In this document: positions 1 through 55,458 of the stretch, one piece after another
Numbering within the stretch: position 1 is the stretch's first letter
Layout of the letters: each line of letters opens with the position of its first letter
NCBI GenBank assembly: GCA_020854815.1
Contig: JAHKLW010000036.1
Coordinates: 1-55,458, forward strand
Origin: Methanofastidiosum sp.
GTDB lineage: Archaea; Methanobacteriota_B; Thermococci; Methanofastidiosales; Methanofastidiosaceae
Direction of reading: 5' to 3'
Length of the DNA: 55,458 nt
The notes under the pieces: model-generated
What the model was told of the DNA's origin: nothing
The model's input: only the letters and a program-made list of their open reading frames with translations
The model's database searches: none
Position numbers and translations under genes: made by a program

Positions 1-2
1 AA

Positions 3-533
3 TCCTTCAATTTATCTAACTCAATCAATAGAAAGCAAAAAATAACATTTATAATTGCAATATTCATAACTTGGATAGCAAATTTGATACATCTGTCCAG
101 AATAATTATCTCGCCCGTAGACTTTACTTCAGTTTCTTTTTCCCTAATGGGGGCTGTCTTGCTAATTGGAATAACAAAGTACCAATTGTTGGACATAGTG
201 CCCATAGCTTACCAAAATGTTTTTAAAAATATGAACGATTCTTTTATAGTTTTAAGCAGACTTAATCAAATTGTTGAAATAAACCCTGCCATGGAAAAAA
301 CTCTTGGATTAGAAAGTAGCAAGGTCTGTGGAAAAAAGTTAGAACAGATTTCAGATATGTGGCCTGAACTTAACAAAGAATATCTTAATTTATCTTCTAA
401 AAATCATACCAATAAAACTAATTTAGTTAAAGGAACTAAGATTTTTGAAATGGACCTCTCAAATATATATGATTCTAATAATTTTTTTATTGGATACCTC
501 ATTGCTCTGCATGACATAACTAATCGTAAATAA
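3..533 (+). CDS. Sensor histidine kinase, N-terminal part (runs in from left edge, ends at in-frame stop)
   Basis: The reading frame is open from the window edge, so the true start lies upstream. The visible part holds the last membrane helices of a 7TM histidine-kinase sensor region, including the family-typical junction KYQLLDIVPIAY. A PAS domain follows (NMNDSFIVLSRLNQIVEINPAM to LIALHDITNRK). The frame then meets TAA at 531-533, and the very next codon is ATG in the same frame, opening the catalytic half (534-1217). Family members continue straight through this point (DITxRKxxEDxL), so this is one kinase split by a stop codon. It could be a nonsense mutation, a sequencing error, or two polypeptides made by re-initiation. 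The ligand is unknown. The domain assignment is firm; the functional state is not. Confidence 0.8.
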   Translation, partial: SFNLSNSINRKQKITFIIAIFITWIANLIHLSRIIISPVDFTSVSFSLMGAVLLIGITKYQLLDIVPIAYQNVFKNMNDSFIVLSRLNQIVEINPAMEKTLGLESSKVCGKKLEQISDMWPELNKEYLNLSSKNHTNKTNLVKGTKIFEMDLSNIYDSNNFFIGYLIALHDITNRK

Positions 534-1217
534 ATGGAAGACAAATTAATAAAATCAAATAAACAAATTGAGGATTTAAACGAAACTCTACAGGTAATAA
601 ATAAAATTCTTAGACATGATCTTCTAAATAAATTAGCCGTAATGAAATCTTCACTATGGCTTTATGAGGAAAAAAAAGATAAAGCCTTACTCAGTAAGTT
701 GGATCGTTCTGTTGATGGTGGAATAGAATTAATTGAAAGAATTCGAGAACTTGAATCTTTTGTAATTAATAAGGGAGAATTAACTCCGATGAATATAAGG
801 AAGATAGCTGAAGAAGTTTCTACTAATTTACACATTCCACAAATCAATATAAATGGTGAAGCAACCGCATTAACTGACCAGGCATTATTTTCTGTGTTTG
901 AAAATATTATGAGAAATGCAATTATTCACGGCAAATCAGATAAAATTGATATAGATATCTCTTCTAAGAATAATATATGCGAAATACGAATAAAAGATTA
1001 TGGAAAAGGCATTCCCAATGATATCAAAGATAATGTTTTTGAAGAAGGTTTAAGCTTTGGGGATAGTAAAGGCAGTGGTCTAGGTCTTTACATTGTTAAA
1101 AAAACAATTGATAGATACGGTGGCACAATTTCAGTTGAAGACAATAAACCACAAGGAGCTATTTTTGTAATTACTCTAAACTCTCCGTATTGCAATCTCG
1201 AAAATAATACACTATAA
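534..1217 (+). CDS. Sensor histidine kinase, catalytic part (DHp and ATPase domains)
   Basis: This 227-residue frame continues the PAS-domain ORF ending at 533 without a frame change. It carries a coiled linker, a phospho-acceptor helix with the archaeal-style H-box ILRHDLLNKL, an N-box (ENIMRNAIIHGK), a G1 box (DYGKGIP) and a G2 box (GSGLGLYIVKK). All residues expected for autophosphorylation and ATP binding are present. No Shine-Dalgarno site precedes ATG 534, because the upstream bases are coding, so it would have to be made by re-initiation at the overlapping stop/start or by readthrough. A soluble kinase lacking its sensor half is the alternative. No response regulator lies next to it. 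Confidence 0.85.
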   Translation: MEDKLIKSNKQIEDLNETLQVINKILRHDLLNKLAVMKSSLWLYEEKKDKALLSKLDRSVDGGIELIERIRELESFVINKGELTPMNIRKIAEEVSTNLHIPQININGEATALTDQALFSVFENIMRNAIIHGKSDKIDIDISSKNNICEIRIKDYGKGIPNDIKDNVFEEGLSFGDSKGSGLGLYIVKKTIDRYGGTISVEDNKPQGAIFVITLNSPYCNLENNTL

Positions 1218-1219
1218 CA

Positions 1220-1228
1220 TTTATAAAC
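1220..1228 (+). promoter_or_regulatory. TATA box for the small membrane protein gene
   Basis: TTTATAAAC is centred about 25 nt before ATG 1249, the spacing expected for a leaderless archaeal transcript. A second TATA-like run at 1229-1237 lies too close to the start codon to serve it. Confidence 0.45.
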
Positions 1229-1248
1229 TTATAAATATAATAATAATC

Positions 1249-1488
1249 ATGGAAGATTTTGATCAGATTCCTAAGAAACGACCCAAAGCAACAGGCTGGG
1301 GAAGATTTTTGCCCTTGTTAGTGATAGGTTATATCCTTTTTACTTCATTCATTGGCTCAATCAGGTTACCGTCTACCGGGTCTTCAGACCCCGTATACTC
1401 CTTGTTCTTAAGTTCTAGCATTTTTATCGGCGGAGTCATAGTTGCTGTTATATTGGTATTTTCTTATATGATTTATTCTAGAAAATAA
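1249..1488 (+). CDS. Small two-helix membrane protein, unknown function
   Basis: I do not recognise this 79-residue protein. It has a charged, proline-containing N-terminus (MEDFDQIPKKRPK) and two hydrophobic segments, about residues 21-38 and 53-75, the second ending in a short basic tail (SRK). This suggests a double-pass membrane protein. The TATA box about 25 nt upstream supports ATG 1249 as a leaderless start. It stands alone between a kinase and a UspA-like gene that has its own promoter, so no operon partner suggests its role. Confidence 0.6.
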   Translation: MEDFDQIPKKRPKATGWGRFLPLLVIGYILFTSFIGSIRLPSTGSSDPVYSLFLSSSIFIGGVIVAVILVFSYMIYSRK

Positions 1489-1492
1489 GAAC

Positions 1493-1501
1493 TTATTTAA
1501 A
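1493..1501 (+). promoter_or_regulatory. TATA box for the UspA-like gene
   Basis: TTATTTAAA is centred 24-28 nt before the ATG codons at 1521 and 1525. It overlaps the end of the preceding gene's downstream region and implies a leaderless transcript for the stress-protein/ATPase unit. Confidence 0.55.
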
Positions 1502-1524
1502 GTAATTTTTCTTATTTATTATGA

Positions 1525-2331
1525 ATGTTCAAACGCATCTTTTTAATTGTTGATGTAGGTCTAGAAGTAAGAATAGTGGCAATGTATGCAACTTTAATCT
1601 CAAAATGTTCGAATGCATCTTTATTCTTAGTACCTTATACTGATAACAAGGGAGTTTTAGAAAACATTGACTTCATTAAAAAGATAACAAAAGAAGAAGG
1701 ATTAGAAGCAGAAATCCTAGATATCAAGGGCGACATACTCTACGAGTTAAACAAAATTATTAGAGACAAAGATCTCGATTTAGTTATCACTCCTTTAAAA
1801 AGACAGGAAAATGGTCTATTTTTTATAGGTAGCTTTTCACAAAGATTAATGAAATACGCTTTGTCTTCTGTTATAGGTATTAGGATTGTTAAGGCAAGGC
1901 CATTAAAACAACATAAAAAATTACTAGTTCCGCTTTATGATAAAGATTATTATCCTAAAGAAAGAATTTTTTTAATCGAAGCACTTTCAAAATCATTAGA
2001 TTTAAATGTATCTGTATTGAGATGTATTAAAAATCCTAACGAAAAAATGGATAAAGAAGAGATGCAAAAAGCTTTCACCGAAACTCAAAATTATTATTCG
2101 CCATTTATTAATAAACTTAAAGAAAATGGAATTCATACAGATCTTATAATTCGAGAATGTGAGCATGCAACTGATGGAATACTTGATGAAACAATGGCTT
2201 CAAACTACGATCTCCTTTTTGTTAAAGCTAAAGCTCAGAATACTCTAAAAGAGTTTCTTATGGGAAATGAAGTTGAAGATATACTTAGGAGGACTCCATC
2301 TAACTTATTATTTTGGAGGTCAAGGGAGTAG
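1525..2331 (+). CDS. UspA-like tandem-domain protein
   Basis: The 268 residues form two Rossmann-like halves typical of universal stress proteins. Half one is about 1-130: a hydrophobic first strand (KRIFLIVDVG), then DLDLVITPLKR and a GSFSQRLMKYALSSVIGI stretch resembling the Usp nucleotide-binding turn. Half two is about 131-268 (KKLLVPLYD, then YDLLFVKAKAQN). The glycine-rich ATP-binding motif G-x2-G-x9-G(S/T) is not clearly conserved, so ATP binding is uncertain. Only 7 nt separate it from the P2C ATPase, so the two are probably co-transcribed and the Usp protein may tune ion transport. It is cytosolic, with no signal peptide. The frame at ATG 1521 differs, so 1525 is chosen. Confidence 0.7.
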   Translation: MFKRIFLIVDVGLEVRIVAMYATLISKCSNASLFLVPYTDNKGVLENIDFIKKITKEEGLEAEILDIKGDILYELNKIIRDKDLDLVITPLKRQENGLFFIGSFSQRLMKYALSSVIGIRIVKARPLKQHKKLLVPLYDKDYYPKERIFLIEALSKSLDLNVSVLRCIKNPNEKMDKEEMQKAFTETQNYYSPFINKLKENGIHTDLIIRECEHATDGILDETMASNYDLLFVKAKAQNTLKEFLMGNEVEDILRRTPSNLLFWRSRE

Positions 2332-2338
2332 TGCATAG

Positions 2339-5083
2339 ATGGAGCAAATAAAAGATATTCATGAGCTCTCAGTAGAAGAAGCTATTTTAAATCTTCAATC
2401 GTCTAAAGAAGGACTTTCTAAAGATGAAGTTGAAAAAAGATTTTCTTCATTTGGTCCAAATGAGATTCAGGAAAAAAGGGCTACTCCTTTATACGTTAAA
2501 CTACTGAAACAATTTTTTAATTTCTTTGCTATTTTACTATGGGTTGCGAGCGGTCTTTCATTTTTAGGTGAATATCTGTCACCAGGAGAAGGAAATATTA
2601 ATCTTGGTATCGCATTAGTTGCTGTAATCTTTATAAATGCATTTTTTACTTTTTACCAAGAATATAAGGCCGAAAGAGCGGCCGAAGCTCTAAAAAAACT
2701 ATTGGCACCTTTGGCAGTAGTATTAAGAGAAAATATAGAACAAGAAATACCTTCAAATCAAGTTGTAGTTGGGGACATTATTATTCTATCTGAAGGAGAT
2801 AAAGTTCCATCAGATGCAAGATTAATTGAGCAGTATGAGTTGAAGGTAAATAATGCACCTTTAACGGGTGAATCAAAATCTCTAAAGCGAAGTGTAGATC
2901 CTTTTAGCGGAAATATACTGGATTCGCAAAATGTAGTATTCTCTGGAACTACTGTAGTTTCAGGCTCTGGGAAAGCTATCGTTTTTGCCACAGGAATGGG
3001 AACAGAATTTGGAAAAATAGCTGGCCTTACCCAGGAAATAAACGAAGATCCGACACCTTTACAAAAAGAGATATCCTATTTTATTAAATACATTTCGATA
3101 ATTGCCATCTTTCTTGGAATAACATTCTTTTTAATAGGGTGGTCTTTAGGAAACACCTTCACTGCAAATTTTATTTTTGGAATAGGAATAATTGTTGCAA
3201 ATGTTCCAGAAGGCCTTCTCCCAACTGTCACATTGACTCTATCGATTGCAGCCCAGAAAATGGCTAAGAAAAATGCTTTAATAAAGAGTCTAAACTCTGT
3301 TGAAACTCTCGGATCTACAACTGTGATATGTACGGATAAAACTGGAACTCTCACACAAAATGAGATGACTGTTAAGAAGATATTTGTCAATGGTAAAGAG
3401 TATGATGTTTCTGGAGTTGGGTATAAACCTGAAGGAAAACTTCAGATGGGGGAAAAAGATTTAGATGAAAAAGAGATTGAACCTATAATCCCTTTTCTAA
3501 AAACTTCCTTCTTTTGTAACAATTCAAAATTAACTTTTGAGGAAGACAAGTATTCTATAATTGGGGACCCAACAGAAGGTGCACTTTTAGTTTTAGCAAA
3601 AAAAATTATAGATACAGATACAAGTTGCCAATTTGAGGAAAGAATCTTTGAAATACCCTTTACCTCGGATAGAAAAATGATGAGTACAATATACAAAGGA
3701 AAAACAACTGTCGCTTATGTTAAAGGATCGCCGGAGTCAGTCATATCGTTGTCAAATAAGATATTAATAAATGGAAAAGAAATTGATTTAACTTCGGATG
3801 GCAAACAGAACCTCCAAGAAAAAGCAGAAAATTTTCAAAAGAATGCTTTGAGGACTTTGGCACTTGCATATAGACTTGTAGATGAAAAAGAAAAATATAC
3901 TGCAGAGAATGTCGAAAAAGACCTTGTATTTATAGGATTAGTTGGGATGATAGACCCTCCCAGATTAGGGGTTAAAGAGGCAGTTAATAAATGCAAGGGT
4001 GCAGGAATCAAGGTCGTAATGATAACGGGTGACAATAAACTTACGGCTGAAGCTATTGGAAGGGGCGTAGGTATAATTGAAAGTGACACTCCTACAGTAG
4101 TAGAAGGAACAGATGTCAATAATATGGGACTAGAAGATCTGAAAAATATATTAAAGAATCAAGAAATTATTTTTGCGCGGGCATCCCCAAAAAATAAACT
4201 TGATATAGTAATGGCTTTAAAACAGATGGGAGAAGTTGTAGCAGTCACAGGCGACGGCGTAAATGATGCACCCGCCTTAAAAGAGGCCGATATAGGGATA
4301 TCAATGGGGAGTGGGACGGATGTGGCAAAAGAAGCTGCTGATGTTATACTAATAGATGACAATTTTAAGAGTATAGTGGAAGCGGTACTTGAAGGCAGAG
4401 CTGTTTATGATAATATTAAGAAGTTTATTTCTTATATACTAGTTAGTAATGTACCTGAGATAGTTCCTTTTATAGTATATGTTTTGTTTAGAGTTCCCCT
4501 TCCTCTAACAGTTATTCAAATATTGGCAATAGATTTAGGTACGGATATGCTTCCTGCAATTGCACTTGGAACAGAGCCTGCTGAAATAGATGTGATGGAA
4601 AGGCCACCTCGTTCTAGAAAAGACAGACTTCTAACTATACCTCTTATAATAAAATCATATGGACTTATAGGGCCAATCGAAGCTGCTGCAGGATTGTATG
4701 GGTTCTGGTGGGTATTAAAACAAGGTGGCTGGATTTTGGGAACGCAGTTAGCATTCACAGATCCACTTTATCTTAAAGCTACAACGATGTGTCTCGTCGC
4801 CATAATAGTGTGTCAAATTGTGAATGTTATTGGTTGCAGAAGCCTTAGAAATTCTATATTCAAAATGGGCTTTTTTAAAAATAAATACATATTTTTGGGG
4901 ATAATTAGTGAGATAATTTTAATTATCGCTTTCACTAACCTTCAAGTCTTTAAGACTTTTCTTGGAACTGCTTCAATAGAACCCGAATTAATTTTGCTGA
5001 TTTTACCTTTTGCATTATTGATATTCGTCGTAGATGAATTAAGAAAATACCTGATGCCGAAGCTAGGATTTAATGAAATATAA
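2339..5083 (+). CDS. P2C-type cation ATPase (Na+/K+-ATPase alpha-like)
   Basis: This 914-residue P-type ATPase has the cation-transporter N-terminal domain, the A-domain TGES motif (PLTGESKS), phosphorylation motif CTDKTGTLT with Asp333, nucleotide-binding KGSPE, hinge GDGVNDAPAL and about ten membrane helices. Its ion-site helices match Na+,K+-ATPase rather than Ca2+ or plasma-membrane H+ pumps. M4 has NVPEGLLPTVT (Glu291). M5 has SNVPEIVPF (Glu707). M6 has AIDLGTDMLPAIALGTEPAE (Asp732 and Asp736), followed by DVMERPPR. It therefore probably exports Na+ and may import K+ or H+ at the plasma membrane. No beta subunit gene is visible. It follows a UspA-like gene and ends at a hairpin (5095-5111). 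Substrate assignment is by homology. Confidence 0.9.
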   Translation: MEQIKDIHELSVEEAILNLQSSKEGLSKDEVEKRFSSFGPNEIQEKRATPLYVKLLKQFFNFFAILLWVASGLSFLGEYLSPGEGNINLGIALVAVIFINAFFTFYQEYKAERAAEALKKLLAPLAVVLRENIEQEIPSNQVVVGDIIILSEGDKVPSDARLIEQYELKVNNAPLTGESKSLKRSVDPFSGNILDSQNVVFSGTTVVSGSGKAIVFATGMGTEFGKIAGLTQEINEDPTPLQKEISYFIKYISIIAIFLGITFFLIGWSLGNTFTANFIFGIGIIVANVPEGLLPTVTLTLSIAAQKMAKKNALIKSLNSVETLGSTTVICTDKTGTLTQNEMTVKKIFVNGKEYDVSGVGYKPEGKLQMGEKDLDEKEIEPIIPFLKTSFFCNNSKLTFEEDKYSIIGDPTEGALLVLAKKIIDTDTSCQFEERIFEIPFTSDRKMMSTIYKGKTTVAYVKGSPESVISLSNKILINGKEIDLTSDGKQNLQEKAENFQKNALRTLALAYRLVDEKEKYTAENVEKDLVFIGLVGMIDPPRLGVKEAVNKCKGAGIKVVMITGDNKLTAEAIGRGVGIIESDTPTVVEGTDVNNMGLEDLKNILKNQEIIFARASPKNKLDIVMALKQMGEVVAVTGDGVNDAPALKEADIGISMGSGTDVAKEAADVILIDDNFKSIVEAVLEGRAVYDNIKKFISYILVSNVPEIVPFIVYVLFRVPLPLTVIQILAIDLGTDMLPAIALGTEPAEIDVMERPPRSRKDRLLTIPLIIKSYGLIGPIEAAAGLYGFWWVLKQGGWILGTQLAFTDPLYLKATTMCLVAIIVCQIVNVIGCRSLRNSIFKMGFFKNKYIFLGIISEIILIIAFTNLQVFKTFLGTASIEPELILLILPFALLIFVVDELRKYLMPKLGFNEI

Positions 5084-5094
5084 TTTTTAATTAT

Positions 5095-5111
5095 TTGTCA
5101 TTTTTTGACAA
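5095..5111 (+). terminator. Hairpin after the P2C ATPase
   Basis: TTGTCA, a T5 loop and TGACAA form a six-pair stem, with weaker AT pairing extending on both sides. It sits 12 nt after the ATPase stop codon in a T-rich stretch, which would suit a transcription end. It could also be a chance AT-rich palindrome. Confidence 0.35.
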
Positions 5112-5158
5112 TTAATAATTTAAACTGCCCCACATCTTTCTTTAAATAAGGAGATTTA

Positions 5159-6055
5159 GTGAAGCAAACTTTCAAATCTTATAGTGATCTAACAAGGGCT
5201 CATTTCATGTTTGCATGGCCTTTGATATTTTGCTCCGGTTTATTTTTAGCTTTATATAACTACGGAGGATTTTCCTGGGCTTTAGTAATTAAAGCCGCAC
5301 TTATAGGCCTATTTGGATTTGAAGGTGGAATGATACTAAATGACTATATTGATAGAGATATTGACAAAAGCGATGTAGAATACGATAAACTAACTTTCTA
5401 TTGGAGGCCCTATAAAAGTAGGCCTTTGCCTTTTGGAGAAATATCTCCAAAAAATGCATTAAGACTATTCTTATTATTTATTATTATTACTATCTCCTTA
5501 ATCCTTACCCTACCCTTTCCCAACTCTCTTTATGTCATGTTAATTTATTTTTACTGTTATTTTATGGAATACTTTTATCAAATCAAAAAAAGGAATCAGA
5601 AGTTCCCGTTTGCACAGCTTCTTGGCAGAACTGATTTTGCCATATTTCCAGTTGCAGGGTATTTATGCGTTGGAGCTCCGGACAAAGTAGCATTGTTATT
5701 TTTTCTTTTCTTTTATCCACTTGCGTTATCTCATCTAGGCTTAAACGATCTAATTGATATTAAAAATGATATTGCCCGAAAGATGAATACAATAACAGTT
5801 CTTTATGGTATCAAAGGAACTGTAAGATGGATTGGATTATTCAATTTAATCCATTTTTTAGCAGCAATTTTGTTTCTCTCAATTCTTCCTCGATTTACTT
5901 TTTATGGATTCTTAATACCGTTTGCACTATTATTTGTTGGAATCTATTTATTAGTAAAAGATCCAAGTCCCGATAAGAGTCTTAAAATCCTTCCTTTATA
6001 CCATATATCAATGTTAGTATACTCCATTTCTATAATTATAGGCACAACAATATAA
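5159..6055 (+). CDS. UbiA-family membrane prenyltransferase (first of two)
   Basis: A 298-residue integral membrane protein with about eight or nine helices. It has both Asp-rich Mg2+-diphosphate motifs of the UbiA superfamily: NDYIDRDIDKSD at residues 61-72 and NDLIDIKND at 196-204. The family attaches prenyl chains to aromatic or lipid acceptors (quinone, heme O or archaeal lipid synthesis). The acceptor cannot be told from sequence. Translation starts at GTG 5159, with an AAGGAG Shine-Dalgarno site at 5147-5152. A second UbiA-family gene follows 41 nt downstream. The sequence is very AT-rich. The family call is firm; the specific reaction is unassigned. Confidence 0.85.
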   Translation: MKQTFKSYSDLTRAHFMFAWPLIFCSGLFLALYNYGGFSWALVIKAALIGLFGFEGGMILNDYIDRDIDKSDVEYDKLTFYWRPYKSRPLPFGEISPKNALRLFLLFIIITISLILTLPFPNSLYVMLIYFYCYFMEYFYQIKKRNQKFPFAQLLGRTDFAIFPVAGYLCVGAPDKVALLFFLFFYPLALSHLGLNDLIDIKNDIARKMNTITVLYGIKGTVRWIGLFNLIHFLAAILFLSILPRFTFYGFLIPFALLFVGIYLLVKDPSPDKSLKILPLYHISMLVYSISIIIGTTI

Positions 6056-6096
6056 CAAATAATAAAAGGAGAATCGTAATACTTATATAGGATTTG

Positions 6097-7011
6097 ATGA
6101 TATCAAAGACAAAAATTAGTTCTTGGATTAAAATAATGCGATTGGAATTCTATTCCATGCCATTTGTCGCTTATTCTTTAGGGGCTTTGATTTCATATAA
6201 GTTAAAATTTTTATTTTATCCGACAAATTATCTTATTGGATATTTTATTATATTTTTAATTGAATTAGCAACTGTTCTAATAAATGAATATTATGATTTT
6301 GAAGGAGATAAACTCAATAAAAACTTTGGTAGATTAACTGGCGGTTCAAGAATTTTAGTTGAAAATAAAATTTCAATCAACGAGATTAAGTTAGCTTTGA
6401 TTTTTGTAACTTTATCATTTTTGATAGCTTCTCTTTACTTATTAAAAATAACTTTATTTTCTAATCAAGTATTATTTTTATTAATTTTGGGTTTTGTACT
6501 TGGCATTTCTTATACTGCCCCTCCAATAAAATTGTCCTATAGGGGTTTAGGAGAAGTTAACGTTGCACTAATACATGGATTTTATGTTATTATTTGCGGT
6601 TACGTTTTTCAAGGGGGGGTACTTGATACTAAAATTATTTGGATTATCTCTATACCCATTTTCTTTTCGTCATTGGCAGGTGTTGCTTTAGCGGGTATTC
6701 CAGATTTAGAATCCGATAGATTAGTTTCAAAGAAAACTTTGATATCGATACTTGGATATAAAAATAACTTAATTTTTTCTCTGTGTTGTGTTATTATTAC
6801 TGGAATTCTTAGCATTTATTTGAAATTTTACTTAGTTTCTGCGAAATATAGTTATCTTTATTATTTCATTACTTTTTATTCAATAATTTTATCAGCTATT
6901 ATAATAAATTCAATTAATAAATTTGATTTTAAAATTGACACATTGATTATGAAAATAATGATTTTAATTGCTTTTTCTGTATTTGTGCCTTTATTTATTT
7001 TTTTGACATAA
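6097..7011 (+). CDS. UbiA-family prenyltransferase, MenA-like (second of two)
   Basis: A membrane protein of about 304 residues with the diphosphate-binding motif NEYYDFEGDKLNK near residue 63, followed by RLTGGSRIL. It also has a conserved loop (YTAPPIKLSYRGLGE) seen in MenA-type 1,4-dihydroxy-2-naphthoate prenyltransferases. The second Asp motif is IPDLESDRLVSKK. Quinone-like prenylation is a reasonable guess, but no other quinone genes lie in the window. ATG 6097 is preferred over TTG 6094. The gene is among the most AT-rich here. It is distinct in sequence from its upstream UbiA neighbour, so this is not a recent duplication. Confidence 0.8.
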   Translation: MISKTKISSWIKIMRLEFYSMPFVAYSLGALISYKLKFLFYPTNYLIGYFIIFLIELATVLINEYYDFEGDKLNKNFGRLTGGSRILVENKISINEIKLALIFVTLSFLIASLYLLKITLFSNQVLFLLILGFVLGISYTAPPIKLSYRGLGEVNVALIHGFYVIICGYVFQGGVLDTKIIWIISIPIFFSSLAGVALAGIPDLESDRLVSKKTLISILGYKNNLIFSLCCVIITGILSIYLKFYLVSAKYSYLYYFITFYSIILSAIIINSINKFDFKIDTLIMKIMILIAFSVFVPLFIFLT

Positions 7012-7108
7012 GTTTAGATTTTGCCAGAATAATTGGGAAACTGTTATAAAAGAAAATGAATAAAATCTTTATTCTGAAGGTGAGTGTACGGGTATAATTC
7101 AAAGGATT

Positions 7109-7231
7109 TTGATAGAATATCTTGAAATTATCACAATAACTCTTATATTCCTGGCCTTTTTTGTTTTTTTGTCATATTTAAAAATGAAGTTTGAAGAGAA
7201 AAAGAAAGCAATGCATCGATATTCCGATTAG
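7109..7231 (+). CDS. Possible 40-residue single-helix membrane peptide upstream of trkH
   Basis: A short frame beginning TTG 7109, with AAGG at 7102-7105 before it, encodes one strongly hydrophobic segment (IITITLIFLAFFVFLSYL) followed by a basic tail (KMKFEEKKK). It ends 22 nt before the likely trkH start. It may be a small co-expressed membrane subunit or a chance hydrophobic ORF in AT-rich DNA. The rest of 7012-7253 shows no other gene. Confidence 0.2.
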   Translation: MIEYLEIITITLIFLAFFVFLSYLKMKFEEKKKAMHRYSD

Positions 7232-7253
7232 ACGATTTAAATTCGTGGTGCAT

Positions 7254-8693
7254 ATGAGATTTGGGCCAGTTTTCCATGTGGTTGGTTACATCCTTCAGCT
7301 TATTGGAGTTGCAATGCTTCTCCCAATCCCGTGGGGGCTTTACTACCATGAAGAAGAAACCTATCTATTTGTTATATGCGCAATTATTACATTTGCCACT
7401 GGGCTAGCCTTGAACAAATTATTAAAAGAAGAGAATGATAAACTCCGGGTCGTTGAAGGGATAGGGATAGTCTCGTTTGGCTGGATAATAACGTCTGTAT
7501 TCGGAGCACTGCCTTTTTATCTTTCTGGAAATTTTAGCTTTGTAGATTCATTTTTTGAGATCATATCTGGTTTCACTACAACAGGGGCGTCCATTATAAA
7601 TGATGTAGAAGCGCTTCCCCACTGCATACTGTTCTGGAGATCGCTAAGCCACTGGATTGGAGGAATGGGGATTATATTTTTAGCCTTCATACTGCTTCCC
7701 GCTCTCTCTGTCGGCGGAAGGGAACTTATATCTCCAGAATCCTCAGTGACCCAACTTGAGAAAATAAAGCCAAGGTTAAGGGACGTTGCAAAGAGCCTGT
7801 ATGGGATCTATCTTCTTTTTACGGGGGCGCAGATCATCCTGCTTTTGTTTGGCGGAATGAATATTTTTGACTCGATGTGTCACACCTTTGGAACAATTGC
7901 GACAGGTGGATTCTCAACAAAAAATACTAGCATCGCCTACTATAACAGCCCGTATATTGAAGGTGTGATAGTGCTGTTCATGTTCCTAGGGGCCACAAGT
8001 TTCACATTGCACTATAACGCCTTCAGGAGAAAGTTTGATTATTTCAAAGACGAAGAGTTTATTTTCTATGTGGGTATATTGGCATTTTCTATTCTTTTCA
8101 TGACTTTAGATATTAGAACGCATATCTATGATTCATTGAGCCAATCCTTTAGATATGCCACTTTTCAGGTTATGAGCATATCCACAACAACTGGTTTTGC
8201 AACTGCTGATTTCAATTTATACCCAGACTTCTCCCGATTAATATTAGTTCTTCTCATGATCATGGGGGGATGCGCCGGTTCTACTGCGGGGGCAATAAAG
8301 ATAATGAGGATAACAATCCTAACAAAAGCAGGTGTGAGAGAGCTCAAGAAAATTATCCACCCTCATGCTGTAATGCCTATTAACTTCAGGGGAAAAGTTA
8401 TACCTCAGGAGACCTTGGTGAATATTGGAACATTCTTTGCTTCTTATCTGGCCGTTTATGTCGTATCATGCCTTATAATGACGGGGCTTGGAGTGGATAT
8501 GATAACGTCGCTATCTGCCGTTGCTGCTACCATGGGTGGTGTGGGGCCTGGACTTGGTCTTGTCGGACCTGCAACGACTTACTATGTTTTAGGCCCGGGA
8601 GCCAAAATATTGCTTTCATTTTGCATGCTCGTAGGCAGGCTTGAAATATTTACTTTGCTAGTTTTGCTCTCGCCGGCATACTGGAAAGAATGA
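7254..8693 (+). CDS. trkH: TrkH/KtrB-type potassium uptake channel subunit
   Basis: This is the K+-translocating subunit of Trk/Ktr systems, about 479 residues with four M1-P-M2 repeats. The four selectivity-filter loops are visible: SGFTTTGAS, ATGGFSTKN, TTTGFATAD and GGVGPGLG, each with its filter glycine. The frame is open back to 7191. ATG 7254, preceded by GGTG at 7247-7250, gives the family-typical start (MRFGPVFHVVGYIL), so it is preferred. No TrkA/KtrA regulator is present in the window. G+C is visibly higher than in the preceding UbiA gene, hinting at a different history. With the flanking P-type ATPases it forms a monovalent-cation island. Confidence 0.92.
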   Translation: MRFGPVFHVVGYILQLIGVAMLLPIPWGLYYHEEETYLFVICAIITFATGLALNKLLKEENDKLRVVEGIGIVSFGWIITSVFGALPFYLSGNFSFVDSFFEIISGFTTTGASIINDVEALPHCILFWRSLSHWIGGMGIIFLAFILLPALSVGGRELISPESSVTQLEKIKPRLRDVAKSLYGIYLLFTGAQIILLLFGGMNIFDSMCHTFGTIATGGFSTKNTSIAYYNSPYIEGVIVLFMFLGATSFTLHYNAFRRKFDYFKDEEFIFYVGILAFSILFMTLDIRTHIYDSLSQSFRYATFQVMSISTTTGFATADFNLYPDFSRLILVLLMIMGGCAGSTAGAIKIMRITILTKAGVRELKKIIHPHAVMPINFRGKVIPQETLVNIGTFFASYLAVYVVSCLIMTGLGVDMITSLSAVAATMGGVGPGLGLVGPATTYYVLGPGAKILLSFCMLVGRLEIFTLLVLLSPAYWKE

Positions 8694-8728
8694 GAAAAGA
8701 ATTAATTCAAAGGCTGTATTAAGTTAAA

Positions 8729-8739
8729 CTTAAATAATA
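8729..8739 (+). promoter_or_regulatory. TATA-like box for the second P-type ATPase
   Basis: ACTTAAATAAT lies about 34 nt before ATG 8768, predicting a transcription start near 8760 and a very short 5' untranslated region. Confidence 0.4.
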
Positions 8740-8767
8740 TCTCCTATAACTAGCTATAGTTGAAAAA

Positions 8768-11536
8768 ATGCCAAATAATGACTATTATCACAAAACCTCT
8801 GAAGAAATAATTTCTGAATTTTCATCTTCATTAGAAGATGGTTTAACTTCAAATGAAGTTAAGAAACGTTTAAATCAGTACGGAAATAATGAAATTGAAG
8901 CCAAGATTAAGATTCCTTTATGGCTGCTGCTTTTATCTCAATTCAAAGAACTGTTAGTTATAATATTAATTATCGGGGCTCTAATCTCATTTTTTATTGG
9001 AAGCTATAGGGATGGCACAATCATATTCCTCATTGTCCTTGTAAACGCAATAATAGGGTTTGTTCACGAATATAAAGCAAATAAAATTATAGAGAAGTTG
9101 AAAGGTCTTGTCAAATCACGGGCAAAAGTTATCAGAAACGGAGAGTTAGCTGAGGTTTCCCAGATAGAACTTGTACCGGGCGACATCATCAAATTGGAAG
9201 AAGGGGATAAAGTTCCAGCAGATATAAGAATTATCCAATGTTCAGATTTTAAGACAAATGAATTTACCCTTACCGGAGAATCCCTGCCCCAAGGAAAGAG
9301 TAGCGAGCCTATTGCAGATGAAGTTGGAATTGCCGATAGAAAAAATATGGCTTACACCGGGACAACTGTTGCATCAGGAAATGCTATAGGAATAATAGTT
9401 GCAACAGGAATGAAAACAGAAACTGGAAAAATTGCAAGCTTAACTGAAGAAACTAGTGATGTCCAAACGCCTTTACAGAAAGAACTTAGATTACTTGCAA
9501 GAGAATTGACGATTATTGTCATTATAATAAGCTTAGGTCTTTTCACTTTAGGTTTAATACAAGATTTCTCAGTGTATATGAGCCTAGTATATGCATTAGG
9601 AGTTGCAATGGCGGTCGTGCCACAGGCTTTACCTGCAGAAGTTACGGTAGCATTATCAAATGGTAGCAATTACCTTGCAAATAGAAAAGCAGTCGTAAAA
9701 TCTTTACCTGCAGTAGAAACTCTTGGTTCAACTACAGTAATCTGCACAGATAAAACTGGTACTCTAACAAAAAATGAAATGACGGTAAGGTCACTCTGGT
9801 TTAACGGTCAAGAGTATAAAATTTCTGGCCTTGGTTATCAGCCAGAAGGGGATATTTCAGACGTTGAAGATAAATTAATTTCCAACGAAAAAAGAGATGA
9901 GATAAAAACAATGCTCAAAGCTGCATCTATGGCATCAAATGCAGAAATACGCCCCCCAGATAAAGAACATAAAGAGTGGTATTGCATTGGCGATCCTACA
10001 GAAGGTGCACTTATTACTGCAGCCAACAAAATAGGCATTGATTGCAATGAAGAAAATAAATCATGTCCCGAAATACAAGAATTTTCATTCTCATCAGAAA
10101 GAAAGAGAATGGGCTCCATAAGAAAAGAAAAAACTGGTCATTTTTTGTATATCAAAGGGTCCATTGACAGTATACTCTCGATAAGTAAATACATCTATCT
10201 GGATGGAAAGGAAAAAAATCTGACAGAAGAAAACATTTCTGCTATAAAAAAAGCAAATGAGCATTATGCTCAAAACTCAATGAGAGTATTGGCCATAGCA
10301 TATAGGTCGCTAGATTATAAAGGAGAATGCCAAGCAGAAGAGACTGAAAAAGAGGTAGTTTTCTTGGGCCTTGCGGCAATGATGGATCCTCCAAAAGAAG
10401 GGGTGAGGGAAGCTATCTCTGATGCTAAAAAAGCACATATAAGAATATTTATCTTAACTGGTGATCATGCACTAACTGCCGAAGCAATAGGAAAAGAGAT
10501 AGGGCTTTCTGAAGACAACAAAACGCCAATTATAACTGGAAAAGAACTGAAAGAACTAACTGATGATAAATTAGTTGAGTATATTGGCGGGAAGGAATCA
10601 ATTATTTTTTCAAGGGTAGATCCTGAAGATAAGTTGAGAATTGTTAAAATATTGGAGGGCCAAGGAGAAATTGTGGCAGTTACAGGGGACGGAGTAAACG
10701 ATGCCCCGGCACTGAAAAGAGCCCACATTGGGGTTGCTATGGGTTTAAAAGGAACTGAGGTTGCCAAAGAAGCTTCAAATCTTATATTGCTGGATGATAA
10801 CTTTGCTACGCTAGTTGATGCGGTAAAAGGAGGCCGAACAATATATAATAATCTAAGAAAGACAGTTTCTGCATCTATGACTACAAACAGTGGTGAATTG
10901 ACATTAGTTTTAGTAGGTCTTCTGGGAGCAGCTCTTTGGGGTTATCCGATACCAATTCTCGCGGCACAAATACTTGCAATAGATCTACTTGGACAGATAA
11001 TGCCTCTAACATTCCTTACTTTTGATCCGCCTGATCCGGACATCATGGTCCAAAAACCTAGAAAGCCAAGTGAACACATATTTAACAAATTTTCTGGCGC
11101 AGAGGTCATGATTTTAGGGGTAATAATAGGATTTTTAGCATTTATGAATTTTCTACTTTTCATGGATCGAGAAGGAATTGTGTTAACAATGGAAAATCTT
11201 GATAGCATTTTCTATCTCAAAGCAACTACACTTAGCTACTGTACAATTGTGTTCTGTCAGTTTATCAATACCTTAGAGAGAAGATATGCATACACCTCAA
11301 TTTTTAATAAAAATTTCTTTTCTAATAAAATACTATTGGGATCAATCGTCTTTTCAATAGGATTGGTATCATTTGCAATATATGGCCCTGGTATTAGTGA
11401 TTTTCTATCTTTTGGAAGCATTGAAATCTTAGATTGGGGTTATATAATATTTTCTGCTGGACTATACCTAATCGTTTATGAATTGTTAAAACTTTTTAAA
11501 AAATTTAATAATAAAAGAAAAAATCTAGTTATCTAA
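8768..11536 (+). CDS. P2-type cation ATPase with atypical ion-binding residues
   Basis: This 922-residue P-type ATPase has an intact catalytic core: TLTGES, CTDKTGTLT (Asp328), KGSIDS in place of KGAPE, TGDGVNDAPAL and about ten helices. The ion-site helices are unusual. M4 reads VVPQALPAEV, with Gln286 where SERCA has the PEGLP glutamate. M6 reads AIDLLGQIMPL, with Asp739 at the position of SERCA Asn796 and Gln743 at that of Asp800. M5 keeps a glutamate (NSGEL, Glu710). The M6-M7 loop (FDPPDPDIMVQKPRKP) is Ca2+-ATPase-like. The transported ion therefore cannot be inferred from classical motifs. It is in a single-gene unit behind trkH with its own promoter. Confidence 0.88.
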   Translation: MPNNDYYHKTSEEIISEFSSSLEDGLTSNEVKKRLNQYGNNEIEAKIKIPLWLLLLSQFKELLVIILIIGALISFFIGSYRDGTIIFLIVLVNAIIGFVHEYKANKIIEKLKGLVKSRAKVIRNGELAEVSQIELVPGDIIKLEEGDKVPADIRIIQCSDFKTNEFTLTGESLPQGKSSEPIADEVGIADRKNMAYTGTTVASGNAIGIIVATGMKTETGKIASLTEETSDVQTPLQKELRLLARELTIIVIIISLGLFTLGLIQDFSVYMSLVYALGVAMAVVPQALPAEVTVALSNGSNYLANRKAVVKSLPAVETLGSTTVICTDKTGTLTKNEMTVRSLWFNGQEYKISGLGYQPEGDISDVEDKLISNEKRDEIKTMLKAASMASNAEIRPPDKEHKEWYCIGDPTEGALITAANKIGIDCNEENKSCPEIQEFSFSSERKRMGSIRKEKTGHFLYIKGSIDSILSISKYIYLDGKEKNLTEENISAIKKANEHYAQNSMRVLAIAYRSLDYKGECQAEETEKEVVFLGLAAMMDPPKEGVREAISDAKKAHIRIFILTGDHALTAEAIGKEIGLSEDNKTPIITGKELKELTDDKLVEYIGGKESIIFSRVDPEDKLRIVKILEGQGEIVAVTGDGVNDAPALKRAHIGVAMGLKGTEVAKEASNLILLDDNFATLVDAVKGGRTIYNNLRKTVSASMTTNSGELTLVLVGLLGAALWGYPIPILAAQILAIDLLGQIMPLTFLTFDPPDPDIMVQKPRKPSEHIFNKFSGAEVMILGVIIGFLAFMNFLLFMDREGIVLTMENLDSIFYLKATTLSYCTIVFCQFINTLERRYAYTSIFNKNFFSNKILLGSIVFSIGLVSFAIYGPGISDFLSFGSIEILDWGYIIFSAGLYLIVYELLKLFKKFNNKRKNLVI

Positions 11537-11675
11537 ACAAATAAGAACGTAACTTTGAGAAATTTGTCAAAAATTAAATGAGAGAAATAAATAAAAGTTT
11601 AAAAAAAACATTGACATCGACGATTGGGCCTAAAATATTTTAATTTTTTCTTCTATCTGTTCTCTGATTACTTGA

Positions 11676-11888
11676 ATATTTGGAATTTATTTATATTACG
11701 TTTTTTGCTTGCGGCAACTTAATTATTTATATTTGTTACTTCCAATTTGTTCCGCATACTTATCATTTATTCTATTATCTAAAATTAAATTTGAAAAACA
11801 AGACCCTGAGATTAGTAAGCTAATTCTTGGCACAATGATTTTAATTACACTATCTAGTTTAATTCCTGTTATTATTTTTGCTAGATAG
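11676..11888 (+). pseudogene. Possible remnant or small membrane ORF without a clear start
   Basis: The frame is open for 70 codons after a TGA at 11673 and ends at TAG 11886. It encodes two hydrophobic stretches (YLYLLLPICSAYLSFILL and LILGTMILITLSSLIPVI) separated by a charged loop (KIKFEKQDPEISK). The amphipathic organisation looks like real protein, but the only ATG lies late in the frame and no Shine-Dalgarno site is seen. TTG 11709 or 11733 would be needed. It may be a decayed membrane gene or the tail of one lost to deletion. I do not recognise the family. Confidence 0.3.
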
Positions 11889-12045
11889 AATGATATATTC
11901 TTTTTTTGCGACAGTTTTAATTTATATCAATATATTTATATCTAATATATTCTAGTTTTTAGTAGTCTTTAATCTAATTAAAACATATAATCGGTGACCA
12001 AATGAATAAGAATACTTCAAAGATTTGTAATCATTTGCCCATTAT

Positions 12046-12065
12046 TTGATAATTACTTGATAATT
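12046..12065 (+). repeat. Tandem TTGATAATT direct repeat at a promoter
   Basis: TTGATAATT occurs at 12046-12054 and again at 12057-12065, an 11-nt period that places both copies on one face of the helix. It lies just upstream of the TATA box (12074-12082) of the sensor-kinase operon. This is the usual position of an archaeal activator site, but no cognate regulator is identified. Confidence 0.4.
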
Positions 12066-12073
12066 TTAGATAG

Positions 12074-12082
12074 TTATTTAAA
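12074..12082 (+). promoter_or_regulatory. TATA box of the sensor-kinase operon
   Basis: TTATTTAAA predicts a transcription start near 12100-12105, close to the in-frame ATG 12102 and about 50 nt before the Shine-Dalgarno-served ATG 12153. Confidence 0.5.
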
Positions 12083-12152
12083 GAAAAAACAGACATAGTA
12101 TATGGATAAAAAATATAAATTTAATTTTTTTATAAAAAAAGGAGAAGACAAA

Positions 12153-14663
12153 ATGAAAAATAGAACTTATTATATTTCTATTTCAATCTTTATTAGTCTA
12201 TTTCTTTTTATATCTCCACTCTATGCAGAAGATTCAAAAATTGTTGTTAAAGTTGGATTTTATGAAGACGAGCCCTTAGTATTCCAAGATAATAATGGAA
12301 ATATTAAGGGGCTATATGCGGATGTTCTAAACTATATTGCCATTAAGGAAGGATGGGAGATTCAATATGTTTATGGAACTCTTAATGAGGGGCTAACTAG
12401 AATCAAAAATAATGAAATTGATATTATAACTGCTGTTGCGTACTCTCCCGAGCGTGCAATATATGCCGATTTTTCTAAAGAAACACTGTTTCCTAACTGG
12501 GCCCAAGTTTATTCTATGCCTAGTTTAGAAATAGAATCATTCCTTGATTTGGAATATAAAAGAATCGCCGTAGTTAATGGTGATATCTATTATGTTGGGC
12601 CAAATGGAATCAAAAATCTGATGGATAATTTTGATCTTAACTGTACTTTTGTAGAGGTAAATGAGTATAATGAGGTCATTAAGTTAATTGAAGAAGAGAG
12701 CGTTGACGCAGGCATTTTAACAAGACTTTATGAATCTGAATTACAGAATAATCCAAAAATAGCAAAATCCTCCTTAATCTATTCTCCAATTAAACTACTT
12801 TTTGGATTTCCTAAAGGAAGCTCAAAAAATCAATATTTGATAGAAAAAATTGATTATCATCTAAAGATGTTAAAAGATGATCATGATTCTATATACTACT
12901 ACAGTATTAATGAATATATGCCAATATATTCTGCAAAAGAAGTACAGATATTCCCAAAATGGGCAAAGACTGTTGTAGGAGTCATACTTTTGGCACTATT
13001 AATATTTGTTAGTGCGAGCATGCTATTAACTAGGGAGGTGAAGAAAAGAACAAATCACCTAAACGAAGCAATAGGCGATCTTCAAAATGAGATTGCCCAT
13101 AGACTTGATGCTGAAGAATCTCTTAAAAAAAGTCAAGATAAATATAGGGAACTTACAGAAAAATTGTTAATAGAAAGTGAATCAAAATTTGAATCCATAT
13201 ATAATAATGCAGCAGTAGGAATAGATCTGTTAGATAAGGATCTCAAAATTATCGATTTAAATGATAGATTGGCAGATATGTTTGAATATTCTAAAGAAGA
13301 ATTAATAGGTAAAAATATCTTAGATATAACATTTCCCGAAGATATTGACCTAACAATAAAAAATTTAGATAATCTTATTAATGGTAATTTGAATTCATAC
13401 TCACTTGAGAAAAGATACAAGAAAAAAGACGGAAGTATTTTTTGGGGAGACTTATACGTATCTTCCATAGGAAATCAAAATGGAGAGTTCAAAGCAATTA
13501 TTGGAGTCATTGTTGATATTACTTCTCGCAAACAAGCAGAAGAACTATTAGAAGAAAGTGAAGAGAAATACAGAGAGCTTGTTGAGAATGCCAACAGCAT
13601 AATCGCAAAATTTGACAAGGACGGAAGAATTATTTCAATGAATGAGTTTGGACTTAAATTCTTTGGTTATGAAGAACAGGAACTAATAGGCAAAACTTGG
13701 GCCGAAACAATATTGCCCAAATTAGAATCGAATGGTAGGATTTTAGAAAATCTAGCTGCCGAAGTAATAAAAGAACCTGATAAATATTCCATTAGTATAA
13801 ATGAAAACATAAAGAAAAATGGGAAAAGAATCTGGGTATACTGGAATAACAAACCAATATATGACAAAGGAGAACTAGTTGGTATTCTTTCAGTTGGCAC
13901 AGATATAACTGAAAGAAAGAAAGCAGAAGAAAATTTGCATAAGGTAAACAAACAACTAGAAGAAGCTGATAGACTTAAATCAATATTCTTATCGAGTATG
14001 AGCCACGAACTTAGAACACCATTAAACTCTATAATAGGTTTTACTGGAATATTGTTACAGGGGCTTGCAGGAAATTTAAATGATGAACAAACTAAACAAT
14101 TAAGCATTGTTAAAAAAAGTTCACAGCATCTTTTAAGCCTTATAAATGATATCTTGGATATTTCAAAAATAGAAGCTGGAAAAATAGAACTTTCTTGTGA
14201 ATATTTTGACTTGAAAGAATTGATGGAAGAAGTTATTTTGACATTTGATACAATGGCCAAGGATAAGAATCTTAAAATTGAGAAATCTATACCTGAAAAT
14301 ATTACTCTTTATAATGATAAGAGAAGATTTAAACAGATAATCCTAAATCTTGTAAGCAATGCAATAAAATACACAAATGAGGGCAGTGTTAAAATTATGG
14401 TCAAAATCTTGGATAATAAAGAGCTTGAAATTAAAATTATTGATACAGGAGTTGGAATTAAAAAAGCGGACCTTAATAGAATATTTGAACCATTTCAGCA
14501 GTTAGATGATAAATTGACAAAAAAAGTTGAGGGTACAGGATTAGGCCTTCATCTTGTAAAAAAATTATTGAGCCTTATGAATGGTAATATTTTCCTAGAG
14601 AGTGAATATGGAACGGGAAGCGTGTTTACTATTACTATGCCATTAAGAATTAGAGAGGAATAA
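12153..14663 (+). CDS. Membrane sensor histidine kinase: SBP-PAS-PAS-HisKA-HATPase
   Basis: The protein is about 836 residues. A signal peptide (ISISIFISLFLFISPLYA) leads a periplasmic amino-acid-type binding domain (SBP_bac_3, about 25-265). Then come one transmembrane helix (VVGVILLALLIFVSASMLL), a coiled linker, two PAS domains ending DITSRK and DITERK, a HisKA domain with the H-box SSMSHELRTPLNSIIGF, and an HATPase domain (NLVSNAIKY, DTGVGIK, GTGLGLHLVKK). It probably senses an extracellular solute and phosphorylates the adjacent response regulator. ATG 12153, with AAGGAG 9 to 14 nt upstream, gives a proper signal peptide. The in-frame ATG 12102 would start a leaderless mRNA but adds a non-signal extension. 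The domain order is of bacterial type. Confidence 0.88.
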   Translation: MKNRTYYISISIFISLFLFISPLYAEDSKIVVKVGFYEDEPLVFQDNNGNIKGLYADVLNYIAIKEGWEIQYVYGTLNEGLTRIKNNEIDIITAVAYSPERAIYADFSKETLFPNWAQVYSMPSLEIESFLDLEYKRIAVVNGDIYYVGPNGIKNLMDNFDLNCTFVEVNEYNEVIKLIEEESVDAGILTRLYESELQNNPKIAKSSLIYSPIKLLFGFPKGSSKNQYLIEKIDYHLKMLKDDHDSIYYYSINEYMPIYSAKEVQIFPKWAKTVVGVILLALLIFVSASMLLTREVKKRTNHLNEAIGDLQNEIAHRLDAEESLKKSQDKYRELTEKLLIESESKFESIYNNAAVGIDLLDKDLKIIDLNDRLADMFEYSKEELIGKNILDITFPEDIDLTIKNLDNLINGNLNSYSLEKRYKKKDGSIFWGDLYVSSIGNQNGEFKAIIGVIVDITSRKQAEELLEESEEKYRELVENANSIIAKFDKDGRIISMNEFGLKFFGYEEQELIGKTWAETILPKLESNGRILENLAAEVIKEPDKYSISINENIKKNGKRIWVYWNNKPIYDKGELVGILSVGTDITERKKAEENLHKVNKQLEEADRLKSIFLSSMSHELRTPLNSIIGFTGILLQGLAGNLNDEQTKQLSIVKKSSQHLLSLINDILDISKIEAGKIELSCEYFDLKELMEEVILTFDTMAKDKNLKIEKSIPENITLYNDKRRFKQIILNLVSNAIKYTNEGSVKIMVKILDNKELEIKIIDTGVGIKKADLNRIFEPFQQLDDKLTKKVEGTGLGLHLVKKLLSLMNGNIFLESEYGTGSVFTITMPLRIREE

Positions 14664-14665
14664 AT

Positions 14666-15028
14666 ATGGGAAGAATACTTATAGTTGAGGACAATGAGAA
14701 CAACCTCTATCTTACTAAATATATACTTGAAAAAAATGGACATACTACAATTACAGCTAGTAGCGGTTGTGAAGGTGTAAAAAAAGCAATTGAGGAAAAA
14801 CCTGACCTTATCATAATGGACATACAGTTGCCTGATATCAACGGGCTTGAAGCAACAAAAAGGATAAGAGAGTCCCCTGTAGGCAATTCTATCCCCATAA
14901 TAGCATTGACATCATATGCAATGATGGGGGATAGGGATAAAGCACTTAAAGCAGGATGCTCTGGCTATATTGAGAAACCCATTGATCCTGAAAAATTTAT
15001 TAATCAAATTATGGAATACTTGAAATAA
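14666..15028 (+). CDS. CheY-like single-domain response regulator
   Basis: A 120-residue stand-alone receiver. The acidic pocket (VEDNENN), phospho-acceptor Asp52 (IIMDIQLPD), switch Thr82 (ALTSYAM) and Lys104 (YIEKPIDP) are all present, so it should be phosphorylated normally. It begins 2 nt after the kinase stop, which makes it the probable partner of the SBP-PAS kinase. No output domain is attached, so it must act through protein contacts or as a phosphate shuttle to the following PAS protein. Confidence 0.9.
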   Translation: MGRILIVEDNENNLYLTKYILEKNGHTTITASSGCEGVKKAIEEKPDLIIMDIQLPDINGLEATKRIRESPVGNSIPIIALTSYAMMGDRDKALKAGCSGYIEKPIDPEKFINQIMEYLK

Positions 15029-15041
15029 TGGGAGGTTAATA

Positions 15042-16904
15042 TTGGAGATACTTATTGTAGAAGATAATGAAGAAATTGCATATCTTCAAGAAAAAATCTT
15101 AGCTGCAAATAACTATCTTGTTACTAGAGCTTCAAATGGCCAACAAGCTCTTGAGTTGCTGGCTTACAAAAAGTATGATATGATAATTTCTGATATACTA
15201 ATGCCAGTAATGGACGGGTTCCAGCTTTGTAAAACATTGAAGAACGATCCTAAAACTAAGGACCTACCTTTTGTTTTTTATTCGGCGAGCTATACTGAAA
15301 AAAAAGACAAGGAATTTGCATTAAAATTAGGCGCAGATATCTACGTAGAGACCCCAATTGAACCTGATGAATTTATCAAAATAATTAATAACTATTTTGA
15401 AAATTTCAAAGAAGGAAAAATAAAGCCAAGAGAGTATTTATTCGAAAAAGAAAACAATATGGAAAAGATTTACAGTGAACGTTTGGCAAGGCAACTAGAG
15501 AAAAAGTTAGTACTCCTAGAAAAAAAAATGGCCGAAAATAATGAATTAATGAAAAAATTAAAGCAAAGTGAAGAAAGATACCGTGAGCTTGTAGAAAACG
15601 TAAACAGTATAATAACGAAGTACGATGTGGATGGAAATATCTTATCAATGAATGAATATGGATTAAAGTTTTTTGGGTATAAGGCGGAAGAGATCATTGG
15701 AAAGAATTTTATAGGAACTGTTACCCCGCCTATCGACTCTACTGGAAAAAATCTTAGTTTTTTGCTTAAAGATATTTTTTCTGACATAGAAAGATACTCT
15801 ACAAATATCAATGAAAATATAAAAAAGAATGGAGAAAGAGTATGGGTATACTGGGCAAATAGGCTTATAGTTGATGGTAATGGAAATTATACCGGGATAT
15901 TGTCCGTGGGTACGGATATAACTGAAAGAAAAAAGCTTGAGGCAGAAATAGTATTGCTTCATAACGCCGTAGACCAAAGTCCTGCTATTGTCATTATAAC
16001 TGACAAGGATCGAAAGATCGAATATGTAAATCCAAAGTTTGTTGAAGTAACTGGTTTCACTTCATCTGAAGTAATAGGAAGAGATGCTTCTTTCTTGGGC
16101 GGAGAACCTTTTTCTGAAGAAAATGACAGAGAGTTTTTGAATACCTTATCAAAAGGCAATGAATGGCAAGGAGAGTTCAAGAATATAAAAAAGAATGGGA
16201 ATATTTATTGGGAATTGGCATCCATTGCCCCTGTTAAAACGCAAAGTGGGATAATAACACATTTTGTAAAAGTAGCAGAGGATATAACATATCGAAAATT
16301 AGCTGAAAAGGAACTGCAAGAAAGGGAAGAAACGTTAAAGGGTATTCTTTCGGCTGCCCCAGTTGGCATAAATTATCTACAAGATAGAAAATTCAAATGG
16401 TCAAATAGAGAAATGGCAGAGATTACAGGTTATTCTGATGAAGAGTTAGTTGGAAAAACTCCGAGATTTCTTTTTGAGTCAAATGAAGAGTATGAACGAG
16501 TTGGAAGTATCTTATATGACCCAGTAAGGGACCAAGACGTTATAGAAGTTGAAACAAACTATAAGCTAAAAAATGGCGATACTAAGGACATTTACATAAG
16601 AAACAGTCCATTGGATATTAAAGACCTTTCCAAGGGTTATATAACGTTAGTAATGGATATCACGGATAACAAAAAATCTAGAAAGCAATTAGATGAGAAC
16701 TTAGAATACTTTGCCCACCTGATAGATCACATAAGAAATCCTCTGGCTATTTTGAGCGGTTTCGTACAAGTTAATGTTGAGGATGAAAAAACAAAAGACG
16801 TTGTTATTCGACAGGTAGATAGAATCGAGAAATTATTAAAAGAGCTTGATCAGGGATGGATGGATACAGAGGAAACTAGAAAATTCTTGAAAAGATATAT
16901 GTAA
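15042..16904 (+). CDS. Receiver-PAS-PAS-PAS protein with HisKA-like tail, no ATPase domain
   Basis: 620 residues, starting at TTG 15042 with GGGAGG just upstream. The receiver is at 1-120, with Asp51 (IISDILMPVMDGF) but TP at 104-105 where the invariant Lys-Pro is expected. A coiled linker follows (about 135-175), then three PAS domains (first ending SVGTDITERK, then VAEDITYRK and VMDITDNKK). The C-terminal helix pair resembles a histidine phospho-acceptor domain (LIDHIRNPLAILSGF). No HATPase domain follows before the stop. It may be a phospho-relay or scaffold component fed by the adjacent kinase. The loss of the receiver lysine suggests altered switching. Confidence 0.85.
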   Translation: MEILIVEDNEEIAYLQEKILAANNYLVTRASNGQQALELLAYKKYDMIISDILMPVMDGFQLCKTLKNDPKTKDLPFVFYSASYTEKKDKEFALKLGADIYVETPIEPDEFIKIINNYFENFKEGKIKPREYLFEKENNMEKIYSERLARQLEKKLVLLEKKMAENNELMKKLKQSEERYRELVENVNSIITKYDVDGNILSMNEYGLKFFGYKAEEIIGKNFIGTVTPPIDSTGKNLSFLLKDIFSDIERYSTNINENIKKNGERVWVYWANRLIVDGNGNYTGILSVGTDITERKKLEAEIVLLHNAVDQSPAIVIITDKDRKIEYVNPKFVEVTGFTSSEVIGRDASFLGGEPFSEENDREFLNTLSKGNEWQGEFKNIKKNGNIYWELASIAPVKTQSGIITHFVKVAEDITYRKLAEKELQEREETLKGILSAAPVGINYLQDRKFKWSNREMAEITGYSDEELVGKTPRFLFESNEEYERVGSILYDPVRDQDVIEVETNYKLKNGDTKDIYIRNSPLDIKDLSKGYITLVMDITDNKKSRKQLDENLEYFAHLIDHIRNPLAILSGFVQVNVEDEKTKDVVIRQVDRIEKLLKELDQGWMDTEETRKFLKRYM

Positions 16905-16990
16905 TATTCTCTTTCTTTTTTTAAATACTAAATAATTTCAAATAAATGAAAAATGGCTCTGAATTGGAATCTATTTAGAAAAAGAATTGG

Positions 16991-17062
16991 TGCGGTCAGC
17001 GGGATTCGAACCCGCGTCATGAGCTTGGAAGGCTCAAGTGCTAACCACTACACTATGACCGC
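16991..17062 (-). tRNA. tRNA-Gly(UCC)
   Basis: The minus-strand transcript folds as a complete cloverleaf. A 7-bp acceptor (GCGGTCA with TGACCGC), 4-bp D stem, TGAGC/GCTCA anticodon stem around loop CTTCCAA, and GCGGG/CCCGC T stem with TTCGAAT are all seen. The anticodon is UCC, reading GGA and GGG. The discriminator is A (complement at 16991). The bases at 16988-16990 encode the 3' CCA end in the DNA. No intron is present. Confidence 0.96.
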
Positions 17063-17085
17063 TTCTTTTTTATTCGAATTAATTG

Positions 17086-17095
17086 TATATTTAAA
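17086..17095 (-). promoter_or_regulatory. TATA box of tRNA-Gly(UCC)
   Basis: Read on the minus strand this is TTTAAATATA, about 28 nt before the mature 5' end of the tRNA (17062), the normal archaeal promoter spacing. Confidence 0.6.
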
Positions 17096-17132
17096 ACTTT
17101 CTCTTTTAGCCACCACAATGCTTAAAAATTGA

Positions 17133-17142
17133 TATTTTAAAA
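17133..17142 (+). promoter_or_regulatory. TATA-like box for the his leader and operon
   Basis: TATTTTAAAA is centred about 21-24 nt before ATG 17159 of the His-rich leader ORF, so transcription could begin at or very close to that ATG. An alternative weaker box, CTTAAAAATT at 17121-17130, would give a leader of a few nucleotides. Confidence 0.4.
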
Positions 17143-17158
17143 AACATATGTGGATTAT

Positions 17159-17230
17159 ATGGGCATTATTAACGTAAACGTTAAGTTTGATTCTTCTATT
17201 ATAATATCATGTGCTGCCCATCATCATTAA
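17159..17230 (+). CDS. Putative histidine-operon leader peptide (23 aa, ends His-His-His)
   Basis: This ORF is ATG-GGC-ATT-ATT to GCT-GCC-CAT-CAT-CAT-TAA. It encodes 23 residues (start MGIINVNVKF, end SCAAHHH) just upstream of hisG. Three consecutive His codons sit immediately before the stop. The ATG lies near the predicted transcription start, so it is probably translated leaderless, unlike hisG, which has a Shine-Dalgarno site (17247-17252) 16 nt beyond the stop. This is the layout of an amino-acid attenuator leader: ribosomes would stall on the His codons when charged tRNA-His is scarce. Alternative RNA pairings that involve these codons are given separately. A chance ORF with three terminal His codons at this exact place is unlikely. 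No direct evidence for translation is available. Confidence 0.75.
   Translation: MGIINVNVKFDSSIIISCAAHHH
17169..17184 (+). repeat. Inverted repeat TTAACGTAAACGTTAA inside the his leader
   Basis: The arms TTAACG and CGTTAA form a six-pair stem with a TAAA tetraloop. As DNA it is a near-perfect 16-bp palindrome just downstream of the predicted transcription start, where a repressor could bind. As RNA it lies in codons 4-9 of the leader ORF. Either role is possible. Confidence 0.45.
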
Positions 17231-17258
17231 TTACGTCATTTTTGGCGGAGGTATTTTC

Positions 17259-18116
17259 ATGCTAAAAATAGCTATTCCTAAAAAGGGGAGATTATCAAAT
17301 CCCTGTCTTGAAATATTAAAAAAATCAGGTTATGAGTTTGAAGATAGCGGTAGGAAGTTATTTTCACGTATCGAAGAAAAAAATATTGAGGCTGTATTTG
17401 TGAGGACTCAAGACATACCCGAATACGTTCAGGATCAAGTTGTGGATATAGGGATAACTGGTCTTGATATCATTGGGGAAAGAGGTGCTGATGTTGAAGT
17501 TTTGCTAAAACTGGGATTTGGAAAATGCACACTTACAATCGCCGCACCGAAAAACTCATCTATAACAAAGTTTGATGACATTAAGAATGGAATGAAGATT
17601 GTGACAGAATTCCCCAAAAGTACAGATAAATACTTTAAAGATAAAGGCATTAATCTGAAGGTGATTGAAGTGTCAGGTTCAACGGAAATTGCCCCTTACC
17701 TTGGGGTGTCCGATTTAATATCGGACATAGTTAGCACTGGAACAACTTTATTGATGAACAATCTAAAACCCATATCCAAAATTATTGAATCTGAGGCAGT
17801 GCTAATAGCAAACAAGAATAGCATTAAAGAGAAGAGAGATGAGATAGAACTTCTTTCTGCATCAGTTAGAAGCGTCTTAGATGCACAGGGTAAGAAGTAC
17901 ATTATGGTAAATCTTCCTACCAAATCATTGGGTAAATTTGAAAAGGAATTTCATGGTCTTGGGGGCCCAACAGTAATGGATGTAATATCAAAAGAATCAC
18001 TTGTTGCAGCTCACTTTGTAGTCGATGAAAAACAGGTATCAGAAACTATTCAAAAACTTAAAAAGATGGGCGGAACAGGAATTCTTATTATCCCTATAGA
18101 ACGGTTGGTGAATTAG
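17259..18116 (+). CDS. hisG: ATP phosphoribosyltransferase, long form
   Basis: HisG catalyses the first step of histidine synthesis, ATP + PRPP to phosphoribosyl-ATP. The protein is 285 residues: MLKIAIPKKGRLS start, DIGITGLDII substrate-binding turn, and a PRPP-binding stretch with VSGSTEIAPYLG and IVSTGTTL. The C-terminal segment from about 205 is the ACT-like regulatory domain of the long, HisZ-independent form, where histidine feedback acts. The frame is open upstream to GTG 17211, but ATG 17259 is chosen because it has a GGAGGT site six bases before it and fits the family N-terminus. It is the first enzyme gene of a nine-gene unit and lies behind a His-rich leader ORF. Confidence 0.95.
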   Translation: MLKIAIPKKGRLSNPCLEILKKSGYEFEDSGRKLFSRIEEKNIEAVFVRTQDIPEYVQDQVVDIGITGLDIIGERGADVEVLLKLGFGKCTLTIAAPKNSSITKFDDIKNGMKIVTEFPKSTDKYFKDKGINLKVIEVSGSTEIAPYLGVSDLISDIVSTGTTLLMNNLKPISKIIESEAVLIANKNSIKEKRDEIELLSASVRSVLDAQGKKYIMVNLPTKSLGKFEKEFHGLGGPTVMDVISKESLVAAHFVVDEKQVSETIQKLKKMGGTGILIIPIERLVN

Positions 18117-19382
18117 TTGATTGAAATTTATGAAGGCTCAAAAGCTCTATTTGAAAAAGATAAACAGAGAAAAGTCCTATTAGAAGATGATGGTTACGTA
18201 AAGTCAATTTTATTGGATGTAGAAAAGAGAGGAGACGAAGCGCTCAGAGACTACACATTAAAATTTGACGGTGTCCAAATAGATGACTTTTTAGTAACTC
18301 AAGATGAGATAGCTGAAGCCTATGATAATGTAGATACCGAACTAATTGAAGCATTGGAAACTTCAGCTGAAAACATAGAGGATTTCCACAGAAGAGAGCT
18401 TCCCCAATCCTTTTTATTCGAAAAAAAAGGTATTACAGCAGGGCAGATGATATTGCCCATAGAAAGTGCAGGAATTTATGTCCCTAGTGGTCGGGCATCA
18501 TATCCTTCTACAGTGCTCATGGCAGCAATCCCTCCAAAAATATGTGGTGTTCCAAGAATAGTTGTAGTAACCCCTTCAGGCAAGGATGGCAGATGCAATG
18601 ATGCAGTTTTGGTAGCATCAGACATTGCAGGTGTTGATGAAATTTATAAAGTAGGCGGAGCTCAAGCAATAGCGGCCTTATCGTATGGGACAGAATCAAT
18701 TAAAAAAGTTTCAAAAATAGTCGGGCCAGGAAATAGATATGTTGCAATGGCAAAAAAACTTGTTGAAACCCCAACTGAATTTCCAGCGGGCCCTAGTGAA
18801 GTAATGATAATTGCTGAAGAAAAATCAAATCCAAGATTTATTGCCTTAGACATGCTTGCCCAATCTGAACACGATCCTATGGCTTCAGCATACCTATTGA
18901 CTACATCAAGATCTATTGCTGAAAAAGTTGTGAGGGAAATAGAAAATGAGCTTAAAGTATTGCCAAGAAACGAGATACTGAAAGAATCTTTGAAAAGAGG
19001 CGGAGTATTCATAGTATCATCTTTAGAGGAAGCAATAGAACTTTCAAACAATTTTGCCCCAGAACACCTTGAACTAATGGTTAAAGAACCATTCTCACTT
19101 CTTACAAAGATTAAAAACGCTGGCTCAGTTTTTTTGGGAGAATACTCTCCTGAAGCCATGGGGGATTATGTTTCAGGAACAAATCACGTACTCCCTACAT
19201 CAGGATTTGCAAAATTTTATTCCAGTCTTTCAGTTGATGATTTCATAAAAAAATATACATTCCAATATGTCACAAAGGAAGGGCTAAAGACTTATAGGGG
19301 CACAGTTTCAACACTTGCTAGGTCTGAAGGATTATTTGCGCATGAAAAAGCGGTTAACGTGAGGTTTGAAGATGAAAAGTAA
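18117..19382 (+). CDS. hisD: Histidinol dehydrogenase
   Basis: HisD performs the last two steps, NAD-dependent oxidation of histidinol to histidine. The 421-residue length is normal. Family landmarks are SAGIYVPSGRASYPS, GPGNRYVAMAKK, PAGPSEVMIIA, the zinc-site AQSEHDP and SGTNHVLPTSG. It starts at TTG 18117, directly after the hisG stop, with GGTTGGTG before it, so translation is probably coupled to hisG. Confidence 0.95.
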   Translation: MIEIYEGSKALFEKDKQRKVLLEDDGYVKSILLDVEKRGDEALRDYTLKFDGVQIDDFLVTQDEIAEAYDNVDTELIEALETSAENIEDFHRRELPQSFLFEKKGITAGQMILPIESAGIYVPSGRASYPSTVLMAAIPPKICGVPRIVVVTPSGKDGRCNDAVLVASDIAGVDEIYKVGGAQAIAALSYGTESIKKVSKIVGPGNRYVAMAKKLVETPTEFPAGPSEVMIIAEEKSNPRFIALDMLAQSEHDPMASAYLLTTSRSIAEKVVREIENELKVLPRNEILKESLKRGGVFIVSSLEEAIELSNNFAPEHLELMVKEPFSLLTKIKNAGSVFLGEYSPEAMGDYVSGTNHVLPTSGFAKFYSSLSVDDFIKKYTFQYVTKEGLKTYRGTVSTLARSEGLFAHEKAVNVRFEDEK

Positions 19383-20421
19383 ATTCGATAGAGACCTTTT
19401 AGAGAATCTTGATCCATACTCTTCAGAAGTTTCGGTATCCGATGGTAATTTAATAAGATTACACGCAAATGAACTTCCATGGAAAAACGAAACTGTAGTT
19501 TGTGGTTTACACGATAACATCTTATCAATGCCCTTAAACAGGTATCCGGAAGTCACAAATTCCAACACACGAAAAAAAATTGCAGAGTATATCGGATTTG
19601 AAAAAGAAAATGTACTAGTTGGAAACGGTAGTGATGAGATTATTGATACAATTGGAAAAGCTTTCATTTCTCCACTTGATAAAGTATTAATACCCTCTCC
19701 TACTTTTTCACTTTACGCTAGTACCACAAAGATTTATTCAGGACTTCCAATAATAATCCCTCTTAATCCTGATTTTACTCTCTCTGTTGAAAAAATAATT
19801 TCTGAAGCAAAAAATGCCAAGATGGCCATCATTTGTAGTCCAAATAATCCTACAGGCATAGCATACCCAGACGAAGAAATCAAAACCATACTTGACACAG
19901 GGGTATTGGTAATTCTTGATGAAGCGTATGCCGAATTTTCTGGACATTCAGGACTAAACTTGGTGAATAATTATGATAATTTGATTGTCATGAAGACATT
20001 TTCAAAAGCATTTGGGCTTGCAGGATTTAGAACAGGATACTGCGTGGCATCAGAAACATTAATTGAGTCAATGAGCAAAGTTATGCTCCCATATAACCTA
20101 AATCTAATATCTATGAAGGTAGTTGAACTTGCAATCCAGCATGAAGATTTTATGAAAGATTCTGTTAAAAAAATAAAGGAAAACAGAAAATATCTTTATG
20201 GTGCAATGCAGGAGATAAAGGGTATAAATTCAATTCAGTCAAATGCTAATTTCATACTATTTGAAACAGAAAATCCTAGAATGATCTATGAAGAGCTATT
20301 GAAAAGAGGAATTCTAATTAGATACTTCGAAGGCAAAAATTATATGAGAGTCTCTGTAGGAACTTACGAACAATGTGTAAAATTTATTTCTTATTTGAGG
20401 GAGATATTAAATGTCTGTTAA
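19372..20421 (+). CDS. hisC: Histidinol-phosphate aminotransferase
   Basis: A class I/II PLP-dependent aminotransferase converting imidazole-acetol phosphate and glutamate to histidinol phosphate. At 349 residues it shows NGSDEII, SPNNPTG, DEAYAEF and the Schiff-base lysine Lys212 in TFSKAFGLAGFRTGY. ATG 19372 with GAGGT at 19361-19365 is preferred to TTG 19366. It overlaps hisD by 11 nt, which implies coupled translation. Confidence 0.94.
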   Translation: MKSKFDRDLLENLDPYSSEVSVSDGNLIRLHANELPWKNETVVCGLHDNILSMPLNRYPEVTNSNTRKKIAEYIGFEKENVLVGNGSDEIIDTIGKAFISPLDKVLIPSPTFSLYASTTKIYSGLPIIIPLNPDFTLSVEKIISEAKNAKMAIICSPNNPTGIAYPDEEIKTILDTGVLVILDEAYAEFSGHSGLNLVNNYDNLIVMKTFSKAFGLAGFRTGYCVASETLIESMSKVMLPYNLNLISMKVVELAIQHEDFMKDSVKKIKENRKYLYGAMQEIKGINSIQSNANFILFETENPRMIYEELLKRGILIRYFEGKNYMRVSVGTYEQCVKFISYLREILNVC

Positions 20422-21019
20422 GATAGGTATAATTGATTATGGAATGGGGAATTTAAAGAGTGTTTACAAAGCTTTTAGATTTTTAAAAGCAGATCCTGTT
20501 TTCATTGATAAAGAAGAAGATTTCGATTGTGATGGTTTAATACTCCCTGGAGTTGGGGCATTTGAAGATGGAATGAAGAATTTAGGGCCTTTTATTAAAG
20601 TATTAAAAAAGGAATCGGTAACAAAGCCTCTTCTCGGAATTTGTCTTGGCATGCAAATGCTTTTCTCAGATAGTGAAGAAAACGGATTTTTCAAAGGATT
20701 AGATCTTATACCCGGATCTGTAAGGAAACTACCCGAAGGACTCAAAGTACCTCACATGGGATGGAATAGCATTGGATTCTTAGATGATGATCCTTTAGTA
20801 ATCGGAATAAAAAATGAATCTTATTTCTATTTTGTTCATTCTTATGCACCGTTCTGTGGGCCTGATTATACTCTTGGTGAAACAGAGTATGGAATAAGAT
20901 TTCCCTCAATAGTTGCAAAAGACTTTATTTACGGAACTCAGTTCCACCCTGAGAAAAGTGGCGAGTCCGGACTAAAGCTTCTTAAAAATTACATAAATAT
21001 AGTGGAGAGCACGATATGA
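20411..21019 (+). CDS. hisH: Imidazole glycerol phosphate synthase, glutaminase subunit
   Basis: HisH hydrolyses glutamine and passes ammonia to HisF. The 202-residue class I glutamine amidotransferase has its nucleophile Cys78 in GICLGMQMLF, an oxyanion region GVGAFEDGM, and the His179/Glu181 pair in TQFHPEKSG. It overlaps hisC by 11 nt and hisA by 4 nt. Confidence 0.95.
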   Translation: MSVKIGIIDYGMGNLKSVYKAFRFLKADPVFIDKEEDFDCDGLILPGVGAFEDGMKNLGPFIKVLKKESVTKPLLGICLGMQMLFSDSEENGFFKGLDLIPGSVRKLPEGLKVPHMGWNSIGFLDDDPLVIGIKNESYFYFVHSYAPFCGPDYTLGETEYGIRFPSIVAKDFIYGTQFHPEKSGESGLKLLKNYINIVESTI

Positions 21020-21726
21020 AAGTCTTGCCTGCAGTTGATATCTTAAATAGAAAATGTGTACAACTTGTTGGAGGAGATCCCGATATCAAGGTGTTTGAGA
21101 ATCCAGATCCGCTCACAATTGCAAAAAAGTGGGCAGAGTATTCAGATTATTTGCACCTGATTGACCTTGACGCTGCCATATATAACTCAAGTATCAATAG
21201 GGATATAATAAAAAAAATACTATCTGAGATTAAAGTTCCCGCCGAAGTTGGGGGCGGGATAAGAAGTATAGAGATATTTAGAGAGCTAATTAATGCAGGT
21301 GCGGATAAACTCATTATGGGCACCTCAGCAGTAAAAAATCTTGAACTTCTAAAAAATATAAATGATGAATTTGGGAAGGATAGAATAGTCATTGCTTTGG
21401 ATGTTAAAGGAGAAGAGGTATCAATCTCTGGCTGGACTCAAGGCTCAGGTTTATCGATATATGAAACAATAAAAAATTTAGAAGAATATACATCCTCCTT
21501 CCTAATCACAAGTATAGGTGTCGAGGGAAGGATGACGGGGCCAGACACAGTGCTATACAAAAAGATTTTATCCCTCATAGATGTAGAGATAATTGCATCA
21601 GGTGGGATTTCATCAATTGATGATTTAATAAAACTTGATAAAATAGGCATTAACAAAGCCGTAGTCGGAACGGCAATTTATACTAATAAGATTGATTTAA
21701 ATGAGGTAAGGAAAGTATTTGGGTGA
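21016..21726 (+). CDS. hisA: ProFAR isomerase (phosphoribosylformimino-AICAR-P isomerase)
   Basis: A beta/alpha-barrel Amadori isomerase of 236 residues. The catalytic pair is visible: Asp8 (LPAVDIL) and Asp129 (IALDVKGEEV). Phosphate-binding loops EVGGGIRS and ASGGISSID are present. The DG turn usual in the middle of the barrel is EG here (GVEGRMTGPD), a mild divergence. ATG 21016 overlaps the hisH stop (ATGA). Confidence 0.93.
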   Translation: MKVLPAVDILNRKCVQLVGGDPDIKVFENPDPLTIAKKWAEYSDYLHLIDLDAAIYNSSINRDIIKKILSEIKVPAEVGGGIRSIEIFRELINAGADKLIMGTSAVKNLELLKNINDEFGKDRIVIALDVKGEEVSISGWTQGSGLSIYETIKNLEEYTSSFLITSIGVEGRMTGPDTVLYKKILSLIDVEIIASGGISSIDDLIKLDKIGINKAVVGTAIYTNKIDLNEVRKVFG

Positions 21727-21732
21727 TTTGTT

Positions 21733-22305
21733 TTGAGAGAATCAAAAATTGAAAGAAAAACAAAGGAAACAAATATCAAGATCAAGTTGAATATAGATGG
21801 CCAGGGCAAATATAAAATTTCTACATCAAAGAAATTTTTTGATCACATGCTCGAGACTTTTTCTAGATACAGCCTTTTTGATATAGAAATAAAGGCTGAA
21901 GGAGATTTAACTCACCACCTTGTTGAAGACATAGGTATTGCAATGGGGATGGCATTTTCAGAGGCCATAGGAGACAAAAAAAGGATCAATAGAGTAGGCA
22001 CGGCCACAGTCCCAATGGACGATTCGCTTGTCATGACCTCCCTTGATATAGGTGGAAGGCACTACACAAAGTTTGATTTAAACTTCAAGTTTGACAAGAT
22101 TGAAGAAGTTTCACCCGATTTATTCTTACATTTCCTTGATTCTTTCGCACAGAAGGTTCCACTAAATCTATTCATAAAGGAATTCTATGGAGACGATGAC
22201 CACCACAAGATAGAGGCAGTCTTCAAATCATTTGGTAAAGCACTTTTAATGGCAACTTCATTTAATGATAGAATTGATCTACTTTCAACTAAAGGAGTGA
22301 TATAA
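21733..22305 (+). CDS. hisB: Imidazoleglycerol-phosphate dehydratase
   Basis: A 190-residue monofunctional IGPD, without the HAD phosphatase half found in enterobacterial HisB. Metal-binding motifs [22 protein letters not shown] and [17 protein letters not shown] are intact. It starts at TTG 21733, with GGTGA at 21722-21726. The absence of a fused phosphatase fits the separate PHP-type phosphatase gene at the end of the operon. Confidence 0.95.
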
Positions 22306-23060
22306 TGCATGCAAAGAGAATCATACCATGTCTTGACGTTGACCAGGGGAGAGTTGTGAAAGGTATAAAATTCGTAAATATCAGGGATGCTGGCGATCCT
22401 GTAGAAATGGCACAGCTTTATGATGAAAAAGGCGCGGATGAATTAGTATTTCTTGATATTACTGCTTCATCTGATAAAAGGAATATCATGGTTGATGTAG
22501 TTGAAAGGACGGGGGACGTTGTCTTTATACCATTTACAGTCGGAGGGGGATTAAGAAATATCGAAGACATAAAGGCAATATTACGTGCTGGAGCAGACAA
22601 GGTTAGTCTCAATACATCCGCAGTTCAAAATCCAGACTTGATAAAAGAATCTTCAAGAATATTCGGAAGCCAGTGCATAGTTCTTGCAATAGATGCTAAA
22701 AGGAAAGGTAAAAGTTGGGAAGTCTATACTCATGGGGGAAGGACTCCCACAGGCATAGATGCAGTTGAATGGGCAAAGAGAGCCGAAAATCTTGGTTGCG
22801 GAGAGATATTACTTACAAGTATGGATGCAGACGGTACAAAAGATGGATATGATATCCCTCTGACGAAAGCAATTTCTGAAGCTGTTAATATCCCAGTTAT
22901 TGCTTCAGGCGGAGCTGGAAATGCAGAGCATATCTACCAAGCATTGACCAAAGGTAAGGCCGACGCGGCACTTGCAGCTTCCATATTCCATTACGAAGAA
23001 CATTCAATTAGAAAGGTAAAAGAATACCTTAGATCAAAAAAGGTATCGGTAAGATTATGA
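22305..23060 (+). CDS. hisF: Imidazole glycerol phosphate synthase, cyclase subunit
   Basis: The 251-residue barrel partner of HisH makes imidazole glycerol phosphate and AICAR. Catalytic Asp11 ([13 protein letters not shown]) and Asp130 ([10 protein letters not shown]) are present, with phosphate loops GGGLRN and ASGGAGN. Its ATG shares one base with the hisB stop (TAATG), so translation is tightly coupled. Confidence 0.96.
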
Positions 23061-23680
23061 GTGACTTTAATCTGAAGTGGGATGAAAAAGGCCTTATTCC
23101 TGCCATCGTTCAGGATTACAATACGAAAGAAGTACTTATGATGGCCTACATGAACGAAGATTCATTAAAAAAGACACTTGAAACTGGGAGAACATGTTTT
23201 TGGTCAAGAAGCAGAAAGAAGTTCTGGTTTAAGGGAGAATCATCTGGTAATGTACAAAAGGTAAAAGAAGTGAGGTATGACTGCGATGCAGATTCTATTC
23301 TAGTTCTAGTTGAGCAAATCGGTGCAGCATGTCACGAAGGATACCCAACATGTTACTTTAGAAAAATTGATGGAAAAATAATAGGTGAAAAGTCCTTTGA
23401 AGGTGGACTTTATGTTCTAGATGAACTTTACAAGTTAATAGAAAAAAGAAAGAAAGAGATGCCAAAGGATTCGTATACCACCAAATTACTTACCGATAAG
23501 AATCTCCTCCTTAAAAAAATCGGAGAAGAATCAAGTGAGGTAATTATATCTTATTCAGAGGAGAAAAAAAGAACCGTTGAAGAAGCCTCTGATCTTATCT
23601 ATCACTTATTTGTTTTATTAGTTGAAAGAGATATTAAACTTGAATCAGTTTTAGAAGAATTGAAAAAGAGAAGGAAGTGA
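23057..23680 (+). CDS. hisIE: Bifunctional PRA-CH / PRA-PH (HisI-HisE fusion)
   Basis: This does steps two and three of the pathway. The N-terminal HisI cyclohydrolase half (about 1-120) has [12 protein letters not shown], the metal-binding DCDAD and HEGYPTCYF. The C-terminal HisE pyrophosphohydrolase half (about 125-207) has [13 protein letters not shown] and [14 protein letters not shown]. The fusion is common in bacteria. ATG 23057 overlaps hisF by 4 nt. Confidence 0.95.
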
Positions 23681-23684
23681 ATAC

Positions 23685-24341
23685 ATGGATTTAGGAAAAA
23701 GATATGATTTTCATACCCATACAATATTTTCTGATGGCGAACTTATCCCATCAGAACTTGTGAGGCGTGCAGGGGCGTTAGATCACAAAGCAATTGCATT
23801 GACAGATCATGTCGATGCTTCAAATATAGAATTCATTGTCCCAAACCTTGCACGAGTTTCTGAGGAACTGAATCAATACTGGGATATAAATGTAATTCCA
23901 GGTGTTGAGATTACACATGTACCTCCCGAGACAATTAAAAAACTAGCAGTCAAGGCAAAAAAACTTGGCGCAAAAATAGTTGTTGTCCATGGGGAGACTC
24001 CAGTTGAACCTGTCATGCCAGGTACAAACAGAAGCGCAATTGAGAGCGGTGAAGTTGATATACTTGCACATCCAGGAATAATTGATGAAAAAGATGCAAA
24101 GCTTGCAAACAAATCAGATATATTTCTTGAAATAACTGCAAGAGGTGGTCACAACATTGGAAATGGAAGAGTTGCTTCATTAGGTGAAAACTTCATTTTA
24201 GATACAGATACACACTCGCCAAGTAATCTAATCACCCAGGAATTTGCATATCGTGTCGCTTTGGGTGCAGGACTTAAGGAAGAATCTGCTATAAATGTGA
24301 TTAAGGAAAATCCAAAAATATTACTCGAAAAGATTTTATAA
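23685..24341 (+). CDS. PHP-family phosphatase, probable histidinol-phosphatase
   Basis: A 218-residue PHP metal-dependent hydrolase with metal-site motifs YDFHTHTIFSDGE, LTDHVD, GVEITH, VVVHGETP, DILAHPG and DTDTHS. The family includes HolPases, and this gene closes the his operon 4 nt after hisIE. That operon lacks any other phosphatase for histidinol phosphate. The assignment to that missing step therefore rests on position plus fold. It is not a canonical HisK by length. A hairpin with a T-run follows. Confidence 0.8.
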   Translation: MDLGKRYDFHTHTIFSDGELIPSELVRRAGALDHKAIALTDHVDASNIEFIVPNLARVSEELNQYWDINVIPGVEITHVPPETIKKLAVKAKKLGAKIVVVHGETPVEPVMPGTNRSAIESGEVDILAHPGIIDEKDAKLANKSDIFLEITARGGHNIGNGRVASLGENFILDTDTHSPSNLITQEFAYRVALGAGLKEESAINVIKENPKILLEKIL

Positions 24342-24350
24342 AAAATAAAT

Positions 24351-24383
24351 TAGGCAAATATTTGCCTACACTTTTTCTTTTTT
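24351..24383 (+). terminator. Probable his operon terminator
   Basis: A perfect 18-bp palindrome, TAGGCAAATATTTGCCTA (24351-24368), begins 10 nt after the last his-operon stop codon. It is followed by a T-rich run (CTTTTTCTTTTTT). Oligo-T is the core archaeal termination signal. Confidence 0.65.
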
Positions 24384-24455
24384 AAGGTTCATAGAGTTAT
24401 CAATTGCTGTATTTTTGATTAATGAGTTTTCTGCTGATTATTATACACTGCAAAA

Positions 24456-24465
24456 CTTTTATAAG
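24456..24465 (+). promoter_or_regulatory. TATA box for the small membrane protein at 24488
   Basis: CTTTTATAAG is centred 27 nt before ATG 24488, predicting a leaderless transcript. Confidence 0.55.
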
Positions 24466-24487
24466 TAATTTTTTTTAATTTAAAATT

Positions 24488-24745
24488 ATGGACATAGGGC
24501 AGTTTGTCATCAAGATTGTAGAAGCCATACTTTCTTTCAGTGAGTTTCTAGCAGAAGAGATATCTGCTCTAACTAATGGTTTTCTCCCAGAAGGGGCAGT
24601 GAACGAAGTAGGAATACTCATCCTTCTAGTTTTATTGAGGCTGGGATTTGACTACGCCAAGAAGATATTGGAAATATTAATTGTAATCTTTATTGTATAT
24701 ATAGTAATCCAACTTCTGCCTTCTATTATTAATTCGATAGGGTAG
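24488..24745 (+). CDS. Small membrane protein, unknown function
   Basis: I do not recognise this 85-residue protein. An amphipathic N-terminal helix (FVIKIVEAILSFSEFLAEEI) is followed by a hydrophobic segment (VGILILLVLLRLGF) and a long C-terminal one (ILEILIVIFIVYIVIQLLPSII). The TATA box just upstream supports the start. It ends 11 nt before the methylthiotransferase gene and is probably co-transcribed with it. Confidence 0.65.
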   Translation: MDIGQFVIKIVEAILSFSEFLAEEISALTNGFLPEGAVNEVGILILLVLLRLGFDYAKKILEILIVIFIVYIVIQLLPSIINSIG

Positions 24746-24756
24746 CGTTAAGAAAA

Positions 24757-26010
24757 ATGCAACGTAAGATTTTTATTGAAACTTATGGCTGCACCCAAAA
24801 CAAGGGAGACAGCGAGATAATTAAATATCTCTTGAAAGATTTTCTTGTAGAATCAATCGAAGATGCAGATACCGTTATTGTTAATACTTGTGGGGTTAAA
24901 GGTCAAACTGAAAAGAAGATTCGTCTAAGAATTTCTTCGTTACTTGAAAATAAAAGAGTCATTATATCAGGATGTTTACCAAAAATTAATCTTGAGGCAA
25001 TTGATGAAAGAGTTTCGGGAATTATTGGAACAAATGATTTAGATCGTATCGCTGAAGTCGTCCTTTCTGACAAAAAAATGACTTTTATTTCAGAGGATAA
25101 CAGAAGACTTGGTTCAAAGACTTCTTTTAAAAAAATTAGAGATGATTCTGCATCTGCTATTGTTCAGATATCAGAAGGTTGTGCGGGCAGGTGTAGTTTT
25201 TGCTGTACAAGATTCGCAAGAGGCAATGTGCACAGCTTTCCAATTGAAGAAATAGTAAGAGAGGTAAATGAAGCACTCTCAGAAGGATATAGAGAGATCT
25301 TATTTACCTCACAGGACACAGCTGCATACGGCTTGGACACAGGAGAAACTCTTACATCCCTCCTAAAAAAGACATTTGAGATACATGAAAAATTTATGTT
25401 AAGACTCGGAATGGCAAATCCAAATCATATAAAAATTTTCGAAAATGAATTGGTCGAGTTATATAAGAATCCGCACATGTATAGATTTTTACACATACCT
25501 GTTCAGTCAGGAGATGATAAAGTTCTTTTAGATATGAATAGAGGCCATACAATCAAAGAATTTTTAGAGACTGTCTCACTTTTTAGAAACAACATAAAAG
25601 ACCTCTATTTGTGCACGGACATCATTGTGGGGTTCCCAACAGAAGATGAGTCTGCCTTTGAAAATACTTACAAGCTCATCGAAAAGATAAGGCCAGATAA
25701 GATTAATCTAACTCGTTTTTCACCTAGACCAGGAACAGATTCATCTAAAATGAAACAGATACCAACATGGATTGTTAAGGAGAGATCCAGAAGATTGAAT
25801 CTTCTACGGAAAAAGATTTCTTCTGAAATAAATAGATCTTATATTGGGAGAAGCTTTGAAGCATTAGTAACGGAGAAAAATAGGGATGGCACGTTAACAG
25901 GAAGAATATATAACAACAAACCTGTTATTTTAGAGAATACTGTAGTTGGGAAGTTCGTAGAAGTTGATATCGAAGATGCAACTTCCACATATCTTATTGG
26001 AAGAAGGTGA
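24757..26010 (+). CDS. tRNA t6A37 methylthiotransferase, archaeal MiaB/CDKAL1-like
   Basis: A radical SAM enzyme that adds a methylthio group to t6A37 in ANN-decoding tRNAs. The 417 residues comprise an N-terminal UPF0004 domain with three cluster cysteines (ETYGCTQN, NTCGV, SGCLP), the radical SAM site CAGRCSFCCTR (CxxxCxxC), and a C-terminal TRAM RNA-binding domain (RSFEALVTEKNRDGT). The archaeal/eukaryotic MTAB type is inferred from length and motif style. The KEOPS subunit Pcc1, which acts earlier on the same nucleotide, is also encoded in this window. Confidence 0.9.
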   Translation: MQRKIFIETYGCTQNKGDSEIIKYLLKDFLVESIEDADTVIVNTCGVKGQTEKKIRLRISSLLENKRVIISGCLPKINLEAIDERVSGIIGTNDLDRIAEVVLSDKKMTFISEDNRRLGSKTSFKKIRDDSASAIVQISEGCAGRCSFCCTRFARGNVHSFPIEEIVREVNEALSEGYREILFTSQDTAAYGLDTGETLTSLLKKTFEIHEKFMLRLGMANPNHIKIFENELVELYKNPHMYRFLHIPVQSGDDKVLLDMNRGHTIKEFLETVSLFRNNIKDLYLCTDIIVGFPTEDESAFENTYKLIEKIRPDKINLTRFSPRPGTDSSKMKQIPTWIVKERSRRLNLLRKKISSEINRSYIGRSFEALVTEKNRDGTLTGRIYNNKPVILENTVVGKFVEVDIEDATSTYLIGRR

Positions 26011-26014
26011 TTTA

Positions 26015-26359
26015 TTGGATTTGAGGGAAATACAGAAGAAAGATAAAGTATTTTGTGAAGAGCGTGGATGGGATAAATTTCCTCCATCACTAGTTTTAAT
26101 TCATCTTTATGAGGAGCTATCTGAAGTTGGAGAATATATCCTATATAAAGACGGATATAAAAAAAGTGGACTGGGAAATGATAAAGATGCAGGCTATGAA
26201 AATCTAAATAGAGAATTTGGCCAGATATTATCCTTATTAATGCAGCTTGCAAATTCTTTTGATATTGATTTAGAATCTTCCTTTTTGTCAGAATTTGAAA
26301 TTATGCAAAAAAGATTTGGGAAGGAAGAATGGAAGAAATACACAGATAAGATTGTTTAG
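26015..26359 (+). CDS. MazG-like nucleotide pyrophosphohydrolase domain protein
   Basis: 114 residues, all-helical, with a MazG-like pattern of acidic metal ligands: HLYEELSEVGEYIL, then NREFGQILSLLMQLA. TTG 26015, with GGTGAT at 26006-26011, is chosen. The frame is open further upstream but only by overlapping the methylthiotransferase gene. The exact substrate (house-cleaning dNTP or another NTP) is unknown. The stop codon lies in a strong GC hairpin. Confidence 0.65.
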   Translation: MDLREIQKKDKVFCEERGWDKFPPSLVLIHLYEELSEVGEYILYKDGYKKSGLGNDKDAGYENLNREFGQILSLLMQLANSFDIDLESSFLSEFEIMQKRFGKEEWKKYTDKIV

Positions 26360-26379
26360 GGGGGTTTTTCAACCCCCCT
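26358..26379 (+). terminator. Strong GC hairpin overlapping the MazG stop codon
   Basis: AGGGGGGTT, a TTTC loop and AACCCCCCT form a perfect nine-pair stem with six G-C pairs. It begins within the stop codon and is by far the most stable hairpin in this AT-rich area. No T-run follows, so it may protect the 3' end or block ribosomes rather than terminate transcription. Confidence 0.5.
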
Positions 26380-26401
26380 GGAGGGAAAATGGAGGAAAAA
26401 G

Positions 26402-26476
26402 ATGAGCAACACCATTAATCAATCTTTAATAATGGCGCTCATAATTATATACTATTATTGTTACACTAATATATAA
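26402..26476 (+). CDS. Possible 24-residue hydrophobic, Tyr-rich peptide
   Basis: ATG 26402 has an ideal GGAGG site at 26391-26395 and encodes a short hydrophobic peptide ending in a tyrosine cluster (IIIYYYCYTNI). A nine-codon ORF from 26389, also preceded by GGAGGG, overlaps it. It may be a micro-protein or a regulatory ORF before the radical SAM gene, or chance. Confidence 0.25.
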   Translation: MSNTINQSLIMALIIIYYYCYTNI

Positions 26477-26479
26477 AGC
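26469..26479 (+). promoter_or_regulatory. TATA box for the radical SAM gene
   Basis: AATATATAAAG predicts a transcription start near 26500, inside the palindrome at 26489-26503 and about 20 nt before ATG 26521. Confidence 0.5.
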
Positions 26480-26488
26480 TTTCGGTAA

Positions 26489-26503
26489 TATTGTTTAACA
26501 ATA
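26489..26503 (+). promoter_or_regulatory. Palindromic operator candidate TATTGTTTAACAATA
   Basis: A perfect 7-1-7 inverted repeat sits at the predicted transcription start of the radical SAM gene. A repressor bound there would block initiation. No cognate regulator is seen in the window. Confidence 0.45.
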
Positions 26504-26520
26504 CTATAATATTGATTATC

Positions 26521-27435
26521 ATGAATGTTTTACTGTCTTTGGGATCGGCTGTAAAAATCGGCTTTAAAAAGGGTACACCTCTAGTAGATCAAAGAACCTG
26601 TTATTTGATGATGGAGGGGCAATGTAACGCAGGATGTTGTTTCTGCATTAGGTCAAGGGAAGAATCAAAACTTTCTAGATTGCCATGGTATCCTTTTGAT
26701 TTGGAAAAGGCCATCCCACATATAGAATCTAATTTCGAACGAGTCTGCATCCAAAGTGTTAATCATGATAAATTCATCTTTGAGATAAAAGAAATAGTGT
26801 CCAAATTCTCAAAAAAACTTCCAATTTCTGTATCGCTCTCATTAAAAGATTATGAAGGAATTGAAAATTTATATGGTTATGTAGATAAAATTGGGATTGG
26901 CCTTGATTGTGCAAGAAAAGAATCCTTCAAAGAAACGAAGCCATATTACAGTTGGGAAAAAACTTGGAAAGGTATTAGGTCATCTTCAGAAATATTTGGA
27001 AAATTTAATGTAATATGTCATTTGATTGCAGGCCTTGGTGAATCAGAAGAGGATATGGTGGGAGCATTCCAAAGACTTTATGATCTTAGGGTCTATCCGT
27101 CTTTATTTGCATTTACTCCAATTAAAGGAACATATTATGAAAATTTATCTCCGCCCGACATCTCGAGTTACAGGAAACTTCAATTAGCCCATTATTTAAT
27201 TACTTCAGAAATCAAAAGACTAGAAGATTTTTCATTTGATGAGGGAAAAGTAGTATATGAAAAAGAAGATTTATTCCATTTAAGGAACGAGATTTTTATC
27301 ACAAGAGGATGCCCATCTTGTGATAGACCCTTTTATAATGAATCGCCTAAAGGTACCATCTACAATTTCCCAGATATTAAAATGGTTTCATTATCTACAA
27401 TGAAAAATGAAATTTCGAACCATAAGATTTATTAA
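26521..27435 (+). CDS. Radical SAM protein, biotin/lipoyl-synthase-like
   Basis: 304 residues with the [4Fe-4S]/SAM motif CNAGCCFCIRS and a C-terminal cysteine pair in RGCPSCDRPFYNESP followed by GTIYNFP. This tail occurs in the archaeal 'biotin synthase-related' radical SAM group, to which the two-part archaeal lipoyl synthases belong. A sulphur-insertion role is therefore possible but unproven. ATG 26521 (MNVLLSLGSAVKIGF) is preferred to the upstream 26491 start, which lies inside the operator palindrome. Genes for two DUF116 proteins lie close by on the other strand. Confidence 0.75.
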   Translation: MNVLLSLGSAVKIGFKKGTPLVDQRTCYLMMEGQCNAGCCFCIRSREESKLSRLPWYPFDLEKAIPHIESNFERVCIQSVNHDKFIFEIKEIVSKFSKKLPISVSLSLKDYEGIENLYGYVDKIGIGLDCARKESFKETKPYYSWEKTWKGIRSSSEIFGKFNVICHLIAGLGESEEDMVGAFQRLYDLRVYPSLFAFTPIKGTYYENLSPPDISSYRKLQLAHYLITSEIKRLEDFSFDEGKVVYEKEDLFHLRNEIFITRGCPSCDRPFYNESPKGTIYNFPDIKMVSLSTMKNEISNHKIY

Positions 27436-27440
27436 ATATT
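27432..27440 (+). promoter_or_regulatory. TATA box for the zinc-ribbon gene
   Basis: TTAAATATT is centred about 29 nt before ATG 27465, which supports that leaderless start over the upstream in-frame codon at 27444. It overlaps the stop of the radical SAM gene. Confidence 0.45.
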
Positions 27441-27464
27441 TAAGTGATAAAAATCTGTGATATT

Positions 27465-27791
27465 ATGGACGATACATTTAATCTAGAAGTTAAGATACCT
27501 GACTTCGTGAAACTGCTAGGTGAGGACGGAAAAAATCAGATTTTAGAAGAAGTAAAGAAAAGAGTTGACAAGGACGTCACTAACACTGTTGTTAAAGCTG
27601 CTAGAGAGATAATGGCGGAAAAATTAGGTCTTGATACTAGAGAAAGTCCTTTTGGGCCAGTACATGCAAAAAAACAAGCTGCTCCAGTTGAAGAAGATGA
27701 ACCAACATCTGATTTAAACTGTCCAAGCTGTCAAAAGCCACTTGAACCCGGTGTCAAGTTTTGCAGATTCTGTGGGCAAAAACTAGCTTAA
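27465..27791 (+). CDS. Zinc-ribbon protein, unknown function
   Basis: About 108 residues. An acidic, helical N-terminal half (NLEVKIPDFVKLLGEDG, coiled helix to 60) joins through a charged linker to a C-terminal zinc ribbon with four cysteines (NCPSCQKPLEPGVKFCRFCGQKL). I do not recognise the family. Its last codon overlaps the stop of the convergent DUF116 gene (27788-27791). Confidence 0.65.
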   Translation: MDDTFNLEVKIPDFVKLLGEDGKNQILEEVKKRVDKDVTNTVVKAAREIMAEKLGLDTRESPFGPVHAKKQAAPVEEDEPTSDLNCPSCQKPLEPGVKFCRFCGQKLA

Positions 27792-28432
27792 TCTCTACTG
27801 ATAATAACTGCTTTTTTTATCTTTTCATAACTTACTTTTGTTTCTATACAACCATCTTTTTCGAGATTAATGCCCCTTCCAGGTATCTTAAGATACTCTA
27901 ATACTAGACTTGCTTCCCTAAGTTCAATATGGCATCCAACGCCAATTATTGCCTTAGGACGGGCAAGTTTAATTACCTTCTTGACAAATGAACCACCAGG
28001 AACAATGAAAACTTTAATGTTATTCTCATTACAAAAACTAATAAGGCCGCCTATCCCGCACTTTTTACAGTTTATGCATTGGAAACCTTTCATTGAATCA
28101 AGTATTGCAGGACAATCTCTTTTTCTAAGACACTGAGGGAGAAGGAGTATCCTATCCTCAAATGAAATCTTAGAAAGTGCATTGTAATTAATAAAATTTC
28201 TCATATCGTTTGAGATCATATCAATGTAGCCTTTTTTGAAACCTATTTTTTCACTTAGTATCTTTAAGGGATAGTAAAGAAAATCAAGAACAAATAATAC
28301 AAATCCGGGGAACAAAACCTTCTTTGTTTTAAAAGAATATGAAATTAGCAATATGGCAATAGATAGCAGTAATACTACAATCAAGAAAAAAACTGTTAGT
28401 ATCATTCCAAGAGTTTCAAATACGCCTATCAT
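27788..28432 (-). CDS. DUF116 membrane-anchored cysteine-rich protein (second of pair)
   Basis: 214 residues. One long N-terminal hydrophobic helix (LGMILTVFFLIVVLLLSIAILLI) anchors a cytosolic DUF116 domain. That domain has PQCLRKRDCPA, a CINCKKCGIGGL cluster, IVPGGSFVKKVI and VGCHIELREA. Conserved cysteines suggest metal or Fe-S binding. No reaction is established for the family. It is translationally coupled to an upstream paralog (1-nt stop/start overlap at 28432). A radical SAM gene lies just beyond on the plus strand. Confidence 0.85.
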   Translation of the reverse strand: MIGVFETLGMILTVFFLIVVLLLSIAILLISYSFKTKKVLFPGFVLFVLDFLYYPLKILSEKIGFKKGYIDMISNDMRNFINYNALSKISFEDRILLLPQCLRKRDCPAILDSMKGFQCINCKKCGIGGLISFCNENNIKVFIVPGGSFVKKVIKLARPKAIIGVGCHIELREASLVLEYLKIPGRGINLEKDGCIETKVSYEKIKKAVIISRD

Positions 28433-29082
28433 TAGTGTACCTCAAATAAAATCTCTTTTACAAGTTCCATATCAACATCAGTTTCTATACACCCAGTTTT
28501 CTCTAAAAGTACGCCATATTCGGGTATTCTTTTTGTAGATAATATTCTCATCATTTCATTTAACTCAACGTGGCATGCCACTAACAAAACTGATGAGTTG
28601 GGATGTCTTTTCAAAACTCTTTTTACAAAAGACCCACCTGGGGCAATAAATATCTTGATAGAATTGCTGTCGCATATCTCTTTAAATTTGCCTATCTTAC
28701 ATTTTCCACATTTGGTACATTTAACACCGACTTCTGGGCTAACTTGCGCTTTACATTCCATAGACCTTAAGCAGTATGGAAAAACAACTACCCTATCTTT
28801 CATTTTTGAAGAAAAATATTCATTTCTCAAAATTTTATTTCGGATATCAATCTCTATTCTATCAACTACACTCTCATCAAGATTTATGGATACTACTAAT
28901 CGTTTAAGTGGGTAGTAGAGCGTATCCAAAAGAAACAGAGTTGTTCTGGGGAATATTATCTTTTTCTTTTTTACTATACTGTAAATTAGAATCGTGGCCA
29001 TTAAAAGAAGTATTCCTAAAATAACAATGATTATCACGAATACAACGCCCAGGACAGAAAAAAAACTTGAAAGTTCAGTCAT
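28432..29082 (-). CDS. DUF116 membrane-anchored cysteine-rich protein (first of pair)
   Basis: 216 residues with the same layout as its neighbour: N-terminal transmembrane helix (VFVIIIVILGILLLMATILI), then PYCLRSMECKA, CTKCGKCKIGKF, IAPGGSFVKRVL and VACHVELNEM. The cysteine spacing is shared, so this is an old tandem duplication; overall identity looks moderate. A TATA box read on the minus strand at about 29101-29112 predicts a leaderless start at 29082. Confidence 0.85.
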   Translation of the reverse strand: MTELSSFFSVLGVVFVIIIVILGILLLMATILIYSIVKKKKIIFPRTTLFLLDTLYYPLKRLVVSINLDESVVDRIEIDIRNKILRNEYFSSKMKDRVVVFPYCLRSMECKAQVSPEVGVKCTKCGKCKIGKFKEICDSNSIKIFIAPGGSFVKRVLKRHPNSSVLLVACHVELNEMMRILSTKRIPEYGVLLEKTGCIETDVDMELVKEILFEVH

Positions 29083-29123
29083 TGTAGGAAACTAAAAAAA
29101 ATATATTTAAAAATATAATTGTA

Positions 29124-30719
29124 TTACATCATCTTTTTGAAAATTTCAGGCTTTAGGAGGTATATCAAAAGACCGATAAGTCCTATACCTAGGATGGCCA
29201 ATATTCCAAGGACGACTATTATGGAAGTCTTTCCTATTGAGACGCTATCTATGGCTTGGATCTTTGAGTCAATAAGTCTTACTTTATCTTGGTCACCGAG
29301 TTCGGCGTAAAGATTTTTTGATTTGATATAATTTTCTCTAGCTTTTTTGTAGTCACCTGTTAAATAACTATCTTCGGCTAACTTGAAATAACCCGCCGCT
29401 TCTTCTAATCTTACATCGTCTCCTATTGACACAAGCATTGATTTGAAAGTATTTGCATCTTCATCTGTGGGGGATATCTCAAGGGCAATGTTTATTGCTT
29501 CAATGGCTTCCTGGTAGTTCCCAAGATTATATTCTGATCTTGCCATTCCATACCATGCCCCAAATACTTTGTTATTTAATCCATTAGCAATCTTATATGT
29601 GGACAAAGCTTCGTCATATCTTCCAAGAGATAGAAGTATATCTCCCTTTAAGATGAGTGCGTCTATTCTTTCTTCGTATCCCGGGTCTCTATCGATAGTA
29701 TTGTTTATTTCAGTTAAGGCATCTGAATATCTTCTTTTGTTCCACAACGATTTTGCTTTGATAAAGTAAGGTTCGTACTTTGACGAGTCAAGGGATATAG
29801 CGTTGTCGCTAGTTTTTATTGCATCGTCATAATTATTATCTTTAAGATAAGCTTCTGCAGCTAAAACTAGTTCGGAGTAAGACAATTCGACTTCTTCAGG
29901 AGGTGAAACAGCTCCACCTTCGGATAAATAGTCAAATATGTTTGATATAAATCGTAAGTGGTCATACTTAGTTATCATGTTATCTTCAAGAAAAGTTGAG
30001 GATCCGATTGCTACTACTTTTCCGCTCAAAACATTTGACCTGGCCGCAACAACTAACTCTGTTCCAGAGATAGGATTTAAAGGATCTTTAGGGGGGGTGC
30101 CGGATTTATCTGGGTCACTTAAATAAGGTCTGCTAAGGCTTTGAGGAGATCCCTTCATCAATGATTTTGAGTTTTGGGATATAGTTAAGGAGCAAGGCAA
30201 TTTCATAGCGACCTTAAATACATCCTTTGTTATTGGATCGTCAACCATATTGACAATAATGACATTTGTGGCATCATTGTCATAATAGTTTTGCGTGTCA
30301 GTAACTAGATCATCATTAAATGTAATGCCCATGTTAATAGTAAGTTGATTTAACACTTCTCTAGTTTTTTTGATATCAAGTGAGCTGCCACCCCTACCAA
30401 CAAGTAAAAGACTACCCCCCTCTTTCACAAATTTCTCAATAGCAAATATCTCTTGGGGAGTAAAATTTGATTTAGGAACAATAATAAGAAGGATATCATA
30501 ATTTTTTAGAGTATTCTCTGTAATTGGAACTTTATTTTCAGTTAATGTGAACCCTTTACTAGTAAGCTGGCCAATGAACATGTTGTAGCCAGCTGTAAAG
30601 TTTATTGGCTCATCATGAGCCACATCAATTAGAATTCTTTTTTTTGACTGTGCGTTAACATTAAGTGGGAAACTCAAAACTAGTAACACTATTATACTCA
30701 AAACAACTATTTTTTTCAT
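29124..30719 (-). CDS. Exported TPR protein with GATase-like domain and C-terminal anchor
   Basis: About 531 residues. A signal peptide (IVVLSIIVLLVLSFPLNVNA) is followed by a Rossmann/GATase1-like domain resembling DUF4350 (RILIDVAHDEP, YDILLIIVPK, FVKEGGSLLLVGRGGSS, VVAIGSSTFLED) to about residue 265. Then come five or so tetratricopeptide repeats (285-480) and a C-terminal transmembrane helix (TSIIVVLGILAILGIGLIGLLI). It probably sits on the outer membrane face as an assembly platform. The start at 30719 gives the clean signal peptide; 30740 is an alternative nearer the TATA box (about 30755-30765). Function unknown. Confidence 0.75.
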   Translation of the reverse strand: MKKIVVLSIIVLLVLSFPLNVNAQSKKRILIDVAHDEPINFTAGYNMFIGQLTSKGFTLTENKVPITENTLKNYDILLIIVPKSNFTPQEIFAIEKFVKEGGSLLLVGRGGSSLDIKKTREVLNQLTINMGITFNDDLVTDTQNYYDNDATNVIIVNMVDDPITKDVFKVAMKLPCSLTISQNSKSLMKGSPQSLSRPYLSDPDKSGTPPKDPLNPISGTELVVAARSNVLSGKVVAIGSSTFLEDNMITKYDHLRFISNIFDYLSEGGAVSPPEEVELSYSELVLAAEAYLKDNNYDDAIKTSDNAISLDSSKYEPYFIKAKSLWNKRRYSDALTEINNTIDRDPGYEERIDALILKGDILLSLGRYDEALSTYKIANGLNNKVFGAWYGMARSEYNLGNYQEAIEAINIALEISPTDEDANTFKSMLVSIGDDVRLEEAAGYFKLAEDSYLTGDYKKARENYIKSKNLYAELGDQDKVRLIDSKIQAIDSVSIGKTSIIVVLGILAILGIGLIGLLIYLLKPEIFKKMM

Positions 30720-30815
30720 GCAGACACCCTTAGACAGCATGATTTACTAACATTTAAAAATATATTTGTTATTAGTTAATGCAGAGCATCTGCAACATAT
30801 GAATTCTATCGAAAG

Positions 30816-30825
30816 CTTTAAATAT
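30816..30825 (+). promoter_or_regulatory. TATA box of the 5S rRNA gene
   Basis: CTTTAAATAT is centred about 27 nt before the predicted 5' end of the 5S rRNA at 30847. Confidence 0.65.
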
Positions 30826-30846
30826 CAACTATATTTATTCTGGAAT

Positions 30847-30962
30847 GGTACGGCGACCACAGCGGGAGTGATACACCTGGACTCATCCCGAACCCAGAAG
30901 TTAAGACTCTCTGCGTCGTGATTTGTACTGCCACTGGCGGGAACATCACAACGTCGCCGGCC
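30847..30962 (+). rRNA. 5S ribosomal RNA (unlinked)
   Basis: A 116-nt gene with the 5S hallmarks: GGTACGGCGAC pairs with GTCGCCGGCC at the ends (one bulged A), the internal CCGAACCCAGAAGTTAAG loop, and CTGCCACTGGCGGGAAC in the beta domain. The ends are set by the terminal helix and the promoter and may be off by a few bases. No 16S or 23S genes are present, so it is transcribed alone, just upstream of the L7Ae ribosomal operon. Confidence 0.95.
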
Positions 30963-31035
30963 TTTATATTCTTGGCTATATTATATTTTAGCCGACTGAT
31001 GAAAAACTATATGTTTGGAGGAATGAGGTGTTTTA

Positions 31036-31401
31036 ATGGCAGTTTATGTTAAATTTAAAGTCCCTGAAGAGTTAGCAAACAAATCCTACGAATCTCTTGA
31101 GATGGTAAGGGACACAGGAAAATTAAAGAAAGGTGCAAACGAAACAACAAAGGCTGTTGAAAGAGGTATTGCAAAGTTAGTATATCTTGCAGAGGACATA
31201 ACCCCTGAAGAAATCATTGCACACATACCATTAATTTGCGATGAAAAGGAAATACCCTATATCTATGTTCCAAGAAAGGACGAACTTGGCGCAGCAATAG
31301 GTATTGACGTATCAACAGCAGCCGTTGCAGTAATAAAAGAAGGCAAGGCTAAGGATCTTATTGACGATATAATTGTCAAGATAAAAGAACTTAGAAAGTG
31401 A
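31036..31401 (+). CDS. rpl7ae: Ribosomal protein eL8/L7Ae, K-turn binding protein
   Basis: The 121-residue archaeal L7Ae binds kink-turns in 23S rRNA, box C/D and H/ACA guide RNAs and RNase P. The RNA-binding motif [14 protein letters not shown] and [13 protein letters not shown] are intact, as is [14 protein letters not shown] 31036 has GAGGTG upstream. It heads the L7Ae-S28e-L24e-Ndk cluster, a common archaeal arrangement. Confidence 0.97.
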
Positions 31402-31405
31402 TTCA

Positions 31406-31624
31406 ATGGCCGAGATTGATAGAGGAATACCTGCAGAAGTTTTGGAGATTGTCGTTCGTACTGGCGTAACTGGTGATATATTTCAGGTAAGAGTCAAGGT
31501 ACTTGAAGGAATGGACAAAGACAGAGTCATCACACGAAATCTACGAGGCCCGGTTAAAATTGGAGACATTATAGTTCTAAAGGAATCTGAGAGAGAAGCA
31601 AAGGAGATAAAGACGCCAAGGTGA
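31406..31624 (+). CDS. rps28e: 30S ribosomal protein eS28
   Basis: 72 residues with the S28e OB-fold sequence ([20 protein letters not shown] and the C-terminal ESEREA). It follows L7Ae by 4 nt and precedes eL24 by 4 nt in the conserved cluster. Confidence 0.97.
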
Positions 31625-31628
31625 GACC

Positions 31629-31832
31629 ATGCCAAGAAAAGTTAGCTGCTCTTTTTGTGGGGACCCAATTGCTCCTGGAACAGGCCTTATGTTCGTGAGA
31701 AAAGATGGAGTCATCTATAACTTTTGTACTCGAAAGTGCGAAAAGAATATGATTGGCCTACATAGAAAGCCAAGAAAAATCAAATGGACCGAAGAGTACA
31801 GAAAAGAAAAGGCCCTTAGAACTAAAAAATAA
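31629..31832 (+). CDS. rpl24e: 50S ribosomal protein eL24
   Basis: 67 residues with the zinc-finger pattern [14 protein letters not shown] and [10 protein letters not shown], then the basic tail [14 protein letters not shown]. Length and motifs match archaeal L24e. Confidence 0.97.
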
Positions 31833-31865
31833 CTTTATTATATATTTTTTTAATTGGTGTTTAGC

Positions 31866-32303
31866 ATGAGCGAAAGAACTTTAATTATTTTAAAACCTGA
31901 TACTATATTGAGATCAAACATTGGAAATGTTTTGTCCAGAATTGAAGCAAAAGGCTTGAAAATATCAGCATTAAAAATGGAATCAATTTCTAAAGAAAAA
32001 GCTGGAACGCATTACGCAGAGCACAAGGGAAAGCCATTCTATGACAGTCTTATCAGCTACATTACTTCTTGCCCAGTTGTTCTTGGAGTAATTGAGGGAG
32101 AAGACGCTATAACAGTAATCAGAACACTATGTGGCGCAACAGATCCTCACAAAGCTGCCCCAGGTAGCATAAGGGGAGACTTTGGGTATAAGAAAGGAAA
32201 TGATATATTCAATGTAATTCATGCTTCAGATTCTCCTGAAAGCGCAAAGAGAGAAATCTCATTATTTTTCAAAGATCAAGAAGTTTTTGATTATAATAAA
32301 TAA
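31866..32303 (+). CDS. ndk: Nucleoside diphosphate kinase
   Basis: A 145-residue enzyme that transfers gamma-phosphate between nucleotides. Landmarks are TLIILKPDTILR, the catalytic histidine in NVIHASDSPESAKREI, and PGSIRGDFG. ATG 31866 with GGTG at 31856-31859 is preferred to TTG or GTG codons just upstream. It belongs to the L7Ae-S28e-L24e cluster and lies 16 nt before aIF5B. Confidence 0.95.
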   Translation: MSERTLIILKPDTILRSNIGNVLSRIEAKGLKISALKMESISKEKAGTHYAEHKGKPFYDSLISYITSCPVVLGVIEGEDAITVIRTLCGATDPHKAAPGSIRGDFGYKKGNDIFNVIHASDSPESAKREISLFFKDQEVFDYNK

Positions 32304-32319
32304 ATTAATCGTTGTTTAA

Positions 32320-34083
32320 ATGATAAGACAGCCAATTATCTCAGTTTTGGGACATGTAGACCACGGAAAAACATCTCTTTTAGATTATATTAGAGGTACG
32401 GCCGTTGTTTCAAGAGAGGCGGGGGGTATAACACAGCACATAGGCGCTACAGAAGTTCCAATTGAAACTGTTAGAATTATTTGTGGAAAAGATTTTGACA
32501 AATGGGGTATTAAACTACTTGGATTACTATTTATCGATACCCCGGGTCACAAAGCCTTCACTAACTTGAGGTCAAGAGGAGGATCACTTTCTGATTTGGC
32601 TGTTTTGATAGTAGATATAAATGAGGGATTGCAGCCCCAGACACTTGAAAGTATTAATATTCTTAAAAATTATAAGACGCCATTTGTAATGGCCTTGAAT
32701 AAGATTGATAGGATTAATGGATTTAAAATTATTCAAAAAGCTTCCTTTGGTAACGTTATATCTCAACAGAATGAGAATGTCAAATCATTACTTGATCAGA
32801 AAATATGGGATTTCCAAGCAAAGATGTACGAACAAGGATTTGATTGTGACGTATACAATAAGATACCGGACTATACTCAAAAAATTGCAATGGTACCCAT
32901 ATCGGCTAAAACAGGTATGGGAGTTCCAGATCTCCTTCTCCTTATAGCAGGACTTTCTCAGAAATTTTTGAAAAATAAACTTGAAATCGATGAAAATGAT
33001 CCAGGTAAAGGTACAATATTAGAAGTCAAGGAAGAAAAAGGACTTGGCATGACTCTCGATGTTATAATCTATGACGGAGTCATTAAGAAAAAGGACAACA
33101 TTGTTTTTGGTGGAAAAGACGGTGTATATGCGACGAGCGTAAGAGCTTTACTTAAACCAAAACCACTTGATGAAATTAGAGATCCAAGGAAGAAGTTTGA
33201 TTCAGTTGAATCTCAGTATGCTGCAGCAGGAATAAAGATTTCTGCACCTGATCTAGAGAAAGCTTTAGCAGGTTCTCCACTATATGTGGCAAAAAATATT
33301 GATAAGACTAAGAAGGAAATCTCAAAGGAAATTAAATCAATTAAAATTGAAAATAATAGTTCTGGCGTTGTTATAAAGACCGATACACTTGGAAGCTTAG
33401 AAGCAATAGTCATGGAATTAAGGGAACTAGGGATCAATATACGAAGGGCAGATATTGGCGATATAACAAAACAGGACATTATCGAGGCAAAATCTGTAAA
33501 AATTGAAGATAAGGTATCATCAGTAGTTTTTGCATTTAACTCTAGGGTATTACCAGATGCCAAAGAAGTTGCTACCAAAGAGGATATTAAAGTATTTGAA
33601 AGTGACATTATCTACAAATTAATTGAAGATTACGAGGATTGGAAGAAAGCAGAACTTGAAAAGGAAAAGAAACAGAAATTCGAAGGTATTACAAGACCTG
33701 GGAAGATAGAGATTATGCACCACCATGTTTTTAGAGTTACTAAACCAGCAATAGTTGGAGTCAGGGTGTTACGTGGAAGAATAAAAACTGATATATCTCT
33801 ACTGAAGGAAGATGGCAAGAATATTGGGACTGTAAAGACTTTAAAAGATAAAAACGATTTCTTAAAGGAAGCATTACAAGGAAAAGAAGTTGCATGTGCA
33901 ATTGATGGACCAACAGTTGGAAGGCAGATAAAGGAAGGGGATATACTATACGTTAATATACCGCTCCCAGAATATAAAAAATTGAAGTTTGAGATTTATA
34001 ATGAACTAACAGAGGACGAAAAGGAAGTGCTTGAAGAATTTATCACTATAAAAAGAAAGGAGGACTCTCTTTGGGGCATATAA
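32320..34083 (+). CDS. infB: Translation initiation factor aIF5B
   Basis: A 587-residue GTPase for ribosomal subunit joining and initiator-tRNA positioning. G-domain motifs are GHVDHGKT (11-18), the switch I GGITQHIGATE, DTPGHKAF and NKIDRI, followed by the archaeal/eukaryal domains II-IV. No intein interrupts the P-loop, a known insertion site in some archaea. The length is typical for the short archaeal form. Confidence 0.97.
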   Translation: MIRQPIISVLGHVDHGKTSLLDYIRGTAVVSREAGGITQHIGATEVPIETVRIICGKDFDKWGIKLLGLLFIDTPGHKAFTNLRSRGGSLSDLAVLIVDINEGLQPQTLESINILKNYKTPFVMALNKIDRINGFKIIQKASFGNVISQQNENVKSLLDQKIWDFQAKMYEQGFDCDVYNKIPDYTQKIAMVPISAKTGMGVPDLLLLIAGLSQKFLKNKLEIDENDPGKGTILEVKEEKGLGMTLDVIIYDGVIKKKDNIVFGGKDGVYATSVRALLKPKPLDEIRDPRKKFDSVESQYAAAGIKISAPDLEKALAGSPLYVAKNIDKTKKEISKEIKSIKIENNSSGVVIKTDTLGSLEAIVMELRELGINIRRADIGDITKQDIIEAKSVKIEDKVSSVVFAFNSRVLPDAKEVATKEDIKVFESDIIYKLIEDYEDWKKAELEKEKKQKFEGITRPGKIEIMHHHVFRVTKPAIVGVRVLRGRIKTDISLLKEDGKNIGTVKTLKDKNDFLKEALQGKEVACAIDGPTVGRQIKEGDILYVNIPLPEYKKLKFEIYNELTEDEKEVLEEFITIKRKEDSLWGI

Positions 34084-34171
34084 TTGTATTACCAAAAGAT
34101 TTAAATATGATTCTAAGTTATAAAAATTTGTTAACTTCTTATTATTTAAGTAATTATTTTGAGGTGATTTA

Positions 34172-34789
34172 GTGAAAGATGTTAAAAAAGGTACTACTAC
34201 AGTAGCTATTGTATGTAAGGATGCTGTGGTACTAGCAACAGATAGAAGAGCTTCAATGGGTTATTTAGTAGCCCACAAGAATGTAAAAAAAGTGTATAAG
34301 ATTGATGATTACATTGGCGCAACAGTAGCAGGCAGCGTTGGAGATATTCAAAGTTTAATTGGTTCTCTTAAGGCCGAAGTAAATCTATACAAGATGAAAA
34401 ATGGTGCAAAGATGTCTACTAGGTCACTTGCAACATTGACTTCGCATATACTACACGGTCAGAGGTACTATCCTTTAATCGCATGGCTTGTTGTAGCAGG
34501 TTTTGACGAGAAACCAGTTGCATATTCAATTGACCCCATTGGGGGCGTCAATGAAGATAAGGCTATTTCAACAGGTTCAGGGTCACTTGTGGCATATGGT
34601 GTCTTAGAGTCCATGTATAAGGAAGATATGGATTGGGAAGAAGGTGCATCTGTTGCAATTAAGGCCATTAAGGCTGCAATAGAGCGAGACCTTGCCACTG
34701 GCAATGGAATTACAATGGCCGTAATTGATAAAGACGGCTACAGAGAACTTTCTGATGATGAAATCATTGGATTAATGAATCAGAATTAA
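34172..34789 (+). CDS. psmB: Proteasome beta subunit
   Basis: 205 residues: the catalytic chain of the 20S proteasome. A seven-residue propeptide ends in KKG before Thr8 (TTTVAIVCKD), the N-terminal nucleophile after processing. ATDRRASMG and the catalytic-lysine region VKKVYKIDD are present, as is GSGSLVAYGVLE. It starts at GTG 34172, with GAGGTGAT 5 to 12 nt upstream. It precedes aCPSF1, an arrangement seen in many euryarchaea. The alpha subunit is not in the window. Confidence 0.96.
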   Translation: MKDVKKGTTTVAIVCKDAVVLATDRRASMGYLVAHKNVKKVYKIDDYIGATVAGSVGDIQSLIGSLKAEVNLYKMKNGAKMSTRSLATLTSHILHGQRYYPLIAWLVVAGFDEKPVAYSIDPIGGVNEDKAISTGSGSLVAYGVLESMYKEDMDWEEGASVAIKAIKAAIERDLATGNGITMAVIDKDGYRELSDDEIIGLMNQN

Positions 34790-34848
34790 TTTTCTATTTT
34801 TATTTTAACTATTATTAAAATATAATTTTTAAAAAATTAGGTGAGTTC

Positions 34849-36774
34849 TTGTCTTCAGAGGAGATACTTAAAGAAATTAAAAACGTTGTAACGGAAAATA
34901 TACCTCCAGGTGCAGTCATTACAAATATTGACTTCGAAGGTCCAGAGGTCGTTATATACACCAGAAATCCCGGGATGCTAGTTGACGACGGTGAAATAGT
35001 AAAAGAGCTAGCGAAGAACTTGAGAAAAAGGATCATTGTAAAGCCTGATTCTGCAGTTCTTACTACAGAAGAGGACGCTGTAAACAAAATTAAGAATATA
35101 GTCCCAGACGAGTCTGAGATAACTGATATAACATTTGATCCTTCTGCATCAGAGGTAATAATTGAAGCAAAGAAGCCAGGACTTGTCATTGGTAAATCAG
35201 GACAAACATTGAGAGACATAACACGAGTTGTAAGATGGGCCCCCATCGTAAGAAGAAGTCCTCCTTTGCAGTCAGATACCATAAAGGCAGTCAGGGCCAC
35301 ACTTCAAAAAGAGGCAGACGAGAGAAAAGCTATATTGAAGAGAATAGGCCACAGGATTTATAGGTCTCAGGATGTACGCTCTGAATGGATTAGAGTTTCT
35401 TTTCTTGGAGGCTTCAGGGAAGTAGGCAGGTCGTGTATTTTACTTCAGACTCCAGAATCCAAAGTTTTGCTGGATTGTGGGGTGAATGTAGCAACAAATG
35501 ACCCTAAAATTTCATACCCGCACTTAGATGCCCCTGAATTTAAATACCTCTTGGGTGCAAAAGAACTTGATGCAGTAATAATAAGTCATGCACATCTTGA
35601 TCATTGTGGTTTTGTTCCCTATTTGTATAAATATGGTTACGAAGGTCCCGTGTACTGCACACCACCAACAAGAGACCTAATGACCATGCTACAGCTAGAT
35701 TATATAGATATAGCATTCAAAGAAAATCACCCGTCACCTTACTCAAAAAAAGATGTAAAAAGCGTAATACACCATACAATCCCTGTCGATTACAAAGAAG
35801 TAAGAGATATTTCTCCAGATATTAGGCTAACATTCCATAATTCTGGCCATATACTAGGTTCAGCTATGGTACATCTCCACATTGGAAATGGACTTCATAA
35901 TATAGTATACACAGGCGACTTTAACTTTGACACATCCAGGCTTTTAGAAAAAGCCAGCTTTAAGTTCCCACGTCTTGAATCATTGATAATTGAATCAACA
36001 TACGGTGGATCCCATGATATGCAGATGCCCAGAGGAGAAGCAGAAAAAAATCTATTGAAAATTATCTATGATACCACATCACAGGGTGGAAAAGTCTTAA
36101 TCCCAGTTCTTTCAGTTGGAAGGTCTCAGGAAATTATGCTTGTCTTAGAAGAGCTTATGGAAGGGGGAGCTTTAGAAAAGATGCCAGTTTATCTTGATGG
36201 AATGATCTGGGAAGCAACTGCTATTCACACAGCTTATCCAGAATATCTCTCAAAAGATATAAGGGAAATGATATTTCATCAGGGTAAGAATCCATTTCTA
36301 TCTGAAACTTTCGAAAACGTGAAAACTAATGATAGAAGAAAGAGTATTATCGAAGGACCGCCTTGTATTATCCTTGCAACTAGTGGTATGCTCGTCGGTG
36401 GACCATCAGTTGAATATTTCAAGGCACTAGCAGATGACGTTAGGAACTCAATAATATTTGTAAGTTATCAGGGCGAAGGTTCTCTTGGAAGAAAGGTCCA
36501 GAAAGGCATGACAGAACTTCCACTTATGGGATCAAATGGTAAGAATGATATGATCCACATCAGGATGAAGGTTTACACAGTCGATGGTTTCTCAGGCCAC
36601 TCAGATAGAAACGAGCTAATGGAATTTATAAAGAGATTAAATCCAAAACCAGAGAGGATAATAACGGGCCATGGAGATCCTGCAAAATGCACCGACTTTG
36701 CAAGTACAATTTATAGAAAGTTTAGAATAGAGACTAAAGCACCATCAAATCTTGAGACAATAAGATTGAGTTAG
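34849..36774 (+). CDS. fttA: aCPSF1/FttA: KH-domain beta-CASP ribonuclease, transcription termination factor
   Basis: A 641-residue archaeal CPSF73 homolog that cleaves nascent RNA at U-rich sites to end transcription. The N-terminal KH-like region (about 1-145) has VIGKSGQTLRDITR. The metallo-beta-lactamase core has SHAHLDHCG. The beta-CASP domain follows (STYGGSHDMQMPRGEAE, TSGMLVGGPSVEY). The C-terminus has DGFSGHSDRNELMEF and TGHGDPAKC. It starts at TTG 34849, with GGTGAG at 34840-34845. This is the likely trans-factor for the oligo-T signals noted here. Confidence 0.96.
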   Translation: MSSEEILKEIKNVVTENIPPGAVITNIDFEGPEVVIYTRNPGMLVDDGEIVKELAKNLRKRIIVKPDSAVLTTEEDAVNKIKNIVPDESEITDITFDPSASEVIIEAKKPGLVIGKSGQTLRDITRVVRWAPIVRRSPPLQSDTIKAVRATLQKEADERKAILKRIGHRIYRSQDVRSEWIRVSFLGGFREVGRSCILLQTPESKVLLDCGVNVATNDPKISYPHLDAPEFKYLLGAKELDAVIISHAHLDHCGFVPYLYKYGYEGPVYCTPPTRDLMTMLQLDYIDIAFKENHPSPYSKKDVKSVIHHTIPVDYKEVRDISPDIRLTFHNSGHILGSAMVHLHIGNGLHNIVYTGDFNFDTSRLLEKASFKFPRLESLIIESTYGGSHDMQMPRGEAEKNLLKIIYDTTSQGGKVLIPVLSVGRSQEIMLVLEELMEGGALEKMPVYLDGMIWEATAIHTAYPEYLSKDIREMIFHQGKNPFLSETFENVKTNDRRKSIIEGPPCIILATSGMLVGGPSVEYFKALADDVRNSIIFVSYQGEGSLGRKVQKGMTELPLMGSNGKNDMIHIRMKVYTVDGFSGHSDRNELMEFIKRLNPKPERIITGHGDPAKCTDFASTIYRKFRIETKAPSNLETIRLS

Positions 36775-36782
36775 GTTGGCAC

Positions 36783-37085
36783 ATGGAATTTTGTTATGCG
36801 GTATATCGTCATGAACATGAGCAAATTGTCGCAGTATGTGATGAAGATACTATTGGTAAAACCTTCTATTGCAATGAAAAGGGGATAAAAATAGAAATAA
36901 AAAAATCTTTTTATGGAATGAATAAAGGTCAAAAAGAAGAAGTATTACTCCTTATGAAGAATGCGACAATCCTTAATCTTGTTGGTAAAGAGATAATTGA
37001 AATTGCTTTAGAAGAAGGGCTCATCAGCAAAGAATGTGTTTTAGCGATAGGGGATACATTGCATGCACAGAGGACTAAATTGTAA
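36783..37085 (+). CDS. DUF424 family protein
   Basis: 100 residues with the DUF424 pattern: GKTFYCNEKGIKIEIKKSFYG, then a helical segment ending NLVGKEIIEIALEEGLIS, and the terminal GDTLHAQR. The family is archaeal and uncharacterised and often sits with RNA-processing genes, as here between aCPSF1 (8 nt) and NMD3. Function unknown. Confidence 0.8.
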   Translation: MEFCYAVYRHEHEQIVAVCDEDTIGKTFYCNEKGIKIEIKKSFYGMNKGQKEEVLLLMKNATILNLVGKEIIEIALEEGLISKECVLAIGDTLHAQRTKL

Positions 37086-37106
37086 TTAGATATTTATAAA
37101 AAGGAA

Positions 37107-37116
37107 TTTAAACAAT
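37107..37116 (+). promoter_or_regulatory. TATA box for nmd3
   Basis: GAATTTAAAC is centred about 25 nt before ATG 37136, predicting a leaderless transcript separate from the aCPSF1 unit. Confidence 0.45.
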
Positions 37117-37135
37117 ATCTTTTCTATTTATACTT

Positions 37136-38239
37136 ATGGAAAGATGCTTTATTTGTGGTAAGGAGGGGCCTCTTACAGATGATAGGTGTAGGGAGTGTTA
37201 TCTACGAGAGTCTTTTCATTTTTCTGTTCCTGCAAAGTTAAAAGTGCCTTACTGCAAAAGCTGTAATTCTTATTATACAAGCAGGTGGAAAACTCTTGAA
37301 GATAAAAGTTCCTTCATAAATGAAATCTTGAAGAATAATGTTTCTTCAAATCGAGATATCGACTTTGTTACAGAATTTTCTAAGACAAAAAAAGAGATCC
37401 AGACAAAAGTTGATTTAATTGAAGAAGGCAATATTTCTAAAATAAGACTTACTATAAGGCCTTTTGATGAGGATCCGTCATTTGACATAGAAGCTTCAAC
37501 TGAAATACAACTATCTGGCGAGCAATGCCAGAGATGCTCAAGATTCTATGGCGGATATTACGAAGCAATACTCCAGATAAGAAACGATGAGAAAAAAATT
37601 GAGCTAGAAAGAGCAAATGAAATAATGGAAATTATAGATGACCTTTCAGACAAACTTATATCAAAAGACAGAATGGCATTTATAGCAAGGGTTGAAGAGC
37701 TAAAAGAAGGAATCGATATATACATGGGATCTTTATCTGCAGCAAGAAAGATTGCAAATGAGCTAATCAAGAGATTCAGTGGGGCTGTGAGCGAATCACA
37801 TAAACTTATGGGGCTTGATAAGGATTCTGGGAAAAAGATTTACAGGACTACCGTCTCTGTGCGATTAAAGAATCTGACACAAAGGTATGCATATTATCGT
37901 GGCCATTTATTTTTATTTGATATTGCTGGTGAGAACTTTAAACTGACTTCTCTTGAGGATGGTAGTTTAATTAGTATCAAAGCAAAAGAGTTTGAAAAGG
38001 AACTCAAAAAAGAGACGATAAGGATAATCGATAAAGACTTGCTTGACATAATAGATCTTTCAGTAACAGAAATCACTCCTGAAAGATATCAGATGATGAA
38101 ACTTTCCGGGGACTATGAAGCCTTTTATGTCCAAAAAGAGCAAGTTCATCTAAAAAGAGAATTAAAAACAGGCGATAGCGTCAAAGCTGCAGTCATAGAT
38201 AACAAGATAATTATTATTGAACAAGAAAGTATTATTTAG
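37136..38239 (+). CDS. nmd3: NMD3 family protein
   Basis: 367 residues with the NMD3 zinc-ligand array: CFICGKEGPLTDDRCRECYL, PYCKSCNSYYTSRW and QCQRCSRFYGGYYEA. In eukaryotes NMD3 escorts the 60S subunit. The archaeal form, which lacks the export-signal tail, is thought to act in large-subunit maturation. Length and cysteine layout match archaeal members. Confidence 0.92.
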   Translation: MERCFICGKEGPLTDDRCRECYLRESFHFSVPAKLKVPYCKSCNSYYTSRWKTLEDKSSFINEILKNNVSSNRDIDFVTEFSKTKKEIQTKVDLIEEGNISKIRLTIRPFDEDPSFDIEASTEIQLSGEQCQRCSRFYGGYYEAILQIRNDEKKIELERANEIMEIIDDLSDKLISKDRMAFIARVEELKEGIDIYMGSLSAARKIANELIKRFSGAVSESHKLMGLDKDSGKKIYRTTVSVRLKNLTQRYAYYRGHLFLFDIAGENFKLTSLEDGSLISIKAKEFEKELKKETIRIIDKDLLDIIDLSVTEITPERYQMMKLSGDYEAFYVQKEQVHLKRELKTGDSVKAAVIDNKIIIIEQESII

Positions 38240-38291
38240 AACAATTAAGGTATAAAAAGTTTCAACTTGGTCATTATTCTTTTAAGCAAAA

Positions 38292-38298
38292 TTTATAC
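38292..38298 (+). promoter_or_regulatory. TATA box for argG
   Basis: TTTATAC is centred about 24 nt before ATG 38318. This supports the leaderless start there and argues against the longer frame opening at 38267. Confidence 0.5.
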
Positions 38299-38317
38299 CT
38301 CATGCACGGCGATTCTA

Positions 38318-39559
38318 ATGGTAAAAGATAAAGTTGTTTTGGCTTATTCTGGTGGTCTTGATACCAGTGTCATCCTGACTTGGTTGATAGATGAAGGATA
38401 TGATGTCATATGTTTCATAGCAGATGTTGGGCAGGATGAAGATCTCAAGGCTGCTAAAGAAAAGGCCATAAAATGTGGAGCAACGAAGGTCTATGTTGAA
38501 GATTTGAGGGCGGAGTTTGTCACAGACTTCATCTTCCAAGCATTAAAAGGAAATGCAATGTATGAGAACCGGTATCTTTTAGGTACGTCACTTGCAAGAC
38601 CCTTAATCGCAAAGAAACAGATCGAAATTGCTCAAAAAGAAAAAGCAAAATACGTTGCACATGGAGCAACAGGAAAAGGAAACGATCAGGTTAGATTCGA
38701 ACTAACTTATTATGCATTGAATCCAGCTATTCATGTAATAGCACCTTGGAAGATTCCAAAGTATTTGCAACAATTCCAGGGAAGAAGTGACTTGATAAAA
38801 TACGCTGAAACAAAAGGCATACCGATAAAGGCCTCAGTTTCAAAGCCTTACAGCGAAGATGGTAATTTAATGCACCTAAGTCATGAAGCCGGGATTTTAG
38901 AAGATACAATGCTTACGCCAACAGAAGACATGTTTGAGATAACAAAATCACCAATGGACGCTCCAAATAAACAAACAGTAATAGAGATAGACTTCAAGAA
39001 TGGCCTCCCAGTGAAGGTCACAAACAAAAATGATGGAACTGTAAAAACTAAACCTTTAGAGCTTTTCTTATACTTAAACGAGCTTGCAAAAGAAAACGGT
39101 GTCGGGAGAATAGACATCGTTGAGAACAGGTTTGTCGGTATAAAGAGCAGAGGAGTTTATGAAACTCCCGGTGCCACAATACTATGGGCGGCCCACAGGG
39201 ATATTGAAGGAATAGCAATGGACAGGGAAGTCATGCATATAAAACAGACTTTAGAACCTAAGTTTGCAGAACTAATATACAATGGATTCTGGTACTCTCC
39301 TGAGATGGACTTTTTAATGGCAGCATTTAACAAAAGTCAAGAGTTTATTGATGGGAAAGTCGTAATAGGCTTATACAAGGGCAATGTAATGATGCTTGGA
39401 AGAGAGTCTCCCACATCACTATATAACAAAGAACTATCAAGCATGGATGTTGAGGGTGGATTCGATCAGACCGATTCTAAGGGATTCATAAGAATAAACG
39501 CTATTAGGCTAAAAGCACACAAAGTAATTTTGAACAAGAAAACACTTGGACTAAAATAA
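38318..39559 (+). CDS. argG: Argininosuccinate synthase
   Basis: A 413-residue ATP-dependent ligase joining citrulline and aspartate. The PP-loop [23 protein letters not shown] and [16 protein letters not shown] are present. ATG 38318 is preferred over upstream codons because it matches the family N-terminus and the promoter. No argH or other arginine gene is nearby, so the pathway is dispersed. Confidence 0.95.
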
Positions 39560-39571
39560 TTTTTTATTTTT

Positions 39572-39805
39572 TTATAATTTCATTCCTTCTTCAATAGCCA
39601 TAAGCCAGTTCATGAAAGTATTGAAGGAGCCTCTTAATGCGGGCATGTCGTCTGATTCTATTGTAATTTTTAGAGTATCGCCTTTTGTTTTAATCTCTGA
39701 TCTAGTCTTGTAAAAAGGTGAGCTATTCTCTTCGATTCTTAGGAGCCTTTCTATATCCTTTGCTTTTTTATGGAGGTAAATAATTTCAATCTTGGCATCC
39801 TTCAT
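39572..39805 (-). CDS. pcc1: KEOPS complex subunit Pcc1
   Basis: A 77-residue protein with the Pcc1 signature ALRGSFNTFMNWLMAIEEG at its C-terminus and a beta-alpha-beta fold pattern. Pcc1 dimerises Kae1 in the KEOPS complex, which makes t6A37 on tRNA. The start overlaps the upstream HAD gene by 4 nt (39802-39805), so translation is coupled. Confidence 0.8.
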   Translation of the reverse strand: MKDAKIEIIYLHKKAKDIERLLRIEENSSPFYKTRSEIKTKGDTLKITIESDDMPALRGSFNTFMNWLMAIEEGMKL

Positions 39806-40452
39806 AACTTAATATAATCTAAAATCCTTAAAAGGTTTCTTTCACAGATAGTAACATCAGCTTTCTTTTTTACTTCTTCATCTTTTGGATCAAATGCAAT
39901 TGATAAACCTGATAAATTAAACATCGGGATGTCATATTTTGAATCCCCAATTGAAACTATCTCTTCTTTTTTAAAGTTATTTTTCTCCATAATCTTGTTA
40001 ATTACGATATCCTTCCTTAATAGGTCAACTCGCCAGAAATCCTCTCCTGTGAGATATCCTTTTTCATTATACTGAAATCCATTGGCCCAAATATCATGTA
40101 TGCCCAATTCCCTTCCTGCATTTTGGGCTAACAAATCAATACCTGCAGAAATAATAAAAAGTTTTAATTCACTTTCCTTTAAGATTTGAATGCATTCTCT
40201 AGCCCCATCAATAAAAACATAATTCTTAAGGGCATTCTCAACTTCGCTTTTGTGAGGGAGGCGCCCATTTCTTTTCCACAAAGAAACGTCTTCCCTTATC
40301 CATTGGCCATAGTCTATTTCTTCCGAAAAATATCGGCTCATATTTTCCTTCCTCTTTTCCTCATCTGCACCGAAATATTCATGGAGCCTTTCCCACGAGG
40401 AATGGGATTCAATAAGCACCCCGTCTAGATCAAAGACTATAGCACCGACCAT
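39802..40452 (-). CDS. HAD-family phosphatase, phosphoserine-phosphatase-like
   Basis: 216 residues with HAD motif I FDLDGVL, motif II FIISAGID, motif III lysine in the VINKIMEKN region, and motif IV IGDSKYDIPMF. The helical cap after motif I resembles the SerB/PSPase subclass. The substrate is unknown. A TATA-like box at 40473-40483 gives a leaderless start at 40452. It is coupled to pcc1. Confidence 0.8.
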   Translation of the reverse strand: MVGAIVFDLDGVLIESHSSWERLHEYFGADEEKRKENMSRYFSEEIDYGQWIREDVSLWKRNGRLPHKSEVENALKNYVFIDGARECIQILKESELKLFIISAGIDLLAQNAGRELGIHDIWANGFQYNEKGYLTGEDFWRVDLLRKDIVINKIMEKNNFKKEEIVSIGDSKYDIPMFNLSGLSIAFDPKDEEVKKKADVTICERNLLRILDYIKL

Positions 40453-40472
40453 ATATTAAAAAAATAATCATC

Positions 40473-40483
40473 TTATTTAAAAC
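40473..40483. promoter_or_regulatory. Shared AT box between divergent HAD and tsr3 genes
   Basis: TTATTTAAAAC reads as a TATA box on both strands. It lies 26 nt before ATG 40452 on the minus strand and about 35 nt before the tsr3 start codons on the plus strand. One TBP site may serve both directions. Confidence 0.45.
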
Positions 40484-40513
40484 TTTAGAAAATCTTTTAT
40501 TGTGGCGTAATAT

Positions 40514-41062
40514 TTGACAGTTGTGAAACTCATCGTCTATAATCTAGGCCAGGACAACCCTAAGAAATGCACCGCCCACAGGCTACTAAAATTCGGAGAA
40601 GTCACATTTGTAAAAAACATAAAGAGTTTACCAAATAATTGTATCCTCTTAAATCCCTTCTCAAGGGAAGTACTATCTCCTGAGGATGTTAAATTCTCAA
40701 AGAATGGGATCGTGGCGCTTGACTGTTCCTGGGTGGATGCAGAGAGAAGCTTTGATAAGATAAAATCAAGAGTACAGGGAAGGATTCTGCCATTTTTAGT
40801 TCCTTCAAATCCAGTAAACTATGGTAAACCTGGAAAACTATCTACGGCCGAAGCGTTCTCAGGGGCATTATATATATTAGGGGAGACAGAACAGGCCAGA
40901 AAGGTCCTATCAACCTTTAATTGGGGGGAAGAGTTTTTTAAAATTAATAAGGAATTACTAGAAGGCTATTCAAAATCTAAGGATGGAGAAGAAGTTTTAG
41001 ATTTCCAAGAGAAATATTTAAAAGGGATTAAGAACAGAAAAAGTTCTATAGGGGAGATGTAA
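40514..41062 (+). CDS. tsr3: Tsr3-like rRNA aminocarboxypropyltransferase
   Basis: 182 residues. Tsr3 transfers an aminocarboxypropyl group from SAM to the hypermodified nucleotide of small-subunit rRNA. Landmarks are [46 protein letters not shown] and [15 protein letters not shown]. The start is TTG 40514 or GTG 40523; neither has a clear Shine-Dalgarno site. Its stop shares a base with the start of eL40 (TAATG), linking rRNA modification to ribosomal protein synthesis. Confidence 0.9.
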
Positions 41063-41205
41063 TGAAGAACGAGTTAGCAGAAAAGAGACTTTTTCATGTA
41101 AAAATTTGCATGAAATGTAACGCGAGAAATCCATGGAAAGCTGAAAGTTGCAGAAAGTGTGGATACGCAGGATTGAGAGGAAAAGCAAAAGAATCAAGAG
41201 TATAA
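41062..41205 (+). CDS. rpl40e: 50S ribosomal protein eL40
   Basis: A 47-residue ribosomal protein with the zinc ribbon [20 protein letters not shown] followed by [12 protein letters not shown]. It is free-standing, without the ubiquitin fusion seen in eukaryotes. ATG 41062 overlaps the tsr3 stop by one base. Its last 12 bases overlap the convergent HAD gene (41194-41784). Confidence 0.95.
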
Positions 41206-41784
41206 AATAGGCATTAAATCTTTTATTCCATCAACTTTTTTATCTCCTATTTTTATCCCTATGAACTGGCATCCAGCACCTTTAGCTGCAGCCATATCAG
41301 ATTTTGTATCTCCTACAAATAACACATTATTAATTGGGACTTTTAGAATTTCTGATGCTTTTAGAAGCATGTCTGGGTGTGGTTTTGGTCGCTTTACATC
41401 ATCAAGACACATCACAATCTCAAAATATTTGTAAAGATCGAAATAATTAAAAGTTTTATCCAGATTTATTCTCGGTGTATTAGTTGCAACTCCTAGTTTG
41501 AATTCTTTCAAGGAAGATAAAGTTTCATGAACTTGTTCACATAGCTTGATTAAATGAACATTATTTCTTTGATTTCTAAGCGCAGCTTCAACTGCATCAT
41601 TTCCAAGACCATATCTCTTTAGATCTTCTTCAACTGAAGGGCCCCAGAATATCTTTCTGTAAGTCTGCCGATCTACTGTATCCTTTCCAAATTCAACTAA
41701 AGTCTGATTAAAAGATGTAAACCAGCTTTCAAAAGAGTCAAGTAGAACGCCGTCAACATCGAAAACAATAGCTTTTATATCCAT
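41194..41784 (-). CDS. HAD-superfamily hydrolase, phosphoglycolate-phosphatase-like
   Basis: 196 residues with motif [12 protein letters not shown], a helical cap, motif II VATNTPR, a motif III lysine in KRPKPHPDM and motif [18 protein letters not shown]. This is the Gph-like subgroup. The substrate is not determinable. Its 3' end runs 12 bases into eL40 on the other strand. Confidence 0.85.
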
Positions 41785-41901
41785 GAAACTAAGGTCAAGA
41801 GTCGTTATTTAAGTTTTTTTATAGTAAATTATTTAAAATTTGAAATTCATAGTTATTATTTGAATTATGATTTATTATTGTAAAACAGAAGGAGAGAATA
41901 A

Positions 41902-42144
41902 ATGAAGTTTGTAATATCTAGAATAACTAAAAGCAGTTCAAATCCTGAAGATTCTCCCTGCATTGGTGCACAATATGATCAAAAAAATAGATGTTGGACT
42001 AAAGATTTTCCAGATTTAAAAGAGCTTATGAGATTCTTTAGTAGATATGGCGATCTAATAATAAAAGAAAATGAACAGACTCAGATGGCCGAGATCGTTA
42101 TATATGACGATTGGGAAGAAATAATGACAAAATTGAAGAGATAG
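41902..42144 (+). CDS. Conserved-looking small protein, unknown function
   Basis: I do not recognise this 80-residue protein. It is mixed alpha/beta and soluble, with GAQYDQKNRCWTKDFPDL, then a helical stretch and acidic EIVIYDDWEEIM. ATG 41902 has AGGAGAG upstream. It is convergent with the parvulin gene (1 nt apart). Confidence 0.65.
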   Translation: MKFVISRITKSSSNPEDSPCIGAQYDQKNRCWTKDFPDLKELMRFFSRYGDLIIKENEQTQMAEIVIYDDWEEIMTKLKR

Positions 42145-42145
42145 A

Positions 42146-42427
42146 TTATTTCTTTTCCAATATTTTAATCAGATGCCAACCAAACTGTGTCTTTACAGGC
42201 CCAACTACAGATCCAACGTTTCCTTCAAAGGCCGCCTTCTCAAATTCTTTTACCATCTTCTGTCTTGAGAAAAATCCTAGATCCCCTCCCTTTTTACCCG
42301 AGGGGCATTGGGAGAATTTCTTTGCAAGCTCTGAAAAATTATCTCCTCTGTTTACTTTTTCGAGAATTTCTTTGGCTAAAACTTCGGATTTGACTAATAT
42401 ATGTGCCGCATGTACTTCTTTTACCAT
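42146..42427 (-). CDS. Parvulin-type peptidyl-prolyl isomerase
   Basis: A 93-residue single-domain parvulin with AAHILVKSEV, FSELAKKFSQCPSGKKGGDLG, and VGPVKTQFGWHLIKI. It is cytosolic, with no signal peptide or SurA-type extension. A TATA box read on the minus strand at about 42446-42456 indicates a leaderless start. Confidence 0.94.
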   Translation of the reverse strand: MVKEVHAAHILVKSEVLAKEILEKVNRGDNFSELAKKFSQCPSGKKGGDLGFFSRQKMVKEFEKAAFEGNVGSVVGPVKTQFGWHLIKILEKK

Positions 42428-42476
42428 AAATTTGATTTTTGAATACTATATAAAAGAGTAACTGTGATTATTATTT

Positions 42477-43346
42477 CTATCTTTCAGCAAGGTACACCCC
42501 AAAGATTACAAGTATTCCACCAAGCACTGTGAATATTGTAATTACCTCTCCAAGGAGAAACCAAGCCATTATTGCAGTAACAACTGGGACGAAGTATAAA
42601 AACATTGCAACATTGGAGGCTTTTTCACATTTCATTGATCTGTTCCAGCATATGTATGCGTATACTGAGCATAAAAGGGAGAGGTATAACACAGAGCCTA
42701 CACCTACCAGTGTGACCTCACCAATGAAAGAAAATCTAGATTCAAATAATGCCATTGGAAACAAAAAAATAGTACCAAATAGAAATGATAATGAAGTCAT
42801 CGCAAGCGGTGTTCTTTGTTCCATTGTCCTTTTTCCAGCAACTGAATATGCTGCCCAGAAAATACCCGTTAATATTATTAGGATATCTCCAATATTGATT
42901 TTCTGAAATCCTGAAAGTGAACCGTTGACTACAATTATGACTGCACCAATAAATGAAACAAATATTCCAAAAGCCGTCTTTTTGTTAAATGCTTCACCAA
43001 GAAACATCATAGCAAAGATTGCGATGAAAGGGACATTGAAATTTATCAGAATCGATGAGTTTATTGCAGATGTAAATTTTAAAGCGTATACTTGAATTGC
43101 ATGTACTAGTGTTACACCAAGAAGGCCAAGAATCGAAAATTTAATAATTTCATTTTTATTAATTCTTAGGCTTTTGCTACCTTCAAGATAGTATGTAATT
43201 GCAACAATCACGGGGCAAGCAATAAGAAATCTAAAGAAAGCAAGAGAATAAGGAGGGATTTCTGTTAATCCCCACTTTATAGCAATCCATGATCCAGACC
43301 AAATTAGGACTAAAGCTAGTAACTCTAGGAATGTTTTTAATTTCAT
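42477..43346 (-). CDS. EamA/DMT-family transporter
   Basis: 289 residues forming ten hydrophobic helices in two EamA halves (IWSGSWIAIKWGL and NIGDILIILTGIFWAAYSV begin the halves). DMT members export amino acids or metabolites; the substrate is unknown. It lies 17 nt downstream of htpX and is probably co-transcribed. Confidence 0.9.
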   Translation of the reverse strand: MKLKTFLELLALVLIWSGSWIAIKWGLTEIPPYSLAFFRFLIACPVIVAITYYLEGSKSLRINKNEIIKFSILGLLGVTLVHAIQVYALKFTSAINSSILINFNVPFIAIFAMMFLGEAFNKKTAFGIFVSFIGAVIIVVNGSLSGFQKINIGDILIILTGIFWAAYSVAGKRTMEQRTPLAMTSLSFLFGTIFLFPMALFESRFSFIGEVTLVGVGSVLYLSLLCSVYAYICWNRSMKCEKASNVAMFLYFVPVVTAIMAWFLLGEVITIFTVLGGILVIFGVYLAER

Positions 43347-43363
43347 TGGGCATCTTTTTCCTT

Positions 43364-44341
43364 CTATTTTGCAAGTTTTGAGAGATGCTTTATTCTTTTA
43401 AGCATATTGGGGTGTGTACTCATTAGCTCCATTATGCTAGCAGAAGTACCTACTCTAACTCCACCATGCCTTACAGCTTCAAGTTCATGTCTGTCAATAG
43501 TGCCGCTCATGTCTCTGTCAACTTCAGTGAGCTCATTAAAATCGCCCATCGCCTTAGTTGGATCATTCATGAAGAACGCTTTGATTCCTTCTATTCTCTG
43601 TACTTCTCTTTTTGGTGTTTTTGCAGTACCGTATGTAAGTTTGTAAAGGGCGGATGCTAATTGATGCGGTTCATTTCCTAGTTCTGTGCTTCCTTTGTCT
43701 GCATAGTATTCCCTTATCCTTGACCCATACATCACTAATAGATTTGTGATAAAGTAGACAACTAATGCTATTATTCCAATCATAGCTGTTCCCCCGGCAT
43801 TCCTGTCATTACTTGTACCAGTTCTTCCACTGTACATCGAAGACATATACATGTAATAGGCTATCATTGGAACAGCACTAAGTAAAGTAATTATTGCCAT
43901 GTCACTATGCTTAACATGAGAAATTTCGTGCCCCACCACAGCCTTAAGTTCATCTTCTGAAAGTAAATTTGTAATACCTTCTGTAACACATACTCTTGCA
44001 TCACCTTTTGATCTCCCAAATGCAAATGCGTTTGGCATCGGAGTTGGACATATTCCTACTTTAGGTGTTTTCTTTAGACCTGCTTTTCTAGCTTGCTCTT
44101 CAACCATTCTGTAAAGCTTTGGATTCTCTCCTTCAGTAATATATCTGACCTTCATTGATGATTCAACCATCTTTGGGCCAATCATATACTGTACAAACAT
44201 CATTCCCAGTGCTAAAATAACTGAGTAATTAATAAAACTCTGGCCTGAATAACCAACGGCAGCCCCTACAAAAAGTAAAAAACCATATAGTATGGCAAAC
44301 ATTAATCCAATTAACATATACATTTTCATCTGAAGCCACAT
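43364..44341 (-). CDS. htpX: HtpX-like membrane zinc protease (M48)
   Basis: About 325 residues with two N-terminal transmembrane helices, zinc motif VGHEISHVKHSD, two more helices, and the third ligand in SRIREYYADKGSTEL. It is a membrane-protein quality-control protease. ATG 44341 with GGGAG just upstream is preferred to TTG 44353. The C-terminal THPNMLKRIKHLSKL is family-typical. Confidence 0.92.
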   Translation of the reverse strand: MWLQMKMYMLIGLMFAILYGFLLFVGAAVGYSGQSFINYSVILALGMMFVQYMIGPKMVESSMKVRYITEGENPKLYRMVEEQARKAGLKKTPKVGICPTPMPNAFAFGRSKGDARVCVTEGITNLLSEDELKAVVGHEISHVKHSDMAIITLLSAVPMIAYYMYMSSMYSGRTGTSNDRNAGGTAMIGIIALVVYFITNLLVMYGSRIREYYADKGSTELGNEPHQLASALYKLTYGTAKTPKREVQRIEGIKAFFMNDPTKAMGDFNELTEVDRDMSGTIDRHELEAVRHGGVRVGTSASIMELMSTHPNMLKRIKHLSKLAK

Positions 44342-44434
44342 AGTATCTCCCAAGATTAAATAAGCTTACTATATATTTAAAGATTTCTTATAATGTTTTG
44401 AGAAAAAAAGATACCGCATTGATAATAAAATTGG

Positions 44435-44506
44435 TGCGACTGGCGGGATTCGAACCCGCGCTTGAAGCTTGGGAAGCTCCAGTCCTAACCACTAGACTAC
44501 AGTCGC
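44435..44506 (-). tRNA. tRNA-Gly(CCC)
   Basis: The minus strand folds as a cloverleaf: acceptor GCGACTG/CAGTCGC, anticodon stem GGAGC/GCTTC with one G-U pair around loop TTCCCAA, and T stem GCGGG/CCCGC. The anticodon is CCC. The discriminator is A, and CCA is DNA-encoded at 44432-44434. It is strongly similar to the UCC isoacceptor at 16991-17062. Confidence 0.95.
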
Positions 44507-44532
44507 TTCAAGTACAAATCTGTAAATGCAAA

Positions 44533-44541
44533 TTTATAAAT
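44533..44541 (-). promoter_or_regulatory. TATA box of tRNA-Gly(CCC)
   Basis: A TATA sequence (ATTTATAAA on the minus strand) lies about 30 nt before the tRNA 5' end. It overlaps the last codons of the DUF531 gene. Confidence 0.5.
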
Positions 44542-45076
44542 TTATCTTTTCGAAAAGTCTCCCGATAATAAAACCAATTGCAGCGCATGTTTCAAGAGAT
44601 ATACCTTCACCAGTTATATCAAGGTGATGTGTTGTCATCTTTCTAATCTCTCTTGGAAGACCTCGCCTACCAAGCCCAATAAATAAAACAGAATCATCGC
44701 CTTCCCGAATATTCCTAGCTACGGTACCCAAATCACAACTCTTTTCTGGCTTTGAAGTCGTAGATATGAAAACACCTTTTAGCTTGTTAGGGTCATCAGT
44801 AGCTACCAGTTTACCGTGTTTGATAAGCTCTTCAATATACTTCCCACCATCTCCTATGGTGGTGTTCTCCTTTACCTCTTTCAAAAGAAACTCTTTGTAA
44901 TCCTCTTTGAAGGGAAAATCAAAAAGACACAGGTCAAATCCAGTATAATAGCATAAGGGAGCCGCTCTTGCAATATTTCTAGAATGGATATCGTGCCATT
45001 TCAATTTATCATAAGTGTTTACAATACAGATTGTAACTTTTCCTTTAGGGCTTCTTTGTTGACTCACCTTTAACAA
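44534..45076 (-). CDS. DUF531 family protein, SPOUT-like
   Basis: 180 residues: TICIVNTYDKLKWHDIHSRN, AGFDLCLFDFPF-type sequence (here TGFDLCLFDFPFKED), and a glycine-rich C-terminal turn LFIGLGRRGLPREI followed by HHLDITGEGISLETCAA. The last part resembles the trefoil knot of SPOUT RNA methyltransferases. The family is archaeal and its target is unknown. The first codons overlap the DUF99 gene by 32 nt. The start codon (TTG 45076, or GTG nine bases later) is uncertain. Confidence 0.75.
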   Translation of the reverse strand: MLKVSQQRSPKGKVTICIVNTYDKLKWHDIHSRNIARAAPLCYYTGFDLCLFDFPFKEDYKEFLLKEVKENTTIGDGGKYIEELIKHGKLVATDDPNKLKGVFISTTSKPEKSCDLGTVARNIREGDDSVLFIGLGRRGLPREIRKMTTHHLDITGEGISLETCAAIGFIIGRLFEKINL

Positions 45077-45626
45077 CTCCTGTTGCGATAATATGGGATA
45101 CTCTTAGAGGCTCTGGAATATTTGAGTGCATCGATGAAATCCTGATTAATTCTCTTGCATCTTCCTCTTGAATTCCTTTGAACTGAAAGAAAATATTTGA
45201 GTCCTCTTGGACTTTACCTTCATAGATCTTACCGGCTTTTTCTATAATCTCAAGTCTCTCTTCTTTATGATTCAGATTTGTAAGTGCCTTTTCTATAGAA
45301 TTATGATCAGGCAATCTCCTCATAACAACTACAACGGGCAGGCCTGTATCTTGATTTAACTTTTCAATGTCCACAAGATTAAAACCTGCCAATGTGATAC
45401 CTTTCAGCATAATAGCCCTTACATCTTTATAGCGGGCTTTAAGTACCATATTGGTAATTTTTTCTGTTGCATTAAGGCCGTCTCTTTCAATATGGGTGCT
45501 AACAACACCATCAATCCAAAAGCCACCTCTAAGTAATGCACCAACAACTAAAACGTCTTGATCATCCCTTGTAAAATTTGAGTCATCGATTCCAAGTATC
45601 CTTATCTCCTTCTTTATTCGCATCAT
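45045..45626 (-). CDS. DUF99 family protein (endonuclease dU-like)
   Basis: 193 residues with the DUF99 hallmark start ILGIDDSNFTRDD, VVGALLRGGFWIDGV, DGLNATEKI, IMLKGITLAGFNLVDIEKL and LPVVVVMRRLPD. The family is described as endonuclease V-like or dU endonuclease-like. A minus-strand TATA at about 45649-45659 predicts leaderless translation at 45626 (MM start). Confidence 0.88.
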   Translation of the reverse strand: MMRIKKEIRILGIDDSNFTRDDQDVLVVGALLRGGFWIDGVVSTHIERDGLNATEKITNMVLKARYKDVRAIMLKGITLAGFNLVDIEKLNQDTGLPVVVVMRRLPDHNSIEKALTNLNHKEERLEIIEKAGKIYEGKVQEDSNIFFQFKGIQEEDARELIRISSMHSNIPEPLRVSHIIATGVVKGESTKKP

Positions 45627-45661
45627 CTCAGAATAGATGTAAGTATTAATATATTTAAGCC

Positions 45662-46024
45662 CTAGAAATAGTGGTCAATAAAATATGAGAATGCCTCCGC
45701 TATGGCCTTTCTCTCCTCATCAGGATCGTTTAAATCTTTCCCAATAAGTTTTTCAGAGAGTATGGCTACTGCCTCGTCAATATCAAATACTTTCTCAATA
45801 TACCCTTTGCCAATCAAGGCCTCGACGAAGTCCCCCCTCATCTTCTTGTCACTTCTCCTTGGTGATTTTATTTTTGATTTTGCCAAAGCATCTGACAGAG
45901 CAATATTTGAGACTTTTTTACCAGTATATCTTCCTTGTACTTTTGATTTTGCAACGGAATATATAAAATTCACAACAGCATCGCCAAAGGCAGATAAATT
46001 TGAATCTTCTGAGATTTCTTCCAT
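45662..46024 (-). CDS. RNase III-family domain protein (short archaeal form)
   Basis: 120 residues. NLSAFGDAVVNFIYSVAKS corresponds to the RNase III signature region, followed by GKKVSNIALSDALAKS and a helical C-terminus. It lacks a double-stranded RNA-binding domain, as in mini-III. Catalytic acids are partly recognisable (FGDAVVN; DEAVAILSEKLIG). A TATA at about 46045-46053 gives a leaderless start at 46024. Confidence 0.7.
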   Translation of the reverse strand: MEEISEDSNLSAFGDAVVNFIYSVAKSKVQGRYTGKKVSNIALSDALAKSKIKSPRRSDKKMRGDFVEALIGKGYIEKVFDIDEAVAILSEKLIGKDLNDPDEERKAIAEAFSYFIDHYF

Positions 46025-46117
46025 GGGAAATCTGCATTTATACTATTTATAAATCTTCAGCCAATAATAAAACTTATAATAAGTGAATTCTATAATATTA
46101 TAGGAAAGTGATTTTTC

Positions 46118-47797
46118 ATGTTTGATATCATTGTTTTAGCCAGTCTTAAGGAGAAAATTGATTACTGGAAGAAAGAGAAGTATTCAAAGGTCATAGCTAG
46201 ATTTCCAGAAAGAAGAAAAGAATTTTCTACGTTGTCTGATATACCTGTTGATGTTCAATACACGCCTCTTGATATTATTGATTTTGATTATACAAAAGAT
46301 CTTGGTAATGCCGGAGAGTATCCTTACACTAGAGGTGTACAACCAAATATGTTCAGAGGAAAACTCTGGACAATGAGGCAATACGCGGGATTCGGTTCTG
46401 CAGAGGAAACAAACAGGAGATACAAGTATCTTTTGTCAGAAGGGCAAACTGGGCTTTCAGTTGCATTTGACCTTCCTACTCAAATAGGCTATGATTCAGA
46501 TAATGAGATGAGCTATGGTGAAGTTGGTAAGGTTGGAGTTGCCATCGATTCACTTGAGGACATGGAAACTCTTTTTGATGGAATTCCACTCGATAAAGTT
46601 TCTACTTCAATGACTATTAACTCAACAGCTGTAATACTCCTTGCGATGTATATTGCCGTTGGTGAGAAACAGGGAGTTGCACCTGATAAACTTAGAGGAA
46701 CTATACAAAATGATATTCTAAAAGAATATGTAGCAAGAGGAACATATATCTTTCCACCAAAAGAATCGATGCGGATAATCACTGATATTTTTGAATACTG
46801 CACAAAAAATCTACCAGAATGGAATACTATTAGTATTAGTGGCTATCACATCAGGGAAGCTGGCGCAACTGCAGCTCAAGAAGTTGCATTTACACTTGCT
46901 GATGGAATTGCTTATGTTGAGGCTGCCATAAAAGCAGGATTGCAGATTGATGAATTTGGCAAAAGGCTATCGTTCTTTTTTAATTCGCATAACAACTTCA
47001 TAGAGGAAATTGCTAAGTTTAGGGCCGCAAGAAGAATATGGGCAAGATTGATGAAGGAAAGATTTGACGCAAAAGACCCAAAAGCTATGATGCTTAGGTT
47101 TCACACCCAAACTGGAGGTAGTACACTCACAGCACAGCAACCTGAAAATAATATTATACGAGTTACCATGCAGGCATTAGCAGCTGTTCTTGGTGGAACA
47201 CAATCCCTTCATACAAACTCAATGGATGAGGCACTTGCTCTGCCTTCAGAGAAAGCTGTTACAATTGCCCTTAGAACTCAACACATAATTGCGCATGAAA
47301 CTGGAGTTGCAGATACAGTAGATCCATTTGCGGGCTCATACTATGTTGAATATCTAACAAATAAGATAGAAGAGGAAGTGAATAAGTACTTTGATAAGAT
47401 TGACTCTCTTGGCGGAATGGTAAAATCTATCGAAGGAGGCTACGTGCAGAAAGAGATTCAAGACAGTGCTTACAAATATCAAAAAGCCATTGAAAAAAAG
47501 GATTTGATAGTTGTTGGTCTTAACAAATTTACTATGGAAGAAAAACTTCCTGAAGAACTTCTAAAGTTAAATCCTGAAGTAGAAAAGATTCAAATTAAAA
47601 AAATAAAAGAATTGAAAGCGAGAAGAGATAATGCCAAGGTTAAAATACTTTTGGAGAAAATTGAAGAGGCAGCAAGATGCGATAAAAATCTCGTGCCCTT
47701 AATAATTGAAGCTGTAAAAGCTTACGCAACACTCGGAGAGATAAGCGATAGTTTAAGAAAAGTATTTGGCGAATACAAATCTTCAGTTATTTTATAA
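46118..47797 (+). CDS. mcmA1: Methylmalonyl-CoA mutase, large (substrate-binding) subunit
   Basis: 559 residues corresponding to the catalytic TIM-barrel part of methylmalonyl-CoA mutase, without the C-terminal B12-binding domain. Landmarks are [75 protein letters not shown] and [15 protein letters not shown]. In archaea the B12 domain is a separate small protein; it is not nearby. The enzyme interconverts succinyl-CoA and methylmalonyl-CoA, so it may link to propionate use. GTGAT precedes ATG 46118. Confidence 0.94.
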
Positions 47798-48685
47798 AAT
47801 CTTTTTTTTATGCTCCATATAAGAAAACATAAAAGATTCCCAGGGATAGTTCTTTTTTACTTTTTTATCATGGTAGCGATTTAGAACAAATGCCGTTATT
47901 ATTGGAACAACAGGGATTACAGAAACACCAGAGCCGATAAAAAGTCCTGTATTCTTTTTTATTTGATTTCCCTGCAAGATATTTTTCATAGACCTCTTCA
48001 TTATATAATACCCAGTATTCCAGCTCCATAATATTGTTTGCATCATTGAGGTTACATGTCCTTGGGGAATTGTCTTTTTCTTTTTTACAGTTTTGTAGAA
48101 ATCTTCTATAGTGTCACCTTTAAACAGAGTGTAGGCATTACCGACCATTCTTTCTGTATGTGCGTCACTACCCGCAATTGAGGCATTTTTTATCATCTTG
48201 TTTTCTTCTGAAGCTTTTCTATTTAATATGCCATCTCTATGAAAAGCATTGAATACTTCAATTCCATCAATATTTAATTTATGTATTAGGTCCTTAAAGC
48301 AAGGGCATATCACGCTATAGGGATGTGGTACAATAGCAAGACCTCCTTGATCTCTTATCATATCTATTGATTCTTCTGCAGATAAATTTGGCGGGATAGT
48401 CTCATTCAAGAAAAGTCCAAGTAACTCACCATCTGATGTTGATATTTCTTCGCCGACTATTATCCTCGACGGTGCGAGTTTTTCTGTTTCGATACCCCCC
48501 CTTATAGTATCGTGGTCAGTTATAGCTAGGAAGTCTATCCCTCTCTTATCCGCATATTTTAATATTTTCTCAGGCCTAGAAATACAATCTGGAATAACAG
48601 GAATTCTTTTAGAATTTCCAGAATATTTTGTGTGGACATGTGTATCAACTTTGCACATACCTGACATAGAATAAGAATAATCCAT
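47792..48685 (-). CDS. PHP-domain metal-dependent hydrolase with C-terminal membrane segments
   Basis: 297 residues. PHP motifs [40 protein letters not shown] and [10 protein letters not shown] are intact over about 1-180. The tail has two weakly hydrophobic segments, including [21 protein letters not shown]. Phosphoesterase activity is likely; the substrate is unknown. A TATA at 48709-48716 (minus) gives a leaderless start at 48685, back-to-back with the aro promoter. Its end overlaps the mutase gene by 6 nt. Confidence 0.82.
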
Positions 48686-48741
48686 TAGAAAAACAGAGAA
48701 AAAATTACTTATAAATCTAATGTTCTTGATAAAAACTATCC

Positions 48742-48756
48742 CGAAAGTTTTAAATA
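48742..48756 (+). promoter_or_regulatory. BRE/TATA promoter of the aro operon
   Basis: CGAAA (BRE-like, 48742-48746) precedes TTTTAAATA (48748-48756). The box is centred 24 nt before ATG 48776 of the aromatic-rich leader ORF, so transcription should begin at or near that ATG. Confidence 0.65.
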
Positions 48757-48775
48757 CTCATTTTGATCAATTTCT

Positions 48776-48847
48776 ATGATGGGAAAGATTAGGTCTTCCG
48801 AATCGGTATCAAGAAAATTATATTATTGTTTTAGCTTTAGGTATTGA
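48776..48847 (+). CDS. Putative aromatic-operon leader peptide (23 aa, ends LYYCFSFRY)
   Basis: ATG-ATG-GGA to AGG-TAT-TGA encodes 23 residues whose last nine are LYYCFSFRY: five of the last eight are Tyr or Phe. It starts where transcription is predicted to begin, so it is probably read from a leaderless mRNA. The first enzyme gene (ATG 48907) has a strong AAGGAGG site 46 nt after the leader stop. Both products of chorismate via chorismate mutase, Phe and Tyr, are thus sampled by the leader. It has the same codon count as the his leader at 17159-17230. The alternative is chance, or that the TTG overlapping its stop (48844) begins an extended chorismate mutase. Confidence 0.65.
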   Translation: MMGKIRSSESVSRKLYYCFSFRY

Positions 48848-48901
48848 TACCTTTCACTGGCCGAATCCATAGTTTCTCTTTCCAATCCCTTTTAAGGAGG
48901 T
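48805..48901 (+). promoter_or_regulatory. Candidate alternative RNA structures in the aro leader
   Basis: GGTATCAA (48805-48812), in leader codons 10-13, is a perfect complement of TTGATACC (48844-48851), which overlaps the leader stop. The second strand can instead form a local AGGTA/TACCT hairpin (48839-48852). Or its ACCT (48849-48852), plus two U-G pairs, can match the Shine-Dalgarno region GGAGGT (48896-48901). A ribosome paused on the terminal Phe/Tyr codons would cover the shared strand. A T6 run at 48901-48906 precedes the enzyme's ATG. These pairings were read by eye. Confidence 0.4.
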
Positions 48902-48906
48902 TTTTT

Positions 48907-49191
48907 ATGGAGCGCTCTTTAGAGACTCTTAGAGAAGAAATTAACAGGATCGATGAGAATATTATATGTCTGTTGTCAAGAAGAATGGACGTATCAAAAA
49001 AGATTGCTGCCCTGAAAAAAATCAGGGGCATTTCAGTAGAGGATAGAGATAGAGAGAAAATACTTTTTCTTAAACTTGGAATCGAGGCTAGAAGAAATGA
49101 TCTAGATGAAGAGTTCGTTTCGGAAGTCTTTGGAGCAATTGTTTCCCATTCAAAACTTATTCAAAATAAGATATTGGAGGAACAAAAATGA
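48907..49191 (+). CDS. aroQ: Chorismate mutase, AroQ class
   Basis: A 94-residue all-helical enzyme converting chorismate to prephenate. LETLREEINRIDENIICLLSRRMDVSKKIA and SVEDRDREKILF (given here as separate family landmarks) match AroQ-class active-site positions. ATG 48907 is set by AAGGAGG at 48894-48900; the upstream open frame from TTG 48844 is rejected. It overlaps the next gene by 4 nt. Being first in the operon it commits chorismate to Phe/Tyr, which matches the Phe/Tyr-rich leader. Confidence 0.92.
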   Translation: MERSLETLREEINRIDENIICLLSRRMDVSKKIAALKKIRGISVEDRDREKILFLKLGIEARRNDLDEEFVSEVFGAIVSHSKLIQNKILEEQK

Positions 49192-50210
49192 TTGTTATAA
49201 TGAAAGCAAAGGCTGAGGAGGAGGATGTCAATAGAGTTATAGATACAATCCAATCACTTGGCCTTAGGACGCAGTTGAATTTGGGTGCCGAAAGAATGGT
49301 AGTTGCCGTAATAGGTGACATTAGTAAGATTGGAGAAGATAACTTCTTCAGGATCAGGGCAATGAAAGGTGTAGAAAACACCGTATTTGTTTCAAAGCCT
49401 TACAAATTAGTTTCAAAAGACTTCAAAAAAGAGCAGACCATAATAGATGTAGATGGAGTAAAGATCGGCGGAAAAAAGATTGTTGTATTCGCAGGCCCAT
49501 GTTCAGTTGAGAACAGAGAACAGATAATGGAAGTCGCCGAGAAGATAAAAAAAGCAGGCGCTAGCATGATAAGGGGCGGCGCATTCAAACCACGTACATC
49601 ACCCAAAGATTTCCAGGGGCTTGGAGAAGAAGGATTAAAAATACTTTACGAGGCAAAGGAAGAAACAGGTCTCCCAATTGTAACAGAAATTATGGATGCT
49701 AGAGATGTAGCTCTTTTATCTGAATATGCAGACATATTGCAAGTTGGAACTAGAAACATGCAAAATTACACTTTACTAAAAGAACTTGGAAAATGCGATA
49801 AGCCTGTTCTTCTTAAAAGGGGGATGTGGGCAACAATGTCGGAATTTCTTGGAGCGGCAGAGTACATAATGAACGGGGGAAACGAGAATGTTATATTGTG
49901 TGAAAGAGGTATTCGAACTTTCTCTGATTACTCGAGGAATACTCTAGATCTTAGTATAATTCCTGCCATAAAAGATGAAAGTCATCTGCCTATAATATCT
50001 GATCCAAGTCATGGTACTGGCAGAAGAAGTTTAGTCTTGCCTATGGCAAAAGCATCAGTTGCCTGTGGAGCAGATGGATTATTAATAGAAACACACCCTG
50101 ATCCAGATAGGGCAATAAGTGATGCAGATCAAACTATTTCTTTAAGTGCTTTTTCGAAACTTATGGAAGATGTAAAACAGATAGCAAAAGCAGTTGGGAG
50201 GGAGATATAA
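49188..50210 (+). CDS. aroF: DAHP synthase, type I-beta (copy 1)
   Basis: 340 residues. It condenses PEP and erythrose-4-phosphate to DAHP, the first shikimate-pathway step. The N-terminal ferredoxin-like regulatory domain (about 1-65; Thermotoga AroF type) precedes the barrel with FAGPCSVE, RGGAFKPRTSP, LLKRGMWAT, and SDPSHGTGRR. The ferredoxin-like domain is where Phe or Tyr inhibits family members. ATG 49188 overlaps aroQ (ATGA). A same-length copy follows with a 1-base overlap. Confidence 0.95.
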   Translation: MIVIMKAKAEEEDVNRVIDTIQSLGLRTQLNLGAERMVVAVIGDISKIGEDNFFRIRAMKGVENTVFVSKPYKLVSKDFKKEQTIIDVDGVKIGGKKIVVFAGPCSVENREQIMEVAEKIKKAGASMIRGGAFKPRTSPKDFQGLGEEGLKILYEAKEETGLPIVTEIMDARDVALLSEYADILQVGTRNMQNYTLLKELGKCDKPVLLKRGMWATMSEFLGAAEYIMNGGNENVILCERGIRTFSDYSRNTLDLSIIPAIKDESHLPIISDPSHGTGRRSLVLPMAKASVACGADGLLIETHPDPDRAISDADQTISLSAFSKLMEDVKQIAKAVGREI

Positions 50211-51232
50211 TGATTGTGATAATGAAGATGGGAGTAGAAGAAATCCAAGTCCAAGAAACTATCAAAAGAATAAAAGATCTTGGTTTTAATACTCACCTAT
50301 CGCAGGGAGAGAATAGAACCATAATAGGTGTAATCGGAGATGTATCTTCGATTGATGAAAGTGACATTGAAAGATTAAGGGCGACACCTTACATAGAGGA
50401 AGTTGTACGTGTATCAAAACCTTACAAACTTGTTTCTAGAGATTTCAACAAAGAAAATACCGTCATAAAAGTAGATGGCATCGAAATAGGTGGAAAAAAG
50501 ATTGTCGTAATGGCGGGCCCATGTACAGTAGAAAGCGAAGATCAGATTATTAATATAGCAAGAGAGGTAAAAAGTTCAGGAGCCACTATTTTAAGAGGAG
50601 GTGCATTCAAGCCACGTACAGCACCTAAAGATTTCCAGGGTCTTGGAGAAAAAGGCTTGAAATTTTTACTAGAGGCAAAAGATGAAACTGGACTTCCAAT
50701 CGTGACTGAAGTCATGGACACACGAGATGTACAACTTGTATCTGAATATGCAGACATACTACAAGTTGGAACTAGAAATATGCAGAACTACGCTTTACTA
50801 AAAGAGCTTGGAAAATGCGATAAGCCTGTTCTTCTTAAAAGGGGGATGTGGGCCACATTGAAAGAGTTTCTATCAGCTGCAGAGTATATTCTTGCGGGCG
50901 GAAATGAAAACGTCATGCTTTGTGAACGAGGTATCAGGACATTTTCAGATTTCACAAGAAATACCTTGGATCTAAGCATAGTACCAGTATTGAAGGCTGA
51001 AAGCCATCTACCCGTGATTGTCGATCCAAGTCATGGCACTGGTAGAAGAGATATTGTAAAACCTATGGCCCTTGCTGCAATTGCATGTGGTGCAGATGGT
51101 GTGGCCATTGAAGCACACACAGATCCAGAGAAAGCTATAAGTGATGCAGATCAAACAATAAGCACTGCTGACCTTCATGCATTGATGGGAGAAATAAAAT
51201 ATATATCTAGAATGTTTGGACGGGAAATATAG
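50210..51232 (+). CDS. aroF: DAHP synthase, type I-beta (copy 2)
   Basis: A tandem paralog of the preceding gene, also exactly 340 residues and alignable end to end. It has MAGPCTVE, RGGAFKPRTAP, LLKRGMWAT and VDPSHGTGRR. The catalytic barrel is highly similar between copies, while the N-terminal ferredoxin-like domain (1-65) differs more. This suggests separate allosteric tuning. A 47-bp stretch is identical in both genes. ATG 50210 shares one base with the stop of copy 1. Confidence 0.95.
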   Translation: MIVIMKMGVEEIQVQETIKRIKDLGFNTHLSQGENRTIIGVIGDVSSIDESDIERLRATPYIEEVVRVSKPYKLVSRDFNKENTVIKVDGIEIGGKKIVVMAGPCTVESEDQIINIAREVKSSGATILRGGAFKPRTAPKDFQGLGEKGLKFLLEAKDETGLPIVTEVMDTRDVQLVSEYADILQVGTRNMQNYALLKELGKCDKPVLLKRGMWATLKEFLSAAEYILAGGNENVMLCERGIRTFSDFTRNTLDLSIVPVLKAESHLPVIVDPSHGTGRRDIVKPMALAAIACGADGVAIEAHTDPEKAISDADQTISTADLHALMGEIKYISRMFGREI

Positions 51233-51233
51233 A

Positions 51234-52331
51234 ATGAAAAACCCAGAAACTAAAATAATCAAGGTAGTCACAGGCAAGAGTCACTATCCGATTGTTGTTG
51301 GCAGAAATATAGCCCAAAATGCTTTTGAAGAGATATTCCAAGAGTATAATGACCATAAAATTGCCATAATAACTGACTCGAATATAGAGAAGATATATGG
51401 CAATAAAATTCTTCAAAAACTCGATAAAAAAGATCGAGTTTTTATTCTATCTTTTAAAGCAGGCGAGGAGTCAAAAAATAGGAAAACAAAAGAGGAGCTT
51501 GAAGATAGACTATTTGAACTTGGATTTGGCAGAGATACTTTGATTATTGCTTTGGGCGGCGGAGTCACTGGGGACCTTGCAGGCTTTATAGCAGCAACAT
51601 ACATGAGAGGAGTTCCTTTCATACAGATGCCAACGACACTTCTCTCTCAAGTTGATAGTAGCATAGGTGGTAAAGTGGGTATAGATCATCCCTCGGGAAA
51701 AAATCTTATAGGGGCATTCTATCCTCCGAATAAAGTGTATATCGATGTAGATTTTCTTAATACATTACCAAACGAAGAAATAATTAACGGGATGGCAGAA
51801 ATAGTAAAAGCCGCAATTATAAAAAACGGAGAACTTTTCACATATCTAGAATCTAATATTGATAGGGTAGTTAAACTTGAGAAAGAATTTATTGATACTG
51901 CGATTATCTCGTCCTTAAAAATTAAGGCAAATATTGTGCAAGCAGATGAGAAGGAATTAGGGCTTAGAAAGATTTTAAATTTTGGGCATACAATTGGCCA
52001 TTCTATTGAAATCCTTTCAGATTTTGGAATACCCCATGGAAGGGCAGTTGGAATCGGAATGGCGGTTGAAACATTGATTTCTGAAAAAATTGGAATTCTA
52101 AAATCAGAAGAAAGAGACAGAATATTTCAACTTCTTAAAAAATCAAAACTTCTTGAAATATCTTTCAAAGCACCAGTCGATGAAATAATAAAGAAAACTA
52201 TTTTGGACAAAAAAACTAGGAAGGGAATCGTAGAGTACTCTCTGATAAAAGGAATAGGAAAAGCTGTCTACGGAATCAAGGTAGAAGATGGAGTTGTGAG
52301 AGACTCTTTAGCGGAGGCAGGATTCACTTGA
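51234..52331 (+). CDS. aroB: 3-dehydroquinate synthase
   Basis: A 365-residue NAD- and zinc-dependent enzyme turning DAHP into 3-dehydroquinate. Motifs GGGVTGDLAGFIAATYMRG, PTTLLSQVDSSIGGK, and the zinc-site NFGHTIGHSIE with PHGRAVGIG are intact. This is the classical bacterial/eukaryal enzyme, not the archaeal AroB' (DHQ synthase II). ATG 51234 lies one base after the previous stop. Confidence 0.95.
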   Translation: MKNPETKIIKVVTGKSHYPIVVGRNIAQNAFEEIFQEYNDHKIAIITDSNIEKIYGNKILQKLDKKDRVFILSFKAGEESKNRKTKEELEDRLFELGFGRDTLIIALGGGVTGDLAGFIAATYMRGVPFIQMPTTLLSQVDSSIGGKVGIDHPSGKNLIGAFYPPNKVYIDVDFLNTLPNEEIINGMAEIVKAAIIKNGELFTYLESNIDRVVKLEKEFIDTAIISSLKIKANIVQADEKELGLRKILNFGHTIGHSIEILSDFGIPHGRAVGIGMAVETLISEKIGILKSEERDRIFQLLKKSKLLEISFKAPVDEIIKKTILDKKTRKGIVEYSLIKGIGKAVYGIKVEDGVVRDSLAEAGFT

Positions 52332-53833
52332 TCACTGCTTCAGTTATGCCTTCATCTCAAAAAGAAGCAACAATTCTTTTAGAAAAAGCATTGGCTAAAG
52401 GTGAGCTAGCAGAGATAAGATTGGATTTAATTGCTGATTTAAATCTTTTAGAGATTAGCAATATATTCGATAAAAAAAGAATTATAGTAACTAACAGAAA
52501 AAAAGATGAAGGCGGCTTATTTGAAGGAAACGAATATGATAGGAGTTCCCCACTAATTGAAGCATTAAAGCTTGAATTTGGATTTATAGATATAGAGTAT
52601 TCTTCAACTGATTCATTACATAATCTAATTTCAAAAAAAAGTGAGTTTAACTCAAAGACAAATATAATTATTTCTTATCATAACTTTGCACAAACACCAA
52701 AAAACTTGAAAGAAATATTATCCCAAATGGAAAATCAAAGCGGAGATATAATCAAGATAGTTACATATGCTAATGATATTTCAGACAATCTAATCATAAG
52801 AGATCTTTTATCTCATAAATCAAGTGAAAGTAAACAAATTATTTCTTTTCTCATGGGCGAGAAAGGTGAGATAAGCAGGATACTATGTAAATCTTGGGGG
52901 GGCTACACCTCTTATGCACCATTAAAAGGGGTGGGCAAAACAGCTCCAGGGCAGATACCTATAGAAATTCTAAATGATGTTTACAGGGCTAACTCTATTA
53001 CCAATAGTTTTGATATTTATGGGCTTATTGGAAATCCTGTTAAGGAGAGTATAGGCTATTATGTTCATAACAAATTATTTTCTTATTATAATATGGATGC
53101 AGTCTACCTAAATTTTTTGGTAGATGATCTAGATAACTTCATGAGTTCATTTAAGGGTCAATTCAAAGGTCTTTGTGTCACGATGCCCTTCAAAGAAAAG
53201 ATCCTCTCCCATGTTGATAAGATAGATCCAACGGCCCAAAATATTGGTGCGATTAATACAATAAAGAAAAACAACGAGGGGCTCTTTGGAACAAACACAG
53301 ATTGGATAGGTGCGGTATACTCAATTGAAAAATTGACTCAAATAAAGAATAAAAGAGTATTAATCCTTGGTGCAGGTGGGGCTGGAAAAGCGATTGCTCT
53401 AGGTATAAAAAATAGGCAGGGCGAGTTAATAATTTCAAACAGGGATAACACAAAAGCGCTTGAGCTTTCAAAAAAACTGGGCGCTCAAACAGTCCTGTGG
53501 AAAGACAGGAATAATGTTGAATTTGACATTTTAATCAACGCCACAAGAATTGGGATGCTCCCTGAAGAAAATAACTGCCCAATGGAAGATTCATTCTTCG
53601 AAAAAGACTTATCAGGAATTACAGTTTTTGATGCTGTTTACAGTCCGATTGATACGAGATTGTTGATGAGGTCAAAAAAACAAGGGGCAAACATTGCAAA
53701 TGGATTAGACATGTATATTGGTCAGGCAATGGCACAGTTTGAACTCTGGACTGGGATAAAGCCATCTTTTGAAAAGATGGAGAAATTTTCTAAAGAAGCC
53801 TTAGGGATAAGGGGCGAGGACAATGAAAATTAA
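52328..53833 (+). CDS. aroDE: Bifunctional 3-dehydroquinate dehydratase / shikimate dehydrogenase
   Basis: A 501-residue fusion. Residues 1-225 are type I dehydroquinase: AEIRLDLIADL, His118 (SYHNF) and Schiff-base Lys143 (IKIVTYAND). Residues 229-501 are shikimate dehydrogenase: YGLIGNPVK, catalytic Lys289 (MPFKEK) and Asp325 (TNTDWIG), and the NADP loop LGAGGAGKA. The usual shikimate-binding SxS is SIG (241-243), so its second serine is missing. It starts at TTG 52328, overlapping the aroB stop (TTGA). The same fusion order is known from plants and a few bacteria. Confidence 0.93.
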   Translation: MITASVMPSSQKEATILLEKALAKGELAEIRLDLIADLNLLEISNIFDKKRIIVTNRKKDEGGLFEGNEYDRSSPLIEALKLEFGFIDIEYSSTDSLHNLISKKSEFNSKTNIIISYHNFAQTPKNLKEILSQMENQSGDIIKIVTYANDISDNLIIRDLLSHKSSESKQIISFLMGEKGEISRILCKSWGGYTSYAPLKGVGKTAPGQIPIEILNDVYRANSITNSFDIYGLIGNPVKESIGYYVHNKLFSYYNMDAVYLNFLVDDLDNFMSSFKGQFKGLCVTMPFKEKILSHVDKIDPTAQNIGAINTIKKNNEGLFGTNTDWIGAVYSIEKLTQIKNKRVLILGAGGAGKAIALGIKNRQGELIISNRDNTKALELSKKLGAQTVLWKDRNNVEFDILINATRIGMLPEENNCPMEDSFFEKDLSGITVFDAVYSPIDTRLLMRSKKQGANIANGLDMYIGQAMAQFELWTGIKPSFEKMEKFSKEALGIRGEDNEN

Positions 53834-55103
53834 AGAAATAAAATCTATTAATTTTGATATAGATGTTAAAATAAAGGCCCCGCCTTCAAAAAGTTATACC
53901 CACAGAGCCCTCTTTGTATCTGCACTAGCAGAAGGGAGATCAAAAATTATAGATCCACTTATCTCAGATGATACTAACTATACAATCACGTGCTTAAAAC
54001 AACTTGGAATAAAAATAAAAAAAGAATCCATCCGTGGGAGAATTATTTTCAATATAGAAGGTGGAAGGAATAATCTAAAAGAACCATCCACCTCCCTATA
54101 CATTGGAAATTCTGGGACGACCCTTAGATTTCTTATGGCGATATCATCACTTGTAAAAGGAGTTGTTACAATTGATGGGAATGAGGAAGTAAAAAAGAGG
54201 CCTGTGAAGGGCCTTGAAGATTCTCTAAATAAACTTGGTATTGCTATTGATTCAAACAAAGGATGCCCACCAGTTAGAATCTCTTCAAATGGAACTATTG
54301 GTGGGGAAACAGTAATTGAATCAAGAGAAAGCAGTCAGTATCTAAGCGCTTTGCTAATGGCATCACCATATGCATATCCTTACATGAAAATCAAAGTATC
54401 TGGACAAGTTCCATCAAGCCCCTATGTAGAGATGACACTAGATGTAATGGAAAAGTTTGGTGTTCGAGTTCAACGAAAAGACTTTTCAGAATTTTATACT
54501 TCTCCCGGGAAATACGCTGGCCAGGAGTATATCGTTGAAGGGGATTTTTCAAATAGCTCTTACTTTATGGCGATTGCAGCTATCAGTGGCGGTAGAGTAG
54601 TCATTGAGAATCTAAATAAAAATTCAAAGCAGGCCGATAAAGTATTTGTTGAGATACTTGAGAAGATGGGGTGTGAAGTTTCTTGGATCAATAATTCACT
54701 GACATTAAAGGGCAGAGAACTTAGAGGAATAGAGATTGACATGAATAAATCTCCGGATATTGTTCCAACTCTAGCAGTTGTTGCTGCTTTTGCAGAAGGA
54801 CCCACAAAAATATATAATATTGAAACATTAAGATTTAAAGAAACAGATAGATTAAGTGCAGTTGCCAATGAGCTTTCAAAGATTGGGTGCAAAGTTGAAG
54901 AAGGGAGTGACAATATTATAATAATTCCTGGTAAATTATCCGGGGCCAAAATTGAAACATACAAAGATCATCGTATGGCAATGTCATTTGCAGTCGCCGG
55001 TCTTTTTATTGAAGGCCTAAAAATCATTGACCCTGATTGTGTTTCAAAATCATACCCAAACTTTTGGGAGGATTTTTCAAAAATATGTGGAGGCATTAAT
55101 TGA
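53823..55103 (+). CDS. aroA: EPSP synthase (3-phosphoshikimate 1-carboxyvinyltransferase)
   Basis: 426 residues, two inside-out alpha/beta domains. Landmarks are APPSKSYTHRALF, LYIGNSGTTLRFLMAI, KKRPVKGLEDSL, RFKETDRLSA and YKDHRMAMSFAVAGL. It joins PEP to shikimate-3-phosphate. It overlaps the aroDE end by 11 nt. Confidence 0.96.
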   Translation: MKIKEIKSINFDIDVKIKAPPSKSYTHRALFVSALAEGRSKIIDPLISDDTNYTITCLKQLGIKIKKESIRGRIIFNIEGGRNNLKEPSTSLYIGNSGTTLRFLMAISSLVKGVVTIDGNEEVKKRPVKGLEDSLNKLGIAIDSNKGCPPVRISSNGTIGGETVIESRESSQYLSALLMASPYAYPYMKIKVSGQVPSSPYVEMTLDVMEKFGVRVQRKDFSEFYTSPGKYAGQEYIVEGDFSNSSYFMAIAAISGGRVVIENLNKNSKQADKVFVEILEKMGCEVSWINNSLTLKGRELRGIEIDMNKSPDIVPTLAVVAAFAEGPTKIYNIETLRFKETDRLSAVANELSKIGCKVEEGSDNIIIIPGKLSGAKIETYKDHRMAMSFAVAGLFIEGLKIIDPDCVSKSYPNFWEDFSKICGGIN

Positions 55104-55458
55104 ACATAATCCTCTTTGGATTAAGATGTGTCGGCAAGACTACTGTTGGTCGTGAATTGTCGGATATAACAGATAGAGTATTTTTTGATACTGATTCTAT
55201 AATCGAAAAAAGAGAGTCAAAAAGTATTCCAGAGACCATTAATGAAAAAAGTTGGGATTATTTCAGAACAAGAGAGCAAGAAGTTATCAAAGATGTCTCA
55301 AAAGAAAATAACGCCGTTATATCCTTGGGAGGAGGAGCCTTTATGGACAAAAAAAATGTCGATTTGCTGAAGGACTCTCTCTTTATTTTACTAAAGGCAG
55401 ATATTCAAACAATGAGAGATAGGATGGATAGAGATACGCCAAGACCTTCGCTTACAAA
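55100..55458 (+). CDS. aroK: Shikimate kinase, bacterial NMP-kinase type (cut by window end)
   Basis: The frame begins at TTG 55100, overlapping the aroA stop (TTGA), and is open to the window end (about 119 residues visible). The Walker A-like LFGLRCVGKTTVGREL, FFDTDSIIEKRE (shikimate-binding DTD), YFRTREQEVI and LGGGAFM match bacterial AroK. Most archaea use an unrelated GHMP-family shikimate kinase, so this type is notable here. A start at TTG is the only coupled option. Confidence 0.92.
   Translation, partial: MNIILFGLRCVGKTTVGRELSDITDRVFFDTDSIIEKRESKSIPETINEKSWDYFRTREQEVIKDVSKENNAVISLGGGAFMDKKNVDLLKDSLFILLKADIQTMRDRMDRDTPRPSLT

Follow-up and report, generated by a model that had tools for sequence, protein, structure and literature searches.

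Can a short open reading frame (ORF) that ends in histidine codons, lying just ahead of the histidine operon of an archaeon, sense the supply of histidine for that operon? The question was raised by a window of 55,458 nucleotides of DNA from Methanofastidiosum, a methane-producing archaeon (all positions below refer to this whole stretch), in which a sequence-only reading had recognised the signature of ribosome-mediated attenuation upstream of hisG. The answer favoured here, with moderate confidence, is that it can: the element would act as a leader ORF that senses histidine, in which a ribosome would stall at two adjacent histidine codons (His-His) when histidyl-tRNA is scarce and so switch the operon on. 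The host had been taken to be archaeal, in agreement with its nearest relatives, Ca. Methanofastidiosum MAGs, whose HisG is 88-90% identical to that of the window. The sample comprised the window's genome (G000) and nine further Methanofastidiosum genomes (n = 10 in total, mostly MAGs).

The operon runs in the order hisG-D-C-H-A-B-F-IE and continues with a gene for a histidinol-phosphatase-type PHP protein (NCBIfam), and the whole histidine pathway is encoded in this one run of genes (Table 1). Just 5' of the operon, at 12102-16904, large two-component sensor kinases and response regulators are clustered, as read from the ORF translations.

Table 1. Features of the his leader region and his operon in the window
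Feature	Positions	Strand	Basis or remark
Divergent tRNA-Gly(TCC), bounds promoter region	16988..17062	-	ARAGORN; Rfam tRNA 74.9 bits
TATA-like box CTTAAAAATT of his promoter, predicted	17121..17130	+	TTAAAA in 10/10 genomes
Leader ORF with revised GTG start, 26 codons, MDYMGIINVNVKFDSSIIISCAAHHH then stop, probably leaderless	17150..17230	+	in-frame GTG/ATG and open frame in 10/10 genomes
Arm 1 of helix 1:2, around ATG 17159	17154..17162	+	paired with 17207-17215 in about 91-92% of cells
Leader ORF as first described, ATG start, 23 codons	17159..17230	+	translation; ATG in 10/10 genomes
Arm 2, immediately before the His codons	17207..17218	+	pairs with arm 1, or 17214-17218 with 17244-17248
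His codons CAT CAT CAT	17219..17227	+	first two are the invariant His-His; third varies H/Q/N/Y
Small hairpin CGTC-ATTTTT-GGCG, between stop codon and hisG Shine-Dalgarno	17234..17247	+	stem core in 10/10 genomes
Shine-Dalgarno GGAGGT of hisG	17247..17252	+	sequence; kept also where hisG decayed
hisG, first structural gene	17259..18116	+	TIGR00070, 213 bits
hisD, hisC, hisH, hisA, hisB, hisF, hisIE, histidinol-phosphatase-type PHP protein	18117..24341	+	NCBIfam

The leader ORF and its persistence

The ORF described at the outset is present in front of the operon and translates as MGIINVNVKFDSSIIISCAAHHH before its stop. Three CAT codons and a TAA (17228-17230) close the frame, hisG begins 28 nt after the stop, and hisG carries a GGAGGT of its own, all as had been claimed. 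The start codon required revision. The ATG at 17159 first proposed is kept in 10/10 genomes, but a codon 9 nt upstream, at 17150, is probably the true start, because in all ten genomes it is an in-frame GTG (8/10) or ATG (2/10, G001 and G005) and the first T of TTAAAA lies 27-28 nt before it, with varying bases between. This is the spacing expected from an archaeal TATA box to the start of transcription, and the transcript is therefore probably leaderless, beginning at the first codon. The codon that precedes ATG 17159 is TAT or TAC across the genomes, and no strong Shine-Dalgarno sequence is visible before either candidate start.

The leader region was found at the his operon in 10/10 genomes (a second G008 copy ends at a contig edge), with the ATG, the open frame, the stop and His-His all retained. 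The sequence-only reading had proposed looking in relatives for a short ORF with terminal histidine codons, and had named their loss amid conserved flanks as evidence against it. The ORF and His-His persist throughout, even where hisG has decayed, but the emphasis on three histidine codons needs correction: the first two are invariant across the genus and the third is dispensable, its place being taken by Q in G001, by N in G003 and G004 and by Y in G005. The ORF ends in ...SCTAHHH in G008 and G002, ...SCTAHHQ in G001, ...SYIAHHH in G006 and G007 and, with one extra codon in each case, in ...SSIAHHH in G009, ...TSYHHN in G003 and ...TVNHHY in G005. The G004 end, ...YTFHHNY, results from a frame shift after His-His and has a moved stop, TAG. 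Up to His-His all indels within the ORF are whole codons, and single-base indels occur just outside, in the flanks. Between the end of the second invariant histidine codon and the hairpin core GYC lie 8 nt in G004 and 10 nt in each of the other nine genomes.

A further comparison comes from genomes that have lost a working operon hisG. In G004-G007 the gene is a disabled or deleted remnant, still followed by other his genes and preceded by the leader and hairpin (loci G004:C3, G005:C26, G006:C57 and G007:C11). It is a frameshifted pseudogene in G006 and G007, and in G004 and G005 the distance from the hisG start position to hisD has shrunk to 147 and 180 nt; hisC seems interrupted in G007, and the G006 sequence stretch stops short of the operon end. 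A divergent hisG paralog, 35-37% identical, is found elsewhere in these genomes and presumably supplies the enzyme. In the hisD tree, G006/G007 group with G001/G002 (support 97) and G004/G005 with G003 (support 60), and this separation means that hisG decayed at least twice. Between G002 and G006 the leader is 86% identical with 0 indels and the spacer 93% identical; hisG is 72% identical, with 8 gaps of 1-58 nt. Since the leader outlives hisG, the element serves the operon and not hisG alone.

RNA pairing, and explanations other than histidine sensing

Among all 3,826 ungapped 8-bp helices scanned in the alignment, the top two pair arm 1 with arm 2, and this helix 1:2 reaches 91% against 16-57% for slid controls. 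In 9/10 genomes RNAfold favoured helix 1:2, either itself or in a shifted register, with the ATG mostly paired. The RNAalifold consensus combined helix 1:2 with a pairing of CUGCC (17214-17218) and GGCGG (17244-17248), which in that model would exclude the small hairpin. The stem core of that hairpin is present also in the genomes without hisG, with a loop of 3-6. It was the sole terminator-like match (1 against 0.1 expected) and a weak one, having 4-5 pairs and only GAGGTATTTT as a tail, with still shorter T-runs in G003 and G004. No convincing intrinsic terminator made of a GC-rich hairpin and a U-run was found before the first gene; archaeal termination needs no hairpins. When the his and leu leaders were searched against Rfam, the tRNA alone exceeded the threshold, and no T-box or other known RNA regulator did.

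These pairings bring up translational attenuation, according to which a stall at His-His would keep arm 2 off the Shine-Dalgarno of hisG, so that hisG would be translated only under histidine shortage, and the genes behind it by coupling. The strong conservation of that site, the CUGCC-GGCGG pairing in the consensus and the possible base-pairing of arm 2 with GGAGGTAT (third in rank, tied with others, with 86% of cells paired) give it some appeal, but RNAfold put the probability of the arm 2-Shine-Dalgarno pairing at about 0, and a modelled ribosome stall barely altered accessibility of the site in most genomes. As a translational switch this pairing was thus set aside: attractive in its conservation, unsupported by its energetics. 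Neither it nor helix 1:2 showed covariation on both sides in the 10-genome alignment, in which little variation is present. The retention of the leader in the four genomes with a disabled or tiny hisG also weighs against this account, and it is considered possible but doubtful. The same four genomes count against a supply of ribosomes to hisG by reinitiation, or a small functional peptide, with histidine codons that sense nothing. Reinitiation would suit the 21-28 nt that separate the ORF stop from the hisG start position in all ten genomes, and bacterial leader-ORF reinitiation is described in the available text of PMC4833913, but the peptide is unconstrained as a protein, by the sequence comparison, with the exception of His-His and a few other positions. 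An explanation of this kind is quite unlikely.

The pN/pS of the leader is about 1 (0.213/0.223), and some of the site conservation could therefore lie at the level of DNA or RNA. Together with the conserved flank upstream of the ORF and a perfect palindrome, TTAACGTAAACGTTAA, within the ORF of G000 (about 17167-17182), this value would suit a DNA operator, or a structured RNA, that serves a regulator and contains an open frame by accident. The palindrome was discarded as an operator, being perfect only in G000 and G008 and broken in the other genomes, G009 and G001-G006 among them; that it is broken in most genomes disfavours the operator, as do the features specific to the frame, namely the whole-codon indels, the moved TAG of G004, the interchange of GTG and ATG at 17150 and the retention of His-His. 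An operator is accordingly given a low probability, slightly above that of reinitiation or a peptide. A pN/pS near 1 fits a leader in which the frame and the cognate codons matter, but it also confines the coding evidence to those features.

Chance, meaning that a small frame arose in AT-rich intergenic sequence and was passed on by common descent, had to be weighed as well, as all sequences come from one genus, mostly as MAGs, and the comparisons share ancestry. Moreover, the pattern CAYCAY...TAA...GGAGG occurred 0-8 times on each strand of a genome (reversed control, 0-5) and was rejected as an unspecific genome-wide detector; since it is not rare by itself, the case rests on conservation. 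Chance is opposed by the dinucleotide shuffles of 17063-17258, of which 0/40,000 gave an ORF of 10 or more codons that ends in HHH and a stop within 60 nt of hisG; 0.23% had His-His anywhere in the last four codons. In neutral simulations, with the hisD topology, branch lengths fitted to the leader and an observed sequence at the root, start, open frame and stop survived in all ten genomes in 0.06-0.8% of runs, and with His-His included in 0-0.065% (at most 0.07%). With the survival of the leader beyond hisG in at least two lineages, chance is very improbable.

How the leader may act

The histidine-sensing leader ORF favoured here builds on the observed ORF conservation, His-His, promoter spacing, hairpin and operon; translation, stalling, the direction of the response and the output step would fit these as follows. 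The transcript would begin at GTG 17150 or no more than two nucleotides away from it, and a ribosome would load at its 5' end with RNA polymerase close ahead. When histidyl-tRNA is scarce, the ribosome would stall on the invariant His-His, covering arm 2, which should lie inside the footprint expected of a ribosome on these codons, and standing just 5' of the hairpin. When histidine is plentiful, it would reach the stop codon and depart, upon which arm 1 would fold with arm 2 and the downstream RNA would be free of ribosomes. Stalling would thus raise the expression of the whole operon.

The output most likely acts at the operon level, through continued transcription against FttA-dependent termination, the opening of the first downstream ribosome-binding site, or both. 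Termination by a factor would be the preferred candidate, ahead of translational control at the first downstream site, because an intrinsic terminator is not apparent, the genome encodes FttA and mutual exclusion of ribosome and FttA has been proposed, as the available text of PMC11616081 and PMC8116511 indicates. The gene for FttA/aCPSF1, the factor that terminates transcription in archaea, lies in the window itself, at 34870-36768 (TIGR03675, 977 bits). Of the attenuation signature originally claimed, a ribosome-sensed histidine leader stands as the best reading, given His-His in 10/10 genomes, but neither a strong intrinsic terminator nor alternative hairpins supported by covariation accompany it.

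Related leaders and the wider setting

A second conserved leader ORF, of 16 codons (MELVIRGGAFLPLAKV and variants), precedes a complete leu/ilv operon in the same genus, and its region was found in nine genomes (G000:C19, about 67813-67932, minus strand; loci L086-L089 and L108-L116). The operon reads leuA-ilvB-ilvN-ilvC-leuC-leuD-leuB-cimA-ilvD, where ilvN and leuD were assigned by position and size, as the threshold used hid small proteins. Among the genomes read, 6-7 of the 16 codons specify Leu, Ile or Val, and the position of the stop is fixed even though TAA, TGA and TAG are all used. The leader has an AGGTG ribosome site, and a CTCCRTAG farther downstream is able to base-pair with the surroundings of the leader's ATG. 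It was not found among 51 relatives outside the genus. This second leader, itself putative, supports leader-ORF control as a habit of the lineage.

Searches for a His leader before the genus's hisG paralog, before hisS and before hisG of four Methanocellales/Methanosarcinales loci found none, and no leader comparison was possible in Thermococcales, because hisG lies directly 3' of another long ORF in nearly all loci. A 24-codon ORF, MRGNLFWLSRNNKVPRNAFKEFKN, overlaps the trpE start in another frame (L133 and L134; G000:C100 and G003:C91) and is conserved in both genomes found to have trpE; the G003 trpE has no standard start codon at the position used in G000.

The closest known counterpart is hisL of Escherichia coli and Salmonella, where a short ORF with tandem histidine codons likewise precedes a complete his operon, the RNA can pair around those codons and the position of the ribosome is the expected switch. 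The enterobacterial his leader has seven histidine codons. The Methanofastidiosum leader differs in being archaeal and probably leaderless, in having two invariant histidine codons and not a long run, and in lacking a clear intrinsic terminator, its hairpin being only 4-5 bp. The proposed sensing resembles that of the bacterial his leader; the element falls outside that family for want of an intrinsic terminator, and its candidate helix switch speaks neither for nor against. The leu/ilv leader shares its position and its 6-7 branched-chain codons of 16 with bacterial leu/ilv leader peptides, such as those of ilvBNC in Corynebacterium glutamicum (PMC11857589) and the BCAA attenuator of Staphylococcus aureus (PMC5794164), but has an archaeal promoter, no long codon run and a conserved RGG.FL core with a possible role as nascent peptide. 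HisR operators and His T-box riboswitches of Gram-positive bacteria (PMC9413887) also place his genes under the control of histidine supply, but by a DNA-binding protein or a tRNA-binding RNA, without a leader ORF. FttA/aCPSF1-dependent termination could provide the output step, and the factor is present in this genome; in the available text of PMC11616081 and PMC8116511 it is a general terminator with a proposed role in coupling quality control, and no amino-acid leader ORF is reported.

The sequence-only reading knew of no well-established archaeal case, and the literature concurs: as of 2021, no mechanism of transcription attenuation or antitermination was known in archaea (PMC8448881), and the available text of later open literature (PMC11456600, PMC11616081, PMC10450193) holds no report of one, preprints and subscription journals lying outside the search. 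A broader idea is put forward tentatively, as a possibility with the odds against it, namely a class of leaderless archaeal amino-acid-sensing leader ORFs without an intrinsic terminator, in which a ribosome loaded at the 5' end would protect the nascent transcript from FttA and, by where it stands on His-His or on the branched-chain codons of the leu/ilv leader, would govern read-through of the operon. The lineages that kept the leader and lost hisG offer a natural experiment already at hand. Should the inferred mechanism hold, a second domain of life would have leader ORFs that sense amino acid supply.
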